Shown: in pieces, positions 1 through 64,000 of the stretch | How positions within the stretch are numbered: position 1 is the stretch's first letter | Layout of the letters: every line of letters begins with the position of its first letter | Source: Steroidobacteraceae bacterium | Lineage (GTDB): Bacteria; Pseudomonadota; Gammaproteobacteria; Steroidobacterales; Steroidobacteraceae | Reading direction: 5' to 3' | Length of the DNA stretch: 64,000 bases | NCBI GenBank assembly: GCA_025458905.1 | Contig: JALORN010000011.1 | Span: 1 to 64,000, forward strand | Position numbers and translations under genes: made by a program | The notes under the pieces: model-generated | Databases searched by the model: none | What the model was told of the DNA's origin: nothing | The model's input: the letters and a program-made list of their open reading frames with translations, nothing else

Positions 1-3000
1 CGGGCCTGGATGAGCTGGATCACGGCCTTGGGATCGATCGAGTTGTCGGCCTCGAACTGCAGGTAGCCGCCATGCGCGCCGAAGTCGAGGCGGCGCACGC
101 CGAGGCGACGCGCCGCGATGCGCAGCCGCGCGCTGCGCAGCAGGTTCTGCGCCGGATCGGGCAGCTCGCCGAAGCGGTCCACCAGCTCCGCCACCAGCTC
201 GTCGATGGCCGGTTCGTCGGCCGCCGACGCGATCTGCTTGTAGAGCGCGAGGCGCACGTGCACGTCGCCGACGTAGTCGTCGGGGAGCAGCGCGGGCACG
301 CGCATCTCGACCTCCGATTGCGCGGCGAGCGGCGCGTCGATCACGCCCTTGCGGCCAGCCTTCATCGCCTTGACCGCGCGGTCGAGCATGTCGAGGTACA
401 TCGTCAGGCCGACCTCGGTCATCTCGCCGCTCTGGCCCTCGCCGAGCAGCTCACCGGCGCCGCGGATCTCCAGGTCGTGGGTGGCGAGCACGAAGCCCGC
501 GCCGAGGTCCTCGAGCGACTCGAGTGCCTCCAGCCGCCGCGTCGCGTCCTGGCCGAGGGCCTTGCGCGAGGGGATGATCAGGTAGGCGTAGGCACGATGG
601 TGGGAGCGCCCGACGCGGCCGCGCAGCTGGTGCAGCTGCGCGAGGCCGAACCGGTCGGCGCGGTCGATGATGATGGTGTTGGCGCTCGGCACGTCGATGC
701 CGCTCTCGATGATCGTGGTGCACAGCAGGATGTCGAAGCGACGGTGGTAGAAGTCGACCATCAGCTGCTCGAGCTCGCGCTCGCGCATCTGGCCGTGGCC
801 GACGCGTACCTGGGCCTCGGGGACGAGCCGCGCCAGGTCGGCGGCGAGCTTCTCGATGTCCTGGATCTCGTTGTGGACGAAGTAGACCTGCCCGCCGCGG
901 CGCAGCTCGCGCAGCACCGCCTCCCGCAGCGTCGAGTCGTTCCACTCCACGACGAAGGTCTTGATGGCCAGCCGCTCCGCCGGCGGGGTGGCGATCAGCG
1001 ACAGCTCGCGCAGCCCGCCGAGCGCCATGTTGAGGGTGCGCGGGATCGGCGTCGCCGTCAGCGTCAGCACGTGCACCTCGGCGCGCAGCGCCTTCAGGCG
1101 CTCCTTGTCGCGCACGCCGAAGCGGTGCTCCTCGTCGATGATGATCAGGCCGAGGTCCTTGAAGCGCACGCTCGCGTGCAGCAGGCGATGGGTGGCGATC
1201 ACGATGTCGACCGTGCCGCGCTCCAGGCCCTCCACGACCGCATTGGACTCCTTGCCGGTGCGAAAGCGCGACAGCGACTCGATGCGCACCGGCCAGTCCG
1301 CGAAGCGGTCGCGGAAGTTGGTGTGGTGCTGCTGCGCGAGCAGCGTCGTCGGCACCAGCACCACGACCTGCTTGCCGGCCTGCACCGCGGCGAAGGCGGC
1401 GCGCATCGCGACCTCGGTCTTGCCGAAGCCGACGTCGCCACAGACGATGCGGTCCATGGGCTGGTCCGACTGTATGTCGGCGAGCACCTTCCCGATCGCC
1501 TCGGCCTGGTCGGCGGTCTCCTCGAACGGGAAGGCGTCGGCGAAGGCGCGGTACTCGAGCTCGCGCAGCGGCAGCTTCAGGCCCTGGCGCGCCTTGCGCT
1601 GCGCGTAGAGGTCGAGCAGCTCCGCGGCGACGTCGCGCACCTTCTCGGCGGCGCGGCGGCGCGCCCTGGCCCACTGGTCGGTGCCGAGCTTGTGCAGCGG
1701 TGCGCTCTCCGGTGCCGCGCCGCTGTATCGGCTGATGAGCTGCAGCGAGTGCACCGGCACGTACAGCCGGTCGCCATCCTGGTACTCGAGCACCAGGAAC
1801 TCGCCCGGTTGCCCGCCGATATCCATGATCTGCAGGCCGACGTAGCGGCCGACACCGTATTCCTCGTGCACCACCGGTGCACCGGCCGAGAGGGTCTGCA
1901 GGTCGCGCAGGATCGCGGCCGGGTCGGCCGCGCTCTTGCGACGGCGGCGCTCCTGGCGGGCGCGGGTGCCGAAGAGCTGCGACTCGGAGAGCACCGCGAC
2001 CGGCGGCTCCTCGACCGTCAGGCCCGCCACGTCCGGCGCGACGGTCAGCGCCAGTGGCTCGGCGCCGGCGGCGAACGCGGCCCAGTCCTCCGCCAGGGCG
2101 GCACGTCGGCCGGCCCCGCGCAGCATGTCGGCGAGCACCTCGCGCCGACCCGGCGAATCGGCCACCAGCAGCACCCGGCCCGGGAAGCCGGCGAGGAAGC
2201 CCTCCAGCGGGCCCAGCGGGCGCTCGGCGCGCGCGTCGAGGCGAAAATCGCGCGGGGCGCTGGTCGGGAAGTTGACGATCACGCCGGGCCGTTCGTCCTC
2301 GGCCTTGAACGTCGAGATCTCGACCCGGGCGAAGCGCGCGGTCCCGTTGCGCACCTCGCCGGGTTCGACGAACAGCTCGGTCGGCTGCAGCAGCGGACGC
2401 TCGATGTCGTGCCGGCGGTCCTCGTGGCGCTGGCCGATCGCGGCCCAGCTGCGCTCCAGCGAGGCTGCGGCGTCGGCCGTGTCGGCGACCACTGCATCCG
2501 CCGGGAGGTAGTCGAACAGCGTCGCCGTCTCGTCGTGGAACAGCGGCAGCCAGAACTCGATGCCCGGCGGCGCAAGGCCCTCGCTCACGCCCCGGTAGAC
2601 GGGGCTGCGCGTGGGGTCACCCTCGAAGCGCTGCCGCCAGCGGCGCCGGAACGCGCGCACCGCGTCGCCGTCGAGCGGGATCTCGCGTGCCGGCAGCAGG
2701 CGCACCGATTGCAGGGTGTCGCGCGAGCGCTGGGTCTGCGGGTCGAAGCGGCGGATGGCCTCGATCTGGTCGTCGAACAGGTCGATGCGCAGCGGCGAGT
2801 CGGTGCCCATCGGGAACACGTCGAGCAGCGAGCCGCGCAGCGCGAACTCGCCGGGTCCGGCGACCTGCGAGACGCTGGCGTAGCCGGCTTCCACCAGCCT
2901 GCCGCGGAAGGCCTCGAGCGCGAGCGTGTCGCCGACGGCCAGCGTGAAGCTGCGGCCCGCGACGTAGCTGCGCGGCGGCAGGCGCTGCAGCAGCGTGTCG

Positions 3001-3335
3001 GCCGTGACCAGCAGGACGCCGCGGCGCCAGTGCGGCAGTTCGGCGAGCGTCGCGAGCCGCTCGGAGACGATGTCCGGATGCGGCGAGAACACGTCGTACG
3101 GCAGCACTTCCCAGTCCGGCAGGCTGAGCAGCCGCAGACCCGGCGGTGCGAAGAACGCGAGCTCGGCCCGGCGTCGCTCGAGGCTCCGGCTGTCGGGTTC
3201 GACGACGACCCAGGGCCGCGTGTCCGCGGCCGCGGCCTCGGCGAGGGCCAGGGCCGCCGAGCTGCCATACAGCTGGTTCCAGCGGACGAGGGGGCGGTGC
3301 GCGTCGGGGACGGGGGGCTTGAACAGTTCCGGCAT
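1..3335 (-). CDS. mfd: Transcription-repair coupling factor Mfd (3' end beyond window)
   Basis: Mfd is an ATP-driven DNA translocase that removes RNA polymerase stalled at lesions and recruits UvrA. The frame is open from an ATG at 3335 to the left edge, giving about 1111 residues of the usual ~1150, so roughly 40 C-terminal residues are missing. The N-terminal UvrB-like region starts MPELFKPPVP and contains LLDVFPMGTDSPLRID. A CarD/RID-like RNA polymerase interaction region (YQDGDRLYVPV) follows near residue 510. The Walker A motif GDVGFGKTE lies near residue 633 and the DEEHRFG box near 734. The helicase C-terminal motif QLRGRVGRS is also present. No stop codon interrupts the frame. The gene reads away from the lol cluster. 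Identification is firm. Confidence 0.97.
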   Translation of the reverse strand, partial: MPELFKPPVPDAHRPLVRWNQLYGSSAALALAEAAAADTRPWVVVEPDSRSLERRRAELAFFAPPGLRLLSLPDWEVLPYDVFSPHPDIVSERLATLAELPHWRRGVLLVTADTLLQRLPPRSYVAGRSFTLAVGDTLALEAFRGRLVEAGYASVSQVAGPGEFALRGSLLDVFPMGTDSPLRIDLFDDQIEAIRRFDPQTQRSRDTLQSVRLLPAREIPLDGDAVRAFRRRWRQRFEGDPTRSPVYRGVSEGLAPPGIEFWLPLFHDETATLFDYLPADAVVADTADAAASLERSWAAIGQRHEDRRHDIERPLLQPTELFVEPGEVRNGTARFARVEISTFKAEDERPGVIVNFPTSAPRDFRLDARAERPLGPLEGFLAGFPGRVLLVADSPGRREVLADMLRGAGRRAALAEDWAAFAAGAEPLALTVAPDVAGLTVEEPPVAVLSESQLFGTRARQERRRRKSAADPAAILRDLQTLSAGAPVVHEEYGVGRYVGLQIMDIGGQPGEFLVLEYQDGDRLYVPVHSLQLISRYSGAAPESAPLHKLGTDQWARARRRAAEKVRDVAAELLDLYAQRKARQGLKLPLRELEYRAFADAFPFEETADQAEAIGKVLADIQSDQPMDRIVCGDVGFGKTEVAMRAAFAAVQAGKQVVVLVPTTLLAQQHHTNFRDRFADWPVRIESLSRFRTGKESNAVVEGLERGTVDIVIATHRLLHASVRFKDLGLIIIDEEHRFGVRDKERLKALRAEVHVLTLTATPIPRTLNMALGGLRELSLIATPPAERLAIKTFVVEWNDSTLREAVLRELRRGGQVYFVHNEIQDIEKLAADLARLVPEAQVRVGHGQMRERELEQLMVDFYHRRFDILLCTTIIESGIDVPSANTIIIDRADRFGLAQLHQLRGRVGRSHHRAYAYLIIPSRKALGQDATRRLEALESLEDLGAGFVLATHDLEIRGAGELLGEGQSGEMTEVGLTMYLDMLDRAVKAMKAGRKGVIDAPLAAQSEVEMRVPALLPDDYVGDVHVRLALYKQIASAADEPAIDELVAELVDRFGELPDPAQNLLRSARLRIAARRLGVRRLDFGAHGGYLQFEADNSIDPKAVIQLIQA

Positions 3336-3367
3336 GCGAGGGCTGGGCGGCGGGCGAAACACGGTCG

Positions 3368-3394
3368 CCGCCCCGGGTCCAGGGCCCGGGGCGG
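3368..3394 (-). terminator. Strong GC hairpin between exported protein gene and mfd
   Basis: A perfect 10-bp inverted repeat (CCGCCCCGGG / CCCGGGGCGG) with a 7-nt loop lies in the 127-nt gap between the small exported protein gene and mfd. Both genes read leftward. No U-tract follows on the minus strand. It may be a Rho-independent-like terminator of the upstream gene or a structure in the mfd leader. The role is inferred from structure alone. Confidence 0.4.
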
Positions 3395-3462
3395 GGAGCG
3401 CGAGAGCTTACCGACGCGACGCGCGAAGGCAAGTCGCGGGCCGGTCGCCGCCGCGCAGGAGC

Positions 3463-3744
3463 TCAGGAACCGCGGGCGACGGTGTGCAGGACGCGGTCGT
3501 TCTCGAAGTACACCGAGAAGCCGGGGTAGTCCCACCGCGTGATGGGTGGCTGGCCGACGGCCGGTGCACGGTTCTCGGGCGCGCCGAAGCGCTGCTCGAC
3601 GCTGCGCATCGACATGCCGCGCGCGGGCGTCGGGCCGTCGACCGTGCGCACCTTGACCTGGCCGTCGATCACCAGGAGCTCGGCGCGCGCGGCCGGCGCC
3701 AGCGCGCCGAGCGCGAGCAGGGCGAGGGGTATCAGGGGGTGCAT
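3463..3744 (-). CDS. Small exported protein, possibly BamE/SmpA-like
   Basis: The protein has 93 residues. A clear Sec signal peptide covers residues 1-21 (MHPLIPLALLALGALAPAARA) and is followed by a short periplasmic domain with RSVEQRFGAP, PPITRWDYP and FSVYFENDRVLHTV. I chose ATG 3744 because GGAGG sits 4 nt upstream and it places the signal peptide at the N-terminus; the frame is open further upstream. The pattern of a helix with RFGxP followed by strands with YFExxRVxH resembles small BamE/SmpA-type outer-membrane assembly folds, but this is only a resemblance. It lies upstream of mfd in the same direction. Function unknown. Confidence 0.75.
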   Translation of the reverse strand: MHPLIPLALLALGALAPAARAELLVIDGQVKVRTVDGPTPARGMSMRSVEQRFGAPENRAPAVGQPPITRWDYPGFSVYFENDRVLHTVARGS

Positions 3745-3881
3745 GGGACCTCCGGGCAAGCGCCCTGAATATAGCACCGGGGCCGCGGTCCGAGAGCCGC
3801 CGCACGGACCGGGCCGCAGCGCCGTGACGGGGTTCAAGATTCCCCGGGCAGCGGTGCTCGTTGTGGTTAAATCGCGACCGG

Positions 3882-5150
3882 ATGTTCCAGCCCCTGTCGC
3901 TGTTCGTCGGGCTGCGCTACGTGCGCGCGCGGACGCAGAAATTCTTCGTCTCGTTCATCACCTGGGTGTCGCTGGTGGGCGTCTGCCTGGGCGTCGCGGC
4001 GCTGATCGTGATCCTGTCCGTGATGAACGGCTTCGAGGGCGAGTTGCGCGGGCGGCTGCTGGCGCTGACGGCCCACGCGCGCGTCACGCTCGTCCCGGGC
4101 GCCGAGGCTGCCGAACCCGGCGTGCTGCGCGAGCGCTGGTCGCAGGTCGCGCGCGAGGCGCGCGCCGTGCCGGGCGTGGTCGGTGCCGCGCCTTACGTCG
4201 AGATCCAGGCGCTCGCGATGCACAGCCCGGAGATGCTGCCGGTGCTGCTGCGCGGCGTCGATCCTGCAGCCGAGCCGGCCGTGACCGAGGCGGCCGACTC
4301 GGTGATCGAGGGGCGCCTCGCCGATCTCGTCCCGGGTGCCGACCGCGTGGTCGTCGGCAGCGTGATCGCCAAGCTGCTCGGCCTCGGTCTCGGCGAGCGC
4401 ATGACGCTGCTGGTTCCCGGCGTCGGGCCGGACGGCGCGCCTCAGCCGCGCCTGCGCGAGTTCACCATCGCGGGCATCTTCGAAGTCGGCCTGCAGGACC
4501 ACGACGGCGTGCTCGTGCTCGCCGACCTCGAGGATGCCCGTGCGCTGACGGCCGACGACCCGCGGGCCGCGGGCCTGCGGCTCAAGGTGGCCGACGCGCT
4601 GCAGGCGCCGGCCGCCGCCGCCGCGCTGCAGGCGCGGCTGCCGGAGGGATTCGAGGCACGCGACTGGACGCGCGACCACGCGAACTATTTCCGCGCGATC
4701 CGCATCGAGAAGACGATGATGGCGCTGATCCTGCTGCTGATCGTCGCTGTGGCGGCGTTCAACATCGTCGCGATGCTGGTGATGGTGGTGACCGACAAGC
4801 GCACCGACATCGCGATCCTGCGCACCCTCGGCGCCTCGCCAGGCGGCGTGATGGGCGTGTTCCTGACGCAGGGCCTCGTCATCGGCTGGTTCGGCGTCGC
4901 GCTCGGCGTCGCGCTCGGCGTCGCGGTCGCGGCGAACGTCGCCGACATCGTGCCGGTGCTCGAGGGCCTGCTCGGCTTCCGCGTGATGAATCCCGACGTC
5001 TACTACATCACCCGCATCCCTTCGGAGCTGCGCTGGGACAACGTCGCCTGGATCGGCGGCGCCGCGCTGCTGCTCACTGGCCTCGCCACCGTCTACCCGG
5101 CCTTGCGCGCCTCCAAGGTCGCGCCGGCCGAGGCGCTGAGGTACGAGTAG
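3882..5150 (+). CDS. lolC: LolC-type lipoprotein-releasing permease
   Basis: This is an inner-membrane subunit of the LolCDE ABC transporter, which extracts outer-membrane lipoproteins and passes them to LolA. It has 422 residues. The first membrane segment ends in the family hallmark ILSVMNGFEGELRGRLL, followed by a periplasmic domain (roughly residues 50-260). Three C-terminal membrane segments carry DKRTDIAILRTLGAS and end SKVAPAEALRYE. I prefer ATG 3882 (MFQPLSLFVGLRYV), which matches family N-termini; an in-frame TTG at 3861 would add seven residues. A weak TTAAAT sits 10 nt before the ATG. The next gene starts 2 nt after the stop, and the two proteins are homologous. Confidence 0.93.
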   Translation: MFQPLSLFVGLRYVRARTQKFFVSFITWVSLVGVCLGVAALIVILSVMNGFEGELRGRLLALTAHARVTLVPGAEAAEPGVLRERWSQVAREARAVPGVVGAAPYVEIQALAMHSPEMLPVLLRGVDPAAEPAVTEAADSVIEGRLADLVPGADRVVVGSVIAKLLGLGLGERMTLLVPGVGPDGAPQPRLREFTIAGIFEVGLQDHDGVLVLADLEDARALTADDPRAAGLRLKVADALQAPAAAAALQARLPEGFEARDWTRDHANYFRAIRIEKTMMALILLLIVAVAAFNIVAMLVMVVTDKRTDIAILRTLGASPGGVMGVFLTQGLVIGWFGVALGVALGVAVAANVADIVPVLEGLLGFRVMNPDVYYITRIPSELRWDNVAWIGGAALLLTGLATVYPALRASKVAPAEALRYE

Positions 5151-5152
5151 CC

Positions 5153-6403
5153 ATGCCCGCCGCCTCGTACGAATGGCTGATCGGCACGCGCTACCTGCGC
5201 TCGGCGCACCGGCGCGGCTTCGTGTCGTTCGTGGCGGTGATCTCCGTCGCCGGACTGATGCTCGGCGTCGCGGTGCTGATCGTGGTGCTGTCGGTGATGA
5301 ATGGCTTCGAGCGCGAGCTGCGCGCGCGCATCCTCTCGGTGACCTCGCACGCCACCCTGATGGGCCTCGAGGGTGCACTGCCGGACTGGCGCGCGGCGCG
5401 CGAGGTCGCGCTGCGCACGCCGGGCGTGCTGCAGGCCGTGCCTTATGTCGAGGCCCAGGCGATGCTCGCGAACGGCGGGCGGGTCGTCGGCGCCGCGGTC
5501 CGTGGCGTCGACCCGGAGGAGGAGCGCAAGGCGGTCGGGCTGGCGCGGCGCATCGTCGGCGGGCAGCTGGAGGACCTGGGGCCGGGATCGTGGCGGATCA
5601 TCCTCGGCGCCGCGCTGGCCACCGAACTCGGCGTGGCGGTCGGGGACTCGGTGGTGCTGATCGCGCCCGAGGGCGCCGCGACGCCCGATGGCATCGTGCC
5701 GCGGATGCGGCGCTTCACGGTCGCCGGTACCTTCGAGTCGGGGATGTACGAGTTCGACCGCGGGCTGGCGCTGGTCAACCTCGCCGACGCGGCGCGGATC
5801 TACCGCCTCGGCGAGCGCGTCACCGGCGTGCGGCTCGCGCTCGAGGATCCGTTTAGCGCGCCGCAGACCGTCCGCGACCTCGCACTCGCCCTCGGTGGCG
5901 GCTTCTACGTCAGTGACTGGACCCGCAACCATGCCAACTTCTTCCGCTCGATCGAGCTCACCAAGTCGATGATGTTCGTGATCCTGCTGATGATCGTCGG
6001 CGTCGCGGCCTTCAACATCGTCGCGACGCTGGTGATGATCGTGAAGGAAAAGCAGCCCGACATCGCGATCCTGCGTACCCTCGGCGCGGGCCCGCGCAAC
6101 GTGCTGGCGACCTTCGCGCTGCAGGGCACGCTGATCGGGCTCGCCGGGACCGCCGCGGGCGCAGCGCTCGGCGTGCTGCTGTCGCGCAACCTCGAGTCGC
6201 TGGTGCACGGGCTCGAGCGGCTGCTCGGCGTGCAGTTCCTCGACGAGCGGGTGTACTTCATGAGCGACCTCCCGGCCTTCGTCGAGTGGACCGACGTGGT
6301 GCGGATCTGTGGGGTGGCCTTCCTGCTGTGCGCGCTCGCCACGCTGTACCCGGCATGGCGCGCCGCGCGCACCCAGCCGGCCGAGGCCCTGCGCCATGAC
6401 TGA
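5153..6403 (+). CDS. lolE: LolE-type lipoprotein-releasing permease
   Basis: This is the second permease subunit of the lipoprotein-release transporter, 416 residues and paralogous to the preceding gene. It shows VLSVMNGFERELRARIL after the first membrane span, a periplasmic domain, then EKQPDIAILRTLGAG and the C-terminal TQPAEALRHD. Its start codon lies 2 nt after the upstream stop, so translation is probably coupled. The order here is C-E-D, whereas Escherichia coli has C-D-E. Which paralogue is functionally LolC and which LolE cannot be decided by eye, and the names follow position. Confidence 0.9.
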   Translation: MPAASYEWLIGTRYLRSAHRRGFVSFVAVISVAGLMLGVAVLIVVLSVMNGFERELRARILSVTSHATLMGLEGALPDWRAAREVALRTPGVLQAVPYVEAQAMLANGGRVVGAAVRGVDPEEERKAVGLARRIVGGQLEDLGPGSWRIILGAALATELGVAVGDSVVLIAPEGAATPDGIVPRMRRFTVAGTFESGMYEFDRGLALVNLADAARIYRLGERVTGVRLALEDPFSAPQTVRDLALALGGGFYVSDWTRNHANFFRSIELTKSMMFVILLMIVGVAAFNIVATLVMIVKEKQPDIAILRTLGAGPRNVLATFALQGTLIGLAGTAAGAALGVLLSRNLESLVHGLERLLGVQFLDERVYFMSDLPAFVEWTDVVRICGVAFLLCALATLYPAWRAARTQPAEALRHD

Positions 6404-6502
6404 CGCGCGTGCCGCCGCTGCGTCCGGCGGGGCGGGGTCATCGGCCGTGGCAGCCGGGGTCGCGGTACCCGGGATCGCGGCCGCCCGCATCGAGGAGTGC
6501 AG

Positions 6503-7210
6503 ATGAGCGATTCGCAGCCCGTACCGGTGCTCGAGGCGCGCGGCGTGCGACGCGAATTCCGCGAGGGGCCGTCGACGCTGACCGTGCTGCAGGAGGTGAA
6601 CCTGCGGATCGTCGCGGGCGAGCGGCTGTCGATCGTCGGCGCTTCGGGGTCCGGCAAGACCACGCTGCTGCAGATCCTGGGCGGACTCGACCGCCCGACC
6701 GCGGGTACCGTCGAGATCGCAGGTCGCGACATCCACGCGATCGACGAGCGCGCGCGCGGCGAACTGCGCAACCGCACCCTCGGCTTCGTCTACCAGTTCC
6801 ACCACCTGCTGCCGGAGTTCAGCGCGCTCGAGAACGTCGCGATGCCGCTGCTGGTGCGGCGCACGCCGACGGCCGAGGCGCGCCGGCGCGCCTCGGCGCT
6901 GCTCGGCCGCGTCGGGCTCGGCTCGCGCCTCGAGCATCGGCCGCACGAGCTGTCGGGCGGCGAGCGGCAGCGGGCCGCCGTGGCGCGCGCCCTGGTGACC
7001 GAGCCGCGACTGGTGCTGGCGGACGAGCCGACCGGGAACCTCGATGGCCGCAACGCAGCCCAGGTGTTCGACCTGATGCTCGAGCTCAACCGCGAGCTGG
7101 GCACCAGCCTCGTGATCGTCACGCACGACACGCGACTCGCGGCGCGCATGGACCGGGTCCTGACCCTCGAGTCCGGATATCTGGTCGAAGAGCCCCGATC
7201 AGCCGCTTGA
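6503..7210 (+). CDS. lolD: LolD, ATPase of the lipoprotein-releasing transporter
   Basis: This cytoplasmic ATPase energises LolC/LolE. It has 235 residues with Walker [10 protein letters not shown], a Q-loop region [16 protein letters not shown] typical of LolD/MacB-type ATPases, signature LSGGERQR, Walker [13 protein letters not shown] and H-loop VTHD. I chose ATG 6503 because GAGGAG lies 5 nt upstream; a GTG six bases earlier overlaps that Shine-Dalgarno. A 99-nt gap separates it from lolE. Its 3' end overlaps the convergent DUF2062 gene by 12 nt. Confidence 0.95.
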
Positions 7211-7717
7211 GGCGGTACGCCGCGCGCGATATCTATTGATCACCTGTCGGCGCCAGACGAGCTCCAGCAGGGCCCAGCCCGTCAGTCCCCCGGCCACCCC
7301 GCAAAGCGCGCACCCGGCGAGGAACGGCTTCCACACGGGCCCTAGCCCGCGCTGCAGCCAGTCCCAGGACAGCTCGAAGTCGAAGGCGCCGCGCGGCTCC
7401 CCGAGGGCCAGGCAGCCGACGCGGTAGGCGAGGTAGTACACGGGGACGGCCGTCAGCGGGTTCAGCAGGAACGTCGTCGAGACGATCACCGGCACGTTCA
7501 CGCGGGCCAGCACCGCGACCGCGAGCGCCGTCGGCACGTGGACGGGCAGCGGCAGGAAGCAGATCGAGAGGCCGGCGCCGAAGGCGACGGTGATGCCGCG
7601 CCGCTGCAGCGACCACAGCCGCGAGTCGCCGAGCCAGCGCGCGAAGGGCCGGGCGTACCAGCGGTGCCGGAGCCGCTGCACGCGGCCGGCGAGGTGGCGG
7701 ATGAACGGGCGGAGCAT
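7199..7717 (-). CDS. DUF2062 family membrane protein
   Basis: The protein has 172 residues and a hydrophobic core: [40 protein letters not shown], a loop [19 protein letters not shown], and a C-terminal span [17 protein letters not shown]. The NP(L)T and small-residue pattern between spans is that of DUF2062 proteins, which often sit beside lol and comEC genes in gammaproteobacteria. No biochemical function is established. I set the start at ATG 7717 ([16 protein letters not shown]). The frame stays open far upstream, but that region is antisense to comEC. The start region overlaps the likely comEC start on the other strand. Confidence 0.8.
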
Positions 7718-10157
7718 CGGAGGCGGACACTCTAGCAGCCCGGCGTCGCAGCGGTCGGCGCGGCCTGCCGGGCTCCCCGCGGCCGCCGGTTTCGCACTGT
7801 GCACGGGCTGCTGCCTGGCGCTCTGGGGGCCGTGGCTTCCCGGCGGCGTGGCGCTGCTGGTGGCGGCAGTGGCCGCCGTGCTCTGCGCAGCGGCGTCCCG
7901 GCCGGTGCTCGCCTGCCTGCTCGCCGGCTTCGTCGCCAGCGGCGCGGTCGCGCACCGGCAGGTCGCGCTGCGCTGGCCCGCGGCACTCGCAGGCGAGCGG
8001 GTCGTCGTCGAGGGCCGGGTCGATGGGCTGCCACGGGGCGACGGCGCCCAGGTGCGCTTCGATCTCGAGGGCGCGATCGTCGCTCCGGCCTCGCTCGCCC
8101 GGCCGGTCCGGCTGCGCGCCACCGCACGCGACCCCGCGGTGCGGCCGCGCGCGGGCGAGCGCTGGCGACTGCTGCTGCGGCTCGAGCCGCCGCGCGCTGC
8201 CGCGAATCCCGGCGGGCCGGACGCGGAACGCCTGCTGTTCATCGAGCGGATCGACGCGCTGGCCACGGTGGTGCCGTCGCGGCTCGGTGCGCGGCTCGCG
8301 GCCGCGGGGCCGGGCCTGGATGGGCTGCGCGCGGCGATCGGCGAGCGCATCCGCGAGAGCGTCGCCGATCGCGATGCGGCGGCGCTGATCGCGGGCCTCG
8401 CGATCGGCGCCAGCGCCGACATCAGCCGCGAGCAGTGGCGGGTGTTCGGCGCGACCGGCACCGTGCACCTGGTCGCGATCTCCGGGCTGCACGTCACGTT
8501 GTTCGCCTGGCTTGCGACTCTCGGCGCGCGCCGCGCGTGGCGCGTGCTGCGCCTCGGTTCGCGCGTCGAGCGCGAGCCCTTCGCAGCGTGCTTCGGGATC
8601 GCCGCCGCCGCGGCCTACGCGCTGCTCGCGGGCTTCGGCATCCCCGCCCAGCGCACCCTGGTGATGCTCGTCACCTGGTGGGCGGCGCGGCTCGGCGGAC
8701 GCCGGGCCGGCGGCATCGAGGTGGTCGGCCTCGCCCTGCTGGTGGTGCTGGCGCTCGACCCGCTGGCGCCCTTGTCGGCGGGATTCTGGCTGTCGTTCGC
8801 GGCCATCGCGGTGCTGATCGCGGCGGGGGCCGAAGATGCGGCGCGGCCGGGTGTCGTGCCGCGGGCCGCGCGCAGCGACCGCCATTGGGCCACGATCCCC
8901 ACCCGGCTGGCTGCGGCGGCGATCGAGCTGCTGCGCACGCAATGGCGGATCACCCTGGCACTCGCGCCCGCGACCCTCGTGCTGTTCGGCACCGTTCCGC
9001 TGGCCGGCCTGCTCGCGAACCTCGTCGCCATCCCGTTCTTCTCGGCGCTCTTGGTCCCGCTGATCCTCGCCGCGCTCGCGGCCTTGCCCTGGTCGCCCGG
9101 ACTGGCCGCGTCCGGCTGGCAGCTCGCCGAGCGCCTGTACCTCGCGGCCTGGCCCGGTCTCGAGGCGTTCGCGGCACTGCCTGCCTCGGACTGGCTGCGC
9201 ACGCCGCCGCCCGGCTGGCTGCCGGTCGCGCTGCTGGCATTGCCGTGGTGCGCGTTGCCCGTGCCTACGGCGCTGCGCGCCACCGCGCTGGCCGCAGTGC
9301 TGCCGCTGCTCGGCCCGGCGCAGGCGCCGCCCGAGCGCGGCAGCTTCCGCGCGCTGCTGCTCGAGACGGGCGATGGCACGGCGCTGGTGCTGATGACCCG
9401 GGCGCACACCGTGGTCTACGACACCGGCGATGTCTACGGCAGCGCCGGCGCTCGGGCCAGCCAGGCCGTGCTGCCGGCGCTGCGGGCCCACGGCCGCCAC
9501 CGGGTCGACCTGCTGGTGCAGAGCCGCGCCGTCGGCTTTCGCGTCGCCGGCGTCGCGGCGCTGCTCGACGGCGTCGAAGTGCGCGAGCTGCGCTCGGGCG
9601 GGAGCTGGAACGGCGCGCCGCGTCCCGGAGTCGCCTGCGACTCGGAGACGGGCTGGATCTGGGACGACGTCGAGTTCCGCGTGTTCCCGGCCGCGCCGAC
9701 CCACGGCCGCGTCGGCGGCGGCGGGGGCGGGACCGGGGGCGAGGGCAGCGTGGCGTCCTGCGTGCTGCGGGTCGCGGCGGCGCGCGGCCGGGGCGCGGCC
9801 TTGCTGCTGGCGGGACAGCTCGACGCGGCCGAGGCGCTGCAGGCCGGCGGTGCCGCCGGCGCCTCGCGCTGGCGCGCCGACACGGTGCTGGCGCCGCGCC
9901 GCGGCTCGACCCGCGTACCGGCCGCGACGCTGGCCGCGGCGATCGCACCACGCCAGCTGCTGGTGGCGAGTCGCGACCTGTCGCCCGGGCGGCGCGCCGC
10001 GCTGGCGCGTGCCTGGGGCATCGCGCCGGCCGAGGTGCGCGCGACCGCGCTCGAAGGCGCGCTGGTGGTCGAGGTCGCCGCCGACCGTGAGCGTCTCGAG
10101 GTCGGGCGCTGGCTCGACGCGCAGCCACGCCGCCACTGGCGCGTACCGCGCGAATGA
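7701..10157 (+). CDS. comEC: ComEC/Rec2 DNA-uptake channel with a degenerate beta-lactamase domain
   Basis: ComEC forms the inner-membrane channel for single-stranded DNA during natural transformation. The protein has about 818 residues: an N-terminal hydrophobic and DUF4131-like region, then the competence domain with GLAIGASADISREQWRVF and ATGTVHLVAISGLHVTLFA, multiple membrane spans, and a C-terminal metallo-beta-lactamase-like domain from about residue 545. That domain keeps its fold pattern (TVVYDTGD, VDLLVQS, SCVLRV), but the HxxxDH-type site reads QSRAVGFRVAG, the usual GD reads AGQ, and PHHGS reads PRRGS, so the metal ligands appear lost. The start is uncertain: ATG 7701 is the last good candidate before the conserved part. 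It ends convergently with the GT2 gene. Confidence 0.9.
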   Translation: MNGRSIGGGHSSSPASQRSARPAGLPAAAGFALCTGCCLALWGPWLPGGVALLVAAVAAVLCAAASRPVLACLLAGFVASGAVAHRQVALRWPAALAGERVVVEGRVDGLPRGDGAQVRFDLEGAIVAPASLARPVRLRATARDPAVRPRAGERWRLLLRLEPPRAAANPGGPDAERLLFIERIDALATVVPSRLGARLAAAGPGLDGLRAAIGERIRESVADRDAAALIAGLAIGASADISREQWRVFGATGTVHLVAISGLHVTLFAWLATLGARRAWRVLRLGSRVEREPFAACFGIAAAAAYALLAGFGIPAQRTLVMLVTWWAARLGGRRAGGIEVVGLALLVVLALDPLAPLSAGFWLSFAAIAVLIAAGAEDAARPGVVPRAARSDRHWATIPTRLAAAAIELLRTQWRITLALAPATLVLFGTVPLAGLLANLVAIPFFSALLVPLILAALAALPWSPGLAASGWQLAERLYLAAWPGLEAFAALPASDWLRTPPPGWLPVALLALPWCALPVPTALRATALAAVLPLLGPAQAPPERGSFRALLLETGDGTALVLMTRAHTVVYDTGDVYGSAGARASQAVLPALRAHGRHRVDLLVQSRAVGFRVAGVAALLDGVEVRELRSGGSWNGAPRPGVACDSETGWIWDDVEFRVFPAAPTHGRVGGGGGGTGGEGSVASCVLRVAAARGRGAALLLAGQLDAAEALQAGGAAGASRWRADTVLAPRRGSTRVPAATLAAAIAPRQLLVASRDLSPGRRAALARAWGIAPAEVRATALEGALVVEVAADRERLEVGRWLDAQPRRHWRVPRE

Positions 10158-10206
10158 GGGTGGGGCCGACGGGCGCTGCGCTCGCCTCCTGCGAGCGGTG
10201 CCGTGC

Positions 10207-11151
10207 TCAGGGTTGCTGGGACGGACTGCCGCGGAAGCGGATCGAGCTGTTCAGGTAGTGCAGGCGCTTCAGCTCGTTGCGTGCGCGCGTGACCGTGCCG
10301 AGGATCAGGCCGCAGACGAACGAGAGCGCCGCCGTCAGGGCGAGGCCGGTCGCCAGCACCGCCGTGGGCAGCCGCGGCACCAGGCCGGTCTGCGCGTACT
10401 CGACGAAGATCGGTACTGCGAACAGCAGTGAAGCGAGCATCAGCAGTGCCCCGACGGCGCCGAAGAACTGCATCGGGATCTCCTCGCGCACCAGCTGTCC
10501 GATGGTGTTGAGGATGCGGAAACCGTCGCGGAAGGTGCTGAGCTTGCTGGCGCTGCCGCGCGGCCGGTCGGCATAGCGCGTCGCCACGTCGGCGATCGGC
10601 AGGCGCAGCTGCAGCGCGTGCACGGTCAGCTCGGTCTCGATCTCGAAGCCCGACGACAGCGCCGGGAAGGTCTTGACGAAACGTCGCGACATCACCCGAT
10701 AGCCCGACAGCATGTCGCTCGAGCGCTTGCCGAAGATCTTCGCGACCAGCGTGGTCAGCAGCCAGTTGCCGAACTTGTGGCCGCGCCGGTAGGCGGCGGC
10801 GCCTTCCTCGACGCGGGTCCCGGTGACCATGTCGAGCGACTCGCGCATCAGCTTGTCGACCAGCGCCGGCGCGGCGGCCGCATCGTAGGTGGCATCGCCG
10901 TCGACCATCACGTAGATGTCGGCCTCCACGTCGGCGAACATGCGGCGCACGACGTTGCCCTTGCCCTTCAGCGGTTCGCTGCGCACCACCGCGCCGTGGG
11001 CGCGCGCCACCTCGACGGTGCGGTCGGTCGAGCCGTTGTCGTAGACGAACACCACGGCCTCGGGCAGGTGCTGGCGGAACGCGTCGATCACCAGGCCGAT
11101 GGCGACCTCTTCGTTCAGGCACGGGACGATCACGGCGATCTCGGGCTTCAC
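10207..11151 (-). CDS. GT2 glycosyltransferase, GtrB/DPM-like, with two C-terminal membrane spans
   Basis: This inverting GT-A enzyme probably moves a sugar from a nucleotide donor to a polyprenyl phosphate. It has 314 residues. The catalytic domain begins IAVIVPCLNEEVAI and carries YDNGSTDRT, a DxD-type VDGDATYD, then MLSGYRVMSRRF and SGFEIETELT. Two hydrophobic segments (residues ~235-265 and ~270-295) end the protein, as in GtrB. The start is GTG 11151, which overlaps the stop of the upstream gene as GTGA, so it is translationally coupled. With the GT-C and GtrA genes it forms a three-gene set. The sugar cannot be told from sequence. Confidence 0.88.
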   Translation of the reverse strand: MKPEIAVIVPCLNEEVAIGLVIDAFRQHLPEAVVFVYDNGSTDRTVEVARAHGAVVRSEPLKGKGNVVRRMFADVEADIYVMVDGDATYDAAAAPALVDKLMRESLDMVTGTRVEEGAAAYRRGHKFGNWLLTTLVAKIFGKRSSDMLSGYRVMSRRFVKTFPALSSGFEIETELTVHALQLRLPIADVATRYADRPRGSASKLSTFRDGFRILNTIGQLVREEIPMQFFGAVGALLMLASLLFAVPIFVEYAQTGLVPRLPTAVLATGLALTAALSFVCGLILGTVTRARNELKRLHYLNSSIRFRGSPSQQP

Positions 11152-12689
11152 GGGATGCCTCTCGGGGACGGTCCGGCCGTGGGCCGGCGGACGTAGATGC
11201 GATAGGGGGGGCGGTCGTATTCGAGCCGGAACGCGCCGGAGGCGCGCAAGGGCGGCTCCTGCACCTGGGTACGCGGATCGGACGTGCCGCCGTTGAACAC
11301 GTACCAGTCCACGCGGTCGAGGTTCTGCGGCTGGTTGATCGCGAACGCGACCCTGTCGGTCAGCAGGCGGAACGCCCGCGGCCTGAAGAACGCGATGCGG
11401 GCGCCGGCGGGCGCGTGCTCGCGGACGTAGGTCATGACCTCGGTCGTGGCGGGCGCGAAGGGTGCCTCGACGCCCGGGTCGGCATAGGACTGCTGGTCGG
11501 TGCGGATCTTGACCAGCATCAACAGGGCGACGAGCGCTGGGGCGACGACGGCGAGGCCCTGCGCCAGCGACCGCGCACGCTCCGCGCCCAGCCGGCGTGC
11601 CAGCGCCTCGCGCGCGCCGGCGCAGCCGAACACCAGCAGCAGCCCTGCCGCGGGCAGCAGCGGATGGTAGTAGCGCTCGCCGCCGTCGAACGGGAACACG
11701 GTGAGCAGCGCCAAGTGCAGGGCGAGGTAGACGAGCGCGATGGCGCCCTCCCAGGGACGCCGCAGCACGCCCCAGGCCATCAGCGCCAGCATCAGGCCGA
11801 GCGGCAGCAGCTTCCCCGGGCCGAGCAGCGTCTTGAAGGTCACCCAGGTGGCGATCGCGTGCACGTGGGCGAGCGCGCGTCGCGCCCAGACCCCGGGGTC
11901 GGTCGTGAGGTAGCTCGCGTGCACCAGGCTGCCGTCCGGCAAGGCCGCGAAATACAGCGCCACCAGTGCGGACATCACCGCGGCGAACGCCGCGCCATGG
12001 AGCAGCGTCGCTCTCCAGGCCTGCGAGCCGCGCAGCGCGGCGAGGCCGAGCATCGCCGCATAAGTGCAGGGGATCACCGCGCCGTTCGAGCGCACGGCGA
12101 AGGCCGAGGCCCCGACCAGCGCGACCGACAGCATCAGGGCCGTGCTCCAACGCTGGCCGGCAGCGGCGCGGCGCCACTGCATGAACACCAGCAGCAGTGC
12201 CAGCGCCGACAGCGCCGTGAACGGCACGTCGCTGCCGAGGTAGCTGGCGTCGAGCACGACGGCCGGCTGCATCGCCACGGCCAACGTCGCGAACACGGCG
12301 AGCGCCCGGCCGACGTGCAGCCGGGCGAGCGCATAAGTGGAGGCGGCGAGCACCAGCAGGGAGAGCCCGCCGACCGCCTTCAGTCCCACGATCGACCAGC
12401 CCGACGCGAGCCCCGCCGCGGCCAGCAACAGCGGATAGCCCCAGGGGTAGGCGTAAGGCCCGATCTGGACGTCACCGCCGTCCATCGCGACCGTGTTGGT
12501 CGCGAGCTCCGCATCGACGCGGCCCTCGACCAGCGCACGGGCCTGCAGCAGGTAACCGGCCCAGTCGTCGCCCCAGTGCATCAGGGGGGTGAGGCCGGCT
12601 GCCCAGGCACCGGCCACGAGCGCCGCGAGCCCGAGCAGCCAGGGCCACTCGTCCGCGGGCCGTGGTGCCGGCGGGAGGGGCGTGCTCAT
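11148..12689 (-). CDS. Membrane glycosyltransferase of the GT-C (GT39/ArnT-like) type
   Basis: The protein has 513 residues with about ten hydrophobic segments. It has an acidic first periplasmic loop MHWGDDWAGYLLQARALVEG, as in GT39/PMT/ArnT enzymes, where the acidic pair is catalytic, and a soluble C-terminal periplasmic tail from about residue 420. Such enzymes take a polyprenyl-phosphate sugar on the periplasmic side and transfer it to a glycan, lipid A or protein. Here it would use the product of the neighbouring GT2 enzyme after flipping by the GtrA-like protein. ATG 12689 lies 25 nt after the gtrA-like stop. The acceptor is unknown. Confidence 0.82.
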   Translation of the reverse strand: MSTPLPPAPRPADEWPWLLGLAALVAGAWAAGLTPLMHWGDDWAGYLLQARALVEGRVDAELATNTVAMDGGDVQIGPYAYPWGYPLLLAAAGLASGWSIVGLKAVGGLSLLVLAASTYALARLHVGRALAVFATLAVAMQPAVVLDASYLGSDVPFTALSALALLLVFMQWRRAAAGQRWSTALMLSVALVGASAFAVRSNGAVIPCTYAAMLGLAALRGSQAWRATLLHGAAFAAVMSALVALYFAALPDGSLVHASYLTTDPGVWARRALAHVHAIATWVTFKTLLGPGKLLPLGLMLALMAWGVLRRPWEGAIALVYLALHLALLTVFPFDGGERYYHPLLPAAGLLLVFGCAGAREALARRLGAERARSLAQGLAVVAPALVALLMLVKIRTDQQSYADPGVEAPFAPATTEVMTYVREHAPAGARIAFFRPRAFRLLTDRVAFAINQPQNLDRVDWYVFNGGTSDPRTQVQEPPLRASGAFRLEYDRPPYRIYVRRPTAGPSPRGIP

Positions 12690-12714
12690 GAGCGCGCGAC
12701 CGTGCGGCGCCGCG

Positions 12715-13125
12715 TCACGGGCTGCTCCGGAAGACCAGGCGGCGCGACAGCAGGAAATTCGCCACCAGGCCCGCGGCCGAGCCCGCGCCCACTGCCAGCA
12801 CGGGCCAGCGCCGGGCGGTGTCCGAAAGGGCGACGCACAGCGCGTAGGTGCCGTAGTTCAGCAGGCCGCCGACGCTGTTGGCGGCGAGGAAGCGCGCCCA
12901 CTGCCGCAGCGGTGATCGCCGGTCGGCGTCGCGGAACGTGAGCCGCCGGTTCAGGAACCAGGTGAAGGTCGCGGCACAGAGCCAGGACCCGAGGCGTCCG
13001 ACGTACAGGCCAGCGCCGCCTGCGAGCAGGAGCTGCAGCATGCCGGCGTCGACGAAGAATGCCGCCGCGCCGATGCCGGCGAAGCTCAGCAACTCGCGCG
13101 AGACGATGGGTCCGGCCTGGGCCAA
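12715..13125 (-). CDS. GtrA family membrane protein (putative lipid-linked sugar flippase)
   Basis: The protein has 136 residues with four membrane segments in the GtrA pattern: RELLSFAGIGAAAFFVDAG, GRLGSWLCAATFTWFLNRRLTF, QWARFLAANSVGGLLNYGTY, and a last span ending NFLLSRRLVFR. GtrA proteins are thought to flip polyprenyl-linked sugars across the inner membrane. No ATG begins the conserved part. I chose TTG 13125, which has AGGGAG six bases upstream; an ATG near 13203 would add 26 poorly conserved residues. It is the first gene of the cassette, which reads away from exbB. Confidence 0.82.
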   Translation of the reverse strand: MAQAGPIVSRELLSFAGIGAAAFFVDAGMLQLLLAGGAGLYVGRLGSWLCAATFTWFLNRRLTFRDADRRSPLRQWARFLAANSVGGLLNYGTYALCVALSDTARRWPVLAVGAGSAAGLVANFLLSRRLVFRSSP

Positions 13126-13469
13126 GGGCGCTCCCTGAGGTCGTGGTTTCGGGGCGGAAAGTTTCTTTGTGTTCCGGGTACTTGCCCCGCAGCGGCGCAT
13201 CTTGCGGGATCCTGTGACCGCGACGGCGGGACGGACTCCGCAATTCAGTCCCGGCTGCGCGACCCGAGGTCGCCGGGCCCGGCGGTGAGCCGCCGGGACG
13301 CCGCTGCGCTGCGACATAATCTAGCAGCTCCGGTTGCGCACCGGTCGTTCCGGCAGGTGCGCTGGCGCCCGCTAAGCTGCTGTTTCGACGCGGATCCTGG
13401 ACGTTCAACAGGCGTTCGCGCGCTCCGGTATCATCCCGCCACCTTCGCTTGCCAGTCGGAACGTCCTAG
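13126..13469. other. Divergent intergenic region, gtrA-like / exbB
   Basis: This 344-nt stretch separates two divergent units and holds no credible gene. A TATCAT at 13429-13434 lies about 35 nt before exbB, with a poor TTCAAC 19 nt upstream, and could be a weak exbB promoter. A CG-rich inverted region occurs near 13270-13300. AT content is higher than in the flanking genes near 13140-13170 and 13310-13330. Nothing else is recognisable. Confidence 0.4.
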
Positions 13470-14114
13470 ATGTGGGAAATCGTGCGGGCCGGTGGTCCGC
13501 TGATGTGGCCGATCATCCTGTGTTCGGTGATCGCCCTCGGCATCGTCGTGGAACGGATCTGGACGCTCCAGGCCCAGCGGGTGATGCCCCCCGGGCTGCT
13601 GCCCAAGGTCTGGCAACTGGTGGAGTCCGGGCAGGTGACCGACAAGGTCATCGCCGCGCTGGAGCAGAATTCCCCCCTCGGCCGGGTGCTGGCCGTCGGC
13701 CTCGCCAACCGCCATCGCCCGCGGGCGGTGCTGATGGAGCGGCTCGAGGACACCGGCCGGCACGTGGTCCACGAGCTCGAGCGCTTCCTGAACACGCTCG
13801 GCACCATTGCCGGGGTCACCCCGCTTCTCGGCCTGCTCGGCACGGTCACCGGCATCATCAAGGCCTTCAACGCCATCACGGTCGGGGCCATGGGTGACCC
13901 GCGGGCGCTGTCCGGCGGGATCAGCGAGGCCCTGATCACCACGGCCGCGGGCCTGGTCGTCGCGATCCCCGCGCTGATCGCCTATCGCTACCTGCGGGGC
14001 CGCGTCGAGCGGATCGTCATCGAGATGGAGAAGAGCGCGATCGCGCTCGCCGACGTGGTCGAGAAGGCGCCGGTTGCGCCGGCGGCGGGCGGCGTGAGCG
14101 GGGCCGCCGCGTGA
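13470..14114 (+). CDS. exbB: ExbB/TolQ-type proton channel subunit
   Basis: ExbB-type subunits, with ExbD-type subunits, convert proton flow into energy for TonB- or Tol-like machines at the inner membrane. The protein has 214 residues: a membrane segment MWPIILCSVIALGIVVERIW, a cytoplasmic helical region, the MotA/TolQ/ExbB signature GTIAGVTPLLGLLGTVTGII with ISEALITTAAGLVVAIPALI, and an Ala-rich tail. Its last codons overlap the GTG start of exbD. In this neighbourhood (exbB-exbD-msbA-lpxK) the pair is common in gammaproteobacteria. Whether it serves the TonB receptor at the right edge is not known. Confidence 0.92.
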   Translation: MWEIVRAGGPLMWPIILCSVIALGIVVERIWTLQAQRVMPPGLLPKVWQLVESGQVTDKVIAALEQNSPLGRVLAVGLANRHRPRAVLMERLEDTGRHVVHELERFLNTLGTIAGVTPLLGLLGTVTGIIKAFNAITVGAMGDPRALSGGISEALITTAAGLVVAIPALIAYRYLRGRVERIVIEMEKSAIALADVVEKAPVAPAAGGVSGAAA

Positions 14115-14577
14115 ACCTGCGGCCGCGGCGCGCCGAGGAGCCGGAGATCAACCTGATCTCGCTGATCGACGTCGTGCTGATGATCGTGATCTTCTTCATG
14201 GTCTCCTCGACCTTCATCGAGGAGACCGCGCCGCTGGCGCGCGGCGAGACGCAGCCGATCGTCGTCACCGTGACGCAGGGCGGGGGCTATCGCGTCAACG
14301 AGCGGGAGCTGGTCAACGCCAGCGCCGAGACGCTGCGCGCCGCGCTGCTGCGGCTCGCCTCGGCCGAGCGCGCCGAGCCCGTGACCGTGCGCGCCGACGG
14401 CCGCGCGACCCACCAGTCCGTCGTCACCGCGATGGACGTGATCGGGCGCCTCGGCTTCCGCGAGATCAACATCGCGACGGTGACCACGCCGGCGGCGCCC
14501 GGCGGGGGTGCAGGGCGCCCGCCGGCTGCGCCGGCACCGGCCGCTGCGGCACCTGTCGCGGTCGCCCCGGGTCCGCG

Positions 14578-14581
<4 letters not shown>
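14111..14581 (+). CDS. exbD: ExbD/TolR-type proton channel subunit
   Basis: This partner of ExbB has 156 residues. The single membrane helix LISLIDVVLMIVIFFMVSST holds the conserved proton-carrying aspartate (LID). It is followed by a periplasmic domain with PVTVRADGRATHQSVVTAMD and the typical ending LGFREINIATV, then a 30-residue Ala/Pro tail that may extend into the periplasm. The start is GTG 14111, overlapping the exbB stop by 4 nt. Its stop in turn overlaps the TTG start of msbA, so the three genes are probably translated together. Confidence 0.92.
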
Positions 14582-16332
<1,751 letters not shown>

Positions 16333-16339
16333 CGGCCGC

Positions 16340-17368
16340 GTGCCCGTGCAGGCCTGGCTCGAGTCCGCGTGGTACGACCCCTCCGGGCGGCGAGGTGCCC
16401 TGTTGCGCCCGCTCGGCGCGCTGTTCGGGGGCGTGGTGGGGCTGCGGCGCGCGGCCTTCGACCGGCGGCTCCTGCGTTCCGGCCGGGCAGGCCTGCCGGT
16501 GGTGGTGGTCGGCAACCTCACGGTCGGCGGCACCGGCAAGACCCCGTTCTCGATCTGGCTGGCGCGCGAGCTGCGCGCGCGCGGGCTCGTGCCCGGACTG
16601 CTGTCCCGCGGCTATGGCGGCCGCGCGGCTGGTGTCCGCGACGTCCGCGCCGGGGACGACCCCGCCGTGGTGGGCGACGAGCCACTGCTGCTCGCCGCCG
16701 CCGGCGACTGGCCGGTGACGGTCGCGGCCGAGCGGCTCGCGGGGGCCGCCCGGCTGCGCGAGCGCGGCGCCGGGATCGTGATCTGCGACGATGGCCTGCA
16801 GCACTACGCGCTGGCACGTGACCTCGAGATCGTCGTGGTCGATGCCGCGCGCGGCCTCGGCAACGGCCGGCTGCTGCCCGCGGGGCCGCTGCGCGAGCCG
16901 GCGTCGCGGCTCGAGAGCGTCGACTTCGTCGTCGTCAACGGCGAGGGCGGCTGGCGTCCCGGTCCCGCGGTGGCGCCCGGGTCGGTGTTCACGATGCGGC
17001 TCGACGCCGCCGAGGCGCACGCGGTCGCGGCGGCGCGCGCCGGCGAGCGGCGGGCGCTCGACTCGTTCCGCGGCGCGCCCGTGCACGCGGTCGCCGGCAT
17101 CGGCCACCCGGCGCGTTTCTTCGCGATGCTGCGCGCCGCGGGGATCGAACCGATCGAGCACCCTTTCCCCGACCATCATGCCTTCGCCCCGGCCGACCTC
17201 GCCTTCGGCGACATGCATCCGGTCCTGATGACCTCGAAGGATGCCGTAAAATGCCGGGGGTTCGCGGACCCGCGCCTGTGGGAGCTGCCGGTGCAGGCCA
17301 GCCTCGCCCCGGAGTCGGGACGCGCGCTCGTCGAACGCATCGTTTCCCTGGTCCGCGCGAGGCTCTGA
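16340..17368 (+). CDS. lpxK: Tetraacyldisaccharide 4'-kinase LpxK
   Basis: LpxK phosphorylates the 4' position of the lipid A disaccharide at the inner membrane. The protein has 342 residues: the N-terminal amphipathic region RRAAFDRRLLRSGRAGLPVV, the P-loop VGNLTVGGTGKTPF near residues 57-70, then LLSRGYGG, DDGLQHY with the catalytic aspartate region, and the C-terminal FPDHHAF and LMTSKDAVK, all LpxK hallmarks. The start is GTG 16340; a second GTG two codons later is possible. It directly follows msbA, linking kinase and flippase. ycaR starts 3 nt after the stop. Confidence 0.96.
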   Translation: MPVQAWLESAWYDPSGRRGALLRPLGALFGGVVGLRRAAFDRRLLRSGRAGLPVVVVGNLTVGGTGKTPFSIWLARELRARGLVPGLLSRGYGGRAAGVRDVRAGDDPAVVGDEPLLLAAAGDWPVTVAAERLAGAARLRERGAGIVICDDGLQHYALARDLEIVVVDAARGLGNGRLLPAGPLREPASRLESVDFVVVNGEGGWRPGPAVAPGSVFTMRLDAAEAHAVAAARAGERRALDSFRGAPVHAVAGIGHPARFFAMLRAAGIEPIEHPFPDHHAFAPADLAFGDMHPVLMTSKDAVKCRGFADPRLWELPVQASLAPESGRALVERIVSLVRARL

Positions 17369-17371
17369 CCG

Positions 17372-17560
17372 ATGGATACCCGACTGCTCGAGATCCTGGC
17401 CTGCCCGATCTGCAAGGGGCCGGTCGTGCATCGTCGCGATGCGCACGTGCTGGTCTGCCGCGCCGACCGCCTCGCCTTCCCCATCCGTGACGGCATCCCG
17501 GTGATGATCGAGGAGGAGGCGCGCCAGCTCGCCTCGGACGACCCGCTGCTGGAGCGCTGA
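17372..17560 (+). CDS. ycaR: YcaR/Trm112 family small zinc-binding protein
   Basis: This is a 62-residue Trm112-like protein. It begins MDTRLLEILACPICKGPV with C11 and C14, and ends in the conserved LAFPIRDGIPVMIEEEAR strand. Only one further cysteine (near residue 29) is visible, so zinc binding may be partial. Family members in bacteria sit between lpxK and kdsB, and their role is not settled; eukaryotic Trm112 activates methyltransferases. It is 3 nt after lpxK and 2 nt before kdsB. Confidence 0.9.
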   Translation: MDTRLLEILACPICKGPVVHRRDAHVLVCRADRLAFPIRDGIPVMIEEEARQLASDDPLLER

Positions 17561-17562
17561 AC

Positions 17563-18333
17563 GTGTTCCGGGTCGTGATCCCCGCCCGGTACGCCTCCAC
17601 CCGTTTTCCCGGCAAGCCACTGGTCGAGCTGGCCGGGCGCCCGATGCTGCACTGGGTCTACGGGAACGCCTGCCGCAGCGGTGCGGAGCAGGTGCTGGTC
17701 GCGACCGACGACGAGCGCATCGCGCAGGCGGCACGCAGCTGCGGGGCGCCGGTCGTGATGACGGCGCCGACCCATGCCTCCGGCACGGACCGGATCGCAG
17801 AGGCCGCGGCGCTCGCAGGCTGGGGTCCGCGCGACATCGTGGTGAACCTGCAGGGCGACGAGCCCCTGCTGCCGCCGGTGCTGCTGCGACAGGTTGCCGA
17901 GCTGCTGGAGCGGCATCCCGGGGCCGACCTCGCCACCCTCGCGACGCCGGTGCGGTCGGTCGAGGAGTACCTCGACCCGAACGTGGTCAAGGTGGTCGCC
18001 GCACCCGACGGCCGCGCGCTGTACTTCAGTCGCGCACCCATACCCTGGCATCGAGACGGGGCCGAGGCGGGCGGCGCGCCGCGTTTCGCGGGTGCCCGCC
18101 GGCACATCGGGTTGTACGCCTATCGCGTCGAGGCGCTGGCTCGCCTCGCGACGCTGCCGGTCGCGGCGCTCGAGGACACGGAGAAGCTCGAGCAGCTGCG
18201 CGCGCTCGCCGCTGGCCTCGAGATCCGGGTGATCGACGCGCTCGAGCACCCGGGCCAGGACGTCAACACGCCGGCCGACGTGGAGCGTGCCGGCGCGCTG
18301 CTCGCCGCGCGCCACGGCGCGCCACGGCACTGA
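17563..18333 (+). CDS. kdsB: CMP-Kdo synthetase KdsB
   Basis: KdsB activates 3-deoxy-D-manno-octulosonate with CTP for addition to lipid A, in the cytoplasm. The protein has 256 residues: the nucleotide-binding N-terminus VVIPARYASTRFPGKPL, ATDDERI, ASGTDRIAEA, NLQGDEPLLPP, then YFSRAPIPW, RHIGLYAYR and LEDTEKLEQLRAL, all signature KdsB segments. The start is GTG 17563, as the conserved motif begins at residue 3. The stop overlaps the next start (TGATG), so the phosphatase gene is coupled to it. Confidence 0.97.
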   Translation: MFRVVIPARYASTRFPGKPLVELAGRPMLHWVYGNACRSGAEQVLVATDDERIAQAARSCGAPVVMTAPTHASGTDRIAEAAALAGWGPRDIVVNLQGDEPLLPPVLLRQVAELLERHPGADLATLATPVRSVEEYLDPNVVKVVAAPDGRALYFSRAPIPWHRDGAEAGGAPRFAGARRHIGLYAYRVEALARLATLPVAALEDTEKLEQLRALAAGLEIRVIDALEHPGQDVNTPADVERAGALLAARHGAPRH

Positions 18334-18803
18334 TGCGCGTGCTGTTCGTCTGCCTCGGCAACATCTGTCGCTCGCCGACGGCCGAGGGCGTGCTGCGCGA
18401 GCTTGCGCGTCGCGAGGCGCCGGGCCTCCTCGCAGAGGTCGATTCCGCCGGCACGGCGGACTATCACGTCGGCGAGGCGCCGGATCCGCGTACCTGCCGG
18501 GTCGCGGCGGCCCGCGGCTACGAGCTCTGGGGCCTGCGGGCGCGCCAGGTGGCGCGCGCGGATTTCGAGCGTTTCGACCTGCTGCTCGCGATGGACCGGG
18601 CCAACCTGCAGGAGCTGCAGCGGCTCGCGCCCGCAGTGCATCGCGACCGCGCGCAACTGTTCCTGCCCTATGCCGGGCACTCCACGATCGCCGAGGTGCC
18701 CGATCCCTACTACGGCGACGAGGCCGGCTTCCTGCGCGTGCTGGAACTCGTGGAAGAGGGCGCGCGCGGCCTGATCGCGCGGCTGCGCGACCAGGCCGGC
18801 TGA
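18333..18803 (+). CDS. Low-molecular-weight protein-tyrosine phosphatase
   Basis: The protein has 156 residues. The catalytic P-loop VCLGNICRSP (C7, R13) is at the N-terminus, with SAGTADYHVGEAPD as the second conserved block and the general-acid motif VPDPYYGD near residue 128. Family members dephosphorylate tyrosine kinases that control exopolysaccharide export, or act on small arylphosphates. No tyrosine kinase gene is next to it here, so the substrate is open. It overlaps kdsB by one base and ends 7 nt from the convergent rne stop. Confidence 0.93.
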   Translation: MRVLFVCLGNICRSPTAEGVLRELARREAPGLLAEVDSAGTADYHVGEAPDPRTCRVAAARGYELWGLRARQVARADFERFDLLLAMDRANLQELQRLAPAVHRDRAQLFLPYAGHSTIAEVPDPYYGDEAGFLRVLELVEEGARGLIARLRDQAG

Positions 18804-18810
18804 TCGGCGG

Positions 18811-21804
18811 TCACTCTTCGCGACGCCGGTCGGCGCCGGGCGTCGGAGGGCCGGAAGACCAGACGACGCGCGAGCGTGGCGGCTCGGCTGCCACGGCCGC
18901 CGGCGATGCCGGTGCGGACCCGGCCTGAGAGGCGCCGGCGTGCACGCCAGACTCGGGCTCGGCTGCCGGTTCGAGCGCGTCGAGCCCCGGCGGCATGGGC
19001 AACTCACCGGTCGCTTCGCCATCGTCTTCCGCGGTCACGGTCGTCGGGGACACAGGTGCCGGGGCCGAGGCCAGGGCCTGGGCCGCGGCGGGCGGCGGCG
19101 CGAGCGCCGGATCCCCGCCGCCGGTCGCCGCCTCGACGTCGCCGGCGGCGATCACCGGCAGGTCTGGCTGTGTCGAGGCTGCCGCATCGCTTGCACCCGC
19201 GACGGACGGCTCGCCGATCGCGAGGCCCGTCCAGGTGATCGTGGCGGATCCTTGCGGAGGCTCCCCGACCGGCAAGCGGGACGGCGCGGCGGCCGTCTCC
19301 GCTCCCGGTCCCGCGAAGCCGGCCGTCACGGCGTCGGCTGAGGCCGCCGGATCGGACTCGTCGGCCACGGACTCGGGGTCGGCTCCCGGATCGGCGGCTT
19401 CCGAAACCGCTTCGCCGAGCGCCGCGGCACCGGCTGCAGCGACCTCGCCGCGATTGCCACCGCGCCGGCCGCGTCGCCCGCGGCGCCGGCCGCGGCGCTC
19501 GCCGCCGCGCTCGCCGGTCGCGGCTTCGCCGGCGGCCTGGCCTGCGGCGGCATCGACCGCTGGTGGCTCGAGCGAGTCGGGCGCGGCCGGGGCGGCTGCC
19601 ATGGCCGTGTCGACGGCGACGGGTGCCGGGGCAACGGCGGCGGCGGCTGCCGGCGCACTCGAGGCTGCAGCAGCCGGCCGGTCGCGATGTCCGCGTCCCC
19701 CGTCGCGCTCCCGCCCACCGCGTCCGCCGCCCTCGCGGCGTCCAGCGCCGTTGGTGCCGGCAGCGGACTCGCGCGGTGCCTGCGCGCCGCCGCCGTTCTC
19801 GAGCGGCGCCGCGACGGCGCCGTCTCGGCCACGGTCGCGGCTGCGCTCGGGGCCCTGAGCTCGTTCGTTGCGTTCGCCACGTTCGCGGTCCCGGTCCCGG
19901 TCGCGGTCACGGCCACGGGACTCGCTGCGGGCGCGATCGCCCCGGTCGCGATCGCGACCACGATCCCGCTCGCCGCGCCGCCCGTCGCGGCGTTCGCCGC
20001 GCTCGCGGGGGCTGCGTGGCTCTTCGGCGACCGGGGCCGGCGTCGCTGCCACGGCAGCCGGCGGCTGCGGGTCTCCGACCAGCCAGCGCTTCAGGCGGGT
20101 GAGCACGCCGAGTTGCGGAGGCGGCGCTGCGTAGACCGGCGCGGGGGCGGGCGCCGGCGCCGGGGCAGGCGCGGGGACCTGCACGATGATCGGCGCGGGC
20201 GTCGTGGGCAGGAAGGTCGGCACCGCGGCCGGCTCCGGCTCGGCCTTCTTCTCGCGCGAGCCCGACGGGTCGAGCACCTGGGCCGGTGTCGGCAGCTGGT
20301 AGCTGAGCTTCTTGTTCTCGGGGCTCTCGGCCTCGTCGTCGCGAACGCGGCGGATCGAGTACTCCGGCGTCTCGATGTTGAGGTTCGGAACCACGATCAC
20401 GTCGACGTCGCTCTTGTCCTCGAGCGTGCGCAGCCACTCGCGCTTCTCGTTGATCAGGTAGGTGGCGACGTCGACCGGCACCTCGGCGATCACGCGCGCC
20501 GTGCGATCCTTGCGCACTTCCTCGCCGATCAGGCGCAGGATCGCGAGCGCCATCGACTCGACGGTGCGGATGCTGCCGATGCCCTGGCAGCGCGGGCAGA
20601 GCTCGTGGCTCGAGTCGCTGAGCGAGGGCCTGAGGCGCTGGCGCGACATCTCCAGCATGCCGAAGCGCGACAGGCGCCCGATCTGGATGCGGGCGCGGTC
20701 CATCTTCATGGCCTCGCGCAGGCGTTCCTCTACCGCCCGCTGGTTCTTCGACTCCTCCATGTCGATGAAGTCGATGACGATCAGCCCGCCGATGTCGCGG
20801 ATGCGCAGCTGGCGGGCGATCTCGTCGGCCGCCTCGAGGTTGGTGTTGGTGGCGGTCGTCTCGATGTCGCCGCCGCGGGTCGCGCGCGCCGAGTTGATGT
20901 CGATCGAGACCAGCGCCTCGGTGTAGTCGATCACGATCGAGCCGCCCGAGGGCAGCTGCACCTTGTGGGCGTAGGCCGACTCGATCTGGCTCTCGATCTG
21001 GAAGCGGGTGAAGAGGGGGATGTCGTCGGTGTAGTGCTTCAGCCGCCGTCCGCCCTCGTTGGGCATGAAGCGCTTCATGTATTCCTGGGCGACGCCGTAG
21101 GCACCCGCCTCGTCGACCAGCACCTCGCCGATGTCCTCGGAGAAGTAGTCGCGCAGCGCGCGCGTCACCGGGTCGCTCTCGCGGTAGACGAGGAAGGGAC
21201 CGGGGCGCTCGACCGCGGCCTTCACGATCTCGTCCCACTGCACCTTCAGGTTGTCGAGGTCCCACTGCAGTTCCTCGGCGGCCCGGCCGATGCCTGCGGT
21301 GCGGATGATCACGCCCATCCCGTCGGGAACCTTGAGCGCGTCCATCAGTTCGCGCATCGCATCCCGGTCCTCGCCCTCGATGCGGCGGCTGACGCCGCCG
21401 GCGCGCGGGTTGTTCGGCATCAGCACCAGGAAGCGACCAGCGAGGGAGTAGTAGGTGGTGAGCGCCGCACCCTTGTTGCCGCGCTCCTCCTTCTCGACCT
21501 GGACCACGATGTCCTGGCCCTCGGCCAGGATCTCGCGCATGTTGATCTTCCCGCCCGAGGGCTGCTTCAGCCAGTACTCGCGCGAGATCTCCTTGAGCGG
21601 CAGGAAGCCGTGGCGCTCGGCGCCGTAGTCGATGAAGCAGGCTTCGAGGGAGGGCTCGATCCGCGAGATCTTGCCCTTGTAGATGTTCGCCTTCTTCTGC
21701 TCCCGGGAAGGGAGCTCGATCGAGAGGTCGTAGAGCTTCTGGCCGTCAACGAGCGCGACACGCAGCTCTTCCTGCTGCGTCGCGTTGACCAACATTCTCT
21801 TCAT
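18811..21804 (-). CDS. rne: Ribonuclease E
   Basis: RNase E is the essential endoribonuclease of the RNA degradosome, acting at the inner membrane. The protein has 997 residues. The catalytic half (about 1-510) starts [20 protein letters not shown] and includes the S1 domain ([20 protein letters not shown]), [15 protein letters not shown], the DNase I-like metal site region [15 protein letters not shown] and [10 protein letters not shown], and the zinc-link LCPRCQGIG near residue 403. The C-terminal half is low-complexity: Pro/Ala linkers, long Arg/Asp/Glu runs and [15 protein letters not shown], then an acidic Ala region. It ends [20 protein letters not shown]. It diverges from rluC, as in Escherichia coli. 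Confidence 0.97.
19850..20005. repeat. Imperfect hexamer repeats encoding the Arg/Asp/Glu-rich RNase E tail
   Basis: The plus strand shows imperfect six-base units such as CGGTCC, CGGTCG and CGATCG in tandem. On the coding (minus) strand they give alternating RD/RE/RG dipeptides, about 45 residues between roughly 600 and 650. The run is in frame throughout, so expansion or contraction would only change tail length. Such charged repeats act as RNA-binding segments in other RNase E proteins. The function here is inferred. Confidence 0.6.
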
Positions 21805-22277
21805 GGGCCCCGGTTCTCCAGTAGGGGGCCGACGGCTCGGCGACGGTCGTCCGCGAGGACGCCACGGCGCGGGGATCGCGCTCGGGCAGGAGAGCCAGAG
21901 AGGTGTGCGGGGGCGCGGAACTCGGGAGGCGGGCGGTCACTGAGTACGTTCTAGCGAGTAGTACTGGATTGGCCTGCTTTACCTGTGCCCGGTCGGGCCG
22001 CTTCCAGGTTCCCCGGAAGCACGCCGCGAAGGAGCGCCTGTCAAACCTGCGGTGGTCTCTGAAACCGACGGCGCGCCGGGGAGTCTTTCGGACTCGACGC
22101 CGGTCGCGGCGGCTGTCAGCCTGACTTCGATGGCCTCGTCGTCGAGGACCAACTACCATGCAGCTTCCCCGCCACACGTGTCGTTCGCGATCGCGACGCC
22201 ACGGGGCCTGGATGCCACGCTGTCGTCTGCCGTGGCGGCCGCGCACGGGGCGCGCGCCAAGGCGACCTGTGAATAAT
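21805..22277. other. Divergent rne / rluC intergenic region (long rne leader)
   Basis: This 473-nt stretch has no credible gene. In gammaproteobacteria the rne mRNA has a long structured 5' leader through which RNase E controls its own level, and this region has the right place and length. On the minus strand a TTGACA lies at 22044-22039, but the hexamer 17 nt on is poor (TGCTTC). The base composition near 21940-21990 and 22260-22310 is distinctly less GC-rich than the surroundings. Confidence 0.4.
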
Positions 22278-23351
22278 ATGGCAAAGGCTTTGGAAAAACA
22301 ACATCTTACAGAACGCGTCGGCGGCACCGTGCGGCACGTCACGATCGGCGAGGACTTCGTCGGGGTGCGGCTCGACAAATTCCTCGCCAAGCAGTTTCCC
22401 GAGGTGCCGCGTTCCCGTCTGTTCCGGATCGTCCGCAAGGGCGAGGTGCGGATCAACGGGGGTCGTGCGCAGATCGACCAGCGCCTCGAGGCCGGCGACG
22501 ACGTGCGCCTGCCGCCGGTGCGCGCCGAGGTGCCGCTGGAGCAGGCGGCCGGGAGGACCGGCGACGTGGCCGCGCCCACCGCGCGGACCCTCGCCGTTGC
22601 GCGCGTGCCACGCCTGCTGCAGCAGGCAGTCCAGGACGCGATCGTGCAGGAGGACGAGCGCCTGATCGTCGTCAACAAGCCCGCCGGTATCGCGGTGCAT
22701 GGCGGGAGCGGGGTGAGCTTCGGCGTCATCGAGGCGCTGCGGGCCGCGCGCCCGGGCGAGGCCGACTCGCTCGAGCTCGTGCATCGCCTCGATCGCGACA
22801 CCAGTGGCGTGCTGCTGGTCGCGCGCAAGCCCGCCGTGCTGCGCATGCTGCACGCCCGGCTGCGCGAGGGGCACGAGTTCGAGAAGCGCTACCTCGCGCT
22901 GGTGAAGGGCAGCTGGCAGCTCGGCCAGAAGCGCATCGACGCCCCGCTGCGCACCGACCTGCGCGTCGGCGGCGAGCGCACGGTGCGCGTGCAGGCTGGC
23001 GGCAAGGCGTCGATCAGCGAGTTCCGGCCGGTGCAGTTCTTCGGCAACCGCGCGACGCTGATCGAGGTCGGGATCCTGACCGGCCGCACTCACCAGATCC
23101 GCGTGCACGCCGCCTACGCCGGGCATCCGGTCGCCGGCGACGACAAGTATGGTGACCGTGACTTCAATGCGGAGCTCCAGACCCTGGGCCTGAAGCGCAT
23201 GTTCCTGCATGCGTCCAGCCTGTCGTTCACCTGGCCCGACCGGGGCACGGAGTTCAGCGTGAATGCGCCGCTGCCGGCGGACCTTGGCGCAGTGATCGAC
23301 GCGCTCGTCGCGACGGCACCGAAAGGTCGACGCGGTTCGCGGCGCCGCTGA
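22278..23351 (+). CDS. rluC: 23S rRNA pseudouridine synthase RluC
   Basis: RluC makes pseudouridines at positions 955, 2504 and 2580 of 23S rRNA in Escherichia coli. The protein has 357 residues: an S4 RNA-binding domain (RLDKFLAKQFPEVPRSRLFR, RKGEVRINGGR), then the catalytic domain with NKPAGIAVHGGSG, the active-site HRLDRDTSGVLLVA, and TGRTHQIRVHAAYAGHP. I chose ATG 22278 (MAKALEKQHLTERVGG). No strong ribosome site precedes it, and the first 15 codons are markedly AT-rich for this genome. It is divergent from rne. Confidence 0.93.
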   Translation: MAKALEKQHLTERVGGTVRHVTIGEDFVGVRLDKFLAKQFPEVPRSRLFRIVRKGEVRINGGRAQIDQRLEAGDDVRLPPVRAEVPLEQAAGRTGDVAAPTARTLAVARVPRLLQQAVQDAIVQEDERLIVVNKPAGIAVHGGSGVSFGVIEALRAARPGEADSLELVHRLDRDTSGVLLVARKPAVLRMLHARLREGHEFEKRYLALVKGSWQLGQKRIDAPLRTDLRVGGERTVRVQAGGKASISEFRPVQFFGNRATLIEVGILTGRTHQIRVHAAYAGHPVAGDDKYGDRDFNAELQTLGLKRMFLHASSLSFTWPDRGTEFSVNAPLPADLGAVIDALVATAPKGRRGSRRR

Positions 23352-23448
23352 GCGGCCTCTACCCTATCGCCCGTGGCGGCCCATGGCGGCCCGCGCGACC
23401 GCGGTGGTGGGGACAAACACCGGCTGGCCGCCGGGTCGTGCCGGCAAG

Positions 23449-24054
23449 TCAGCTCGTCGGGCGCAGGAACGGCCGCAGCACGCTGGCCACCCAGATCAGC
23501 GGCAGGCCTATCAGGCCGGTCGGGTCCTCGCTCTCCATCCGTGTCATCAGGCCGATGCCGAGGCCCTCGGACTTGAAGCCGCCGGCGCAGTCGAGCGCGG
23601 GTTCGACCTCGACGTGGCGGACGATCTCCTGGTCGGACAAGTGCCGGAAATGGCAGCGGGTCTCGTCGAGGTGCTCGGCATGCAGGCCCGCCTCGCGTCC
23701 GACGATCGCAACGGCAGTGTGGAATACCGCTACGCACCCGGAGAGGCGTGCGAGCATCTCGCGGTTGGCGGCCACCGAGGCGGGCTTGCCGAGGATCCAG
23801 TCGCCGGCGGCGCACACCTGGTCGGAGCCGATCACCAGCGCACCGGGGTGGCGCGCCGCGACGGACCGGGCCTTGGCAAGCGCCAGCCGGGCCGCGAGCG
23901 CCCGCGGCGCCTCGCCCGCGGCACGCTGCTCGTCGACCCCGGGATCGACCGTCTCGAACGGGATCCGCAGTCGCTCCAGGAGCGCCTTGCGGTGCCGCGA
24001 GGTGGAGGCGAGGAGCACCGGCCGCAGCGCCGAAAACGGGTGCTTTTCAGCCAC
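23449..24054 (-). CDS. yceF: Maf family nucleotide pyrophosphatase, YceF type
   Basis: Maf proteins hydrolyse non-canonical or modified nucleoside triphosphates; the YceF branch prefers 7-methyl-GTP. The protein has 201 residues: an N-terminal motif LLASTSRHRKALLERL, GSDQVCAAGDWILGKP with the catalytic Asp region, and LDCAGGFKSEGLGIGLM followed by GLIGLPLIWV. The CAGGFKSEG and GLPL pattern is that of YceF rather than YhdE. It is convergent with rluC (97-nt gap, no gene) and divergent from yceD. Confidence 0.92.
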   Translation of the reverse strand: MAEKHPFSALRPVLLASTSRHRKALLERLRIPFETVDPGVDEQRAAGEAPRALAARLALAKARSVAARHPGALVIGSDQVCAAGDWILGKPASVAANREMLARLSGCVAVFHTAVAIVGREAGLHAEHLDETRCHFRHLSDQEIVRHVEVEPALDCAGGFKSEGLGIGLMTRMESEDPTGLIGLPLIWVASVLRPFLRPTS

Positions 24055-24082
24055 GGAAACAAGGGCTTATGGTGGGCATTCT

Positions 24083-24111
24083 TTGACTCGGCGGAAGCTC
24101 GCACCTATTAT
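24083..24111 (+). promoter_or_regulatory. Sigma-70-type promoter of the yceD-rpmF-plsX-fabH operon
   Basis: TTGACT (24083-24088), a 17-nt spacer, then TATTAT (24106-24111) gives a near-consensus promoter. The predicted start of transcription, about 7 nt downstream (24116-24118), is only 3-5 nt before the yceD ATG at 24121. No ribosome site fits in between. The call rests on motif match and spacing. Confidence 0.75.
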
Positions 24112-24120
24112 ACGCGCCCC

Positions 24121-24672
24121 ATGCCGGCCGACTGGTCACGTCCCGTAGATGTGGATCGTCTGGCCGACGCGGGTGAGACGCGTGATTTCGACGCCGAGCT
24201 CGCCGTTTTCCCGCGCCTCGCGGACCAGCTGGCGCGCCCCGGTGCGAGGGCGCGCGGCTCGTTGAGCGTGGCGCGCGAACGCCGTTTGCCGGTGGTCGAC
24301 GTCGAGGTCCATGCGCAGCTGCCATTGACTTGCCAGCGCTGCCTCGGCGTGGTCGAGGTGCCGGTCGACAGCAGCGCGCGCGTCGCGATCGTGCCGGATC
24401 TCGCTGCGGCCGATGCGCTCGGGTCCGATCTGGAGCCGTACCTCGCGGTCGATGGGAAGCTCGCGCTGCGCGACCTGGTGGAGGAGCAGCTGCTGCTGTC
24501 GCTGCCGCTGGTGCCGCGGCACGAGGACGACGCGCAGTGCGCGTCGGCCGGCGCCGCGCGGGAAGACATGGGGCGCGAGGGCGCCCGCGGCGAGCCGGAC
24601 GAGGATGCCGGCGCGCCGGTGACGCAGAAGCCGTTTGCGGAGCTGGGCGAGCTCCTGAAACGCAAGCGCTGA
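24121..24672 (+). CDS. yceD: YceD/DUF177 protein, 23S rRNA accumulation
   Basis: The protein has 183 residues and is homologous to YceD, which is needed for normal 23S rRNA levels and is co-expressed with rpmF. The conserved core is [17 protein letters not shown], with two cysteines, and the mid part is [33 protein letters not shown]. The C-terminus [13 protein letters not shown] is typical. The [15 protein letters not shown] start aligns with the family N-terminus. Residues ~140-170 form an acidic, poorly conserved insert. The strong promoter lies immediately before the ATG. rpmF follows after 61 nt. Confidence 0.9.
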
Positions 24673-24733
24673 CCGTCGTGCGCGACGGCCGGCTGGTTCG
24701 CCCGGTTTTGCCGATGCATTCGAGGAGATCTCC

Positions 24734-24928
24734 ATGCCCGTACAGAAGAGCCGCAAGACGCCGTCCAAGCGCGGCATGCACCGCTCGCACGACAAGCTCG
24801 CCAAGCCCGCGCTGTCGATCGACCCACAGTCCGGCGAGACGCACTTCCGCCACCGCATCACGCCCGACGGCTTCTATCGCGGCAAGCGCGTGATCGAGAA
24901 GGCGGCGACGGAAGACGGCGAGCAGTAG
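24734..24928 (+). CDS. rpmF: 50S ribosomal protein bL32
   Basis: This 64-residue protein begins AVQ-type [20 protein letters not shown] and carries [20 protein letters not shown] with the usual FYRGKRV ending. It lacks the zinc cysteines found in some L32 forms, which is normal for proteobacteria. GGAGA lies 7-8 nt before the ATG. It is followed by two hairpins before plsX. Confidence 0.97.
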
Positions 24929-24941
24929 CCGAGCTCGGCCC

Positions 24942-24966
24942 GGCCCGCGAGGGCAGGGCGCGGGCC
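24942..24966 (+). terminator. Hairpin 1 downstream of rpmF
   Basis: An 8-bp inverted repeat (GGCCCGCG / CGCGGGCC) with a 9-nt loop starts 13 nt after the rpmF stop and is followed by TTCC. It may lower read-through from the highly expressed ribosomal gene into plsX, or stabilise the upstream mRNA end. Confidence 0.45.
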
Positions 24967-24974
24967 TTCCCCGT

Positions 24975-25000
24975 CATGGCGCCGCACACGCGGCGCCATG
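24975..25000 (+). terminator. Hairpin 2 downstream of rpmF (perfect 11-bp stem)
   Basis: A perfect 11-bp inverted repeat (CATGGCGCCGC / GCGGCGCCATG) with an ACAC loop lies 34 nt before plsX and is followed by TCGTTTCGG. The U-run is weak, so this may be a partial terminator or a processing barrier rather than a full stop. It would separate rpmF from plsX expression levels. Confidence 0.5.
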
Positions 25001-25034
25001 TCGTTTCGGCCACGACATCCGATCCGCCACCCCG

Positions 25035-26153
25035 ATGCCAGTCATCGCGCTCGATGTGATGAGCGGCGACCTCGGCGCACGCGAGTGCGTGCCCGCGGCG
25101 CTGCTCGCGCTCGCCGCCGACCCGCACCTGCGCCTGCTGCTGGTCGGGCAGCGGGACGTCGTCGAAGGCGAGCTCGCGCAGTCTCGCGCCGCGCAGCGCG
25201 CCGCGGGCGACGATGATCGCGGCGGGGGCGACCTGCGTTCGCGGCTCGAGGTCGTGGACGCGCCCGAGGTCGTCACCATGACCGACAGCCCGCGTGAGGC
25301 GATCCGCCGCAAGAAGCATTCGTCGATGCGCATCGCGGTCGACCTGGTGCACGCGGGGCGTGCCGAGGCGATGGTGAGTTCCGGCAACACCGGGGCGCTG
25401 ACCGCGATCGCCCATTTCGTGCTCAAGTGCCTGCCGCAGGTGGAGCGCGCACCGATCATGTCGGCGGTGCCGAACGCCAGCGGCTTCACCCACATGCTCG
25501 ACCTCGGCGCCAACCTGCGGGCGAGCGCGGTCCAGTTGGAGCAGTTCGCAGTCATGGGCGCGATCGTCGCTCGTGACGTGCACGGCGTGGCCTCGCCGCG
25601 CGTGGGCCTGCTCAACATCGGCGAGGAGGAGATCAAGGGCCACGAGACGATCCAGGAGGCGCACGCGCTGCTGCGCGCCCGTGCCGCCACCCTCGCCGAG
25701 GGCGACCCTGCCGCGTTCCGCTATGCGGGCTTCGTCGAGGGGCACGACATCTTCACCGGCGAGGTGGACGTGGTGGTCACCGACGGTTTCACCGGCAACG
25801 TCGCGCTGAAGACCATGGAGGGCGTCGCCGCGCTGATCACCCAGCGCATGCGCGCCGAGTTCAGCGCCACCGCGGCGAGCAAGCTCGCCGCACTCGTGGC
25901 ACGCCCGGTGCTCAAGCGCGTCGGCGCGGCGCTCGACCCGCGTCGCTACAACGGCGCCGTCATGGTGGGCCTGAACGGAGTCGTGGTAAAAAGCCACGGG
26001 CGCTCGGATCGCGTCGCCGTGGCGCGAGCAGTGGCCACGGCGGCGCTCGCGGTCGAGCGCGGCCTGATGCGGCACGTGTCGCAGGCGCTCGGCGGCACGC
26101 ACGGCGCGGGCGGTCCCGGCATCGCAGCCGAAGGCGCAGGGGCTCGGGGGTAG
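25035..26153 (+). CDS. plsX: Phosphate acyltransferase PlsX
   Basis: PlsX converts acyl-ACP to acyl-phosphate, the acyl donor for PlsY in phospholipid synthesis. The protein has 372 residues with [66 protein letters not shown] and [12 protein letters not shown], all family blocks. The N-terminal motif reads DVMSGDLGA where most relatives have D(A/V)MGGDxGP. Residues 55-75 carry a hydrophilic insertion, and the last 25 residues are a Gly/Ala-rich tail. It starts at ATG 25035, with fabH 4 nt after the stop. Confidence 0.95.
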
Positions 26154-26157
26154 GGTC

Positions 26158-27132
26158 TTGAAGTATTCACGGATCGCCGGCACCGGCAGCTACCTCCCCG
26201 AGCGGGTCGTCACCAACGCCGACCTCGAGAAGACCATCGACACCTCCGATGCGTGGATCCGCGAGCGGACCGGCATCGAGCGGCGCCACATCGCCGCCGA
26301 CGGCCAGACCACGGTCGACCTGGGCGAGCAGGCGGCGCGACGTGCGATGGCGGCCGCGGGTGTCACGGCCGAGGACATCGACCTGATCGTCTTCGGCACC
26401 ACCACGCCGGACCTCGTGTTCCCCAACTGCGGCGCATTGCTCCAGGCTCGGCTCGGCATCCGCAGCTGCCCGGCGATGGGCCTCGAGGCCGCCTGCAGCG
26501 GCTTCATCTACGCGCTGTCGGTCGCCGACAAGTTCGTGAAGCTCGGCGAGTCGAAGTGCGCGCTGGTGGTCGGCGCCGAGACGCTCTCGCGCATCACCGA
26601 CTGGACCGACCGCGGCACCGCGATCCTCTTCGGCGACGGCGCCGGGGCGGTGGTGCTCCAGGCTTCCGACGAGCCCGGGATCATCTCGACCCACCTGCAC
26701 ACCGAGGGCTCCTACAAGGACCTGCTCTACTGCCCGGTCGGCGTCTCCACCGGCTTCCGCGAGGACGCGACAGGCCGGGTGCCGATGCACATCACGATGG
26801 TGGGCAACGAGGTGTTCAAGGTCGCGGTCCGCTCGCTCGGCTCGATCGTCGACGAGACGCTGGCCGCCAATGGCCTCGACAAGTCGGCGATCGACTGGCT
26901 TGTGCCGCACCAGGCCAACATCCGCATCATCCAGGCGACCGCGAAGAAGCTTGAGATGCCGATGGAGCGCGTCATGGTCACGGTGCAGGACCATGGCAAC
27001 ACCTCGGCGGCCTCGGTGCCGCTGGCGCTCGACACCGGCATCCGCGAGGGCAGGATCAAGCGCGGCGAATTGCTGTTGCTGGAAGCCTTCGGCGGCGGCC
27101 TCACCTGGGGCTCGGCCCTGGTCCGCTACTGA
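26158..27132 (+). CDS. fabH: 3-oxoacyl-ACP synthase III (FabH)
   Basis: FabH starts fatty acid synthesis by condensing acetyl-CoA with malonyl-ACP. The protein has 324 residues and the full Cys-His-Asn triad: C113 in LEAACSGF, H251 in [12 protein letters not shown]281 in HGNTSAAS. It also has GDGAGAVVL and the C-terminal [13 protein letters not shown]. The start is TTG 26158, since [15 protein letters not shown] begins the conserved fold there and no ATG is nearby. It is the last gene of the yceD operon: a terminator-like structure and a gene on the opposite strand follow, in place of fabD-fabG-acpP. Confidence 0.96.
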
Positions 27133-27193
27133 GGCGCCATCCTGCGCGAGGCGTCACCCGCCCGCGCCGCCCTTCCCGGATGCGCAAGAGAGC

Positions 27194-27222
27194 AAAAAAA
27201 ACGCCGCGCTTTCGCGCGGCGT
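27194..27222 (-). terminator. Intrinsic terminator of the alanine-zipper lipoprotein gene
   Basis: A perfect 9-bp stem (ACGCCGCGC / GCGCGGCGT) with a TTTC loop is followed on the minus strand by a run of seven to eight T residues (27194-27201). It lies 38 nt beyond the lipoprotein stop. It is also 69 nt after the convergent fabH stop, where it may act in both directions, although the plus-strand U-tract is poor. This is the clearest Rho-independent terminator in the window. Confidence 0.85.
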
Positions 27223-27259
27223 CTTCCGAACGGACGTTCGAATGAAGTAGGGCGGTGCC

Positions 27260-27565
27260 TTACTTCGAGATCGAGCGCTTGAACATGCGGTCGATCTTCT
27301 CGTTGGTCGCATCGCAGCAGGACTGGCTGGCCTGCGCGGCGGCGAGCGCCTGGTTGGCGGCGCTCTGGGCACCGCTGGCGGCCTGCGAAGCGGCCGAGGC
27401 AGCGCTGTTCGCGGCGTCGGCGGCGCTCTTGGCCGAGGCGAGCTGCGACTGCAGGCTGGAGACCTGGGTCTTCAGGCCGTCGATCTCGGCCTGCAGGGGC
27501 TTCAGGTCGGTGCAGCCGGCCAGGGCAACGACGGCCGACGCGGCCGCAATCTTCAGCATCTTCAT
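27260..27565 (-). CDS. Alanine-zipper murein-type lipoprotein (Lpp/OprI-like)
   Basis: The protein has 101 residues. A lipoprotein signal peptide ends in the lipobox ALAGC (C18) and is followed by a long Ala/Ser/Gln-rich helix with heptad spacing (residues 22-80), as in Lpp/OprI trimers. The C-terminus is KIDRMFKRSISK. A C-terminal lysine (K101) could be joined to peptidoglycan by an LD-transpeptidase, as in Lpp. Unusually it has a Cys-Cys pair (C83, C84, SQSCCDATN) near the end. GAGGAT lies about 13 nt before ATG 27565. A strong terminator follows, suggesting abundant monocistronic expression. Confidence 0.85.
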   Translation of the reverse strand: MKMLKIAAASAVVALAGCTDLKPLQAEIDGLKTQVSSLQSQLASAKSAADAANSAASAASQAASGAQSAANQALAAAQASQSCCDATNEKIDRMFKRSISK

Positions 27566-27655
27566 AAGGTGATCATCCTCTTGTTGATGGCTTGGGGTGA
27601 AAGCCTACGCAAACACAAGGGACTACCCTCCACGATCGTCCCAGTGCATCGGGGC

Positions 27656-27688
27656 GCAACTGCAACAAATCCGCGCAACTATTGCAAC
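27656..27688. repeat. Four GCAAC elements upstream of the lipoprotein gene
   Basis: Four copies of GCAAC occur at 27656, 27662, 27675 and 27684 within 33 nt, about 90-120 nt upstream of the lipoprotein start. First and third are 19 nt apart, second and fourth 22 nt. They might be regulator sites, but no known factor is matched. Confidence 0.3.
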
Positions 27689-27757
27689 AGAAATCTCTGC
27701 TCTGTCGGCTGCCGGAGACAGTCGGAGACGCTGGATTTCAAGGGTATTGCGCACCGC

Positions 27758-27775
27758 GCGTGCGCTCGCGCACGC
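27758..27775 (-). terminator. Hairpin after the SAM methyltransferase gene
   Basis: A perfect 7-bp inverted repeat (GCGTGCG / CGCACGC, CTCG loop) lies 5 nt beyond the methyltransferase stop. No U-tract follows on the minus strand, so termination is uncertain. Confidence 0.35.
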
Positions 27776-27780
27776 AGCCT

Positions 27781-28410
27781 TCAGCGCTTGCGCAGCAGGA
27801 ACTGGTGGTTGTGCGTGCGCACCTTCTCGGGGGTACCGGTGGCGATGAACTCGTCGACGGCCCGCGTCACGCCGTGGTCCCAGATGCCGCGCCGGTCGTA
27901 GTCGTCGCCGGCGATGTAGCCGCCGCGCTTGAGCTTGGGCCAGAAGGCCGCGAGATCCACCTTGACGTCTTCGTAGAAGTGGCTGGCATCGACGTAGATC
28001 CAGTCGAAATGCTCGTCCGGGAACAGCGGCGCGGCCAGGTGCGACAGCGTGCGGTGCACTTCGATCCGCCCCGAGGCGATCTCCGCGGCGAAGCGCCGCG
28101 TGACGTGCTGGTACTGGCTCTCGAGCGCTGCGCTGGCCTGCTGGGCCGACGAGAATTGCTGCGTGGGCCCGTCGTAGAGCGTGCCATCGTCCTTGGTAAA
28201 CCAAGGGTCTACGAGGTGCAGTTTGCGTGGTTCGTTCAGCGCGAGGATGCGCTCGGAGAAGTCGCCGTCGAACACCCCGACCTCGATCACCACCCCGCCG
28301 CGCGGCAGGACCTCGAACAGGAAGTCGCGCTTCGCGGCACGTCGCGCGCGGCGCGAGGTCAGGCGGTCGATCAGGCGGTAGCCGGGCAGTTCGTCGGGAG
28401 GCAGGGACAA
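27781..28410 (-). CDS. Class I SAM-dependent methyltransferase
   Basis: The protein has about 209 residues and a Rossmann methyltransferase core: motif I GGVVIEVGVFDGDFSERIL, acidic strand LHLVDPWF, motif FDWIYVDASHFYEDVKVDL and GGYIAGDDY. This pattern matches the Methyltransf_24 type, members of which often methylate sugars in surface glycans. The acceptor is not deducible. I chose TTG 28410 (MSLPPDELPGYRL), which has GGAGA seven bases upstream; ATGs further upstream would overlap the divergent glycosyltransferase start. The genes beside it are glycosyltransferases. Confidence 0.8.
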   Translation of the reverse strand: MSLPPDELPGYRLIDRLTSRRARRAAKRDFLFEVLPRGGVVIEVGVFDGDFSERILALNEPRKLHLVDPWFTKDDGTLYDGPTQQFSSAQQASAALESQYQHVTRRFAAEIASGRIEVHRTLSHLAAPLFPDEHFDWIYVDASHFYEDVKVDLAAFWPKLKRGGYIAGDDYDRRGIWDHGVTRAVDEFIATGTPEKVRTHNHQFLLRKR

Positions 28411-28519
28411 GGCAGGTCTCCGGTCGCGTCGGGCGGGTTCACGGCGCGCGTTATTCTGCACCCGGGCGGTCCGCCGCGACACTTGGACAGCGTGGCGGCC
28501 GTCGGCCGATACTCTGGCC

Positions 28520-29647
28520 ATGTCCCCCGGTCCACGCCTGCTGATGGTGCCCGTGAGCGGGCCCCGCGGCATGGGGGAATACGCGCGCTGCCTGGCGATC
28601 GCCGCGGCGGTCGCGCGCCGCTGGCCGCAGGTCGAGATCCGCTTCCTCGTCAGCCGCGAGGCGCCCTATGCGGCCACCTGCCCATTTCAGGCGATCCTGC
28701 TGCCGTCGTCGCCGACTCGCTGCACCGCCGAGGTGCTGGCGCAGCTCGCCGAGTTCCGCCCCGGGCTCGTGCTGTTCGACAACTCGGGCCGCACGCGGCA
28801 GCTGCAGGCCGCGGGGGACGCCGGGTCGCGGGTGTTCTTCGTGAGCTCGCGCAGCCGCCAGCGCCGCAAGGCGTTCCGGCTGCGCTGGATGGGTATGCTC
28901 GACGAGCACTGGATTTCCTACCCTGCGCCCCTCACCGGGGAGCTGACCTCGCTCGAGCGCTGGAAGCTGCGCTGGCTCGGGCGCCCGGCGGTGCGTTTCC
29001 TCGATGCCGTGGTGGCGCCGCCCGATGCCGCCGCAGCCGATGCGCTGCTCGTGGCCGCCGCTGCCGGATCTGCCGCGACGCCCGGTGCCGATGCGCGCGG
29101 CGGCGGCCCCGGCTCTGCGGGCGATGCGCCCGGCGCGTCGCCGGATGTCGTGGTGGTGCCCGGGGGCGGCAGCAGCTATCCCGATGCGCGGATCAGCCCC
29201 GGCCATTTCGTCGAATGGTCGCGCTGCCTCGCCGCGCGCGGTCATCGCGTGGTGGTGGTCGGTGGTCCGCAGTTCGACGTACCGGTGACGGTGGCGGCGC
29301 GCCTGACGCTGTTGCGCGGCGTGCCGGCGGGCGCACTGATGGCGCTGCTGCAGCGGGCACGACTGGTGCTGGTGAACGGCGGCGACACGCTCGCCCAGGC
29401 GCTGGCGCTGGGCCGGCCCTGCGTCGCGGTGCCGATCGCCGGCGACCAGGCGGCGCGGATCGCGCGGGCCGCTGCGCTCGGGGTGGTCGCCGCGCCCGCG
29501 GTCGCCGACGTGCCTGCCGAGTGCCTGCGACTGCTCGGCCAGCCCGGGGCCGCCGCACACCTGCAGGAACGGCTCGCGGCGCTCGGCTGGCGCGATGCCA
29601 CGCCGCTGATCCTCGGGCGCATCGGGGCCGCGCTCGGCCTCGGCTGA
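28520..29647 (+). CDS. GT-B glycosyltransferase of the ELM1/MurG-like type
   Basis: The protein has 375 residues with a GT-B layout: the N-terminal domain LLMVPVSGPRGMGEYARCL, then a C-terminal donor-binding domain with VVVVPGGGSSYP, HRVVVVGGPQFD, LLQRARLVLVNGGDTLAQAL and GRPCVAVPIAGDQAARI. The GGDT and PIAGDQ pattern resembles MurG/UDP-glycosyltransferases and the ELM1 family. A Gly/Ala-rich, variable linker (residues ~170-205) separates the domains. It is divergent from the methyltransferase and convergent with the GT4 gene. Sugar and acceptor are unknown. Confidence 0.7.
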   Translation: MSPGPRLLMVPVSGPRGMGEYARCLAIAAAVARRWPQVEIRFLVSREAPYAATCPFQAILLPSSPTRCTAEVLAQLAEFRPGLVLFDNSGRTRQLQAAGDAGSRVFFVSSRSRQRRKAFRLRWMGMLDEHWISYPAPLTGELTSLERWKLRWLGRPAVRFLDAVVAPPDAAAADALLVAAAAGSAATPGADARGGGPGSAGDAPGASPDVVVVPGGGSSYPDARISPGHFVEWSRCLAARGHRVVVVGGPQFDVPVTVAARLTLLRGVPAGALMALLQRARLVLVNGGDTLAQALALGRPCVAVPIAGDQAARIARAAALGVVAAPAVADVPAECLRLLGQPGAAAHLQERLAALGWRDATPLILGRIGAALGLG

Positions 29648-29692
29648 ACCCGCCCGCCCGAGGCCGCGCGCCGGGTGCGCGGCGCAGCGCGT

Positions 29693-30706
29693 TCAGCCGC
29701 GTCGTGCCTCGAGCAGTTCGCGGTAGGCCGCCTCGGTGGCCCGCAGCACGTTGGGCAGGTGGTAATCGGAGAGATCGTGCGCGAGGCGCGGTGGCGGCGC
29801 GGCCGCGAGCTCGCGCAGCGCCGCGGCCATCGCGGCGACGTCCTCGACCGGCACCAGGCGGCCGGGAAAACGTGCGAGGATCTCGGACGGCCCCTGGGTG
29901 CGGGTGGCGAGCACCGGCACGCCTGCATCGAGCGCCTCGAACAGCACGCGCCCCAGCGGCTCGCTGCGCGAGGGGCTCACGAACAGGTCGAACGCCTGGT
30001 AGAAGTCCTTGGCGTCGTCGCGGAAGCCGAGGAAGCGCACCGGCAGTCCGGCCGCCAGGGCCTCGAGCGCGGCGCGCTCGCGCCCGTCGCCCACCAGCAC
30101 GAGCCGCGCCCCCGGCAGGGCGGCCTCGCGGAACGCGCGCACCAGCAGGTCGAAGCCCTTCGAGTGCGCGAGACGCCCGACGCCGCCGACCAGGAACTCG
30201 CCGGGCGCGGCGCCGGCCGCCGCGCGCAGCTGCGCGATGCGGGCCGCGTCGAGCCGCGGGTGTGGCACCAGCGACTCGTTGATGTCGAACACGCGGCCGC
30301 GGTAGGGCGCGAGGTCCTTCTTCTGCCACTGCGCGATCACGACCAGCCCGTCCATCTGCAGGAAATGCGGGCCATTGACCCACATGTGCAGCGTGGCGAT
30401 CGCCGGGCAGGGCGGTCGCAGGCGGGCGACCAGGCGGGTGCTCTTGCGCAGGTGGGTGTGGATCACGTCCGGCCGCCACTCGCGCACCAGGCGCGCGAGG
30501 CCCCGTCCGGGGAACCAGTCGCCGAGTTCGTGCCGCTGCACCCGCGGGTCGAGGTGGTCGACGATCGAGGCGCCGGCGCGGCTGCGGTGGCCGCGCCGTA
30601 CGGCGAGTGCGACCTCGTGGGCGTCGCAGAGCGCGTTGCACATCTCGGCGGTCGCGCGCTCGGTGCCGGCGAAGCCGCTCGAGAGCAGGGCGTGCAGGAT
30701 CCTCAT
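29693..30706 (-). CDS. GT4 family glycosyltransferase
   Basis: The protein has 337 residues with the GT4 retaining glycosyltransferase pattern: N-terminal LLSSGFAGTERATAEMCNAL (donor/acceptor loop), DVIHTHLRKST, then VGGVGRLAHSKGFDLLVRAF, RLVLVGDGRERAALEALA and the EX7E-type SPSRSEPLGRVLFEALDAGV. Such enzymes build LPS core or capsule. It starts at ATG 30706; the open frame upstream runs into the preceding gene. It reads in the same direction as the oxidoreductase gene, whose stop is 19 nt upstream, so the two may be co-transcribed. Confidence 0.88.
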   Translation of the reverse strand: MRILHALLSSGFAGTERATAEMCNALCDAHEVALAVRRGHRSRAGASIVDHLDPRVQRHELGDWFPGRGLARLVREWRPDVIHTHLRKSTRLVARLRPPCPAIATLHMWVNGPHFLQMDGLVVIAQWQKKDLAPYRGRVFDINESLVPHPRLDAARIAQLRAAAGAAPGEFLVGGVGRLAHSKGFDLLVRAFREAALPGARLVLVGDGRERAALEALAAGLPVRFLGFRDDAKDFYQAFDLFVSPSRSEPLGRVLFEALDAGVPVLATRTQGPSEILARFPGRLVPVEDVAAMAAALRELAAAPPPRLAHDLSDYHLPNVLRATEAAYRELLEARRG

Positions 30707-30725
30707 CGTCGGCCCATCCCCGTCG

Positions 30726-32429
30726 TCAGCGTCGCGCGAGGATCGCGCGCGCCGCATTGTGCCCGGGCAGGCCGGTGACGCCACCCCCCGGGTGCGCGCC
30801 CGAGCCACAGAGCCACAGGCCGTCCACCGGCGTGCGGTAGTCGCCGTAGCCGAGCGCCGGCCGCGCGGCCCACAGCTGGTCGAGGCCGAGGGCGCCGTGG
30901 AAGATGTCCCCGCCCGCGAGTCCGAAGCGCCGCTCGAGGTCGAGCGGCGAGAGCGCCGAGCGCGCGACGACGCTGGCGCGGAAGCCCGGCGCGCAGCGCT
31001 CGACGGTGTCGATCACGAGGTCGGCCGCGCGCTCGCGCTCGGCGTCGTCCCGCCAGCTGCGGCCGCCGGGCAGGTGGTAGTCGAAGTGCTGGCAGAAGAG
31101 GCTCGCGACGTGTGCGCCGCGCGGCGCCAGCGAGTCGTCGAGCACCGAGGGCAGCAGCATCTCGACGATCGGCTCGCGCGAGATGCCGTGCAGCCGCGCG
31201 TCGGCGAAGGCGCGGTCCATGTAGCGCAGCGAGGGCGCGACGATGATGCCGGCGCCGAGGTGCGCGGGATCGCGCGCGGCGGCGCCCGCGCGCGTGGCGA
31301 AGCGCGGCGGCGCCGCGAGCGCGACGTTCATGCGGAAGGTCGCCGAGGCGGTGCGGAAGCGCTCGATGTGCGCGCGGAAGTCCGCCGGCAGGTCGCCGGG
31401 CTCGAGCATCGAGAGGAACAGCGGCTTCGGGCCGACGTTGGCGGCGATCGTCGCGGCCTCGAACACGCGGCCGTCCTCGAGCTCGACGCCGGTGGCCACC
31501 GGGGCGCGCCACGGGGCCGCGTCGCGTGCGACACGGAGGGCGTCGGTCGCGCCGCCGCGTGCACCGGTCAGGCCGCCGCGCGAGGTGCCGGGCGCCGCGC
31601 CGGAGGTGACGGGCCGCGTCAGCACCCGCCGCACCGGCGCATCGCACTCGACCTGCACGCCGAGCCGCGCGGCCTCGCGCGCCATCGCCTCGGTGATCGC
31701 GCCCATGCCGCCGACCGCGTGGCCCCAGGCGCCGCCCTGGCCGTTCACCTGGCCGAAGGCGTGGTGCAGCAGCACATAGCCGCTGCCGGGCGTGTAGGGG
31801 CTCGCGTAGTTGCCGACCACGGAGTCGAAGCCGAGCAGCGCCTTCAGCGGCTCGGCCTCGAACCAGTGGTCGAGGATCTCGCCGGCGCTGCGCGTGAACA
31901 GTTCGTGGATCTCGCGCTGCGCGGCGAGCGGCAGGGCGCGGAAGCGGCGGCCGAAGGACAGCGTCTCCCATAGGTCGCGTGCGCGGCGCAGGTCGGTCGG
32001 CGGCGTGCGCGCGAGCAGCGTGCGCAGCAGCGCCACGGCGCGTCCGAGCATCGCGTGGTAGTCGGGCAGGCGCGCGGCGTCGCGGGCGCTGAAGCGGCGC
32101 GCCTCGGCGAGCGTGTCCGCGGCGCGCGGGCCGGCGCTGAACGCGTCGCCGCCGGGCAGCGGCAGGAAGTTCTGCACCGGCCGTTCGAGGATGCGCAGGC
32201 CGTGCTCCGCGAGGCGCAGGTCGGTGATCACCTTCGGATCGAGCAGGGAGACGGTGTAGCTGGCGGTGGAATTGCGGAATCCGGGGTGGAACTCCTCGGT
32301 CACGGCCGTGCCCCCGACGGTGTGCCAGCGCTCGAAGATCGCTACCTTGAGCCCTGATTTCGCGAGATAACATGCACAGGTCAGGCCGTTGTGGCCCGCC
32401 CCGATCACGATCGCGTCGAAACGTCCCAT
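30726..32429 (-). CDS. FAD-dependent phytoene-desaturase-like oxidoreductase
   Basis: The protein has 567 residues. The N-terminal dinucleotide-binding motif DAIVIGAGHNGLTCACYLAK is followed by FERWHTVGGTAVTEEFHPGF. The C-terminal FAD-binding block GLWLCGSGAHPGGGVTGLPG is typical of the CrtI/PYROXD2 (phytoene desaturase-like, NAD(P)/FAD) family. It also has SPYTPGSGYVLLHHAFG. No crt genes lie nearby, so carotenoid work is unlikely to be assignable. The substrate is unknown. I chose ATG 32429 because MGRFDAIVIGAG is the family N-terminus. Residues ~310-345 form an Ala/Gly/Arg-rich insert. It diverges from lexA. Confidence 0.85.
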   Translation of the reverse strand: MGRFDAIVIGAGHNGLTCACYLAKSGLKVAIFERWHTVGGTAVTEEFHPGFRNSTASYTVSLLDPKVITDLRLAEHGLRILERPVQNFLPLPGGDAFSAGPRAADTLAEARRFSARDAARLPDYHAMLGRAVALLRTLLARTPPTDLRRARDLWETLSFGRRFRALPLAAQREIHELFTRSAGEILDHWFEAEPLKALLGFDSVVGNYASPYTPGSGYVLLHHAFGQVNGQGGAWGHAVGGMGAITEAMAREAARLGVQVECDAPVRRVLTRPVTSGAAPGTSRGGLTGARGGATDALRVARDAAPWRAPVATGVELEDGRVFEAATIAANVGPKPLFLSMLEPGDLPADFRAHIERFRTASATFRMNVALAAPPRFATRAGAAARDPAHLGAGIIVAPSLRYMDRAFADARLHGISREPIVEMLLPSVLDDSLAPRGAHVASLFCQHFDYHLPGGRSWRDDAERERAADLVIDTVERCAPGFRASVVARSALSPLDLERRFGLAGGDIFHGALGLDQLWAARPALGYGDYRTPVDGLWLCGSGAHPGGGVTGLPGHNAARAILARR

Positions 32430-32436
32430 GGGGGGC

Positions 32437-32465
32437 TTGCGGCTGGATAAAAGCACAGGTACTGT
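32437..32465 (+). promoter_or_regulatory. lexA promoter
   Basis: TTGCGG (32437-32442), a 17-nt spacer, then TACTGT (32460-32465) forms a moderate promoter. Its -10 overlaps the left half of the LexA box, so bound LexA would block RNA polymerase. The expected leader is about 57 nt to the lexA ATG at 32529. Confidence 0.6.
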
Positions 32466-32477
32466 ACGGATCAACAG
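32462..32477 (+). promoter_or_regulatory. LexA operator (SOS box)
   Basis: CTGTACGGATCAACAG is an exact CTGT-N8-ACAG match to the Escherichia coli-type LexA operator, 51 nt upstream of lexA. It supports autorepression. The LexA helix-turn-helix ([18 protein letters not shown]) is also of the Escherichia coli type. Confidence 0.85.
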
Positions 32478-32528
32478 GCCGTCGGAGCCCGGCAGCCGCC
32501 CCGGCAGCACGCACCTCGAGAGCACACC

Positions 32529-33155
32529 ATGTCAGACCTCACCCCCCGACAGACCGAAATCCTTCGCCTCATCCAGCGAGCCATTGCGGAAACCGGCATG
32601 CCGCCGACGCGGGCAGAAATTGCGCAAGAGCTCGGGTTCAAGTCCGCCAATGCCGCCGAGGAGCATCTGCGTGCGCTCGCCCGCAAGGGCGTCATCGCGC
32701 TCGTGCCGGGCGCCTCGCGAGGCATCCAGCTGAAGGACACCATGCGCGAGCAGCTCGGCCTGCCACTGATCGGCCGCGTCGCCGCGGGTCGACCCATTCT
32801 CGCAGAAGAGAACATCGAGTCGCGCTTCAACATCGACCCCGACATCTTCTCGCCGCGCCCGCACTACCTGCTGAAGGTCACCGGCATGTCGATGAAGGAC
32901 GCCGGCATCCTCGATGGCGACCTGGTCGCCGTGCACCGCACGCCCGAGGTACGCAACCGCCAGATCGTGGTCGCGCGCCTCGAGAACGAGGTCACGGTCA
33001 AGCGCTATCGCCAGGAGGGCCCCACGGTCTGGCTGCTGCCCGAGAACGCCGACTTCGAGCCCATCAAGGTCAACGTCAAGCAGGACCCGCTGATCATCGA
33101 GGGCGTCGTCGTCGGCGTGCTCCGCCGCGGCAAGGCCCAGATGGGCCTGATGTGA
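32529..33155 (+). CDS. lexA: LexA, SOS repressor
   Basis: LexA represses DNA-damage genes and cleaves itself when RecA filaments form. The protein has 208 residues: a winged-helix DNA-binding domain ([15 protein letters not shown] to SRGIQL), a cleavage site at A86-G87 (RVAAGRPIL), and catalytic S121 ([10 protein letters not shown]) and K158 (EVTVKRY). The C-terminal peptidase fold ends [17 protein letters not shown]. An exact SOS box lies upstream. It is followed by a GST-VOC fusion gene and then imuA-imuB-dnaE2, which LexA controls in many bacteria. Confidence 0.98.
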
Positions 33156-33270
33156 TCCGCGGCCGGGCGCGGGCGCGCGGACCGGATGCGCGGGCCCGTC
33201 GCTCCACCGGCTGCCGCGGCCCGCTTCCCTCCCACGCCATGTAGACCTTGCCGACCACGCGAGAACCTCG

Positions 33271-34395
33271 ATGCGCTCCGCTCGTGACGTCACGCTGTTC
33301 CACTCACCGCAGAGCCGGTCCACCGGAGCGTTGGCCCTACTCGAGGAATTGGGTGCCGATTACCGCCTGCAGGTGCTCGACCTGCAGGCCCGCCAGCAGC
33401 GCGAGCCGGCTTATCTCGCGATCAACCCGCTCGGCAAGGTGCCGGCGATCCGCGTCGGCACCGGCCCCGACGGCCCCGCCGATGGTGCAGTGGTCACCGA
33501 GCAGGTCGCGATCTTCATCTACCTCGCCGACCTCTACCCCGAGGCTGGCCTCGCACCGCAGCCCGGCGACCCGCTGCGTGGCCCGTACCTGCGCTGGATG
33601 AGCTTCTACGGTTCCTGCTTCGAGCCGGCGATCGTCGACCGCGCGATGAAGCGCGATCCGGCCGCGTACTCCACCTCGCCCTACGGCGACTTCGACGCGG
33701 TGATCGGCGTGATCACCGCCCAGCTCGCGCGCGGGCCTTATTTCCTCGGCGAGCGTTTCACTGCCGTCGACGTGCTCTGGGGACAGGGGCTCGGCTGGAT
33801 CCTGCGTTTCGGCCTCGTGCCGCGCTCCGACCTGTTCGTGGCCTACGTCGAGCGCATCCGGTCGCGCCCGGCCGTCGTGCGGGCCGCAGCCAAGGATGCC
33901 GCGCTGCTCGCGGCGCGCGCTGCCGCTGCCGATGCACGCGCGGCTGCAGGCGGTGCAGCCCGGGCCGCGGCCGCCGAGTCGGCGGCGCCGCCGCGTTCCC
34001 CGGCGGGACGTTTCCTCGGCCTGCGTACCGCGAAGTACCGCGCCCCGGATCTCGCACGCGCCAAGGCCTGGTACAGCGAGGTGCTCGGCCAGCCGCCGTA
34101 TTTCGACGAGCCGTTCTACGTCGGCTTCGACGTCGGCGGCTTCGAGCTCGGGCTCGATCCGGATCCGGCCGATCCGGGCGAGGGCCCGGGCGGCGTCACG
34201 GTCTACTGGGGCGTCGCCGATGCCGACGCCGCCTACGGGCGCCTGCTCGCACTCGGTGCGCGCGAGCACGCCGCGCTGCAGGACGTGGGCGAGGGCATCC
34301 GCATCGGTGCCGTGCTCGATCCTTTCGGCAACGTCTTCGGTGTCGTCCAGAACCCGAATTTCAAGATGCGCTCTTCCGAGGCCGGTCCGTCATGA
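33271..34395 (+). CDS. Fusion of glutathione S-transferase and VOC/glyoxalase domains
   Basis: The protein has 374 residues. Residues 1-85 are a thioredoxin-like GST N-domain (VTLFHSPQSRSTGALALLEE, NPLGKVPAI, TEQVAIFIYLADLYP), and about 90-210 the helical GST C-domain (PYFLGERFTAVDVLWG). An Ala-rich linker (212-250) follows, then a VOC domain from ~253 (YRAPDLARAKAWYSEVLG to LDPFGNVFGVVQNP). VOC enzymes include glyoxalase I and fosfomycin/bleomycin resistance proteins. The fusion suggests a glutathione-dependent detoxification step; the substrate is unknown. It starts at ATG 33271, 115 nt after lexA and in the same direction. Confidence 0.85.
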   Translation: MRSARDVTLFHSPQSRSTGALALLEELGADYRLQVLDLQARQQREPAYLAINPLGKVPAIRVGTGPDGPADGAVVTEQVAIFIYLADLYPEAGLAPQPGDPLRGPYLRWMSFYGSCFEPAIVDRAMKRDPAAYSTSPYGDFDAVIGVITAQLARGPYFLGERFTAVDVLWGQGLGWILRFGLVPRSDLFVAYVERIRSRPAVVRAAAKDAALLAARAAAADARAAAGGAARAAAAESAAPPRSPAGRFLGLRTAKYRAPDLARAKAWYSEVLGQPPYFDEPFYVGFDVGGFELGLDPDPADPGEGPGGVTVYWGVADADAAYGRLLALGAREHAALQDVGEGIRIGAVLDPFGNVFGVVQNPNFKMRSSEAGPS

Positions 34396-34809
34396 GCCGC
34401 ATCGTCCACGGCCCGCCCCCGGGCCACCGTCGGGGATGGCTGCCCTGCAGCAGCTGGCCACCGTGGCACCAGCGGTCGTCCGCGACCGAGGGCCAGGCCG
34501 GCTACGCCGCGAGATGCTGCGGTTCCGCGACGGCCTGCTGATCCAGAACAACGAGGTCTCATCATGCCGCCCTTCGAGTTGCGCCCCCCGCCGGGCGCAG
34601 GGGAGCGCTTCGCCCCGAAGAAGCCCGCGCGTGCGCGCGCCGTGCGTGCCAGCCTGCGGCGTTTCAGCTGTCCCTGTGGCTGTGGTCGCAGCGGCTGGTT
34701 CTCGCAGCCACGCTCGTTGCGTACGGCGCCGGTGCGCCACGAGCCTTCGTGAGCGCCTGTCGTCGCGCTCCCGCCAGGCGTCGTCGCCGTACGTCGTCGC
34801 TTCCCTGCC
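34396..34809. other. Gap between the GST-VOC gene and imuA
   Basis: This 414-nt stretch has no convincing gene and no exact CTGT-N8-ACAG box. A 62-codon open frame at 34564-34752 is Arg/Pro/Cys-rich with no family resemblance. In another frame near 34500-34560 the peptide MLRFRDGLLIQNNEV loosely recalls the last strand of SnoaL/NTF2-like proteins and could be a decayed remnant. Confidence 0.35.
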
Positions 34810-35445
34810 ATGTCCCTGCTCAAAGGCACCGGGCTCGCGCAGCTGCTCGAGCATCCCGCCATCTGGCGCGGTCGCAGCACTGCACGCACCGCTACGCTCA
34901 GCACGGGCTTCCGCGCACTCGATGAAGGCCTGCCCGGAGGTGGCTGGCCGAAGGTCGGGCTGACCGAGATCCTCGCGCCGCGCCACGGTGTCGGCGAGCT
35001 GCGCCTGCTGCTGCCGCTGCTGGCGCGCGTCGGCGGGCTCGAGCCGCCGCGCTGGACGGTCTGGATCGCCCCGCCGTTCGAGCCCTATGCGCCGGCGCTC
35101 GCGGACCACGGGGTGCGCGTCGAGCGGCAGCTGGTGGTGCGCACCGAGACGCCGCTCTGGGCGATGGAGCAGGCGCTCGACTCGGGTGCCTGCGAGCTCG
35201 TGCTCGGTTGGGTGCGCCGTGCCCAGCCTCGCAGCCTGCGCAGGCTGCAGCTCGCGGCCGGCCGCGGCCGCACGCCCGGATTCCTGTTCCGTGCGCTCAG
35301 CACGGCGCGCGAGGCTTCGCCTGCCGAGCTGCGGGTGCTGTGCGAGCCCGGCGAGGAAGGCGCGACGCTGCGGCTGCTGAAGAGCCGTGGTGGCGCGCGT
35401 GCGCCGATCGACATCCGCTGGTGCGAGATCGATGGCGAGGCGTGA
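34810..35445 (+). CDS. imuA: ImuA, mutasome RecA-like accessory protein
   Basis: ImuA works with ImuB and DnaE2 in damage-induced mutagenesis. The protein has 211 residues and the family layout: QLLEHPAIWRGR, LSTGFRALDEGLPGGGWPKVGLTEIL, and a RecA/SulA-like fold with WTVWIAPPFEPYAPALADHGV and ELRVLCEPGEEG. The P-loop position reads APRHGVGELR without a lysine, so it probably does not bind ATP like RecA. No strong ribosome site precedes ATG 34810. It overlaps imuB by 14 nt. Confidence 0.9.
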   Translation: MSLLKGTGLAQLLEHPAIWRGRSTARTATLSTGFRALDEGLPGGGWPKVGLTEILAPRHGVGELRLLLPLLARVGGLEPPRWTVWIAPPFEPYAPALADHGVRVERQLVVRTETPLWAMEQALDSGACELVLGWVRRAQPRSLRRLQLAAGRGRTPGFLFRALSTAREASPAELRVLCEPGEEGATLRLLKSRGGARAPIDIRWCEIDGEA

Positions 35446-37126
35446 ACGCGCCGCCTCGGAGCGCCGCGCCGTCGTGCCTCGCGGCGCGGCAGCGCGCGCC
35501 GCGGACGCGAGTCACCTCGCGCCGCTGCCCGCGCCTGCGGCTGCGCCCGCGCCCGCGCCTGTGCCGGCGCTGGCATGGGTATCGCAGCAGATGCAGGGCG
35601 AGCTCGGGCTCGTCAGCGCGCCGGCCGAGCTGTGGATCGCCTTGCACCTGCCGGCGCTGGTCGTCGAGTCGGTCGCCCCGTCGCCTCCCGGCACGGCAGC
35701 CGGTTCAGGCGGCGAGGCCGAGGGGCGCCGGCCGCTCGCGGTGTTCGATGGCGCGGCCGCGTTGCCGCGGCTGGTCGCGGTCGATGCTGCGGCGCGCGAG
35801 CGTGGCGTCGTACCCGGGCTGTCGTTGCCGGCGGCGCTCGCGCTCGAGCCCGCGCTCGATGCGCGGCCACGCGAGCCACGCCGGGAACGGGCGTGGCTCG
35901 CGCGCCTCGCCGACGCTGCCCTCGGCTTCACGCCCCGCGTCAGCCTCGAGCCGCCGGACGGACTGTTGCTCGAGGTGCGTGGCAGCCTCGGCCTGTTCGG
36001 CGGCGCGGCGGCACTGTGCGAGGCGGTCGCCGCCTGCTGTGCGCGACTCGGCAGCGTCGTGCAGCTCGCGCTCGCGCCGACGCCACTCGCGGCGCTGGCG
36101 CTGGCGCGCGCCGGCCGCCCGCTGGTGCTGGCCGGGCCGGAGCGGCTCGCGGGGGCGCTCGCGCCGCTGCCGCTCGCGGTGCTTCGCTGGCCGGACTCGG
36201 CGCTCCTACGGCTCGCCGCGATGGGCGTGCGCACGCTCGGTGCGGCGCAGCGCCTGCCGCGCGCCGGTTTCGCCCGGCGCTTCGGCCGCATCGCGCTCGA
36301 GGACCTCGACCGGCTCGTGGGGAGGCGCCCGGACCCGCGCCGGCCGTGGCAGCCGCGTACGGCGTTCCGCGGGCGCTGCGAGCCGTCGTTCGAGCTCGAG
36401 CAGCACGAGGCGATCCTGCGCCACCTCGAGCCGCTGCTCGCCGACCTCGAGCGCTTCCTGCGCTCGCGCCAGTCGGCGGTGCTGCGGCTGCGCCTCGTGC
36501 TGCGCCACCGTGCCGGCCCGTTCGACGGCCGGCCGCGCACGACGTCGCTCGAACTGGGGCTCGCGGCCCCCGAGTTCGAGGCGGCGCGCTTCGGTGCGCT
36601 GTTCGCCGAGCACCTCGCGCGGCTCGTGCTGCCGGCGCCGGTGGTCGCGTTCGAGCTGCGCAGCGGCGAGCTGCAGGCGCGGGTCGCGCGCAGCGAGTCG
36701 CTGTGGCGGCCCGGCGAGCACGGCGGCGCGGCCGGGCGCGAGTCGCCGGCACTGATCGAGCGGCTGCGCGCGCGCCTCGGTCCCGGGGCGGTGTACGGGC
36801 TCTGCCTGGTCGACGAGCACCGGCCCGAGCATGCATGGCGCGCAGCGGAACCCGGCATGGAGCGCGCTTCTGTGGTCGCCGGCCGCGAGCCGGCCGGCGT
36901 GCACCGGCCGTTGTGGCTGCTGCGGCCACCGCAGCCGCTCGGGCAGGGGCCGCCGCGTGCGCTGCGGCTGCTCGACGGCCCCGAGCGCATCGAGAGCGGC
37001 TGGTGGGACGGCCACGACGTCACCCGCGACTACTACACCGCGCGCGACGCCGGTGGCGCGCTGCTGTGGGTGTTCCGCGAGCGTCGTCCGCCGCATCGCT
37101 GGTTCCTGCACGGGGTGTTCGGGTGA
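35432..37126 (+). CDS. imuB: ImuB, inactive Y-family polymerase of the mutasome
   Basis: ImuB is a Y-family-like protein without catalytic acidic residues; it links the beta clamp, ImuA and DnaE2. The protein has 564 residues. The conserved part begins [18 protein letters not shown] at about residue 66, and the palm runs [14 protein letters not shown] to [20 protein letters not shown], where active polymerases have SxDE. The C-terminus has [30 protein letters not shown] and RWFLHGVFG, all ImuB hallmarks. Start: ATG 35432 overlaps imuA, giving a Pro/Ala-rich extension of ~65 residues; ATG 35591 would remove most of it. dnaE2 overlaps the stop (GTGA). Confidence 0.92.
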
Positions 37127-40100
37127 AGCCGCCGCCCCGCTACGCGGAGCTGCACTGCCTCAGCCACTTCACCTTCCTGCGCGGCGCCTCGAGCCCGGCC
37201 GAGCTCGTCGCCCGGGCGCTCGAGCTCGGCTACGACGCGCTCGCGATCACCGACGAGTGCTCGGTCGCGGGCGTGGTGCGCGCCCATGCGGCGCTGGCCG
37301 AGGCGCGGGAGGCCTGGCGCGCATCGTGTCCCCCGCCGGCCGGCAGGGATGCCCGGGCCGGCGACGCCGGGCCGGCGCTGCGCCTGGTCATCGGCAGCGA
37401 GCTGCGGCTCGAGTGCGGCCTGCAGCTCGTCGTGCTGGCGGCGGACCGGCGCGGCTACGGCCAGATCTGCCGGCTGATCACCCGTGGCCGGCGCGCGGCA
37501 CCGAAGGGCCGCTATCGTCTGCTCCGCGACGACGTCGACGCGCTGCTCGAGCCGGGACACTGCCTGCTGCTGTGGGTGCCGCGCTACCTGCCGCGGCGCG
37601 GCCTCGAGGTGGATGCGGCCGCGACGGCGCGCTGGCTCGGGGCGCGCTGGACGGGCGCCGCCTGGATCGCCGTGGAGTTGCTGCGCGACGGCACTGAGCG
37701 GCGGCGCCTGGCGGCGCTGCAGGCCCTGTCGCGCGAGGCCGGCCTGCCGCTGGTGGCCGCGGGCGACGTGCACATGCACCTGCGCGCGCGCCGCGCGCTG
37801 CAGGACGCGATGACCGCGATCCGCCACGGCGTGCCGCTCGCGCAGGCCGGCGGCCTGCTGCTGCCGAACGGCGAGCGCCACCTGCGCGAGCGCGAGCGCC
37901 TGGCGCGCCTCTACCCGCCGGAGCTGCTCGCGGAAACGCTCGCGGTCGCCGCGCGCTGCCGTTTCTCGCTCGACGAATTGCGCTACGAGTACCCGCGCGA
38001 GATCGTCCCCGAGGGCTGGACGGCGAGTGGCTGGCTGCGCGAGCTGGTCGAGCGCGGCGCGCGGCGGCGCTGGGACGGCGACATGCCGGAAGGCGTGCGC
38101 CGCCTGGTCGAGCACGAGCTCGAGCTGATCGCCGACCTCGGGTACGAGCCGTACTTCCTCACCGTGCACGACCTGGTCGAGTTCGCGCGCTCGCGCGGCA
38201 TCCTCTGCCAGGGCCGCGGCTCGGCGGCGAACTCCGCGGTCTGCTACTGCCTCGGGGTCACCGAGGTCGATCCGTCGCGGATGTCGATGCTGGTCGAGCG
38301 CTTCATCTCGCGCGAGCGCAACGAGCCGCCCGACATCGACATCGACTTCGAGCACGAGCGGCGCGAGGAGGTGATCCAGTACGTCTATGCCAAGTACGGC
38401 CGCGAGCGCGCCGCGATCGCCGCCACCGTGATCACCTACCGCCCGCGCAGCGCGCTGCGCGACCTCGGCAAGGCGCTCGGCCTCGACCCGGTGCAGGCCG
38501 AGAAGCTCGCCGGCGCGATGCAGTGGTGGGACCGCGGCATCGACCCGGCGCGGATCCGCGAGGCGGGCTTCGAGCCGGAAAACCCGGTGCTGCAGCGGCT
38601 GCTGGCGCTCGCCGGCGAGCTGCTCGGCTTCCCGCGCCACCTCTCGCAGCACGTCGGCGGCTTCGTGATCGCCCGCGGCTTGCTCGAGGAGCTGGTGCCG
38701 GTCGAGAACGCGGCGATGGCGGATCGCACCGTGATCCAGTGGGACAAGGACGACCTCGACGACCTGAAGCTGCTGAAGGTCGACATCCTCGGCCTCGGCA
38801 TGCTGACGGCCATCCGCCGTGCGCTCGACCTGGTCGCCGGCTGGCGCTCGCGGCAGCAGGGGCGGCCGGTCGGCTTCACGATGGCCGACATCCCGGCCGA
38901 GGACCCGGCGGTCTACGCGATGATCTCGCGCGCCGACACCGTCGGCGTGTTCCAGGTCGAGTCGCGGGCGCAGATGGCGATGCTGCCGCGGCTGCGGCCC
39001 CGCAACTATTACGACCTCGTGATCGAGGTCGCGATCATCCGCCCCGGCCCGATCCAGGGCGACATGGTGCACCCTTACCTGCGCCGGCGCAGCGGCGAGG
39101 AGCAGGTGACCTACCCGAGCCCCGAGGTCGCCGGCGTGCTGCAGCGCACGCTCGGCGTGCCGATCTTCCAGGAGCAGGTGATGCAGCTCGCGGTCGTCGC
39201 CGCAGGCTTCTCGCCGGGCGAGGCGGACCGGCTGCGGCGCGCGATGGCGGCGTGGAAGCGTCGCGGTGGCCTCGGCCCCTTCGAGCAGCGGCTGATCGAG
39301 GGCATGCGTGCGCGCGGCTACGAGGAGACCTTCGCCCGCCAGGTGTTCGAGCAGATCCTGGGCTTCGGCGAGTATGGCTTCCCCGAGTCGCATGCGGCGA
39401 GCTTCGCCCTGCTGGTGTACGTCTCGGCCTGGCTGAAGTGCCACGAGCCCGCCGCATTCACCTGCGCGCTGCTCAACAGCCAGCCGATGGGGTTCTACGC
39501 GCCCTCGCAGCTGGTGCGCGACGCCCGGCGCCACGGCGTCGAGGTGCGACCGGTGGACGTGGCGTGCAGCGAGGTCGACAGCTCGCTCGAGCCGGGCGAC
39601 GCGCGTGCGCTGCCGGCCTTGCGGCTCGGCCTGCGGCTGGTGCGCGGGCTGTCGGCCGCGGGCGCCGCGCGGATCGTCGCCGCGCGGGCCGCCGCACCGT
39701 TCTCCGACGTCCAGGACCTCGTGCGCCGCGCCGCGCTCGAGCGCGGCGACCTCGAGGCCCTCGCGGCCGCCGCCGCGCTCGCCTCGCTCTCCGGCAATCG
39801 CCACCTCGCGTTCTGGGACGTCGCGGCGGCCGAGCGCGAGCTGCCGCTCGCGCCGCGCGGCGACCTCGACGACGGCGCGCCGCTGCTGCCGCGCCCGACC
39901 GAGGGGCAGGACATCGTCGCCGATTACCGCGCCGTGGGTCTCACGCTCGGGCGCCATCCGGTCGCGCTGCTGCGCGAACGGCTCGCCGCGGGCGGCGTGG
40001 TGCCGGCCGAGGCGCTCGGCACGCTGCGGCATGGCGGGCGCGTGCAGGTGGCGGGCGTGGTGATCACCCGGCAGCGGCCGGCGAGCGCGGGCGGCGTGAC

Positions 40101-40317
40101 CTTCGTGACGCTCGAGGACGAGACCGGCCACGTCAACCTGGTCGTCTGGGAGAGCGTCGGCGCCGCGCAGCGGCGCGAGCTGCTGGAATCGCGTCTGATG
40201 GAGGTGCACGGCCGCCTGCAGCGCGAGGGCGAGGTGATCCACGTCGTCGCCGAGCGGCTGGTCGATCGGTCGGCGTGGCTCGGCACGCTGGAAGTGGTGT
40301 CGCGCGACTTCCACTGA
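37123..40317 (+). CDS. dnaE2: DnaE2, error-prone DNA polymerase III alpha homologue
   Basis: DnaE2 carries out translesion synthesis after damage. The protein has 1064 residues: PHP domain at the start ([42 protein letters not shown]), catalytic palm with [21 protein letters not shown] and the acidic motif [69 protein letters not shown], and [21 protein letters not shown]-terminal OB-fold region follows ([32 protein letters not shown]). The start is GTG 37123, overlapping the imuB stop. It completes the imuA-imuB-dnaE2 cassette near lexA. Confidence 0.97.
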
Positions 40318-40406
40318 CGGCCCGGCCGGCGGGCCACCGGCGCATGCCCCGAGGCCACCGACCGGCACCCGGCGGCACGAGGCGGCCCCGCCCGGGCTGC
40401 CTGCGC

Positions 40407-40673
40407 TCAGCCGCGCGCCTTGCGCTTCGGTCGTTCCTCGTCGTCGAGGCCGATGTCGTAGTCGTCGAAGTCGCTGGTGAGCTCGGCGGTGCGCTTGTCC
40501 TCGAGCAACCGCTCGAGACGGCGCCACGCCGGGTCGCCCTGCTGCTTGGTGCCGCGGCGCCGCGCCTGGTCGAGGTCGCGGATCACCCGGTCCACGTCGA
40601 CGTCGTCACCGGCCTCGAGGATCTCGTCGGCCTCTTCGTCGTCGAATTCTTCGGCTTCCGGTTTTTCGTTCAT
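40407..40673 (-). CDS. Small acidic conserved-looking protein
   Basis: The protein has 88 residues. The acidic N-terminus (MNEKPEAEEFDDEEADEIL) is followed by a helix DRVIRDLDQARRRGTKQQGD, PAWRRLERLLEDKRTAELTSD, an acidic FDDYDIGLDDEE, and a basic tail RPKRKARG. The mixed-charge design suggests a soluble protein that binds a partner. I do not recognise a named family. ATG 40673 is supported by the absence of open frame continuity with good codons upstream. It is convergent with dnaE2 and downstream of gspF on the same strand. Confidence 0.65.
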   Translation of the reverse strand: MNEKPEAEEFDDEEADEILEAGDDVDVDRVIRDLDQARRRGTKQQGDPAWRRLERLLEDKRTAELTSDFDDYDIGLDDEERPKRKARG

Positions 40674-40860
40674 GGCACGAAGGAAAGCGGCTTCGTTGGG
40701 TGAAATCTATTTCGCGCCGATGCCGCTTGCAACGGGGCGACATAAGACGTGGCGCACAGTTCACGAAGCCCGCCCGCGGAAACGGCATCGTCATGCAGCT
40801 GTTGTAGGGCGGCGTCCGACAGCGACTCGCGCCGCCATGGACCCGCGCGCCGCGGTCCGC

Positions 40861-42078
40861 TCAGCGGATCAGCGTGTTCATCTCGAAGATCGGCAGCAGC
40901 ATCGCGAACACGATGCCCATGACGAACAGGCCCATCGTCACGATGAGCATCGGGCCGAGCAGCCCGACCAGCGCCGCCAGTATGCCGTCCAGCTCGCGCT
41001 CCTGGCTGATGGCGGCACGCTCCAGCATGTCCTCGAGCTCGCCGCTGGACTCGCCGCTGGAGATCAGGTGGATGGTCATCGGCGGGAACAGGCGGCTCTG
41101 GCCGAGCGAGCGCCCGATCGGCGCGCCTTCGCGCACGCGCTGGGCCGCGGAGTCCACGGCTTCGCGCATCGGCACGTTGCTGACCACCTGGCCGGCGATC
41201 CGCAGCGACTCGAGCACCGGGACCGCGCTGCCGGTGAGGATGCTGAAGGTGCGGGTGAAGCGGGCGGTGTTGAAACCGCGCACCAGCCGCCCGACCAGCG
41301 GCAGCGTCAGCAGCAGGCCGTGGAAGCGGCGGCGGGCACCGGGGTTGCGCAGCCAGCGCGCGAACAGGAAGCCACCCGCCACCAGTGCCGCCACGATCCA
41401 CAGCCCGTAGTCGCGCAGGAAGTCGCTGAACCCGATCAGCACGCGGGTCATCAGCGGCAGCTTGCCCTTGCCGGACTCGAACACCTCGACCACCTTCGGC
41501 ACCACGTACACCAGCAGCCCCGAGACGATGCCGAGGCACATGACCGTCAGCACGATCGGGTAGAGCAGGGCGCCGAGGATCTTCTGTCGCAGTTCGTCGC
41601 GGCCCTCTGTGTAGTCGGCGAGGCGCTCGAGCACCGCGTCGAGGTGCCCCGCCTGCTCACCGGCCGCGACGGTGGCGCGGTAGATCTCGGGGAAGACGCG
41701 CGGGAAGTCGGCGAGCCCGTCTGCGAGCGTGTGGCCTTCCATCACCTTCGAGCGAACGCCGAGCAATACGCTTTGCACGCGCGGCTTCTCGCTCTGCTGC
41801 GAGACCGCGAGCAGCGCCTCCTCGAGCGGCAGGCCCGCCTTCGAGAGCGTCGCGAGCTGGCGGGTCAGCAGCGCGACGTCGTTGCCCGAGACGCGGCGCG
41901 CGAAGCTGAACGAGGTGCGCTGGCGGGTAGCCTCCTTCTCGGAGACCGGCTCGACCGTGACCGGCAGCAGCTGCTTCTCGCGCAGCAGCTGGCGGACGTG
42001 TCGCGGGGTGTCGCCCTCGAGTACGCCCTTCTTCTCGCGCCCCGTGGGGTCGAGGGCGGTGTATTCGAAGGCGCCCAA
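40861..42078 (-). CDS. gspF: Type II secretion inner-membrane platform protein GspF
   Basis: GspF is the polytopic platform protein of the type II secretion system. The protein has 405 residues with two T2SSF domains: residues ~70-190 (LTRQLATLSKAGLPLEEALLAV, GEQAGHLDAVLERLADY) and ~270-400 (FTRTFSILTGSAVPVLESLRIA, SSGESSGELEDMLERAA), each followed by membrane spans. The N-terminal FEYTALDPTGREKKGVLEG is typical. The start is TTG 42078, one base after the gspE stop. It is the last gsp gene here; no pseudopilin genes follow. Confidence 0.95.
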   Translation of the reverse strand: MGAFEYTALDPTGREKKGVLEGDTPRHVRQLLREKQLLPVTVEPVSEKEATRQRTSFSFARRVSGNDVALLTRQLATLSKAGLPLEEALLAVSQQSEKPRVQSVLLGVRSKVMEGHTLADGLADFPRVFPEIYRATVAAGEQAGHLDAVLERLADYTEGRDELRQKILGALLYPIVLTVMCLGIVSGLLVYVVPKVVEVFESGKGKLPLMTRVLIGFSDFLRDYGLWIVAALVAGGFLFARWLRNPGARRRFHGLLLTLPLVGRLVRGFNTARFTRTFSILTGSAVPVLESLRIAGQVVSNVPMREAVDSAAQRVREGAPIGRSLGQSRLFPPMTIHLISSGESSGELEDMLERAAISQERELDGILAALVGLLGPMLIVTMGLFVMGIVFAMLLPIFEMNTLIR

Positions 42079-42079
42079 C

Positions 42080-43585
42080 TCAGTCCTCGCGTGTCACGCG
42101 CAGCACTTCCTCGATGGTCGTCTCGCCGCGCAGCACCTTGGTGCGGCCGTCCTCGCGGATCGAGGGGGTCATGGTGCGGGCGTGCCGCTCGAGGTCGAGC
42201 TCCGAGACGCCGTCGTGGATCATGGTGCGCATCGCGTCGTCGATCAGCACCAACTCGTAGATGCCGGTGCGGCCCCGGTACCCGCCGGCGCCGTCGCGCC
42301 CCGGTCGGTAGAGCACGGGCGAGGGGTCCTGCGGGGCGAGGTTCAGCAGCCGGCGCTCGTAGTCGCCCGCCGGGTAGCCCTCGCGGGTCTCCGGGTTCAG
42401 CACCCGCACCAGGCGCTGCGCGACCACGCCGATCAGGCTCGAGGACAGCAGGAAGGGCTCGATGCCCATGTCGCGCAGGCGCGTGACCGCGCCCACGGCG
42501 GTGTTGGTGTGCAGCGTCGAGAGCACGAGGTGGCCGGTCAGCGAGGCCTGCACCGCGATCTGCGCGGTCTCGAGGTCGCGGATCTCGCCGACCATCACCA
42601 CGTCCGGATCCTGGCGCAGGATCGCGCGCAGGCCGCGCGCGAAGGTCATCTCGACCTTGGTGTTCACCTGGGTCTGCCCGATGCCGTCGATGTAGTACTC
42701 GATCGGGTCCTCGACCGTCATGATGTTCAGCGAGTTGTCGTTCAGCCGCTCGAGCGCGGAGTACAGGGTCGTCGTCTTGCCGGAGCCGGTGGGCCCGGTC
42801 ACGAGCAGGATGCCGTGCGGCTTGTGTATCAGTTCGTCGACCAGCGAGCAGATCTTCGGGTCCATGCCGATCTGCCCGAGGTCGAGCCGCCCGGCCTGCT
42901 TGTCGAGGATGCGCAGCACCACGCGCTCGCCGTGTCCCGAGGGGATCGTCGAGACGCGCACGTCGACCGCGCGGCCCGCGATTCGCAGGCTGATGCGTCC
43001 GTCCTGCGGCAGGCGCTTCTCGGCGATGTCGAGCTTCGACATGACCTTGATGCGCGAGACCACGAGCGGTGCGACTGCGCGCTTGCTCTGCAGCACCTCG
43101 CGCAGCACGCCGTCGACGCGGAAGCGCACCACCAGCCGGTTCTCGAACGGCTCGACGTGGATGTCCGAGGCGTTCTCCTTGACCGCCTGCGTCAGCACCG
43201 CGTTGATCAGGCGGATGATCGGCGCGTCGTCGGTGCTCTCGAGCAGGTCGGCCTGCTCGGGCAGGTCCTGGGCCAGGAAGGCGAGGTCGGTGGTCTCCTC
43301 GAGGCTGCCGGCCGCGCTGATGGTGTCCGAGCCCGCCTCGTAGGTCGCGCGCAGCGCCTGGTCGAAGCTCGCATCGTCGACCCGCTCCAGCACGAGCGGC
43401 AGCCGCATGAAGCGGCGCAATTCCGCGATCGAGGTCGCCGCGACCCCGTGGCGCGCGGTGCACTCGGCGACGCCGCCGGCGACGCGCTTCACGAGCACGC
43501 CGTGGCGGCGCGCGAAGGCGAAGGTCGGCCGGCGGTCGGCCTGCGGCACCATCGGGCCGGCGACCGTTCCCGGTTGCGCGGTCAT
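42080..43585 (-). CDS. gspE: Type II secretion ATPase GspE
   Basis: GspE is the cytoplasmic ATPase powering pseudopilus assembly. The protein has 501 residues: an N-terminal N1/N2 region, then ENASDIHVEPFENRLVVRFRVDG, the Walker A GPTGSGKTTTLYSAL (~residue 263), Asp box TVEDPIEYYIDGIGQTQVN, Walker B ILRQDPDVVMVGEIRD, and His box GHLVLSTLHTNTA. The usual zinc tetracysteine insert between RVL and YRGRTGIYE is present in length but reads LNPETREGYPAG ... YRPGRDGAGG, with no cysteine. ATG 43585 overlaps the gspD stop (ATGA). Confidence 0.95.
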   Translation of the reverse strand: MTAQPGTVAGPMVPQADRRPTFAFARRHGVLVKRVAGGVAECTARHGVAATSIAELRRFMRLPLVLERVDDASFDQALRATYEAGSDTISAAGSLEETTDLAFLAQDLPEQADLLESTDDAPIIRLINAVLTQAVKENASDIHVEPFENRLVVRFRVDGVLREVLQSKRAVAPLVVSRIKVMSKLDIAEKRLPQDGRISLRIAGRAVDVRVSTIPSGHGERVVLRILDKQAGRLDLGQIGMDPKICSLVDELIHKPHGILLVTGPTGSGKTTTLYSALERLNDNSLNIMTVEDPIEYYIDGIGQTQVNTKVEMTFARGLRAILRQDPDVVMVGEIRDLETAQIAVQASLTGHLVLSTLHTNTAVGAVTRLRDMGIEPFLLSSSLIGVVAQRLVRVLNPETREGYPAGDYERRLLNLAPQDPSPVLYRPGRDGAGGYRGRTGIYELVLIDDAMRTMIHDGVSELDLERHARTMTPSIREDGRTKVLRGETTIEEVLRVTRED

Positions 43586-45723
43586 CGCGGCACGTCCTGC
43601 GATCGGGCCGGGGCCGGGGCCGGGGCCGGGGCAGGGGCAGGGCCTGCTGCACCCGAGGGCGTACCCCCGGGCGCGCTGGAGCCACCTGGTGGGCCCGAAC
43701 CCTGCGGCAGCCCCTGAGGTGTGCTGCGGCCGGCATCTGGCGCCGGCGCTGCCGGCACCGGAGGGACCGGCAGCTCGGGCAGGACCTGCTTCTGGATGCC
43801 CGGCAGCAGCGGCAGCACCTCGCCGCGCGGCCCCGAGCGTCGCTGCTGGTCACGGATGTAGTTGTATTTCTGGTTGGTCTCGAAGGTGGTCGCGACCCCG
43901 TCGCGCAGGATCCTCGGCTGGATGAAGACCATCAGGTTGGTCTTGTTCTTCTTGGCGCTGCGCGTGCGGAACGCCTCGCCGAGGATCGGGATGCGGCCGA
44001 GGAAGGGCACCCGCTGCTCGCCGCTGGTCTGCGTGTCCTGGATCAGGCCGCCGAGCACGATCGTGCCCCCGTCCTCGATCAGGACGTTGGTGTTGATGGT
44101 GCGCTTGTTGGTGATCAGGTCGACCGCGCCGCTGCTGGTGCCGGCGATGCTCGAGCTCTCCTGCTCGATCTTCAGCATCACCGAGTCGCCCTCGTTGATC
44201 TGCGGCGTGATCTTCAGGATCGTGCCGACTTCCTGGCGCGTGATCGTCTGGAACGGGTTGACCGCGCCGTTGTTGTTGCCGCCGGTGTTGGTGAACTGGC
44301 CGGTGACGAAGGGCACTTCCTGCGCGACCTTGATCTGCGCTTCCTGGTTGTCCATGGTCACGATCGACGGCGTCGCGATGATGTTGGTGTCCGAGTCGCC
44401 GCGCAGCGCGCGGATCACCGCCGCGAAGTTGATGCCGGTGTCGCCGAGCCGGCCGATGCCGATGGTCGTGCCGCGCGGCACGGCGGTCAGGGTGCTCGGG
44501 TCGTCCGCGGCACGCGCGAGGTCGACGATGCTGACGCCGCCGACCGGCTCGATGAAGCCGCCGACCGCCCGGTCCTCGTTGGTGCCGTCGATCAGCCAGT
44601 TGACCCCGAGCTCCGCGGACTTGTCCGCCGTGACCTCGACGATGATCGCCTCGACCAGCACCTGCGCGCGGCGGATGTCGAGGCTGTCGATCACCGTCAT
44701 CAGCGAGTTCATGGTCTTGGGCGGCGCGGTGATCACGAGCGCGTTGGTCTCGGGCTCGGCCCAGATGATGGTGCTGCGGTCGGCGATCGCCTGCGCGCCC
44801 TGGGCGGCGGGCGGGCCTGCGGCGGCGCCCGTGATCTGCTCCTTCAGCTTGGTGGCGATCTTCTCCGCGTCGGCGTAGCGCAGGTAGCGCACCCGGGTGT
44901 CGCCGCCGTTGGCGAGCGGCGTGTCGAGGTAGGCGATCAGCGTCCTGGCGCGGAGCCGCTGCGACTTCTCGCCCGACAGCAGCACGCTGTTCGAGCGGTC
45001 GTCGGCGACCACGCGCATCTGCGGCGAGCCGCCCTCGGCCTGGGCCTGCGCCTGGGTCAGCGCGGTCATGGTGCGCACCACCTCCGCAGCCGAGGCGTTC
45101 TGCAGCGCCACGACCTCGATGTCGGCATCGCTGGCCTGGTCGATGCGCTGGATGATCCGCAGCATCCGGTTCACGTTGTTGGCGCGGTCCGAGATGATCA
45201 GGATGTTGGCCGAGGGGTAGGCCGCGAGGTGGCCGTACTGGGGGATCAGCGGCCGCAGGATCGGCACCAGCTGCGCGGCACTGACGTTCCGCACCGCCAC
45301 CACCTGCGTGACGATCTCGTCGGAGGTGGCACTGACGCGGCCCGGCAGGTCGTTGCCCGGAACCTGGCGCGCGTTGGCGTCGGGGATGATCTTGGTGACG
45401 TTGCCCGAGGGAACGGCGACGAAGCCGTGCACCTGCAGCAGCGCGAGGAAGGCCTCGTAGAACGCGTCCGGCGACATCGGCGTCGAGGAGAGCATCGTCA
45501 CCTGCGCGCGCACGCGCGGGTCGATGATGATGTTGCGCCCGGTGGCGGCCCCGACCGCCTCGATGACCTGGGTGATGTCGGCATCCTTGAAGCTCGGCGT
45601 GATCCGCTGGGCGGCTGCGCCCGGCGCGGCCTGCTGCGCCGCACCCGGCAGCGCCACGAGGGTCAGCAGGCAGGCGGCGACCGCGGCGCGCACCCCGCCG
45701 AGGTGCGTCGCGAGGCGGCTCAC
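43582..45723 (-). CDS. gspD: Type II secretion secretin GspD
   Basis: GspD forms the outer-membrane pore of type II secretion. The protein has 713 residues: a signal peptide (AACLLTLVALPGAAQ), N0 (SFKDADITQVIEAVGAATGRNIIID), three N1-N3 repeats (PILRPLIPQYGHLAAYPSAN, VVALQNASAAEVVRTM, RYADAEKIATKLKEQITG), and the secretin barrel (VEAIIVEVTADKSAELGVNW, ATPSIVTMDNQEAQIKVAQE, LGGLIQDTQTSGEQRVPFLG). A Pro/Ala tail ends it. The start is GTG 45723, overlapping the gspC stop. No pilotin gene is adjacent. Confidence 0.96.
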   Translation of the reverse strand: MSRLATHLGGVRAAVAACLLTLVALPGAAQQAAPGAAAQRITPSFKDADITQVIEAVGAATGRNIIIDPRVRAQVTMLSSTPMSPDAFYEAFLALLQVHGFVAVPSGNVTKIIPDANARQVPGNDLPGRVSATSDEIVTQVVAVRNVSAAQLVPILRPLIPQYGHLAAYPSANILIISDRANNVNRMLRIIQRIDQASDADIEVVALQNASAAEVVRTMTALTQAQAQAEGGSPQMRVVADDRSNSVLLSGEKSQRLRARTLIAYLDTPLANGGDTRVRYLRYADAEKIATKLKEQITGAAAGPPAAQGAQAIADRSTIIWAEPETNALVITAPPKTMNSLMTVIDSLDIRRAQVLVEAIIVEVTADKSAELGVNWLIDGTNEDRAVGGFIEPVGGVSIVDLARAADDPSTLTAVPRGTTIGIGRLGDTGINFAAVIRALRGDSDTNIIATPSIVTMDNQEAQIKVAQEVPFVTGQFTNTGGNNNGAVNPFQTITRQEVGTILKITPQINEGDSVMLKIEQESSSIAGTSSGAVDLITNKRTINTNVLIEDGGTIVLGGLIQDTQTSGEQRVPFLGRIPILGEAFRTRSAKKNKTNLMVFIQPRILRDGVATTFETNQKYNYIRDQQRRSGPRGEVLPLLPGIQKQVLPELPVPPVPAAPAPDAGRSTPQGLPQGSGPPGGSSAPGGTPSGAAGPAPAPAPAPAPARSQDVPR
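43605..43642. repeat. GGGGCC/GGGGCA hexamer repeat at the gspD 3' end
   Basis: About six tandem six-base units (four GGGGCC, two GGGGCA) on the plus strand encode the Ala-Pro run at the GspD C-terminus on the minus strand. The G-rich strand could form a G-quadruplex close to the gspD-gspE junction, and repeat-length change would keep frame. Structure and effect are inferred. Confidence 0.7.
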
Positions 45724-46688
45724 TGTGCGCTCCCAGGCGGCGGCATCGGCGCGGCCTGGTCGATCGGCGTGATGCCGTCGGCACCGCTCAGCTGCTCGGC
45801 TTCGGAGGCTATCTGGGCCATGTTCAACACCATGTCGTTCTGTCTGCCGTTGCGCATGATCGTGACGCGGACCTCGGGCGCACTGCCGAGCGTGCGCATC
45901 ACTTCCTCGCCGCGCGACGGGTCATCGAGCGGGGTACCGTTGATGGCGGTGATCAGGTCGCCGGGGCGCAGCCCCAGCCGCGAGAAGGCCGCCGGATTGC
46001 GGCCCGGGTAGACGCGGAAGCCGCGCTGCTTCCCGCCGGCCATGACCTGCTGGGAGCGGATCACGTCGCCGAGCGCGCCGGGGTTCTGCTGGATCGCCTG
46101 GCGCACGCGGTCGACGGCCGCTCCTGCGTCGCTCGAGGCGGCCGCCGGCGGTGGGGCGACGCTCATCGTGGCGAGCGCCTGCTTGGGCAGCGTCAGCGAC
46201 TCGAGCACGCCGCCGCGCTCGATCACGATGCGGTCTCCGTAGACCGAATGCAGGCGCGCGCCGCCGGGCAGCGTGCTGCCGACGGCGTGCAGCTTCGCCG
46301 AGGCGGCGTTCTCGCCGACGATCGCGAAACCCGAGGCAGGATCGTCCGCGGCGAGCAGGCCGGCGAGCACGAGCGGCATGCTGGTCTGCGGCGCGTTCGC
46401 GGCGTTGCCCGCCGGCGCCTCGGCGCGGCCGAACAGGTGGGCGTTGGCGAGAGTGGTCAGGTCCACGGTGCGGCGCCCGGCACCGCCCGCGGGCGGCACG
46501 TAGCCGGCTGCCGCGGCGTCGATCGCCACCGGGTCGCCGGCGCCGAGCACGTCGGTGGCGAGCACCGCCGCCTGCGCGCCGATCGCGACCACCAGCAGGC
46601 CGGCCACGATCTCCGGGCCTCGCGACTGCACCAGCGCAGCGATGCCCTCCGGGGAGGCCAGCGAGCGCAGCGACGAGGACGACGACAT
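45720..46688 (-). CDS. gspC: Type II secretion inner-membrane protein GspC
   Basis: GspC connects the inner-membrane platform with the secretin. The protein has 322 residues: a cytoplasmic N-terminus, one membrane segment (IVAGLLVVAIGAQAAVLATDVL), the HR domain (TTLANAHLFGRAEAP, LVLAGLLAADDPASGFAIV, ALHSVYGDRIVIERGG-type strand), and a C-terminal PDZ domain (YPGRNPAAFSRLGLRPGDLITAINGTPL). I chose ATG 46688; a GTG at 46709 would add seven residues. A TATCAT sits just before the ATG. It is the first gene of gspCDEF. Confidence 0.92.
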   Translation of the reverse strand: MSSSSSLRSLASPEGIAALVQSRGPEIVAGLLVVAIGAQAAVLATDVLGAGDPVAIDAAAAGYVPPAGGAGRRTVDLTTLANAHLFGRAEAPAGNAANAPQTSMPLVLAGLLAADDPASGFAIVGENAASAKLHAVGSTLPGGARLHSVYGDRIVIERGGVLESLTLPKQALATMSVAPPPAAASSDAGAAVDRVRQAIQQNPGALGDVIRSQQVMAGGKQRGFRVYPGRNPAAFSRLGLRPGDLITAINGTPLDDPSRGEEVMRTLGSAPEVRVTIMRNGRQNDMVLNMAQIASEAEQLSGADGITPIDQAAPMPPPGSAQ

Positions 46689-47105
46689 TGCGGCATGATA
46701 CGAGCGCACTGCTGTAGCTCACAAGCAATTGTTTTGATTCGCGAAATGCGTCGCGGCCCGTCGCCAATGGGAGACGCGCCGCAGGCGCCTGCGAGGCAGG
46801 CGCGTTGCGCTCGCCGCGCCGTCGAGGGGTCGCGTGGCGACGCTCGCGGGCTGGCCGCCGCGGTGCGCGATGATCTCGCAGGCGCGTGACGACGCCGGGT
46901 CAGCGCCGCGCGGGCGCCTGCGGCCGCGGCCGCGGCCCGGCGCCTCGTGCGGCCGCACGCCGCGTCACTTCGCGGCCGCTCGTGGCGCTCCTGCGCGCCG
47001 ATCGCTGCGCGCAACTGGCCGAGGTTCGCACGCTCATTGTGCGGCGGCGTGCCGAAGACGGTTTCCGGCCTTGAGTTGGCGGCAGAGGCACCCTATAACG
47101 GAAAC
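46689..47105. other. Divergent gspC / clpS intergenic region
   Basis: This 417-nt stretch has no credible gene. It holds the clpS promoter at its right end and a possible gspC promoter at its left end (minus strand TTGTGA 46724-46719, 18-nt spacer, TATCAT 46700-46695). A perfect 8-bp hairpin with a GAG loop is at 46785-46803. The 46900-46990 part is extremely GC-rich (GGCCGC and CCGCGG runs). Confidence 0.45.
47071..47099 (+). promoter_or_regulatory. clpS promoter
   Basis: TTGAGT (47071-47076), 17-nt spacer, TATAAC (47094-47099) is a near-consensus promoter. The predicted transcription start (~47105-47107) coincides with the clpS ATG at 47106, suggesting a leaderless transcript. Confidence 0.7.
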
Positions 47106-47426
47106 ATGTCGTCCGAAGAGAATCCGCGCCGGGATTCGGGAACAGCCGTCGCAGAAGCCGCACCGCAGGTCAAGCAGCCGCCGCTGTTCCAGGTCATCCT
47201 GCTGAACGACGACTACACGCCGATGGAATTCGTCGTGGACGTGCTGGAACGTTTCTTCAGCATGAGCCGCACGAATGCCACCCGGGTCATGCTCGAGGTG
47301 CACACGAAGGGCAAGGGAGTCTGCGGGGTGTTCACCTACGAAATCGCCGAGACCAAGGTCGCCCAGGTCACGACCTACGCGCGCGACCATCAGCATCCGC
47401 TGATGTGCACGCTCGAGCAGGCCTGA
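47106..47426 (+). CDS. clpS: ClpS, N-end rule adaptor
   Basis: ClpS delivers proteins with N-degrons to ClpAP. The protein has 106 residues: a flexible N-terminal extension (1-26, used to engage ClpA), then the core [20 protein letters not shown], with the N-degron pocket residues N, D and D, then [20 protein letters not shown] and [12 protein letters not shown]. It begins with ATG 47106, only 6 nt after a promoter -10. clpA follows after 26 nt. aat, whose product makes Leu/Phe N-degrons, is 2.6 kb downstream on the other strand. Confidence 0.97.
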
Positions 47427-47452
47427 CCGGCCCCCCACGAAAGGATGCCAAA

Positions 47453-49726
47453 GTGCTGTCGAACGAACTCGAAGCCTGCCTGAACGATGCATTCCAGATG
47501 GCGCGCGAAGGGCGCCACGAATTCCTCACCGTCGAGCATTTGCTCTACTCGATCCTGGAGACGCCGCGCGTGCGCGAGATCCTGCGCGCCTGCGGTGGCG
47601 ACGTGCCGAAGCTGCGCCAGGAGCTGAAGGAGCACATCGAGCAGACCACGCCCCGCCTCAAGGCCGGCGAGGAGCGCGAGGTGCAGCCGACCCTCGGCTT
47701 CCAGCGCGTGCTGCAGCGCGCCGTGTTCCACGTGCAGTCCAGTGGCCGCAAGGAAGTCGGTGTCGCCAACGTGCTGGTCGCGATCTTCAGCGAGAAGCAG
47801 AGCCACGCGGTCTATTTGCTCGGCAAGCAGGAGGTCGCGCGACTCGACGTCGTCAACTACATCTCCCACGGCATGTCGAAGGTCGCCGAGGAGAAGTCCG
47901 ACAAGGACGAGAACGCCGCCGAGGGCGGCGAACGCGACCCCGAGGGCGGCGGGGCGCTCGAAAAGTATGCCACCAACCTCAACCGGCTCGCCCAGGAGGG
48001 CAAGATCGACCCGCTGATCGGCCGCCAGGTCGAGGTGGAGCGCACCATCGAGATCCTCTGCCGGCGCCGCAAGAACAATCCGCTCTACGTGGGCGAGGCG
48101 GGCGTCGGCAAGACGGCGATTGCCGAGGGCCTCGCGCGCCGCATCGTCGAGGGCCAGGTGCCCGAGGTGCTCTCGGACTGCACGATCTACTCGCTCGACA
48201 TGGGCGCGCTGATCGCCGGCACCAAGTACCGTGGCGACTTCGAGAAGCGCCTGAAGGGCGTGATCACCGAGCTCAAGAAGCAGCCCGGCGCGATCCTCTT
48301 CATCGACGAGATCCATACCGTGATCGGCGCGGGAGCGGCCTCCGGCGGCGTCATGGACGCCTCCAACCTGATCAAGCCCGTGCTGACCAACGGCGAGATC
48401 CGCTGCATCGGCTCGACCACCTACCAGGAATATCGCGGCATCTTCGAGAAGGACCATGCGCTCGCGCGCCGCTTCCAGAAGATCGACGTCGTCGAGCCGA
48501 CGGTCCCGGAGACGATCGAGATCCTGAAGGGGCTGCGCAGCCGCTTCGAGGAACACCACTCGGTCAAGTACACCGACGACTCGCTGAAGGCCGCGGCCGA
48601 GCTCTCGGCGCGCCACATCAACGACCGTCACCTGCCCGACAAGGCGATCGACGTCGTCGACGAGGCCGGGGCGCGCATGCGCCTCAAGCCCGCCGGCGAG
48701 CGCGAGACCACGGTCGACACCCACCACATCGAGGACGTGGTCGCGCGGATGGCGCGCATCCCGCCGAAGACCGTCTCCAGCAACGACAAGGAGACGCTGC
48801 GCAGCCTGGAGCGCAACCTCAAGCTCGTGATCTTCGGCCAGGACCGGGCGGTCGAGACGCTGTCGGCGGCGATCAAGATGTCGCGTTCCGGTCTCGGCGA
48901 CTCGCGCAAGCCCGTCGGCAGCTTCCTGTTCGCCGGCCCCACGGGCGTCGGCAAGACCGAGGTCACGCGCCAGCTCGCGATCGCGCTCGGCATCGAGTTC
49001 ATCCGCTTCGACATGTCCGAGTACATGGAGCGGCACACGGTCTCGCGGCTGATCGGCGCGCCCCCCGGCTACGTCGGCTTCGACCAGGGCGGGTTGCTGA
49101 CCGAGGCGATTTCCAAGCATCCGCACGCGGTGCTGCTGCTCGACGAGGTCGAGAAGGCGCATCCGGACGTGTTCAACCTGCTGCTGCAGGTCATGGACCA
49201 CGGCACGCTGACGGACAACAACGGCCGCAAGGCCGACTTCCGCCACGTGATCATCGTGATGACCACCAACGCGGGTGCCGCCGACATGGCCCGCGCGTCC
49301 ATCGGGTTCACCCAGCAGGACAACGCCAGCGACGGGATGGAGGCGATCAAGCGCCTGTTCTCGCCGGAGTTCCGCAACCGCCTCGACGCGATCATCCAGT
49401 TCGCGCCGCTCGGCACGCAGACGATCGAGCGCGTGGTCGACAAGCTGCTGATGGAGGTCGAGGCGCAGCTCGAGGCCAAGCGGGTCACGCTGACGCTCGA
49501 CGACGCGGCACGCCGCTGGATCGCCGACAAGGGCTACGACCCGAAGATGGGGGCCCGGCCGATGGCGCGGGTGATCCAGGAGCACATCAAGCGGCCGCTC
49601 GCCGAGGAGCTGCTGTTCGGCAAGCTCGCCAACGGCGGCCTGGTGCGTGCGACCGTGGCGCCGGACGGCAGCGGCCTGAAGCTCGACTGCCAGCCGGCCG
49701 AGGAGCCGGCCGCGCTCGAGTCCTGA
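47453..49726 (+). CDS. clpA: ClpA, ATPase of the ClpAP protease
   Basis: ClpA unfolds substrates for ClpP. The protein has 757 residues: N-domain (NELEACLNDAFQMAREGRHEFLTVEHLLYSIL), first AAA module with GEAGVGKTAIAEGLA (~residue 215), ILFIDEIHTVIGAG and GSTTYQEYRGIFEKD, then a second module with GPTGVGKTEVTRQLA (~497), LLLDEVEKAHPDVFNLLLQV and FSPEFRNRLDAII, and the C-terminal ARPMARVIQEHIKRPL. The start is GTG 47453 (MLSNELEACLNDA), with AAGGA 8 nt upstream. It is co-directional with clpS. clpP is not in the window. Confidence 0.97.
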   Translation: MLSNELEACLNDAFQMAREGRHEFLTVEHLLYSILETPRVREILRACGGDVPKLRQELKEHIEQTTPRLKAGEEREVQPTLGFQRVLQRAVFHVQSSGRKEVGVANVLVAIFSEKQSHAVYLLGKQEVARLDVVNYISHGMSKVAEEKSDKDENAAEGGERDPEGGGALEKYATNLNRLAQEGKIDPLIGRQVEVERTIEILCRRRKNNPLYVGEAGVGKTAIAEGLARRIVEGQVPEVLSDCTIYSLDMGALIAGTKYRGDFEKRLKGVITELKKQPGAILFIDEIHTVIGAGAASGGVMDASNLIKPVLTNGEIRCIGSTTYQEYRGIFEKDHALARRFQKIDVVEPTVPETIEILKGLRSRFEEHHSVKYTDDSLKAAAELSARHINDRHLPDKAIDVVDEAGARMRLKPAGERETTVDTHHIEDVVARMARIPPKTVSSNDKETLRSLERNLKLVIFGQDRAVETLSAAIKMSRSGLGDSRKPVGSFLFAGPTGVGKTEVTRQLAIALGIEFIRFDMSEYMERHTVSRLIGAPPGYVGFDQGGLLTEAISKHPHAVLLLDEVEKAHPDVFNLLLQVMDHGTLTDNNGRKADFRHVIIVMTTNAGAADMARASIGFTQQDNASDGMEAIKRLFSPEFRNRLDAIIQFAPLGTQTIERVVDKLLMEVEAQLEAKRVTLTLDDAARRWIADKGYDPKMGARPMARVIQEHIKRPLAEELLFGKLANGGLVRATVAPDGSGLKLDCQPAEEPAALES

Positions 49727-49738
49727 GGCGGCGGAGGG

Positions 49739-49759
49739 CGCGGCCGGTCAGCGGCCGCG
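49739..49759. terminator. Possible convergent terminator between clpA and infA
   Basis: A 7-bp inverted repeat (CGCGGCC / GGCCGCG, 7-nt loop) covers the short gap after clpA and the infA stop codon. It lacks U-tracts on either strand, so activity is uncertain. Confidence 0.3.
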
Positions 49760-49966
49760 GTAGACGATGCGGCCCTTGGAGAGGTCGTAGGGCGTGACTT
49801 CGACGGTGACGGTGTCGCCGGTGAGGATGCGGATGTAGTTCTTGCGCATCTTGCCGGAGATGTGCGCGGTGACGACGTGTCCGTTCTTCAGCTTCACGCG
49901 AAAGGTCGTGTTGGGCAGAGTCTCGACGACTTCGCCTTCCATCTGGATCGCGTCTTCCTTGGACAT
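49748..49966 (-). CDS. infA: Translation initiation factor IF-1
   Basis: The protein has 72 residues, an OB-fold beginning [20 protein letters not shown], with [39 protein letters not shown] and [10 protein letters not shown]. It binds the A site of the 30S subunit during initiation. ATG 49966 gives the standard length; the frame upstream is open only through aat antisense bases. It has its own promoter upstream. The clpA-infA-aat arrangement matches other gammaproteobacteria. Confidence 0.98.
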
Positions 49967-50000
49967 CAGGTTCGGGTCATCCGGGCAAAAAGGAGCGCGA

Positions 50001-50029
50001 ATTCTGCCCAAAGGCCCCCGGGTAATCAA
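50001..50029 (-). promoter_or_regulatory. infA promoter
   Basis: On the minus strand, TTGATT (50029-50024), a 17-nt spacer and CAGAAT (50006-50001) form a plausible promoter that overlaps the aat stop codon. The predicted leader before infA is about 28 nt. Confidence 0.5.
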
Positions 50030-50832
50030 CGAATCCCCGATGAACCCGCGGGTTCGGGCGTGACCTGGCCCGCAGGCAGCGCTCCGAGGGGCGTTCCTGG
50101 GGAGTCCGGGGCACCGGGCGAGCGCACGCGCCCGCCGGCCTTCGCCGGCCAGGCGTCCGCCAGCTGTGGAGCCGCCAGACGCTGCAGCAGCCCCGTGAAG
50201 GTCTCGCGCGGGATGGACCGGCTGCCGAGAGAGGCGAGGTGGCGCGAGGCGAGCTGGCAGTCGATCAACTCGATGCCAGACTCCAGCGAGACGCGTACCA
50301 GGGCGGAGAGCGCCACTTTCGAGGCGTCGCGCTGCTCGCTGAACATCGATTCGCCGAAGAACGCCCGTCCCAGCTGTACCCCATAGAGGCCGCCGACCAG
50401 CTGCCCGCCCTGCCAGGTCTCGATGCTGTGGGCACGCCCCTGGGCATGGAGCTCGCAGTAGGCGGCACGCATCTCGCGCGTGATCCATGTGCCGGGCCCG
50501 GAACGGCGCGGCGCGGCACAGGCGTCGATCACCGCCTCGAAGGCCGTGTCGAGGCGCACCTCGTAGCCGCGGTTGCGCTCGCTCTGCGCGAGGCTGCGGG
50601 TGCGGCGGAACTCGGCCGGGAACAGCACGGCGCGCGGGTCGGGGCACCACCACAGCACCGGCTGGCCCTGCGAATACCAGGGGAAGATCCCGCGGCGATA
50701 TGCGGCCACCAGGCGCCGGGTCGACAGGTCGCCGCCGGCCGCGAGCAGCCCCGGCGGGTCGTCGAGCGCGCGCTCGATCGGGGGGAACCATTCCGCGCCG
50801 TCGCCGGGCGCGAGCCAGGTGATCGTCTTCAC
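50026..50832 (-). CDS. aat: Leucyl/phenylalanyl-tRNA-protein transferase
   Basis: Aat adds Leu or Phe to proteins with N-terminal Lys or Arg, making degrons read by ClpS-ClpA. The protein has 268 residues: [100 protein letters not shown], then [25 protein letters not shown]. The last ~35 residues are Pro/Gly-rich and not conserved. The start is GTG 50832, overlapping the upstream stop (GTGA), so it is coupled to the acyltransferase-like gene. Confidence 0.96.
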
Positions 50833-52040
50833 GACTCCGGGTCCGCGGGCCCGCCGCGGTCGGGGTCGGTCACTGCGCCGCGCCGGTCCCGGTAGGGCAC
50901 GTGGGCCTGCACCAGGGCCGCGTAGTCGTCCACCGACGCCGCCTCGCGCCGCAGGTAGTCGCCGATCGCGGCGCGGAAGCGCGCGTCGGCGATGTGGTGA
51001 CCCGACCAGGTCAGGGTCGGCTCGAAACCGCGGCTGATCTTGTGCTCGCCCTGCGTACCGGGCTCGAAGCGCCGCAGCCCGCGCTCGATGCAGAACTCGA
51101 TGCCCTGGTGGTAGCAGGTCTCGAAGTGCAGGCTGTGGAAGTCGGCGCCGGCGCCCCAGTAGCGCCCGTAGAGGGTGTCGCGGCCGACGAAGAAGATCGC
51201 CGTGGCGACGATCTTCCCGCCCTGGCGGGCGAGCTTGAACATCAGCGCGTCGCCGAGGGTGCGGCAGGCCTCGTCGAAGAAATCGCGCGTCAGGTAGGGC
51301 TCATGGCCATGGCGCAGGAAAGTGTCGCGATGCAGGTCCCAGGCGCGGGCGAGGTCCCGCGGCGCGATCTCGCTGCCGAGGCGCGTCTCGAAGGCGATGC
51401 CCGCCTCGGCCACGCGCCGGCGCTCGCGTTTCGCCTTCTTGCGCTTGTCGGCGGTGAAGGTGCCGAGGAAGGCGTCGAAGTCGCCGTAGCCGTGGTTGGT
51501 CCAGTGGAACTGGCAGTCACGCCGCAGCAGCCAGCCGCCGGCCTCGAGCGCCGCGCGACCTGGGGCGTCGGGGAACAGCACGTGGACCGAGGAGATGTCG
51601 TTGTCGGTGGCGAGATCGGCGAGCGTGCGCAGCAGCACCCGCGCGATCACGTCACGGTCGAGGCCGGGCCGCACCAGCAGGCGCGGGCCGGTTGCCGGGG
51701 TGAAGGGCGCGGCGACCACGAGCTTGGGGTAGTAGGGCCGGCCGACACGCGCATAGGCCTGGGCCCAGCTGAAGTCGAAGACGAATTCCCCGTACGAGTG
51801 GGACTTGATCCAGGCGGGCGCCGCGGCGGCGAGGCCGGCTGCGTCGCGCAGCGCCACGATGCAGGGCTCCCAGCCGGTGCCGGGGCCGATGCAGCCGGTG
51901 TTCTCGAGCGCGGCGAGGAACTCGTGTCGGACGAAGGGGTGCCCGCCGTCGTCGAGAGCGTTCCATTCGGCCGCCGGCAGCTGCGCGACGCGCTGCACGA
52001 CCTCGGCGCGGAGCGTGGGGAATTCCGGCTGGGCGCTCAC
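50829..52040 (-). CDS. GNAT/FemAB-like (DUF482) acyltransferase family protein
   Basis: The protein has 403 residues. It shows [24 protein letters not shown] near the start, [42 protein letters not shown] in pieces, [46 protein letters not shown], and a C-terminal [18 protein letters not shown]. These match the peptidogalycan/GNAT-like DUF482 family, often next to aat and trxB in proteobacteria. Its substrate is not known. The start is GTG 52040; a GTG two codons earlier is equally possible. Confidence 0.82.
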
Positions 52041-52050
52041 GTCCACCCGG

Positions 52051-53151
<1,101 letters not shown>

Positions 53152-53164
53152 CTAGACCATTTGC

Positions 53165-55499
<2,335 letters not shown>

Positions 55500-55507
<8 letters not shown>

Positions 55508-56327
55508 CGCCGTGCGCCGCGGCCGGGTTTGGGTCGTCGTCGCGCGGCCGGGTCGCGCTCCCGGCGCCGCGGCCCGATTGGTGCTCGCCGCGGTCGTGGC
55601 GCTCGGGCCCACACCCGCGCTGCAGGCGGCCGCGGGGTCCAGCGGCCGCCTCGCGGTAGTGGCCGGGACAGCGGCGACCAGCGATGCCGGCGCCGCCACC
55701 ACCGGCGCCCGCGATGCTGCCGGCTCCGCTGCGACGCCGGGCACGACTGCGCTCGACCGCTTCCTCGCGGGGCTCGCGACGCTGCGCGTCGAGTTCACGC
55801 AATCACTGACCGACGGCCGCGGGCGCCAGGTCGAGTCGCTCGCAGGCTCGCTGGTGGTCGTGCGCCCCGGGCGCTTCCGCTGGGAGGTGCGTCCCGCCGC
55901 GCGCGCGGGCGCAGCGCCGACCGAGGCGACACAGCTGATGGTCGCCGACGGTCGCAACGTCTGGTTCCTGGACCGCGAACTCGAGCAGGTCACCGTGAAG
56001 CCCGCGGGCAACGCGCTTACGGCGACGCCGGCCCTGCTGCTGTCGGGGACGGTCGACCTGCGCGCCGCGTTCGAGCTGCGCGACGCCGGCTCGCGCGACG
56101 GGCTCGCCTGGGTGCAGGTGCGGCCCCGGCGCGCCGACGCCGAGTTCCGCGAGGCGCGGCTCGGCTTCGAGGGTGGCGAGCTGCGCCGGATGGAAATCGA
56201 CGACAAGCTCGGCCAGAAGTCGGTCCTGGCGTTCGGCCGCGCGCTGCGCAACGCGCCGGTTGCCGCCACCGAGACGAGCTTCACGCCTCCGCCGGGCGTG
56301 GACGTCATCGGCAAGCCGGTGGACTGA
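55500..56327 (+). CDS. lolA: LolA, periplasmic lipoprotein carrier
   Basis: LolA carries lipoproteins from LolCDE to the outer membrane. The protein has 275 residues including a long N-terminal region with a hydrophobic signal segment ([19 protein letters not shown]) and an Ala/Gly/Thr-rich stretch (~45-80) before the domain. The domain has [49 protein letters not shown] and [16 protein letters not shown]. The start is GTG 55500, overlapping the ftsK stop by 8 nt, which matches the ftsK-lolA-rarA order of gammaproteobacteria. The extended linker after the signal is unusual. Confidence 0.9.
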
Positions 56328-56717
56328 ATGCCGCTGCTGCCCCTGCGCTACGGCCGGCTGTGGCTGGCGCTCGGCGCCGTGATGGTTGCCGTGATGCTCT
56401 ACGTCTGCCTGATTCCCGATGTCCCGGGGCCCAAGTTCGAGGGCGTCGACAAGATCGAGCACGTCCTCGCGTGGCTCGTCGTCAGTGCCTGGTTCGCGTC
56501 CTTGGTCGAGCGTCGCGGTTTCGTGCGGCTCGCGATTGCCTTGGTCGTGCTCGGGGTCGGCATCGAGTTCGCGCAGGCCTTCATGGATATCGGCCGCCAG
56601 GGCGACTGGCGCGACGTGGTCGCGAACTCGCTCGGGGTGGCGGGCGGCATGCTGTCGGTCGCGCTCGGCGGCGACTCGTGGCTGGCGCGGATCGAGCGAT
56701 GGCTGCCCGCGACCTGA
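56328..56717 (+). CDS. VanZ-like membrane protein
   Basis: The protein has 129 residues with four membrane spans. It carries YVCLIPDVPGPKFEGVDKIEHVLAWLV, where the DKxxH pair is the VanZ-like signature, and VGIEFAQAFMDIGRQGDWRDVVANSLGVAGG. VanZ-like proteins are widespread and mostly uncharacterised; VanZ itself gives low-level teicoplanin resistance. It lies directly after lolA with no gap and overlaps rarA by 19 nt. Confidence 0.85.
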   Translation: MPLLPLRYGRLWLALGAVMVAVMLYVCLIPDVPGPKFEGVDKIEHVLAWLVVSAWFASLVERRGFVRLAIALVVLGVGIEFAQAFMDIGRQGDWRDVVANSLGVAGGMLSVALGGDSWLARIERWLPAT

Positions 56718-58039
56718 CGCGGCCGCTCGCCGACCGGATGCGGCCGCGGACCCTGGACGAGTTCGTCGGGCAGCCGCAGGTGCTCGGGCCCGGCAAGCCG
56801 CTGCGCCAGGCGCTGGAGGGCGGGCAGCTGCACTCGCTGGTTCTGTGGGGGCCACCGGGTACCGGCAAGACGACCCTCGCGCGACTGATCGCACAGCGTT
56901 CCGGCGCCGACTTCATCGCGCTCTCCGCCGTGATGGCAGGCGTGAAGGACGTGCGTGCCGCGGTGGACGCGGCGCGCGCGGCGCGCGGTGCAGGCCGGCG
57001 GACGGTGCTGTTCCTCGACGAGGTGCACCGTTTCAACAAGTCGCAGCAGGACACGTTCCTGCCCTACCTCGAGGACGGCACCCTGACCTTCATCGGCGCG
57101 ACCACCGAGAACCCGTCGTTCGAAGTGGTGAGCGCGCTGCTGTCGCGGGCGCGCGTCTACGTGCTGAAGTCGCTCGCACCCGCCGACCTCGCCGGGCTGA
57201 TGCGCCGTGCGCTGGACGACGCCGAGCGCGGGCTGGGCGGCGAGGGCCTCGCGATCGACGACGACGCGCTCGAGCTGCTGGCGCGCGCCGCCGACGGCGA
57301 CGGGCGCCGCGCCCTCAACATGCTCGAGATCGCGGCCGACCTCGCGCAGCCGCGCGATGGCCAGCGGGTGATAGCGCTCGCCCAGGCGGGCGAGGTCGCG
57401 GGCGGTACTCGACGCCGCTTCGACAAGGGCGGCGAGCAGTTCTACGACCAGATCTCGGCGCTGCACAAGTGCGTGCGCGGCACCGACCCGGACGCGGCGC
57501 TCTACTGGTTCTGCCGGATGGTCGACGGGGGCTGCGACCCGTCGTACCTCGCACGGCGGATCACGCGCATGGCGGTCGAGGACATCGGCCTCGCCGACCC
57601 ACGCGGGCTGCAGGTGGCGATCGACGCCTGGGAGGCCTACGACCGGCTCGGCAGCCCCGAGGGCGAGCTCGCGCTCGCCAATGCGATCGTCTACCTCGCC
57701 TGCGCGCCGAAGAGCAACGCGGTTTACTCGGGCTACGGCGAGGCCATGGCCGACGTGGAGAAGTTCGGCACGCTCGACGTGCCGCTGCGCTTCCGCAATG
57801 CGCCGACCCGCCTGATGAAGGACCTCGGCTACGGCCAGGGATATCGCTACGCGCACGACGAACCCGGGGCCTTTGCGACCGGCGAGCGCTACCTGCCGGA
57901 CGAGATGCCCGACCGGCGCTACTACCGCCCGGTGCCGCGGGGGCTCGAGATCAAGATCGGCGAGGCGCTCGCGCGGCTGCGCACCGGCGGCCGGGCCCGC
58001 GGCGACGCTGTCCCGGGCGGCACGCCGGGCGGCGACTGA
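56699..58039 (+). CDS. rarA: RarA (MgsA), replication-associated recombination AAA ATPase
   Basis: RarA acts at stalled replication forks and binds SSB. The protein has 446 residues: LADRMRPRTLDEFVGQ, Walker A LWGPPGTGKTTLARLIAQ, LSAVMAGVKDVR, Walker B TVLFLDEVHRFNKSQQDTFLPYLEDG, sensor GATTENPSFEVVSALLSRARVY, and the tetramer C-domain GCDPSYLARRITRMAVEDIGLADP with SNAVYSGYGEAM. ATG 56699 (MAARDLTRPLADRMRP) overlaps vanZ. The C-terminal ~15 residues are Gly-rich. crcB follows 3 nt after the stop. Confidence 0.96.
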   Translation: MAARDLTRPLADRMRPRTLDEFVGQPQVLGPGKPLRQALEGGQLHSLVLWGPPGTGKTTLARLIAQRSGADFIALSAVMAGVKDVRAAVDAARAARGAGRRTVLFLDEVHRFNKSQQDTFLPYLEDGTLTFIGATTENPSFEVVSALLSRARVYVLKSLAPADLAGLMRRALDDAERGLGGEGLAIDDDALELLARAADGDGRRALNMLEIAADLAQPRDGQRVIALAQAGEVAGGTRRRFDKGGEQFYDQISALHKCVRGTDPDAALYWFCRMVDGGCDPSYLARRITRMAVEDIGLADPRGLQVAIDAWEAYDRLGSPEGELALANAIVYLACAPKSNAVYSGYGEAMADVEKFGTLDVPLRFRNAPTRLMKDLGYGQGYRYAHDEPGAFATGERYLPDEMPDRRYYRPVPRGLEIKIGEALARLRTGGRARGDAVPGGTPGGD

Positions 58040-58042
58040 GCG

Positions 58043-59711
<1,669 letters not shown>

Positions 59712-59766
59712 GCCCGTGCGCCCCTGCGCCGCCGGCCGCGCCAGCGTGGGGTAGGATCGCGTCACC

Positions 59767-59856
<90 letters not shown>

Positions 59857-59869
59857 CGCCGAGTGCCCG

Positions 59870-60712
59870 ATGAATCGCCGAACGCCTGACCCTCGCGCGA
59901 ACGGTCCCGCCCGCCAACCCCTGCGGCAGGCCGGACCGTCGGCTGCGAACGCCCCTGGCTCACCCCCGGCGGATGCGGCACCGGTGGGGCCGAGGCTCTC
60001 CAAGCGCATGGGCGAGCTCGGGCTCTGCTCGCGGCGCGAAGCCGAGGAGTGGATCGTCCGTGGCTGGGTCCGGGTCGACGGTGTGGTGGTGGACACGCTC
60101 GGCGTGCGCGTGTCGCCGGCGGCACGCATCGAGATCGATCCCGCGGCGCGCGCCCACCAGGGCGCGCAGGTGACGATCCTGCTGCACAAGCCGGTCGGCT
60201 ACGTCTCCGGGCAGGCCGAGGACGGCTACGAGCCGGCGATCGTCCTGGTCCGTCCCGAGAACCGCTGGGCCGACGACCCCTCGCCGCGGCGCTTCGAGCC
60301 GGCCCACTTGCGGGGTCTCGCGCCGGCCGGCCGCCTCGACATCGACTCGACCGGGCTGCTGGTGCTGACCCAGGACGGGCGGGTCGCGAAGCAGCTGATC
60401 GGCCAGGATTCGTCGATCGAGAAGGAATACCTGGTACGCGTCTCGGGGCGGCTGGACGAGGCGGGGCTGGCGCTGCTGCGCCACGGCCTGTCGCTCGACG
60501 GCGTGAAGCTCAAGCCGGCACAGGTGTCGTGGCAGAATTCCGACCAGCTCCGCTTCGTACTGCGCGAGGGCCGCAAGCGGCAGATCCGGCGGATGTGCGA
60601 GTGCGTCGGGCTGTTCGTCACCGGCCTGAAGCGGGTGCGCAGTGGCCGGGTGATGCTCGGCGGCCTGCCGCCCGGCAAGTGGCGCTATCTCGGCGCGGAC
60701 GAGACGTTCTGA
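59870..60712 (+). CDS. RsuA/RluF-type ribosomal pseudouridine synthase
   Basis: The protein has 280 residues: a disordered N-terminus (1-40), S4 domain ([32 protein letters not shown]), then the RsuA/RluB/RluE/RluF catalytic core with [11 protein letters not shown], active-site [27 protein letters not shown], and [19 protein letters not shown]. The RxIRRMCE and long inserted loop ([13 protein letters not shown]) resemble RluF. The exact rRNA position modified cannot be fixed by eye. ATG 59870; the stop overlaps the next start by one base. Confidence 0.9.
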
Positions 60713-61920
60713 TGGCGGGCGGCAAGGCGCCCGAGCCCGCCTGGCCGCGGGTCCGCTGGATCGAGGACGGGACGCAGCGGGAGGCGTGCTGGTACTCCGC
60801 GCGCGGTGCGCCCGCGCCGCGTCGGCTGCGCGTCGTCGACGATCGCACCGACGCCGACGCGGCTTACGGCGACGCGTGCCAGGGCACGGGCCTGCTGTGG
60901 CGTGGCGATCATCGCAACGCGCGCCAGTTGCTGGCCGCGCTCTCCCGGCGTGCGGCGCGTCACGGCGCGCATCGTGTCGACCCACGAGCGACGCCACCCG
61001 GCTCGTCCGCGATGGCGCAGGCCTTCCATCGCGAGCGCCAGGCGCGGGCCCAGCGCGCGCGCACGCTCGGCATGCTGCTGGTGGAGCTCGACGCCGCGGC
61101 GCGCCTCGTCGGCCAGCGCAGCGCACCCGAGGTCGCAGGAGCCGTCGCCGACGCCCTCGGGTCGTCGGCGTTCGGTCCAGCGTCGCCCCCTTTGCTGATG
61201 TCGCTGCGCGAACTGCAGGGAATGGTGGGCGCCTGGCAGTGGCGCCTGCAAGGCATCGACGTGCCGGCCGCGGGGGGGCGCATCCATCCTCATTACGGCG
61301 TGTTCGCACCGGTCCGGGCCGAGTACGTCCACCTGGTCGCGACGGCGCCCCTGCCGGCGGCGCTCGCGGCGCAGGACTTCGCGGTGGACGTGGGCACTGG
61401 CACGGGCGTGCTGGCCGCGGTGCTCGCGCGCCGTGGAGTCGGGCGCGTGCTCGCCACCGACCGTGAGCCGCGGGCGCTCGACTGCGCGCGCGAGAACCTC
61501 GCGCGGCTCGGCCTGGCCGCGCGCGTCGAGGTACGGGCGGCCGACCTCTTCCCGACCGGGCGCGCGGCACTCGCCGTCTGCAACCCGCCGTGGCTCCCGG
61601 GGCGTCCGGGTTCGCCGCTCGAGCATGCGATCTACGATCCGGACTCGCGGATGCTGCAGGGATTCCTGCACGGACTGGTGGCGCACCTCGCGGAGGGCGG
61701 CGAGGGTTGGCTGATACTGTCGGACCTCGCGGAGCGGCTGGGGCTGCGGACGCGCGCCGAACTGCTCGGCCGGATCGAGGCGTCCGGACTCCACGTCGTG
61801 GACCGGCTCGAGGCACGCCCGGTGCATCCGCGCTCGCGCGATGAGGAAGATCCCTTCCATGCGGTGCGCAGCGCCGAAGTCACCTCACTGTGGCGCCTGG
61901 CTGCCCGCCGCCGTACCTGA
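60712..61920 (+). CDS. Class I SAM methyltransferase with NPPW motif
   Basis: The protein has 402 residues. The N-terminal half is variable and Ala/Arg-rich (to ~200), with HRERQARAQRARTLGMLLVELD. The C-terminal half is a Rossmann methyltransferase: FAVDVGTGTGVLAAVLARRG (motif I), VLATDREPRALDCARENLARL, and CNPPWLPG, the NPPY-type motif of amino/N-methyltransferases such as PrmC, TrmN6 and RlmG. It probably methylates an RNA base or a protein glutamine; the target is unknown. It overlaps the pseudouridine synthase stop (TGATG), which favours a translation-related role. Confidence 0.8.
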   Translation: MAGGKAPEPAWPRVRWIEDGTQREACWYSARGAPAPRRLRVVDDRTDADAAYGDACQGTGLLWRGDHRNARQLLAALSRRAARHGAHRVDPRATPPGSSAMAQAFHRERQARAQRARTLGMLLVELDAAARLVGQRSAPEVAGAVADALGSSAFGPASPPLLMSLRELQGMVGAWQWRLQGIDVPAAGGRIHPHYGVFAPVRAEYVHLVATAPLPAALAAQDFAVDVGTGTGVLAAVLARRGVGRVLATDREPRALDCARENLARLGLAARVEVRAADLFPTGRAALAVCNPPWLPGRPGSPLEHAIYDPDSRMLQGFLHGLVAHLAEGGEGWLILSDLAERLGLRTRAELLGRIEASGLHVVDRLEARPVHPRSRDEEDPFHAVRSAEVTSLWRLAARRRT

Positions 61921-61935
61921 GACGAGGAGGTATCG

Positions 61936-62256
61936 ATGGCCTGGTTGATGCTGCTGGCCGCCGGGCTGCTGGAAGTGGTGTGGGCGTTCTCGATGAAGCA
62001 GTCGGCGGGCTTCACGCGCCTCTTGCCGACCCTCGTGACCGCGGTGGCCATGGTCGCGAGCGTCGTGCTGCTCGCGTCGGCGATGCGCAGCCTGCCCCTC
62101 GGCACGGCCTATGCGGTCTGGACGGGAATCGGCGCGCTCGGCGCGTTCGTCGCCGGGATCGTGTTCCTAGGCGAGTCCGCGAGCCCGATGCGCCTCGGTG
62201 CCGCAGCGTTGATCCTGGCCGGCCTCGCGCTGATGAAGCTGGCCACGCCGGACTGA
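61936..62256 (+). CDS. sugE: SMR family transporter, SugE/Gdx type
   Basis: The protein has 106 residues with four membrane helices and the small multidrug resistance pattern: E13 in AAGLLEVVWAFSMKQS is the essential carboxylate, with AYAVWTGIGALGAFVAGIVF and GESASPMRLGAAALILAGL. SugE/Gdx members export guanidinium; the exact substrate is not proven here. GAGGAGG lies just before ATG 61936. Only 15 nt separate it from the upstream gene, so no guanidine riboswitch precedes it. It is convergent with the TonB receptor gene. Confidence 0.9.
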   Translation: MAWLMLLAAGLLEVVWAFSMKQSAGFTRLLPTLVTAVAMVASVVLLASAMRSLPLGTAYAVWTGIGALGAFVAGIVFLGESASPMRLGAAALILAGLALMKLATPD

Positions 62257-62272
62257 GCGTCGGCCCCGGCGC

Positions 62273-64000
62273 TCACCGGTTCCAGACGTACTCGAACTTC
62301 ACGCCGATGGTCGGCAGCACGCTGAGGCCGTCGCCGGTCTCGACACCGCGCCGCTCGTCCCACTCGCGCGCATCGACGATCGCGCGACCGTAGACGTTGA
62401 TCACGTCGATGAAGCCGACGAGGTTCACCGGCCCCAGCCGGCGCCGGTAGTCGACGCGCACGTTGAGCGTGTGGAATGCCGGGAAGCGGTCGGTGTTGTC
62501 GGCGATGAACTCGCGGGAGAAGCGCCGCGGCCCTGCGGGCCCGAGCACGTCGGCGTAGACCACGAACGGGTCGCGAGGCCGGCCGGAGGCGTACTTCCAC
62601 TTGGCCGAGAACGCCCAGCGGGTGCTCGGCTCCCAGCCGCCGAATATCGTCAGCACGTGCGGCCGGTGCTGGTCCGCATCGAACTCGCCGGCGCCGAGGC
62701 GCTCGTCGCGCTTGGCCCGCAGCCAGGAGTAGCTCGCCGAGCCCCACCAGGTGTCGCCGAAGCGGCGTGTGAGGGCGACGTCGATGCCCGAGTTCGAGCC
62801 TTCGCCGCGGTTCGACGCGCGGCCGTCGGTGCGGTCGGTGGTGACGACCAGCCGGTCGAGGGCCTGCAGGTAGGTCTCGACCGACAGGCGCCAGTCGTTG
62901 CCGATCTCGCGCTGCACGCCGACGGCGATCTGGGTCGAGCGCTCCGCGCCGAGGCGCGAGTTCGCCGGATCCGCGCCGAGCGAGAGGAAGCTGGGGTTCT
63001 GGTAGTACACGCCGCCGCCGCTCCAGATGCGCAGCTTCGGGCTCACCTGCCAGTTGACGGCCAGGCGCGGCGAGAGCAGGGACTCGCGCGAGAAGTCGAT
63101 GTAGTCGTACCGCAACCCGGGGGTGACGCTGACCTGTCCGGCCTTCCAGGTGTAGTCGGCATACAGCGTGGCGTCGGTCCCGGCCTGGTCGAAGCGCGAG
63201 TCGAGGCGCTGGGGCGTCAGCACGATGAAGCGCTGCGCGGGATTGGGGCGGAAGTCGTCCCGATCGTATTCGAAGCGGGTCCAGTTGCCGGCGAGGCGGG
63301 TCTCGAAGTCGAGTTCGGTGCGCGTGACGCGCGCGCCGAGGGAATACCCGTCGCCCGACTCGAGCACGTCGTTGAAGTCGAGGCGCCAGCCGATCTCGCG
63401 CTCGGCTTCGGTCAGCGTCAGGATGTCCGGCCGCGCGGGCACCTGCGCCGCCGTCGCGCCGGGCGGCGCGAGGTCCGGGAAGGCCTCGCCACGGGCGCTG
63501 AGCTTGTCGCTTTCGCGGACGTAGAACTGGTTGCGCATCTGGGCGCGCTCGCCCGGGAACCACTTCCAGGTGAGGCCGAACAGCGAGCTGTCCTGGTTCG
63601 AGCGGGCGAGGGTGGTGTCCTCGAAGTTTTCCGACAGCAGCACGTTGTCGACGTCGCGGACGAAGTCCTCGGTGGTGTGGATCGCCAGCAGTTCGAGCCG
63701 GTGCTCGGGCGAGGGCTCGCTGACGAGCTTGGCGATCAGGTCGGTCAGGGTCGGTGCGCCGAGGTCCGGGTTGTCGATGGCCTCGAAGACACGCTCGAAG
63801 TCGAGCGAGCGCGCCGAGGCGAACAGCGTCGTGTCCTCGCGCAGGCCGCTCGGACCCTCGTAACCGACCTCGAGGCCGGCGACGTCGAGCTGGGCACGGG
63901 TGGTGGCGGTGGCGGGGTTGCCGCCGACCAGGTCGAGTTGCAGCAGCGAGCCGTTGCGACCCCCCTGCGAGGCGCGCCAGCCGCCGGGCTGGAACTCGGC
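62273..64000 (-). CDS. TonB-dependent outer-membrane receptor (5' end beyond window)
   Basis: 575 C-terminal residues of a TonB-dependent receptor, open to the right edge, so the signal peptide, TonB box and most of the plug are missing. The visible part is the 22-strand barrel: repeated strands with alternating residues and aromatic girdles, for example NFEDTTLARSNQDSSLFGL, WRLDFNDVLESGDGYSLGAR, TPGLRYDYIDFSRESLLSPR, RLAVNWQVSPKLRIWSGGG, ALTRRFGDTWWGSASYSW and FSAKWKYASGRPRDPF. It ends VKFEYVWNR. It would depend on ExbBD-TonB. The substrate is unknown. A 16-nt gap separates it from sugE. Confidence 0.88.
   Translation of the reverse strand, partial: AEFQPGGWRASQGGRNGSLLQLDLVGGNPATATTRAQLDVAGLEVGYEGPSGLREDTTLFASARSLDFERVFEAIDNPDLGAPTLTDLIAKLVSEPSPEHRLELLAIHTTEDFVRDVDNVLLSENFEDTTLARSNQDSSLFGLTWKWFPGERAQMRNQFYVRESDKLSARGEAFPDLAPPGATAAQVPARPDILTLTEAEREIGWRLDFNDVLESGDGYSLGARVTRTELDFETRLAGNWTRFEYDRDDFRPNPAQRFIVLTPQRLDSRFDQAGTDATLYADYTWKAGQVSVTPGLRYDYIDFSRESLLSPRLAVNWQVSPKLRIWSGGGVYYQNPSFLSLGADPANSRLGAERSTQIAVGVQREIGNDWRLSVETYLQALDRLVVTTDRTDGRASNRGEGSNSGIDVALTRRFGDTWWGSASYSWLRAKRDERLGAGEFDADQHRPHVLTIFGGWEPSTRWAFSAKWKYASGRPRDPFVVYADVLGPAGPRRFSREFIADNTDRFPAFHTLNVRVDYRRRLGPVNLVGFIDVINVYGRAIVDAREWDERRGVETGDGLSVLPTIGVKFEYVWNR

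Follow-up and report, generated by a model that had tools for sequence, protein, structure and literature searches.

The question raised by this locus is what has become of a ComEC protein whose C-terminal domain (CTD) keeps the frame of a metallo-beta-lactamase (MBL) domain and none of its metal ligands: whether the domain is decaying, has been kept for another use, or owes its appearance to an error in the sequence. The window, meaning the whole stretch of 64,000 nucleotides that was analysed, contains one comEC gene and lies on contig C31 of a draft Steroidobacteraceae assembly (G000; 4.28 Mb in 109 contigs, 86% complete). The reading preferred here, to which a probability of about 0.7 is assigned, is that the window protein is a retained DNA channel whose CTD has turned into a conserved pseudo-nuclease.

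The likely start of comEC, as read from the sequence, is the ATG at 7701, which gives an overlap of a few bases with a divergent DUF2062-like gene, and the frame runs without interruption to the stop at 10155-10157. Pfam matched the DUF4131 and Competence domains in the protein and did not find Lactamase_B (PF00753). The protein scored slightly below the cut-off of the NCBIfam equivalog ComEC_Rec2 (TIGR00361; 185.3 versus 190.05 bits), which is a naming threshold and does not define any part of the channel, and reached 201.6 bits against the cut-off of 969 for PRK11539. The closest solved chains by sequence were ComEC entries 9vcb (E 4e-36) and 9vcf (E 6e-36), and 9vc9 was also matched. Channel, OB fold and CTD fold together mark the window protein as a ComEC. 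Downstream, at about 10207-13317 on the minus strand, are frames that read in translation as glycosyltransferase-like, large membrane and GtrA-like proteins, which sit between comEC and exbB/exbD-like genes. A secretin encoded at 43906-44886 on the minus strand scored far below the PilQ cut-off (195.5 versus 284.35 bits) and is probably GspD of type II secretion.

Table 1. Features of the window comEC gene and of its C-terminal domain (coordinates are those of the window)
Feature	Position	Strand	Basis and remarks
comEC	about 7701-10157	+	818 aa if the start is ATG 7701; open frame, translation, Pfam/NCBIfam ComEC families, solved ComEC chains
OB-fold domain, Pfam DUF4131 (PF13567)	7830-8273	+	68.9 bits versus cut-off 31.6; residues 38-185 of the protein (P0001)
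Competence (PF03772) membrane channel domain	8397-9242	+	182-186 bits, cut-off 23; residues 227-508
CTD, ComEC metallo-beta-lactamase fold without metal ligands	9324-10154	+	profile of intact CTDs, 9336-10148, 114 bits
DTGD, kept fold landmark of the first motif	9420-9431	+	translation, alignment
Motif II, SRAVGFRVAG, aligned to SHxDxDHxGG of intact homologues	9522-9551	+	both end His replaced by Arg, both Asp gone; alignment
Cys640	9636-9638	+	invariant in genus and intact rows
Cys681	9759-9761	+	invariant in genus and intact rows
Motif IV, LAGQLDA, aligned to LxGDIEx of intact homologues	9807-9827	+	Asp replaced by Gln in the window, by Arg in 18 of 20 genus rows
Motif V, APRRGS, aligned to xPHHGS of intact homologues	9891-9908	+	His replaced by Arg twice; alignment
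VASRDLSPGRR at the YxNRWGFP loop of intact rows	9963-9995	+	loop shorter; invariant Asn and Pro gone in 20 of 20 genus rows

A MAFFT alignment with intact homologues showed that none of the seven metal or active-site His and Asp positions is retained in the window CTD (0/7). The sequence-only reading of this DNA had reported the three sites as QSRAVGFRVAG, AGQ and PRRGS, with the fold landmarks kept and every visible metal ligand gone from an intact frame, and all of this was borne out: the in-frame translation has SRAVGFRVAG, LAGQLDA and APRRGS, SCVLRV lies downstream of the DTGD of the same region, and the frame is open to its stop. The span given there, 9360-10157, needs a small correction, the limits of the domain being about 9324-10154. 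Possible relocation of the ligands, a check named in the same reading, was also pursued; the CTD, of roughly 272-277 residues, has only five His, none of them in an HxD or HxH pattern, so the ligands have not moved elsewhere within the domain and the loss stands. The motifs HxDxDH, GD and PHH are the defining feature of the catalytic MBL class, and the window CTD lacks them. Other residues that are invariant in the intact rows have been lost too, namely Asn at columns 677 and 753 and Pro at column 758. Metal catalysis has almost certainly been lost. The two invariant cysteines of Table 1 could form a disulfide.

The MBL fold itself is confidently predicted for the window CTD. An AlphaFold2 model of the domain, built from an alignment of 31 sequences, had a pLDDT of 89 and a pTM of 0.89, and a model of 800 ComEC residues (46 sequences) had values of 90 and 0.90. 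The best solved match of the CTD model was the Moorella structure 9ic4 (Z 26.4, rmsd 2.4, 235 residues aligned); a fold search with the whole protein returned chiefly MBL structures and added no information on the channel. A glycine-rich insert in the CTD at approximately 9705-9740 (residues 663-674), VGGGGGGTGGEG, is absent from the other rows of the genus and has low model confidence. Pfam Lactamase_B was found in none of five ligandless proteins (the window protein and four others) versus three of three intact relatives, and surveys based on Pfam can therefore score ligandless CTDs as absent. Many gains and losses of Lactamase_B in ComEC have been inferred from Pfam, according to PMC6299819, and since Pfam misses the ligandless domain, some of the losses described there may be ligandless CTDs.

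Forty genomes were picked as relatives, 32 of which had a comEC match. The genus was represented by 24 genomes including that of the window; comEC was found in 20 of them, and all 20 keep at most one of the seven positions (0-1/7). The same loss was seen in public MAG loci L032-L039 and L068, most of which probably duplicate some of the 20 genus genomes. The comEC gene of L068 (VGUP01000007.1) and that of L021 (G003), which are perhaps one assembly, is split over two overlapping frames by a frameshift or an assembly error. A sample of the order comprised 246 genomes, 182 with a match; with further loci added, 25 rows from the family's other genera could be read. Eleven of these rows (genera g24, g27, g28, g31 and g33) have 0-3/7 positions left, and in 13 (g18, g19, g20, g23, g29, g30 and g32) the site is intact. 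The remaining row, L140 (G120, genus g25), has a partly degraded site with 3/7 positions, reading SHVDAGYASG, VPGD and VPARGS, and may be a separate loss under way. Two named records, L040 (Steroidobacteraceae) and L080, fall in the ligandless group. All 35 rows from other families of the order that were read among the matches listed are intact. The labels dead and intact were assigned by eye from the alignment before the ligands were counted, so the retention of each ligand in 61-62 of the 62 intact rows is partly by construction; the fragment L143 (G179), with three stops, was kept outside the classification. Among the genomes listed, 20 of the family (all from g21, g22 and g26, plus G072 of g19), rated 95-100% complete, have no comEC match. 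In g24, where ComEC is shortened to about 684 residues, motifs IV and V are missing, which indicates that the CTD can shrink.

Ligand loss was also found elsewhere in the class. The survey of the class Gammaproteobacteria covered 369 genomes, 306 with a match and 63 without, and 152 loci were classified in a non-random selection: 109 from the better matches and 43 of the 46 weak ones, G269, G332 and G351 being left out. The better matches had 7/7 positions in 102 loci and 6/7 in seven. The weak matches had 7/7 in 28 loci, 6/7 in four, 5/7 in one and two or fewer in eight, and the last two were fragments with four positions missing. The eight ligand-poor loci (L315, L317, L318 and L320-L324; at most 2/7 positions, with 2-4 positions outside the alignment in five of them) belong to six other families. 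Ligand loss thus recurs in the Gammaproteobacteria, as a rule without a cluster of arginines, and arginine as a general outcome of ligand loss was not supported, because these eight loci have few Arg at the positions.

A tree was inferred from the OB and channel part of 94 rows, without the CTD, by a quick method with SH-aLRT values and no bootstrap; it takes L040, L080 and 14 intact loci of the 80 named ones and leaves out L021, L032, L144 and L155 as fragments or near-copies. The 32 ligandless rows formed one clade with an SH-aLRT of 99. L140 fell outside this clade at an unresolved fork, and the group that includes it, in which the label needs only one change, had a support of 55. The simplest reading is that constraint was relaxed once, in an ancestor, and that decay went on from there. 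A single clean loss in the ancestor was rejected: the label needs one change, yet no ligand position is lost in every one of the 32 rows, and the genera differ in the residues that they keep. For the same reason, several partial losses inside one relaxed clade are possible.

The ligandless CTD of the genus is under purifying selection of about the same strength as the rest of ComEC. In 13 genus pairs, the dN/dS of the CTD was 0.115-0.414 (median 0.16) and that of the OB and channel part was 0.105-0.297 (median 0.14), by pairwise NG86 estimates with no branch model and with dS near or above 1 in some pairs; four intact pairs had CTD values of 0.118-0.259 by the same method. The CTD has very probably been kept for a function. 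The alignment with close relatives proposed in the sequence-only reading as a way of telling a new role from recent decay thus revealed a loss that is conserved throughout the clade in a domain under purifying selection. Recent decay in the window was ruled out on this basis, the loss being common to the genus and to other genera of the family.

The residues that now occupy the former metal site are themselves conserved in the genus. Arg is present in 18 of the 20 genus rows at II-H2, 18 at IV-D, all 20 at V-H1, 18 at V-H2 and nine at II-H1; it fills 84 of the 140 ligand cells, versus 11% of residues across the domain. Columns in which 85% or more of the 20 rows have Arg number only four among the 245 of the CTD, and each of them coincides with one of the seven ligand positions (hypergeometric probability 2.4e-7, a naive value that ignores kinship), in a domain whose median pairwise identity within the genus is 0.42. 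The mean net charge of the CTD, -1 in 62 intact rows, is +0.5 in ten ligandless rows from outside the genus and +6.4 in the genus (+8 in the window). The pattern has exceptions: motif IV of the window has Gln, unlike the Arg of 18 of the 20 rows, and the arginines of ligandless rows from other genera form a less regular pattern. The change from His to Arg takes one step (CAC to CGC) and raises GC, so in a high-GC genome the arginines may stem from mutational bias; their later conservation suggests a use. That they grip the DNA backbone is a tentative proposal, and such a grip would be a new trait, given that PMC12455585 reports no measurable DNA binding by the isolated, intact CTD of Moorella.

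Among the explanations that compete with the preferred one, the foremost is that transformation was lost in this clade, that the unneeded nuclease site decayed, and that ComEC has been reused elsewhere or is disappearing. The uptake machinery, scored against profile cut-offs in 79 genomes (70 for PilT), bears on it in both directions. ComEA was above the cut-off in 18 of the 20 comEC-bearing genus genomes, 25 of the 26 other comEC-bearing genomes of the family and none of the 20 listed ones without comEC; nor was it above the cut-off in the comEC-less genus genomes G002, G016, G022 and G023 (83-93% complete). DprA was found in 19 of the 20 comEC-bearing genus genomes, the exception being G012 (83% complete), in 26 of 26 others of the family, and in eight of the 20 listed without comEC, leaving 12 with no match. 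In part of the family, then, comEC is missing together with ComEA and often with DprA, which speaks for the loss of transformation; where comEC persists it is mostly accompanied by ComEA and DprA, which speaks against it.

PilQ and PilT were not above the cut-off in 22 of the 24 genus genomes (G001-G016 and G018-G023), most of which keep ComEA, ComEC and DprA and one of which, G007, is rated 100% complete. Both were present only in G017 and in the window genome, where ComEA, DprA, PilQ and PilT are all above the cut-off beside ComEC; in the ligandless genomes from the remaining genera, PilT was found in 11 of 11 and PilQ in 10 of 11. Because the window genome and the other ligandless genera still have PilQ and PilT, the simplest reading of these profiles is that the ligand site was lost earlier than the pilus, and the window genome still has what looks like a full uptake set. 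Experiments elsewhere lend the loss of transformation some weight: PMC12455585 reports that the Moorella nuclease needs metal coordination and that matching ligand mutants abolish transformation in Legionella pneumophila, and PMC8579336 that inactivating the ComEC nuclease in Bacillus subtilis severely inhibits it. The truncated CTD of g24 fits as well. Decay alone, however, would not lead one to expect conserved arginines, and the purifying selection on both the CTD and the channel in the genus speaks against this explanation; the loss of transformation as the explanation of this site is considered rather unlikely.

In another explanation, the degradation of the second strand was taken over by a different nuclease of the EndA kind and the CTD became a guide. 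A precedent exists in Streptococcus pneumoniae, where, as described in PMC5031224, ComEC keeps two of the seven metal positions and is judged inactive and EndA is the nuclease. The EndA family (PF01223), however, had matches in only five of 31 genomes whose comEC is ligandless, in G002 (which has no comEC match), in two of 12 intact genomes and in none of seven without comEC; the window assembly (86% complete) had none. Replacement by EndA was rejected on this sporadic distribution. To look for a separately encoded nuclease domain, a profile of intact CTDs was run on 38 genomes: 25 of the ligandless lineages, including G120 and the fragment-bearing G179, seven without comEC and six intact. No convincing second ComEC-type CTD was found in the 25 ligandless-lineage genomes; one further fragment scored above 24 bits (G221:C156, with 39.4 bits over profile positions 168-256) and is perhaps the end that the comEC of that genome lacks. 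One genome with an intact comEC, G224, had matches to the profile of up to 33.7 bits. With no candidate from the EndA family or among ComEC-type CTDs in the genomes searched, such a takeover is rather improbable.

That the CTD still cuts, through other residues or without metal, is very improbable: although Ser730 of PxxGS, a few adjacent residues and the fold itself are kept, all catalysis known for this domain depends on metal ligands, mutation of which abolishes or nearly abolishes activity (PMC12455585, PMC8579336), and the Asn and Pro residues mentioned above have gone too. A sequencing or assembly error, conceivable in a draft of this completeness, has a negligible probability, given that the site is absent from all 20 genus genomes and the MAG loci and that the domain is under purifying selection.

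The retained channel with a conserved pseudo-nuclease domain therefore remains the preferred account. Of the three options offered in the sequence-only reading, a structural or otherwise new role is the best supported, and takeover by another nuclease found no candidate in the EndA-family and CTD-profile searches; its third, loss of transformation, has a mixed outcome, set between the four uptake proteins kept in the window genome and the missing PilQ and PilT of most of the genus. In the mechanism proposed, the CTD would no longer hydrolyse DNA and would still pack against the OB fold and the channel, through which single-stranded DNA would still pass. The domain may grip or guide the phosphate backbone, the charge of the arginines substituting for the two Mn ions, and the second strand may be displaced, degraded by some other nuclease, or never present, the incoming DNA being single-stranded already. 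The most specific form of this proposal, in which conserved arginines took the place of the two-manganese centre and form a pocket that holds the incoming strand by its backbone and leaves it uncut, making ComEC a nuclease-free clamp-and-guide importer, is unlikely as a whole. If it is true, ComEC has shifted from an importer that cuts one strand to one without a nuclease, perhaps for DNA that is already single-stranded, and most of the genus would do so without PilQ/PilT-type type IV pili.

In the open-access literature, no paper on competence or ComEC in Steroidobacteraceae was found. PMC8579336 describes the handling of the second strand as an open question where ComEC has no nuclease domain, and in it Silale et al. 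suggest that an inactive CTD may persist as a guide; a clade with a dead yet selected CTD is natural material for studying the roles of this domain beyond cutting. A nuclease-dead ComEC is already known from S. pneumoniae. The pneumococcal protein resembles the present one in having a full-length MBL-type CTD whose metal site is lost (PMC5031224), but it belongs to a Gram-positive species with EndA, whereas the proteins of this Gram-negative genus keep 0-1/7 positions, have conserved Arg and are not consistently accompanied by PF01223. The ComEC proteins of Moorella glycerini and L. pneumophila share the domain order and the CTD fold (9ic4, Z 26.4); their nuclease needs a two-Mn site according to PMC12455585, whereas the window CTD is without any ligand. 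Helicobacter pylori ComEC is similar in that, as described in PMC5031224 and PMC12455585, there is no working nuclease domain and no EndA homologue, but there the CTD is missing, while here it is present and conserved. A more distant likeness is to CPSF100/Cft2, an MBL-fold pseudo-nuclease retained in a nucleic-acid-processing assembly (PMC6436931); this is a separate eukaryotic subunit beside an active nuclease, and no shared role with ComEC is claimed.
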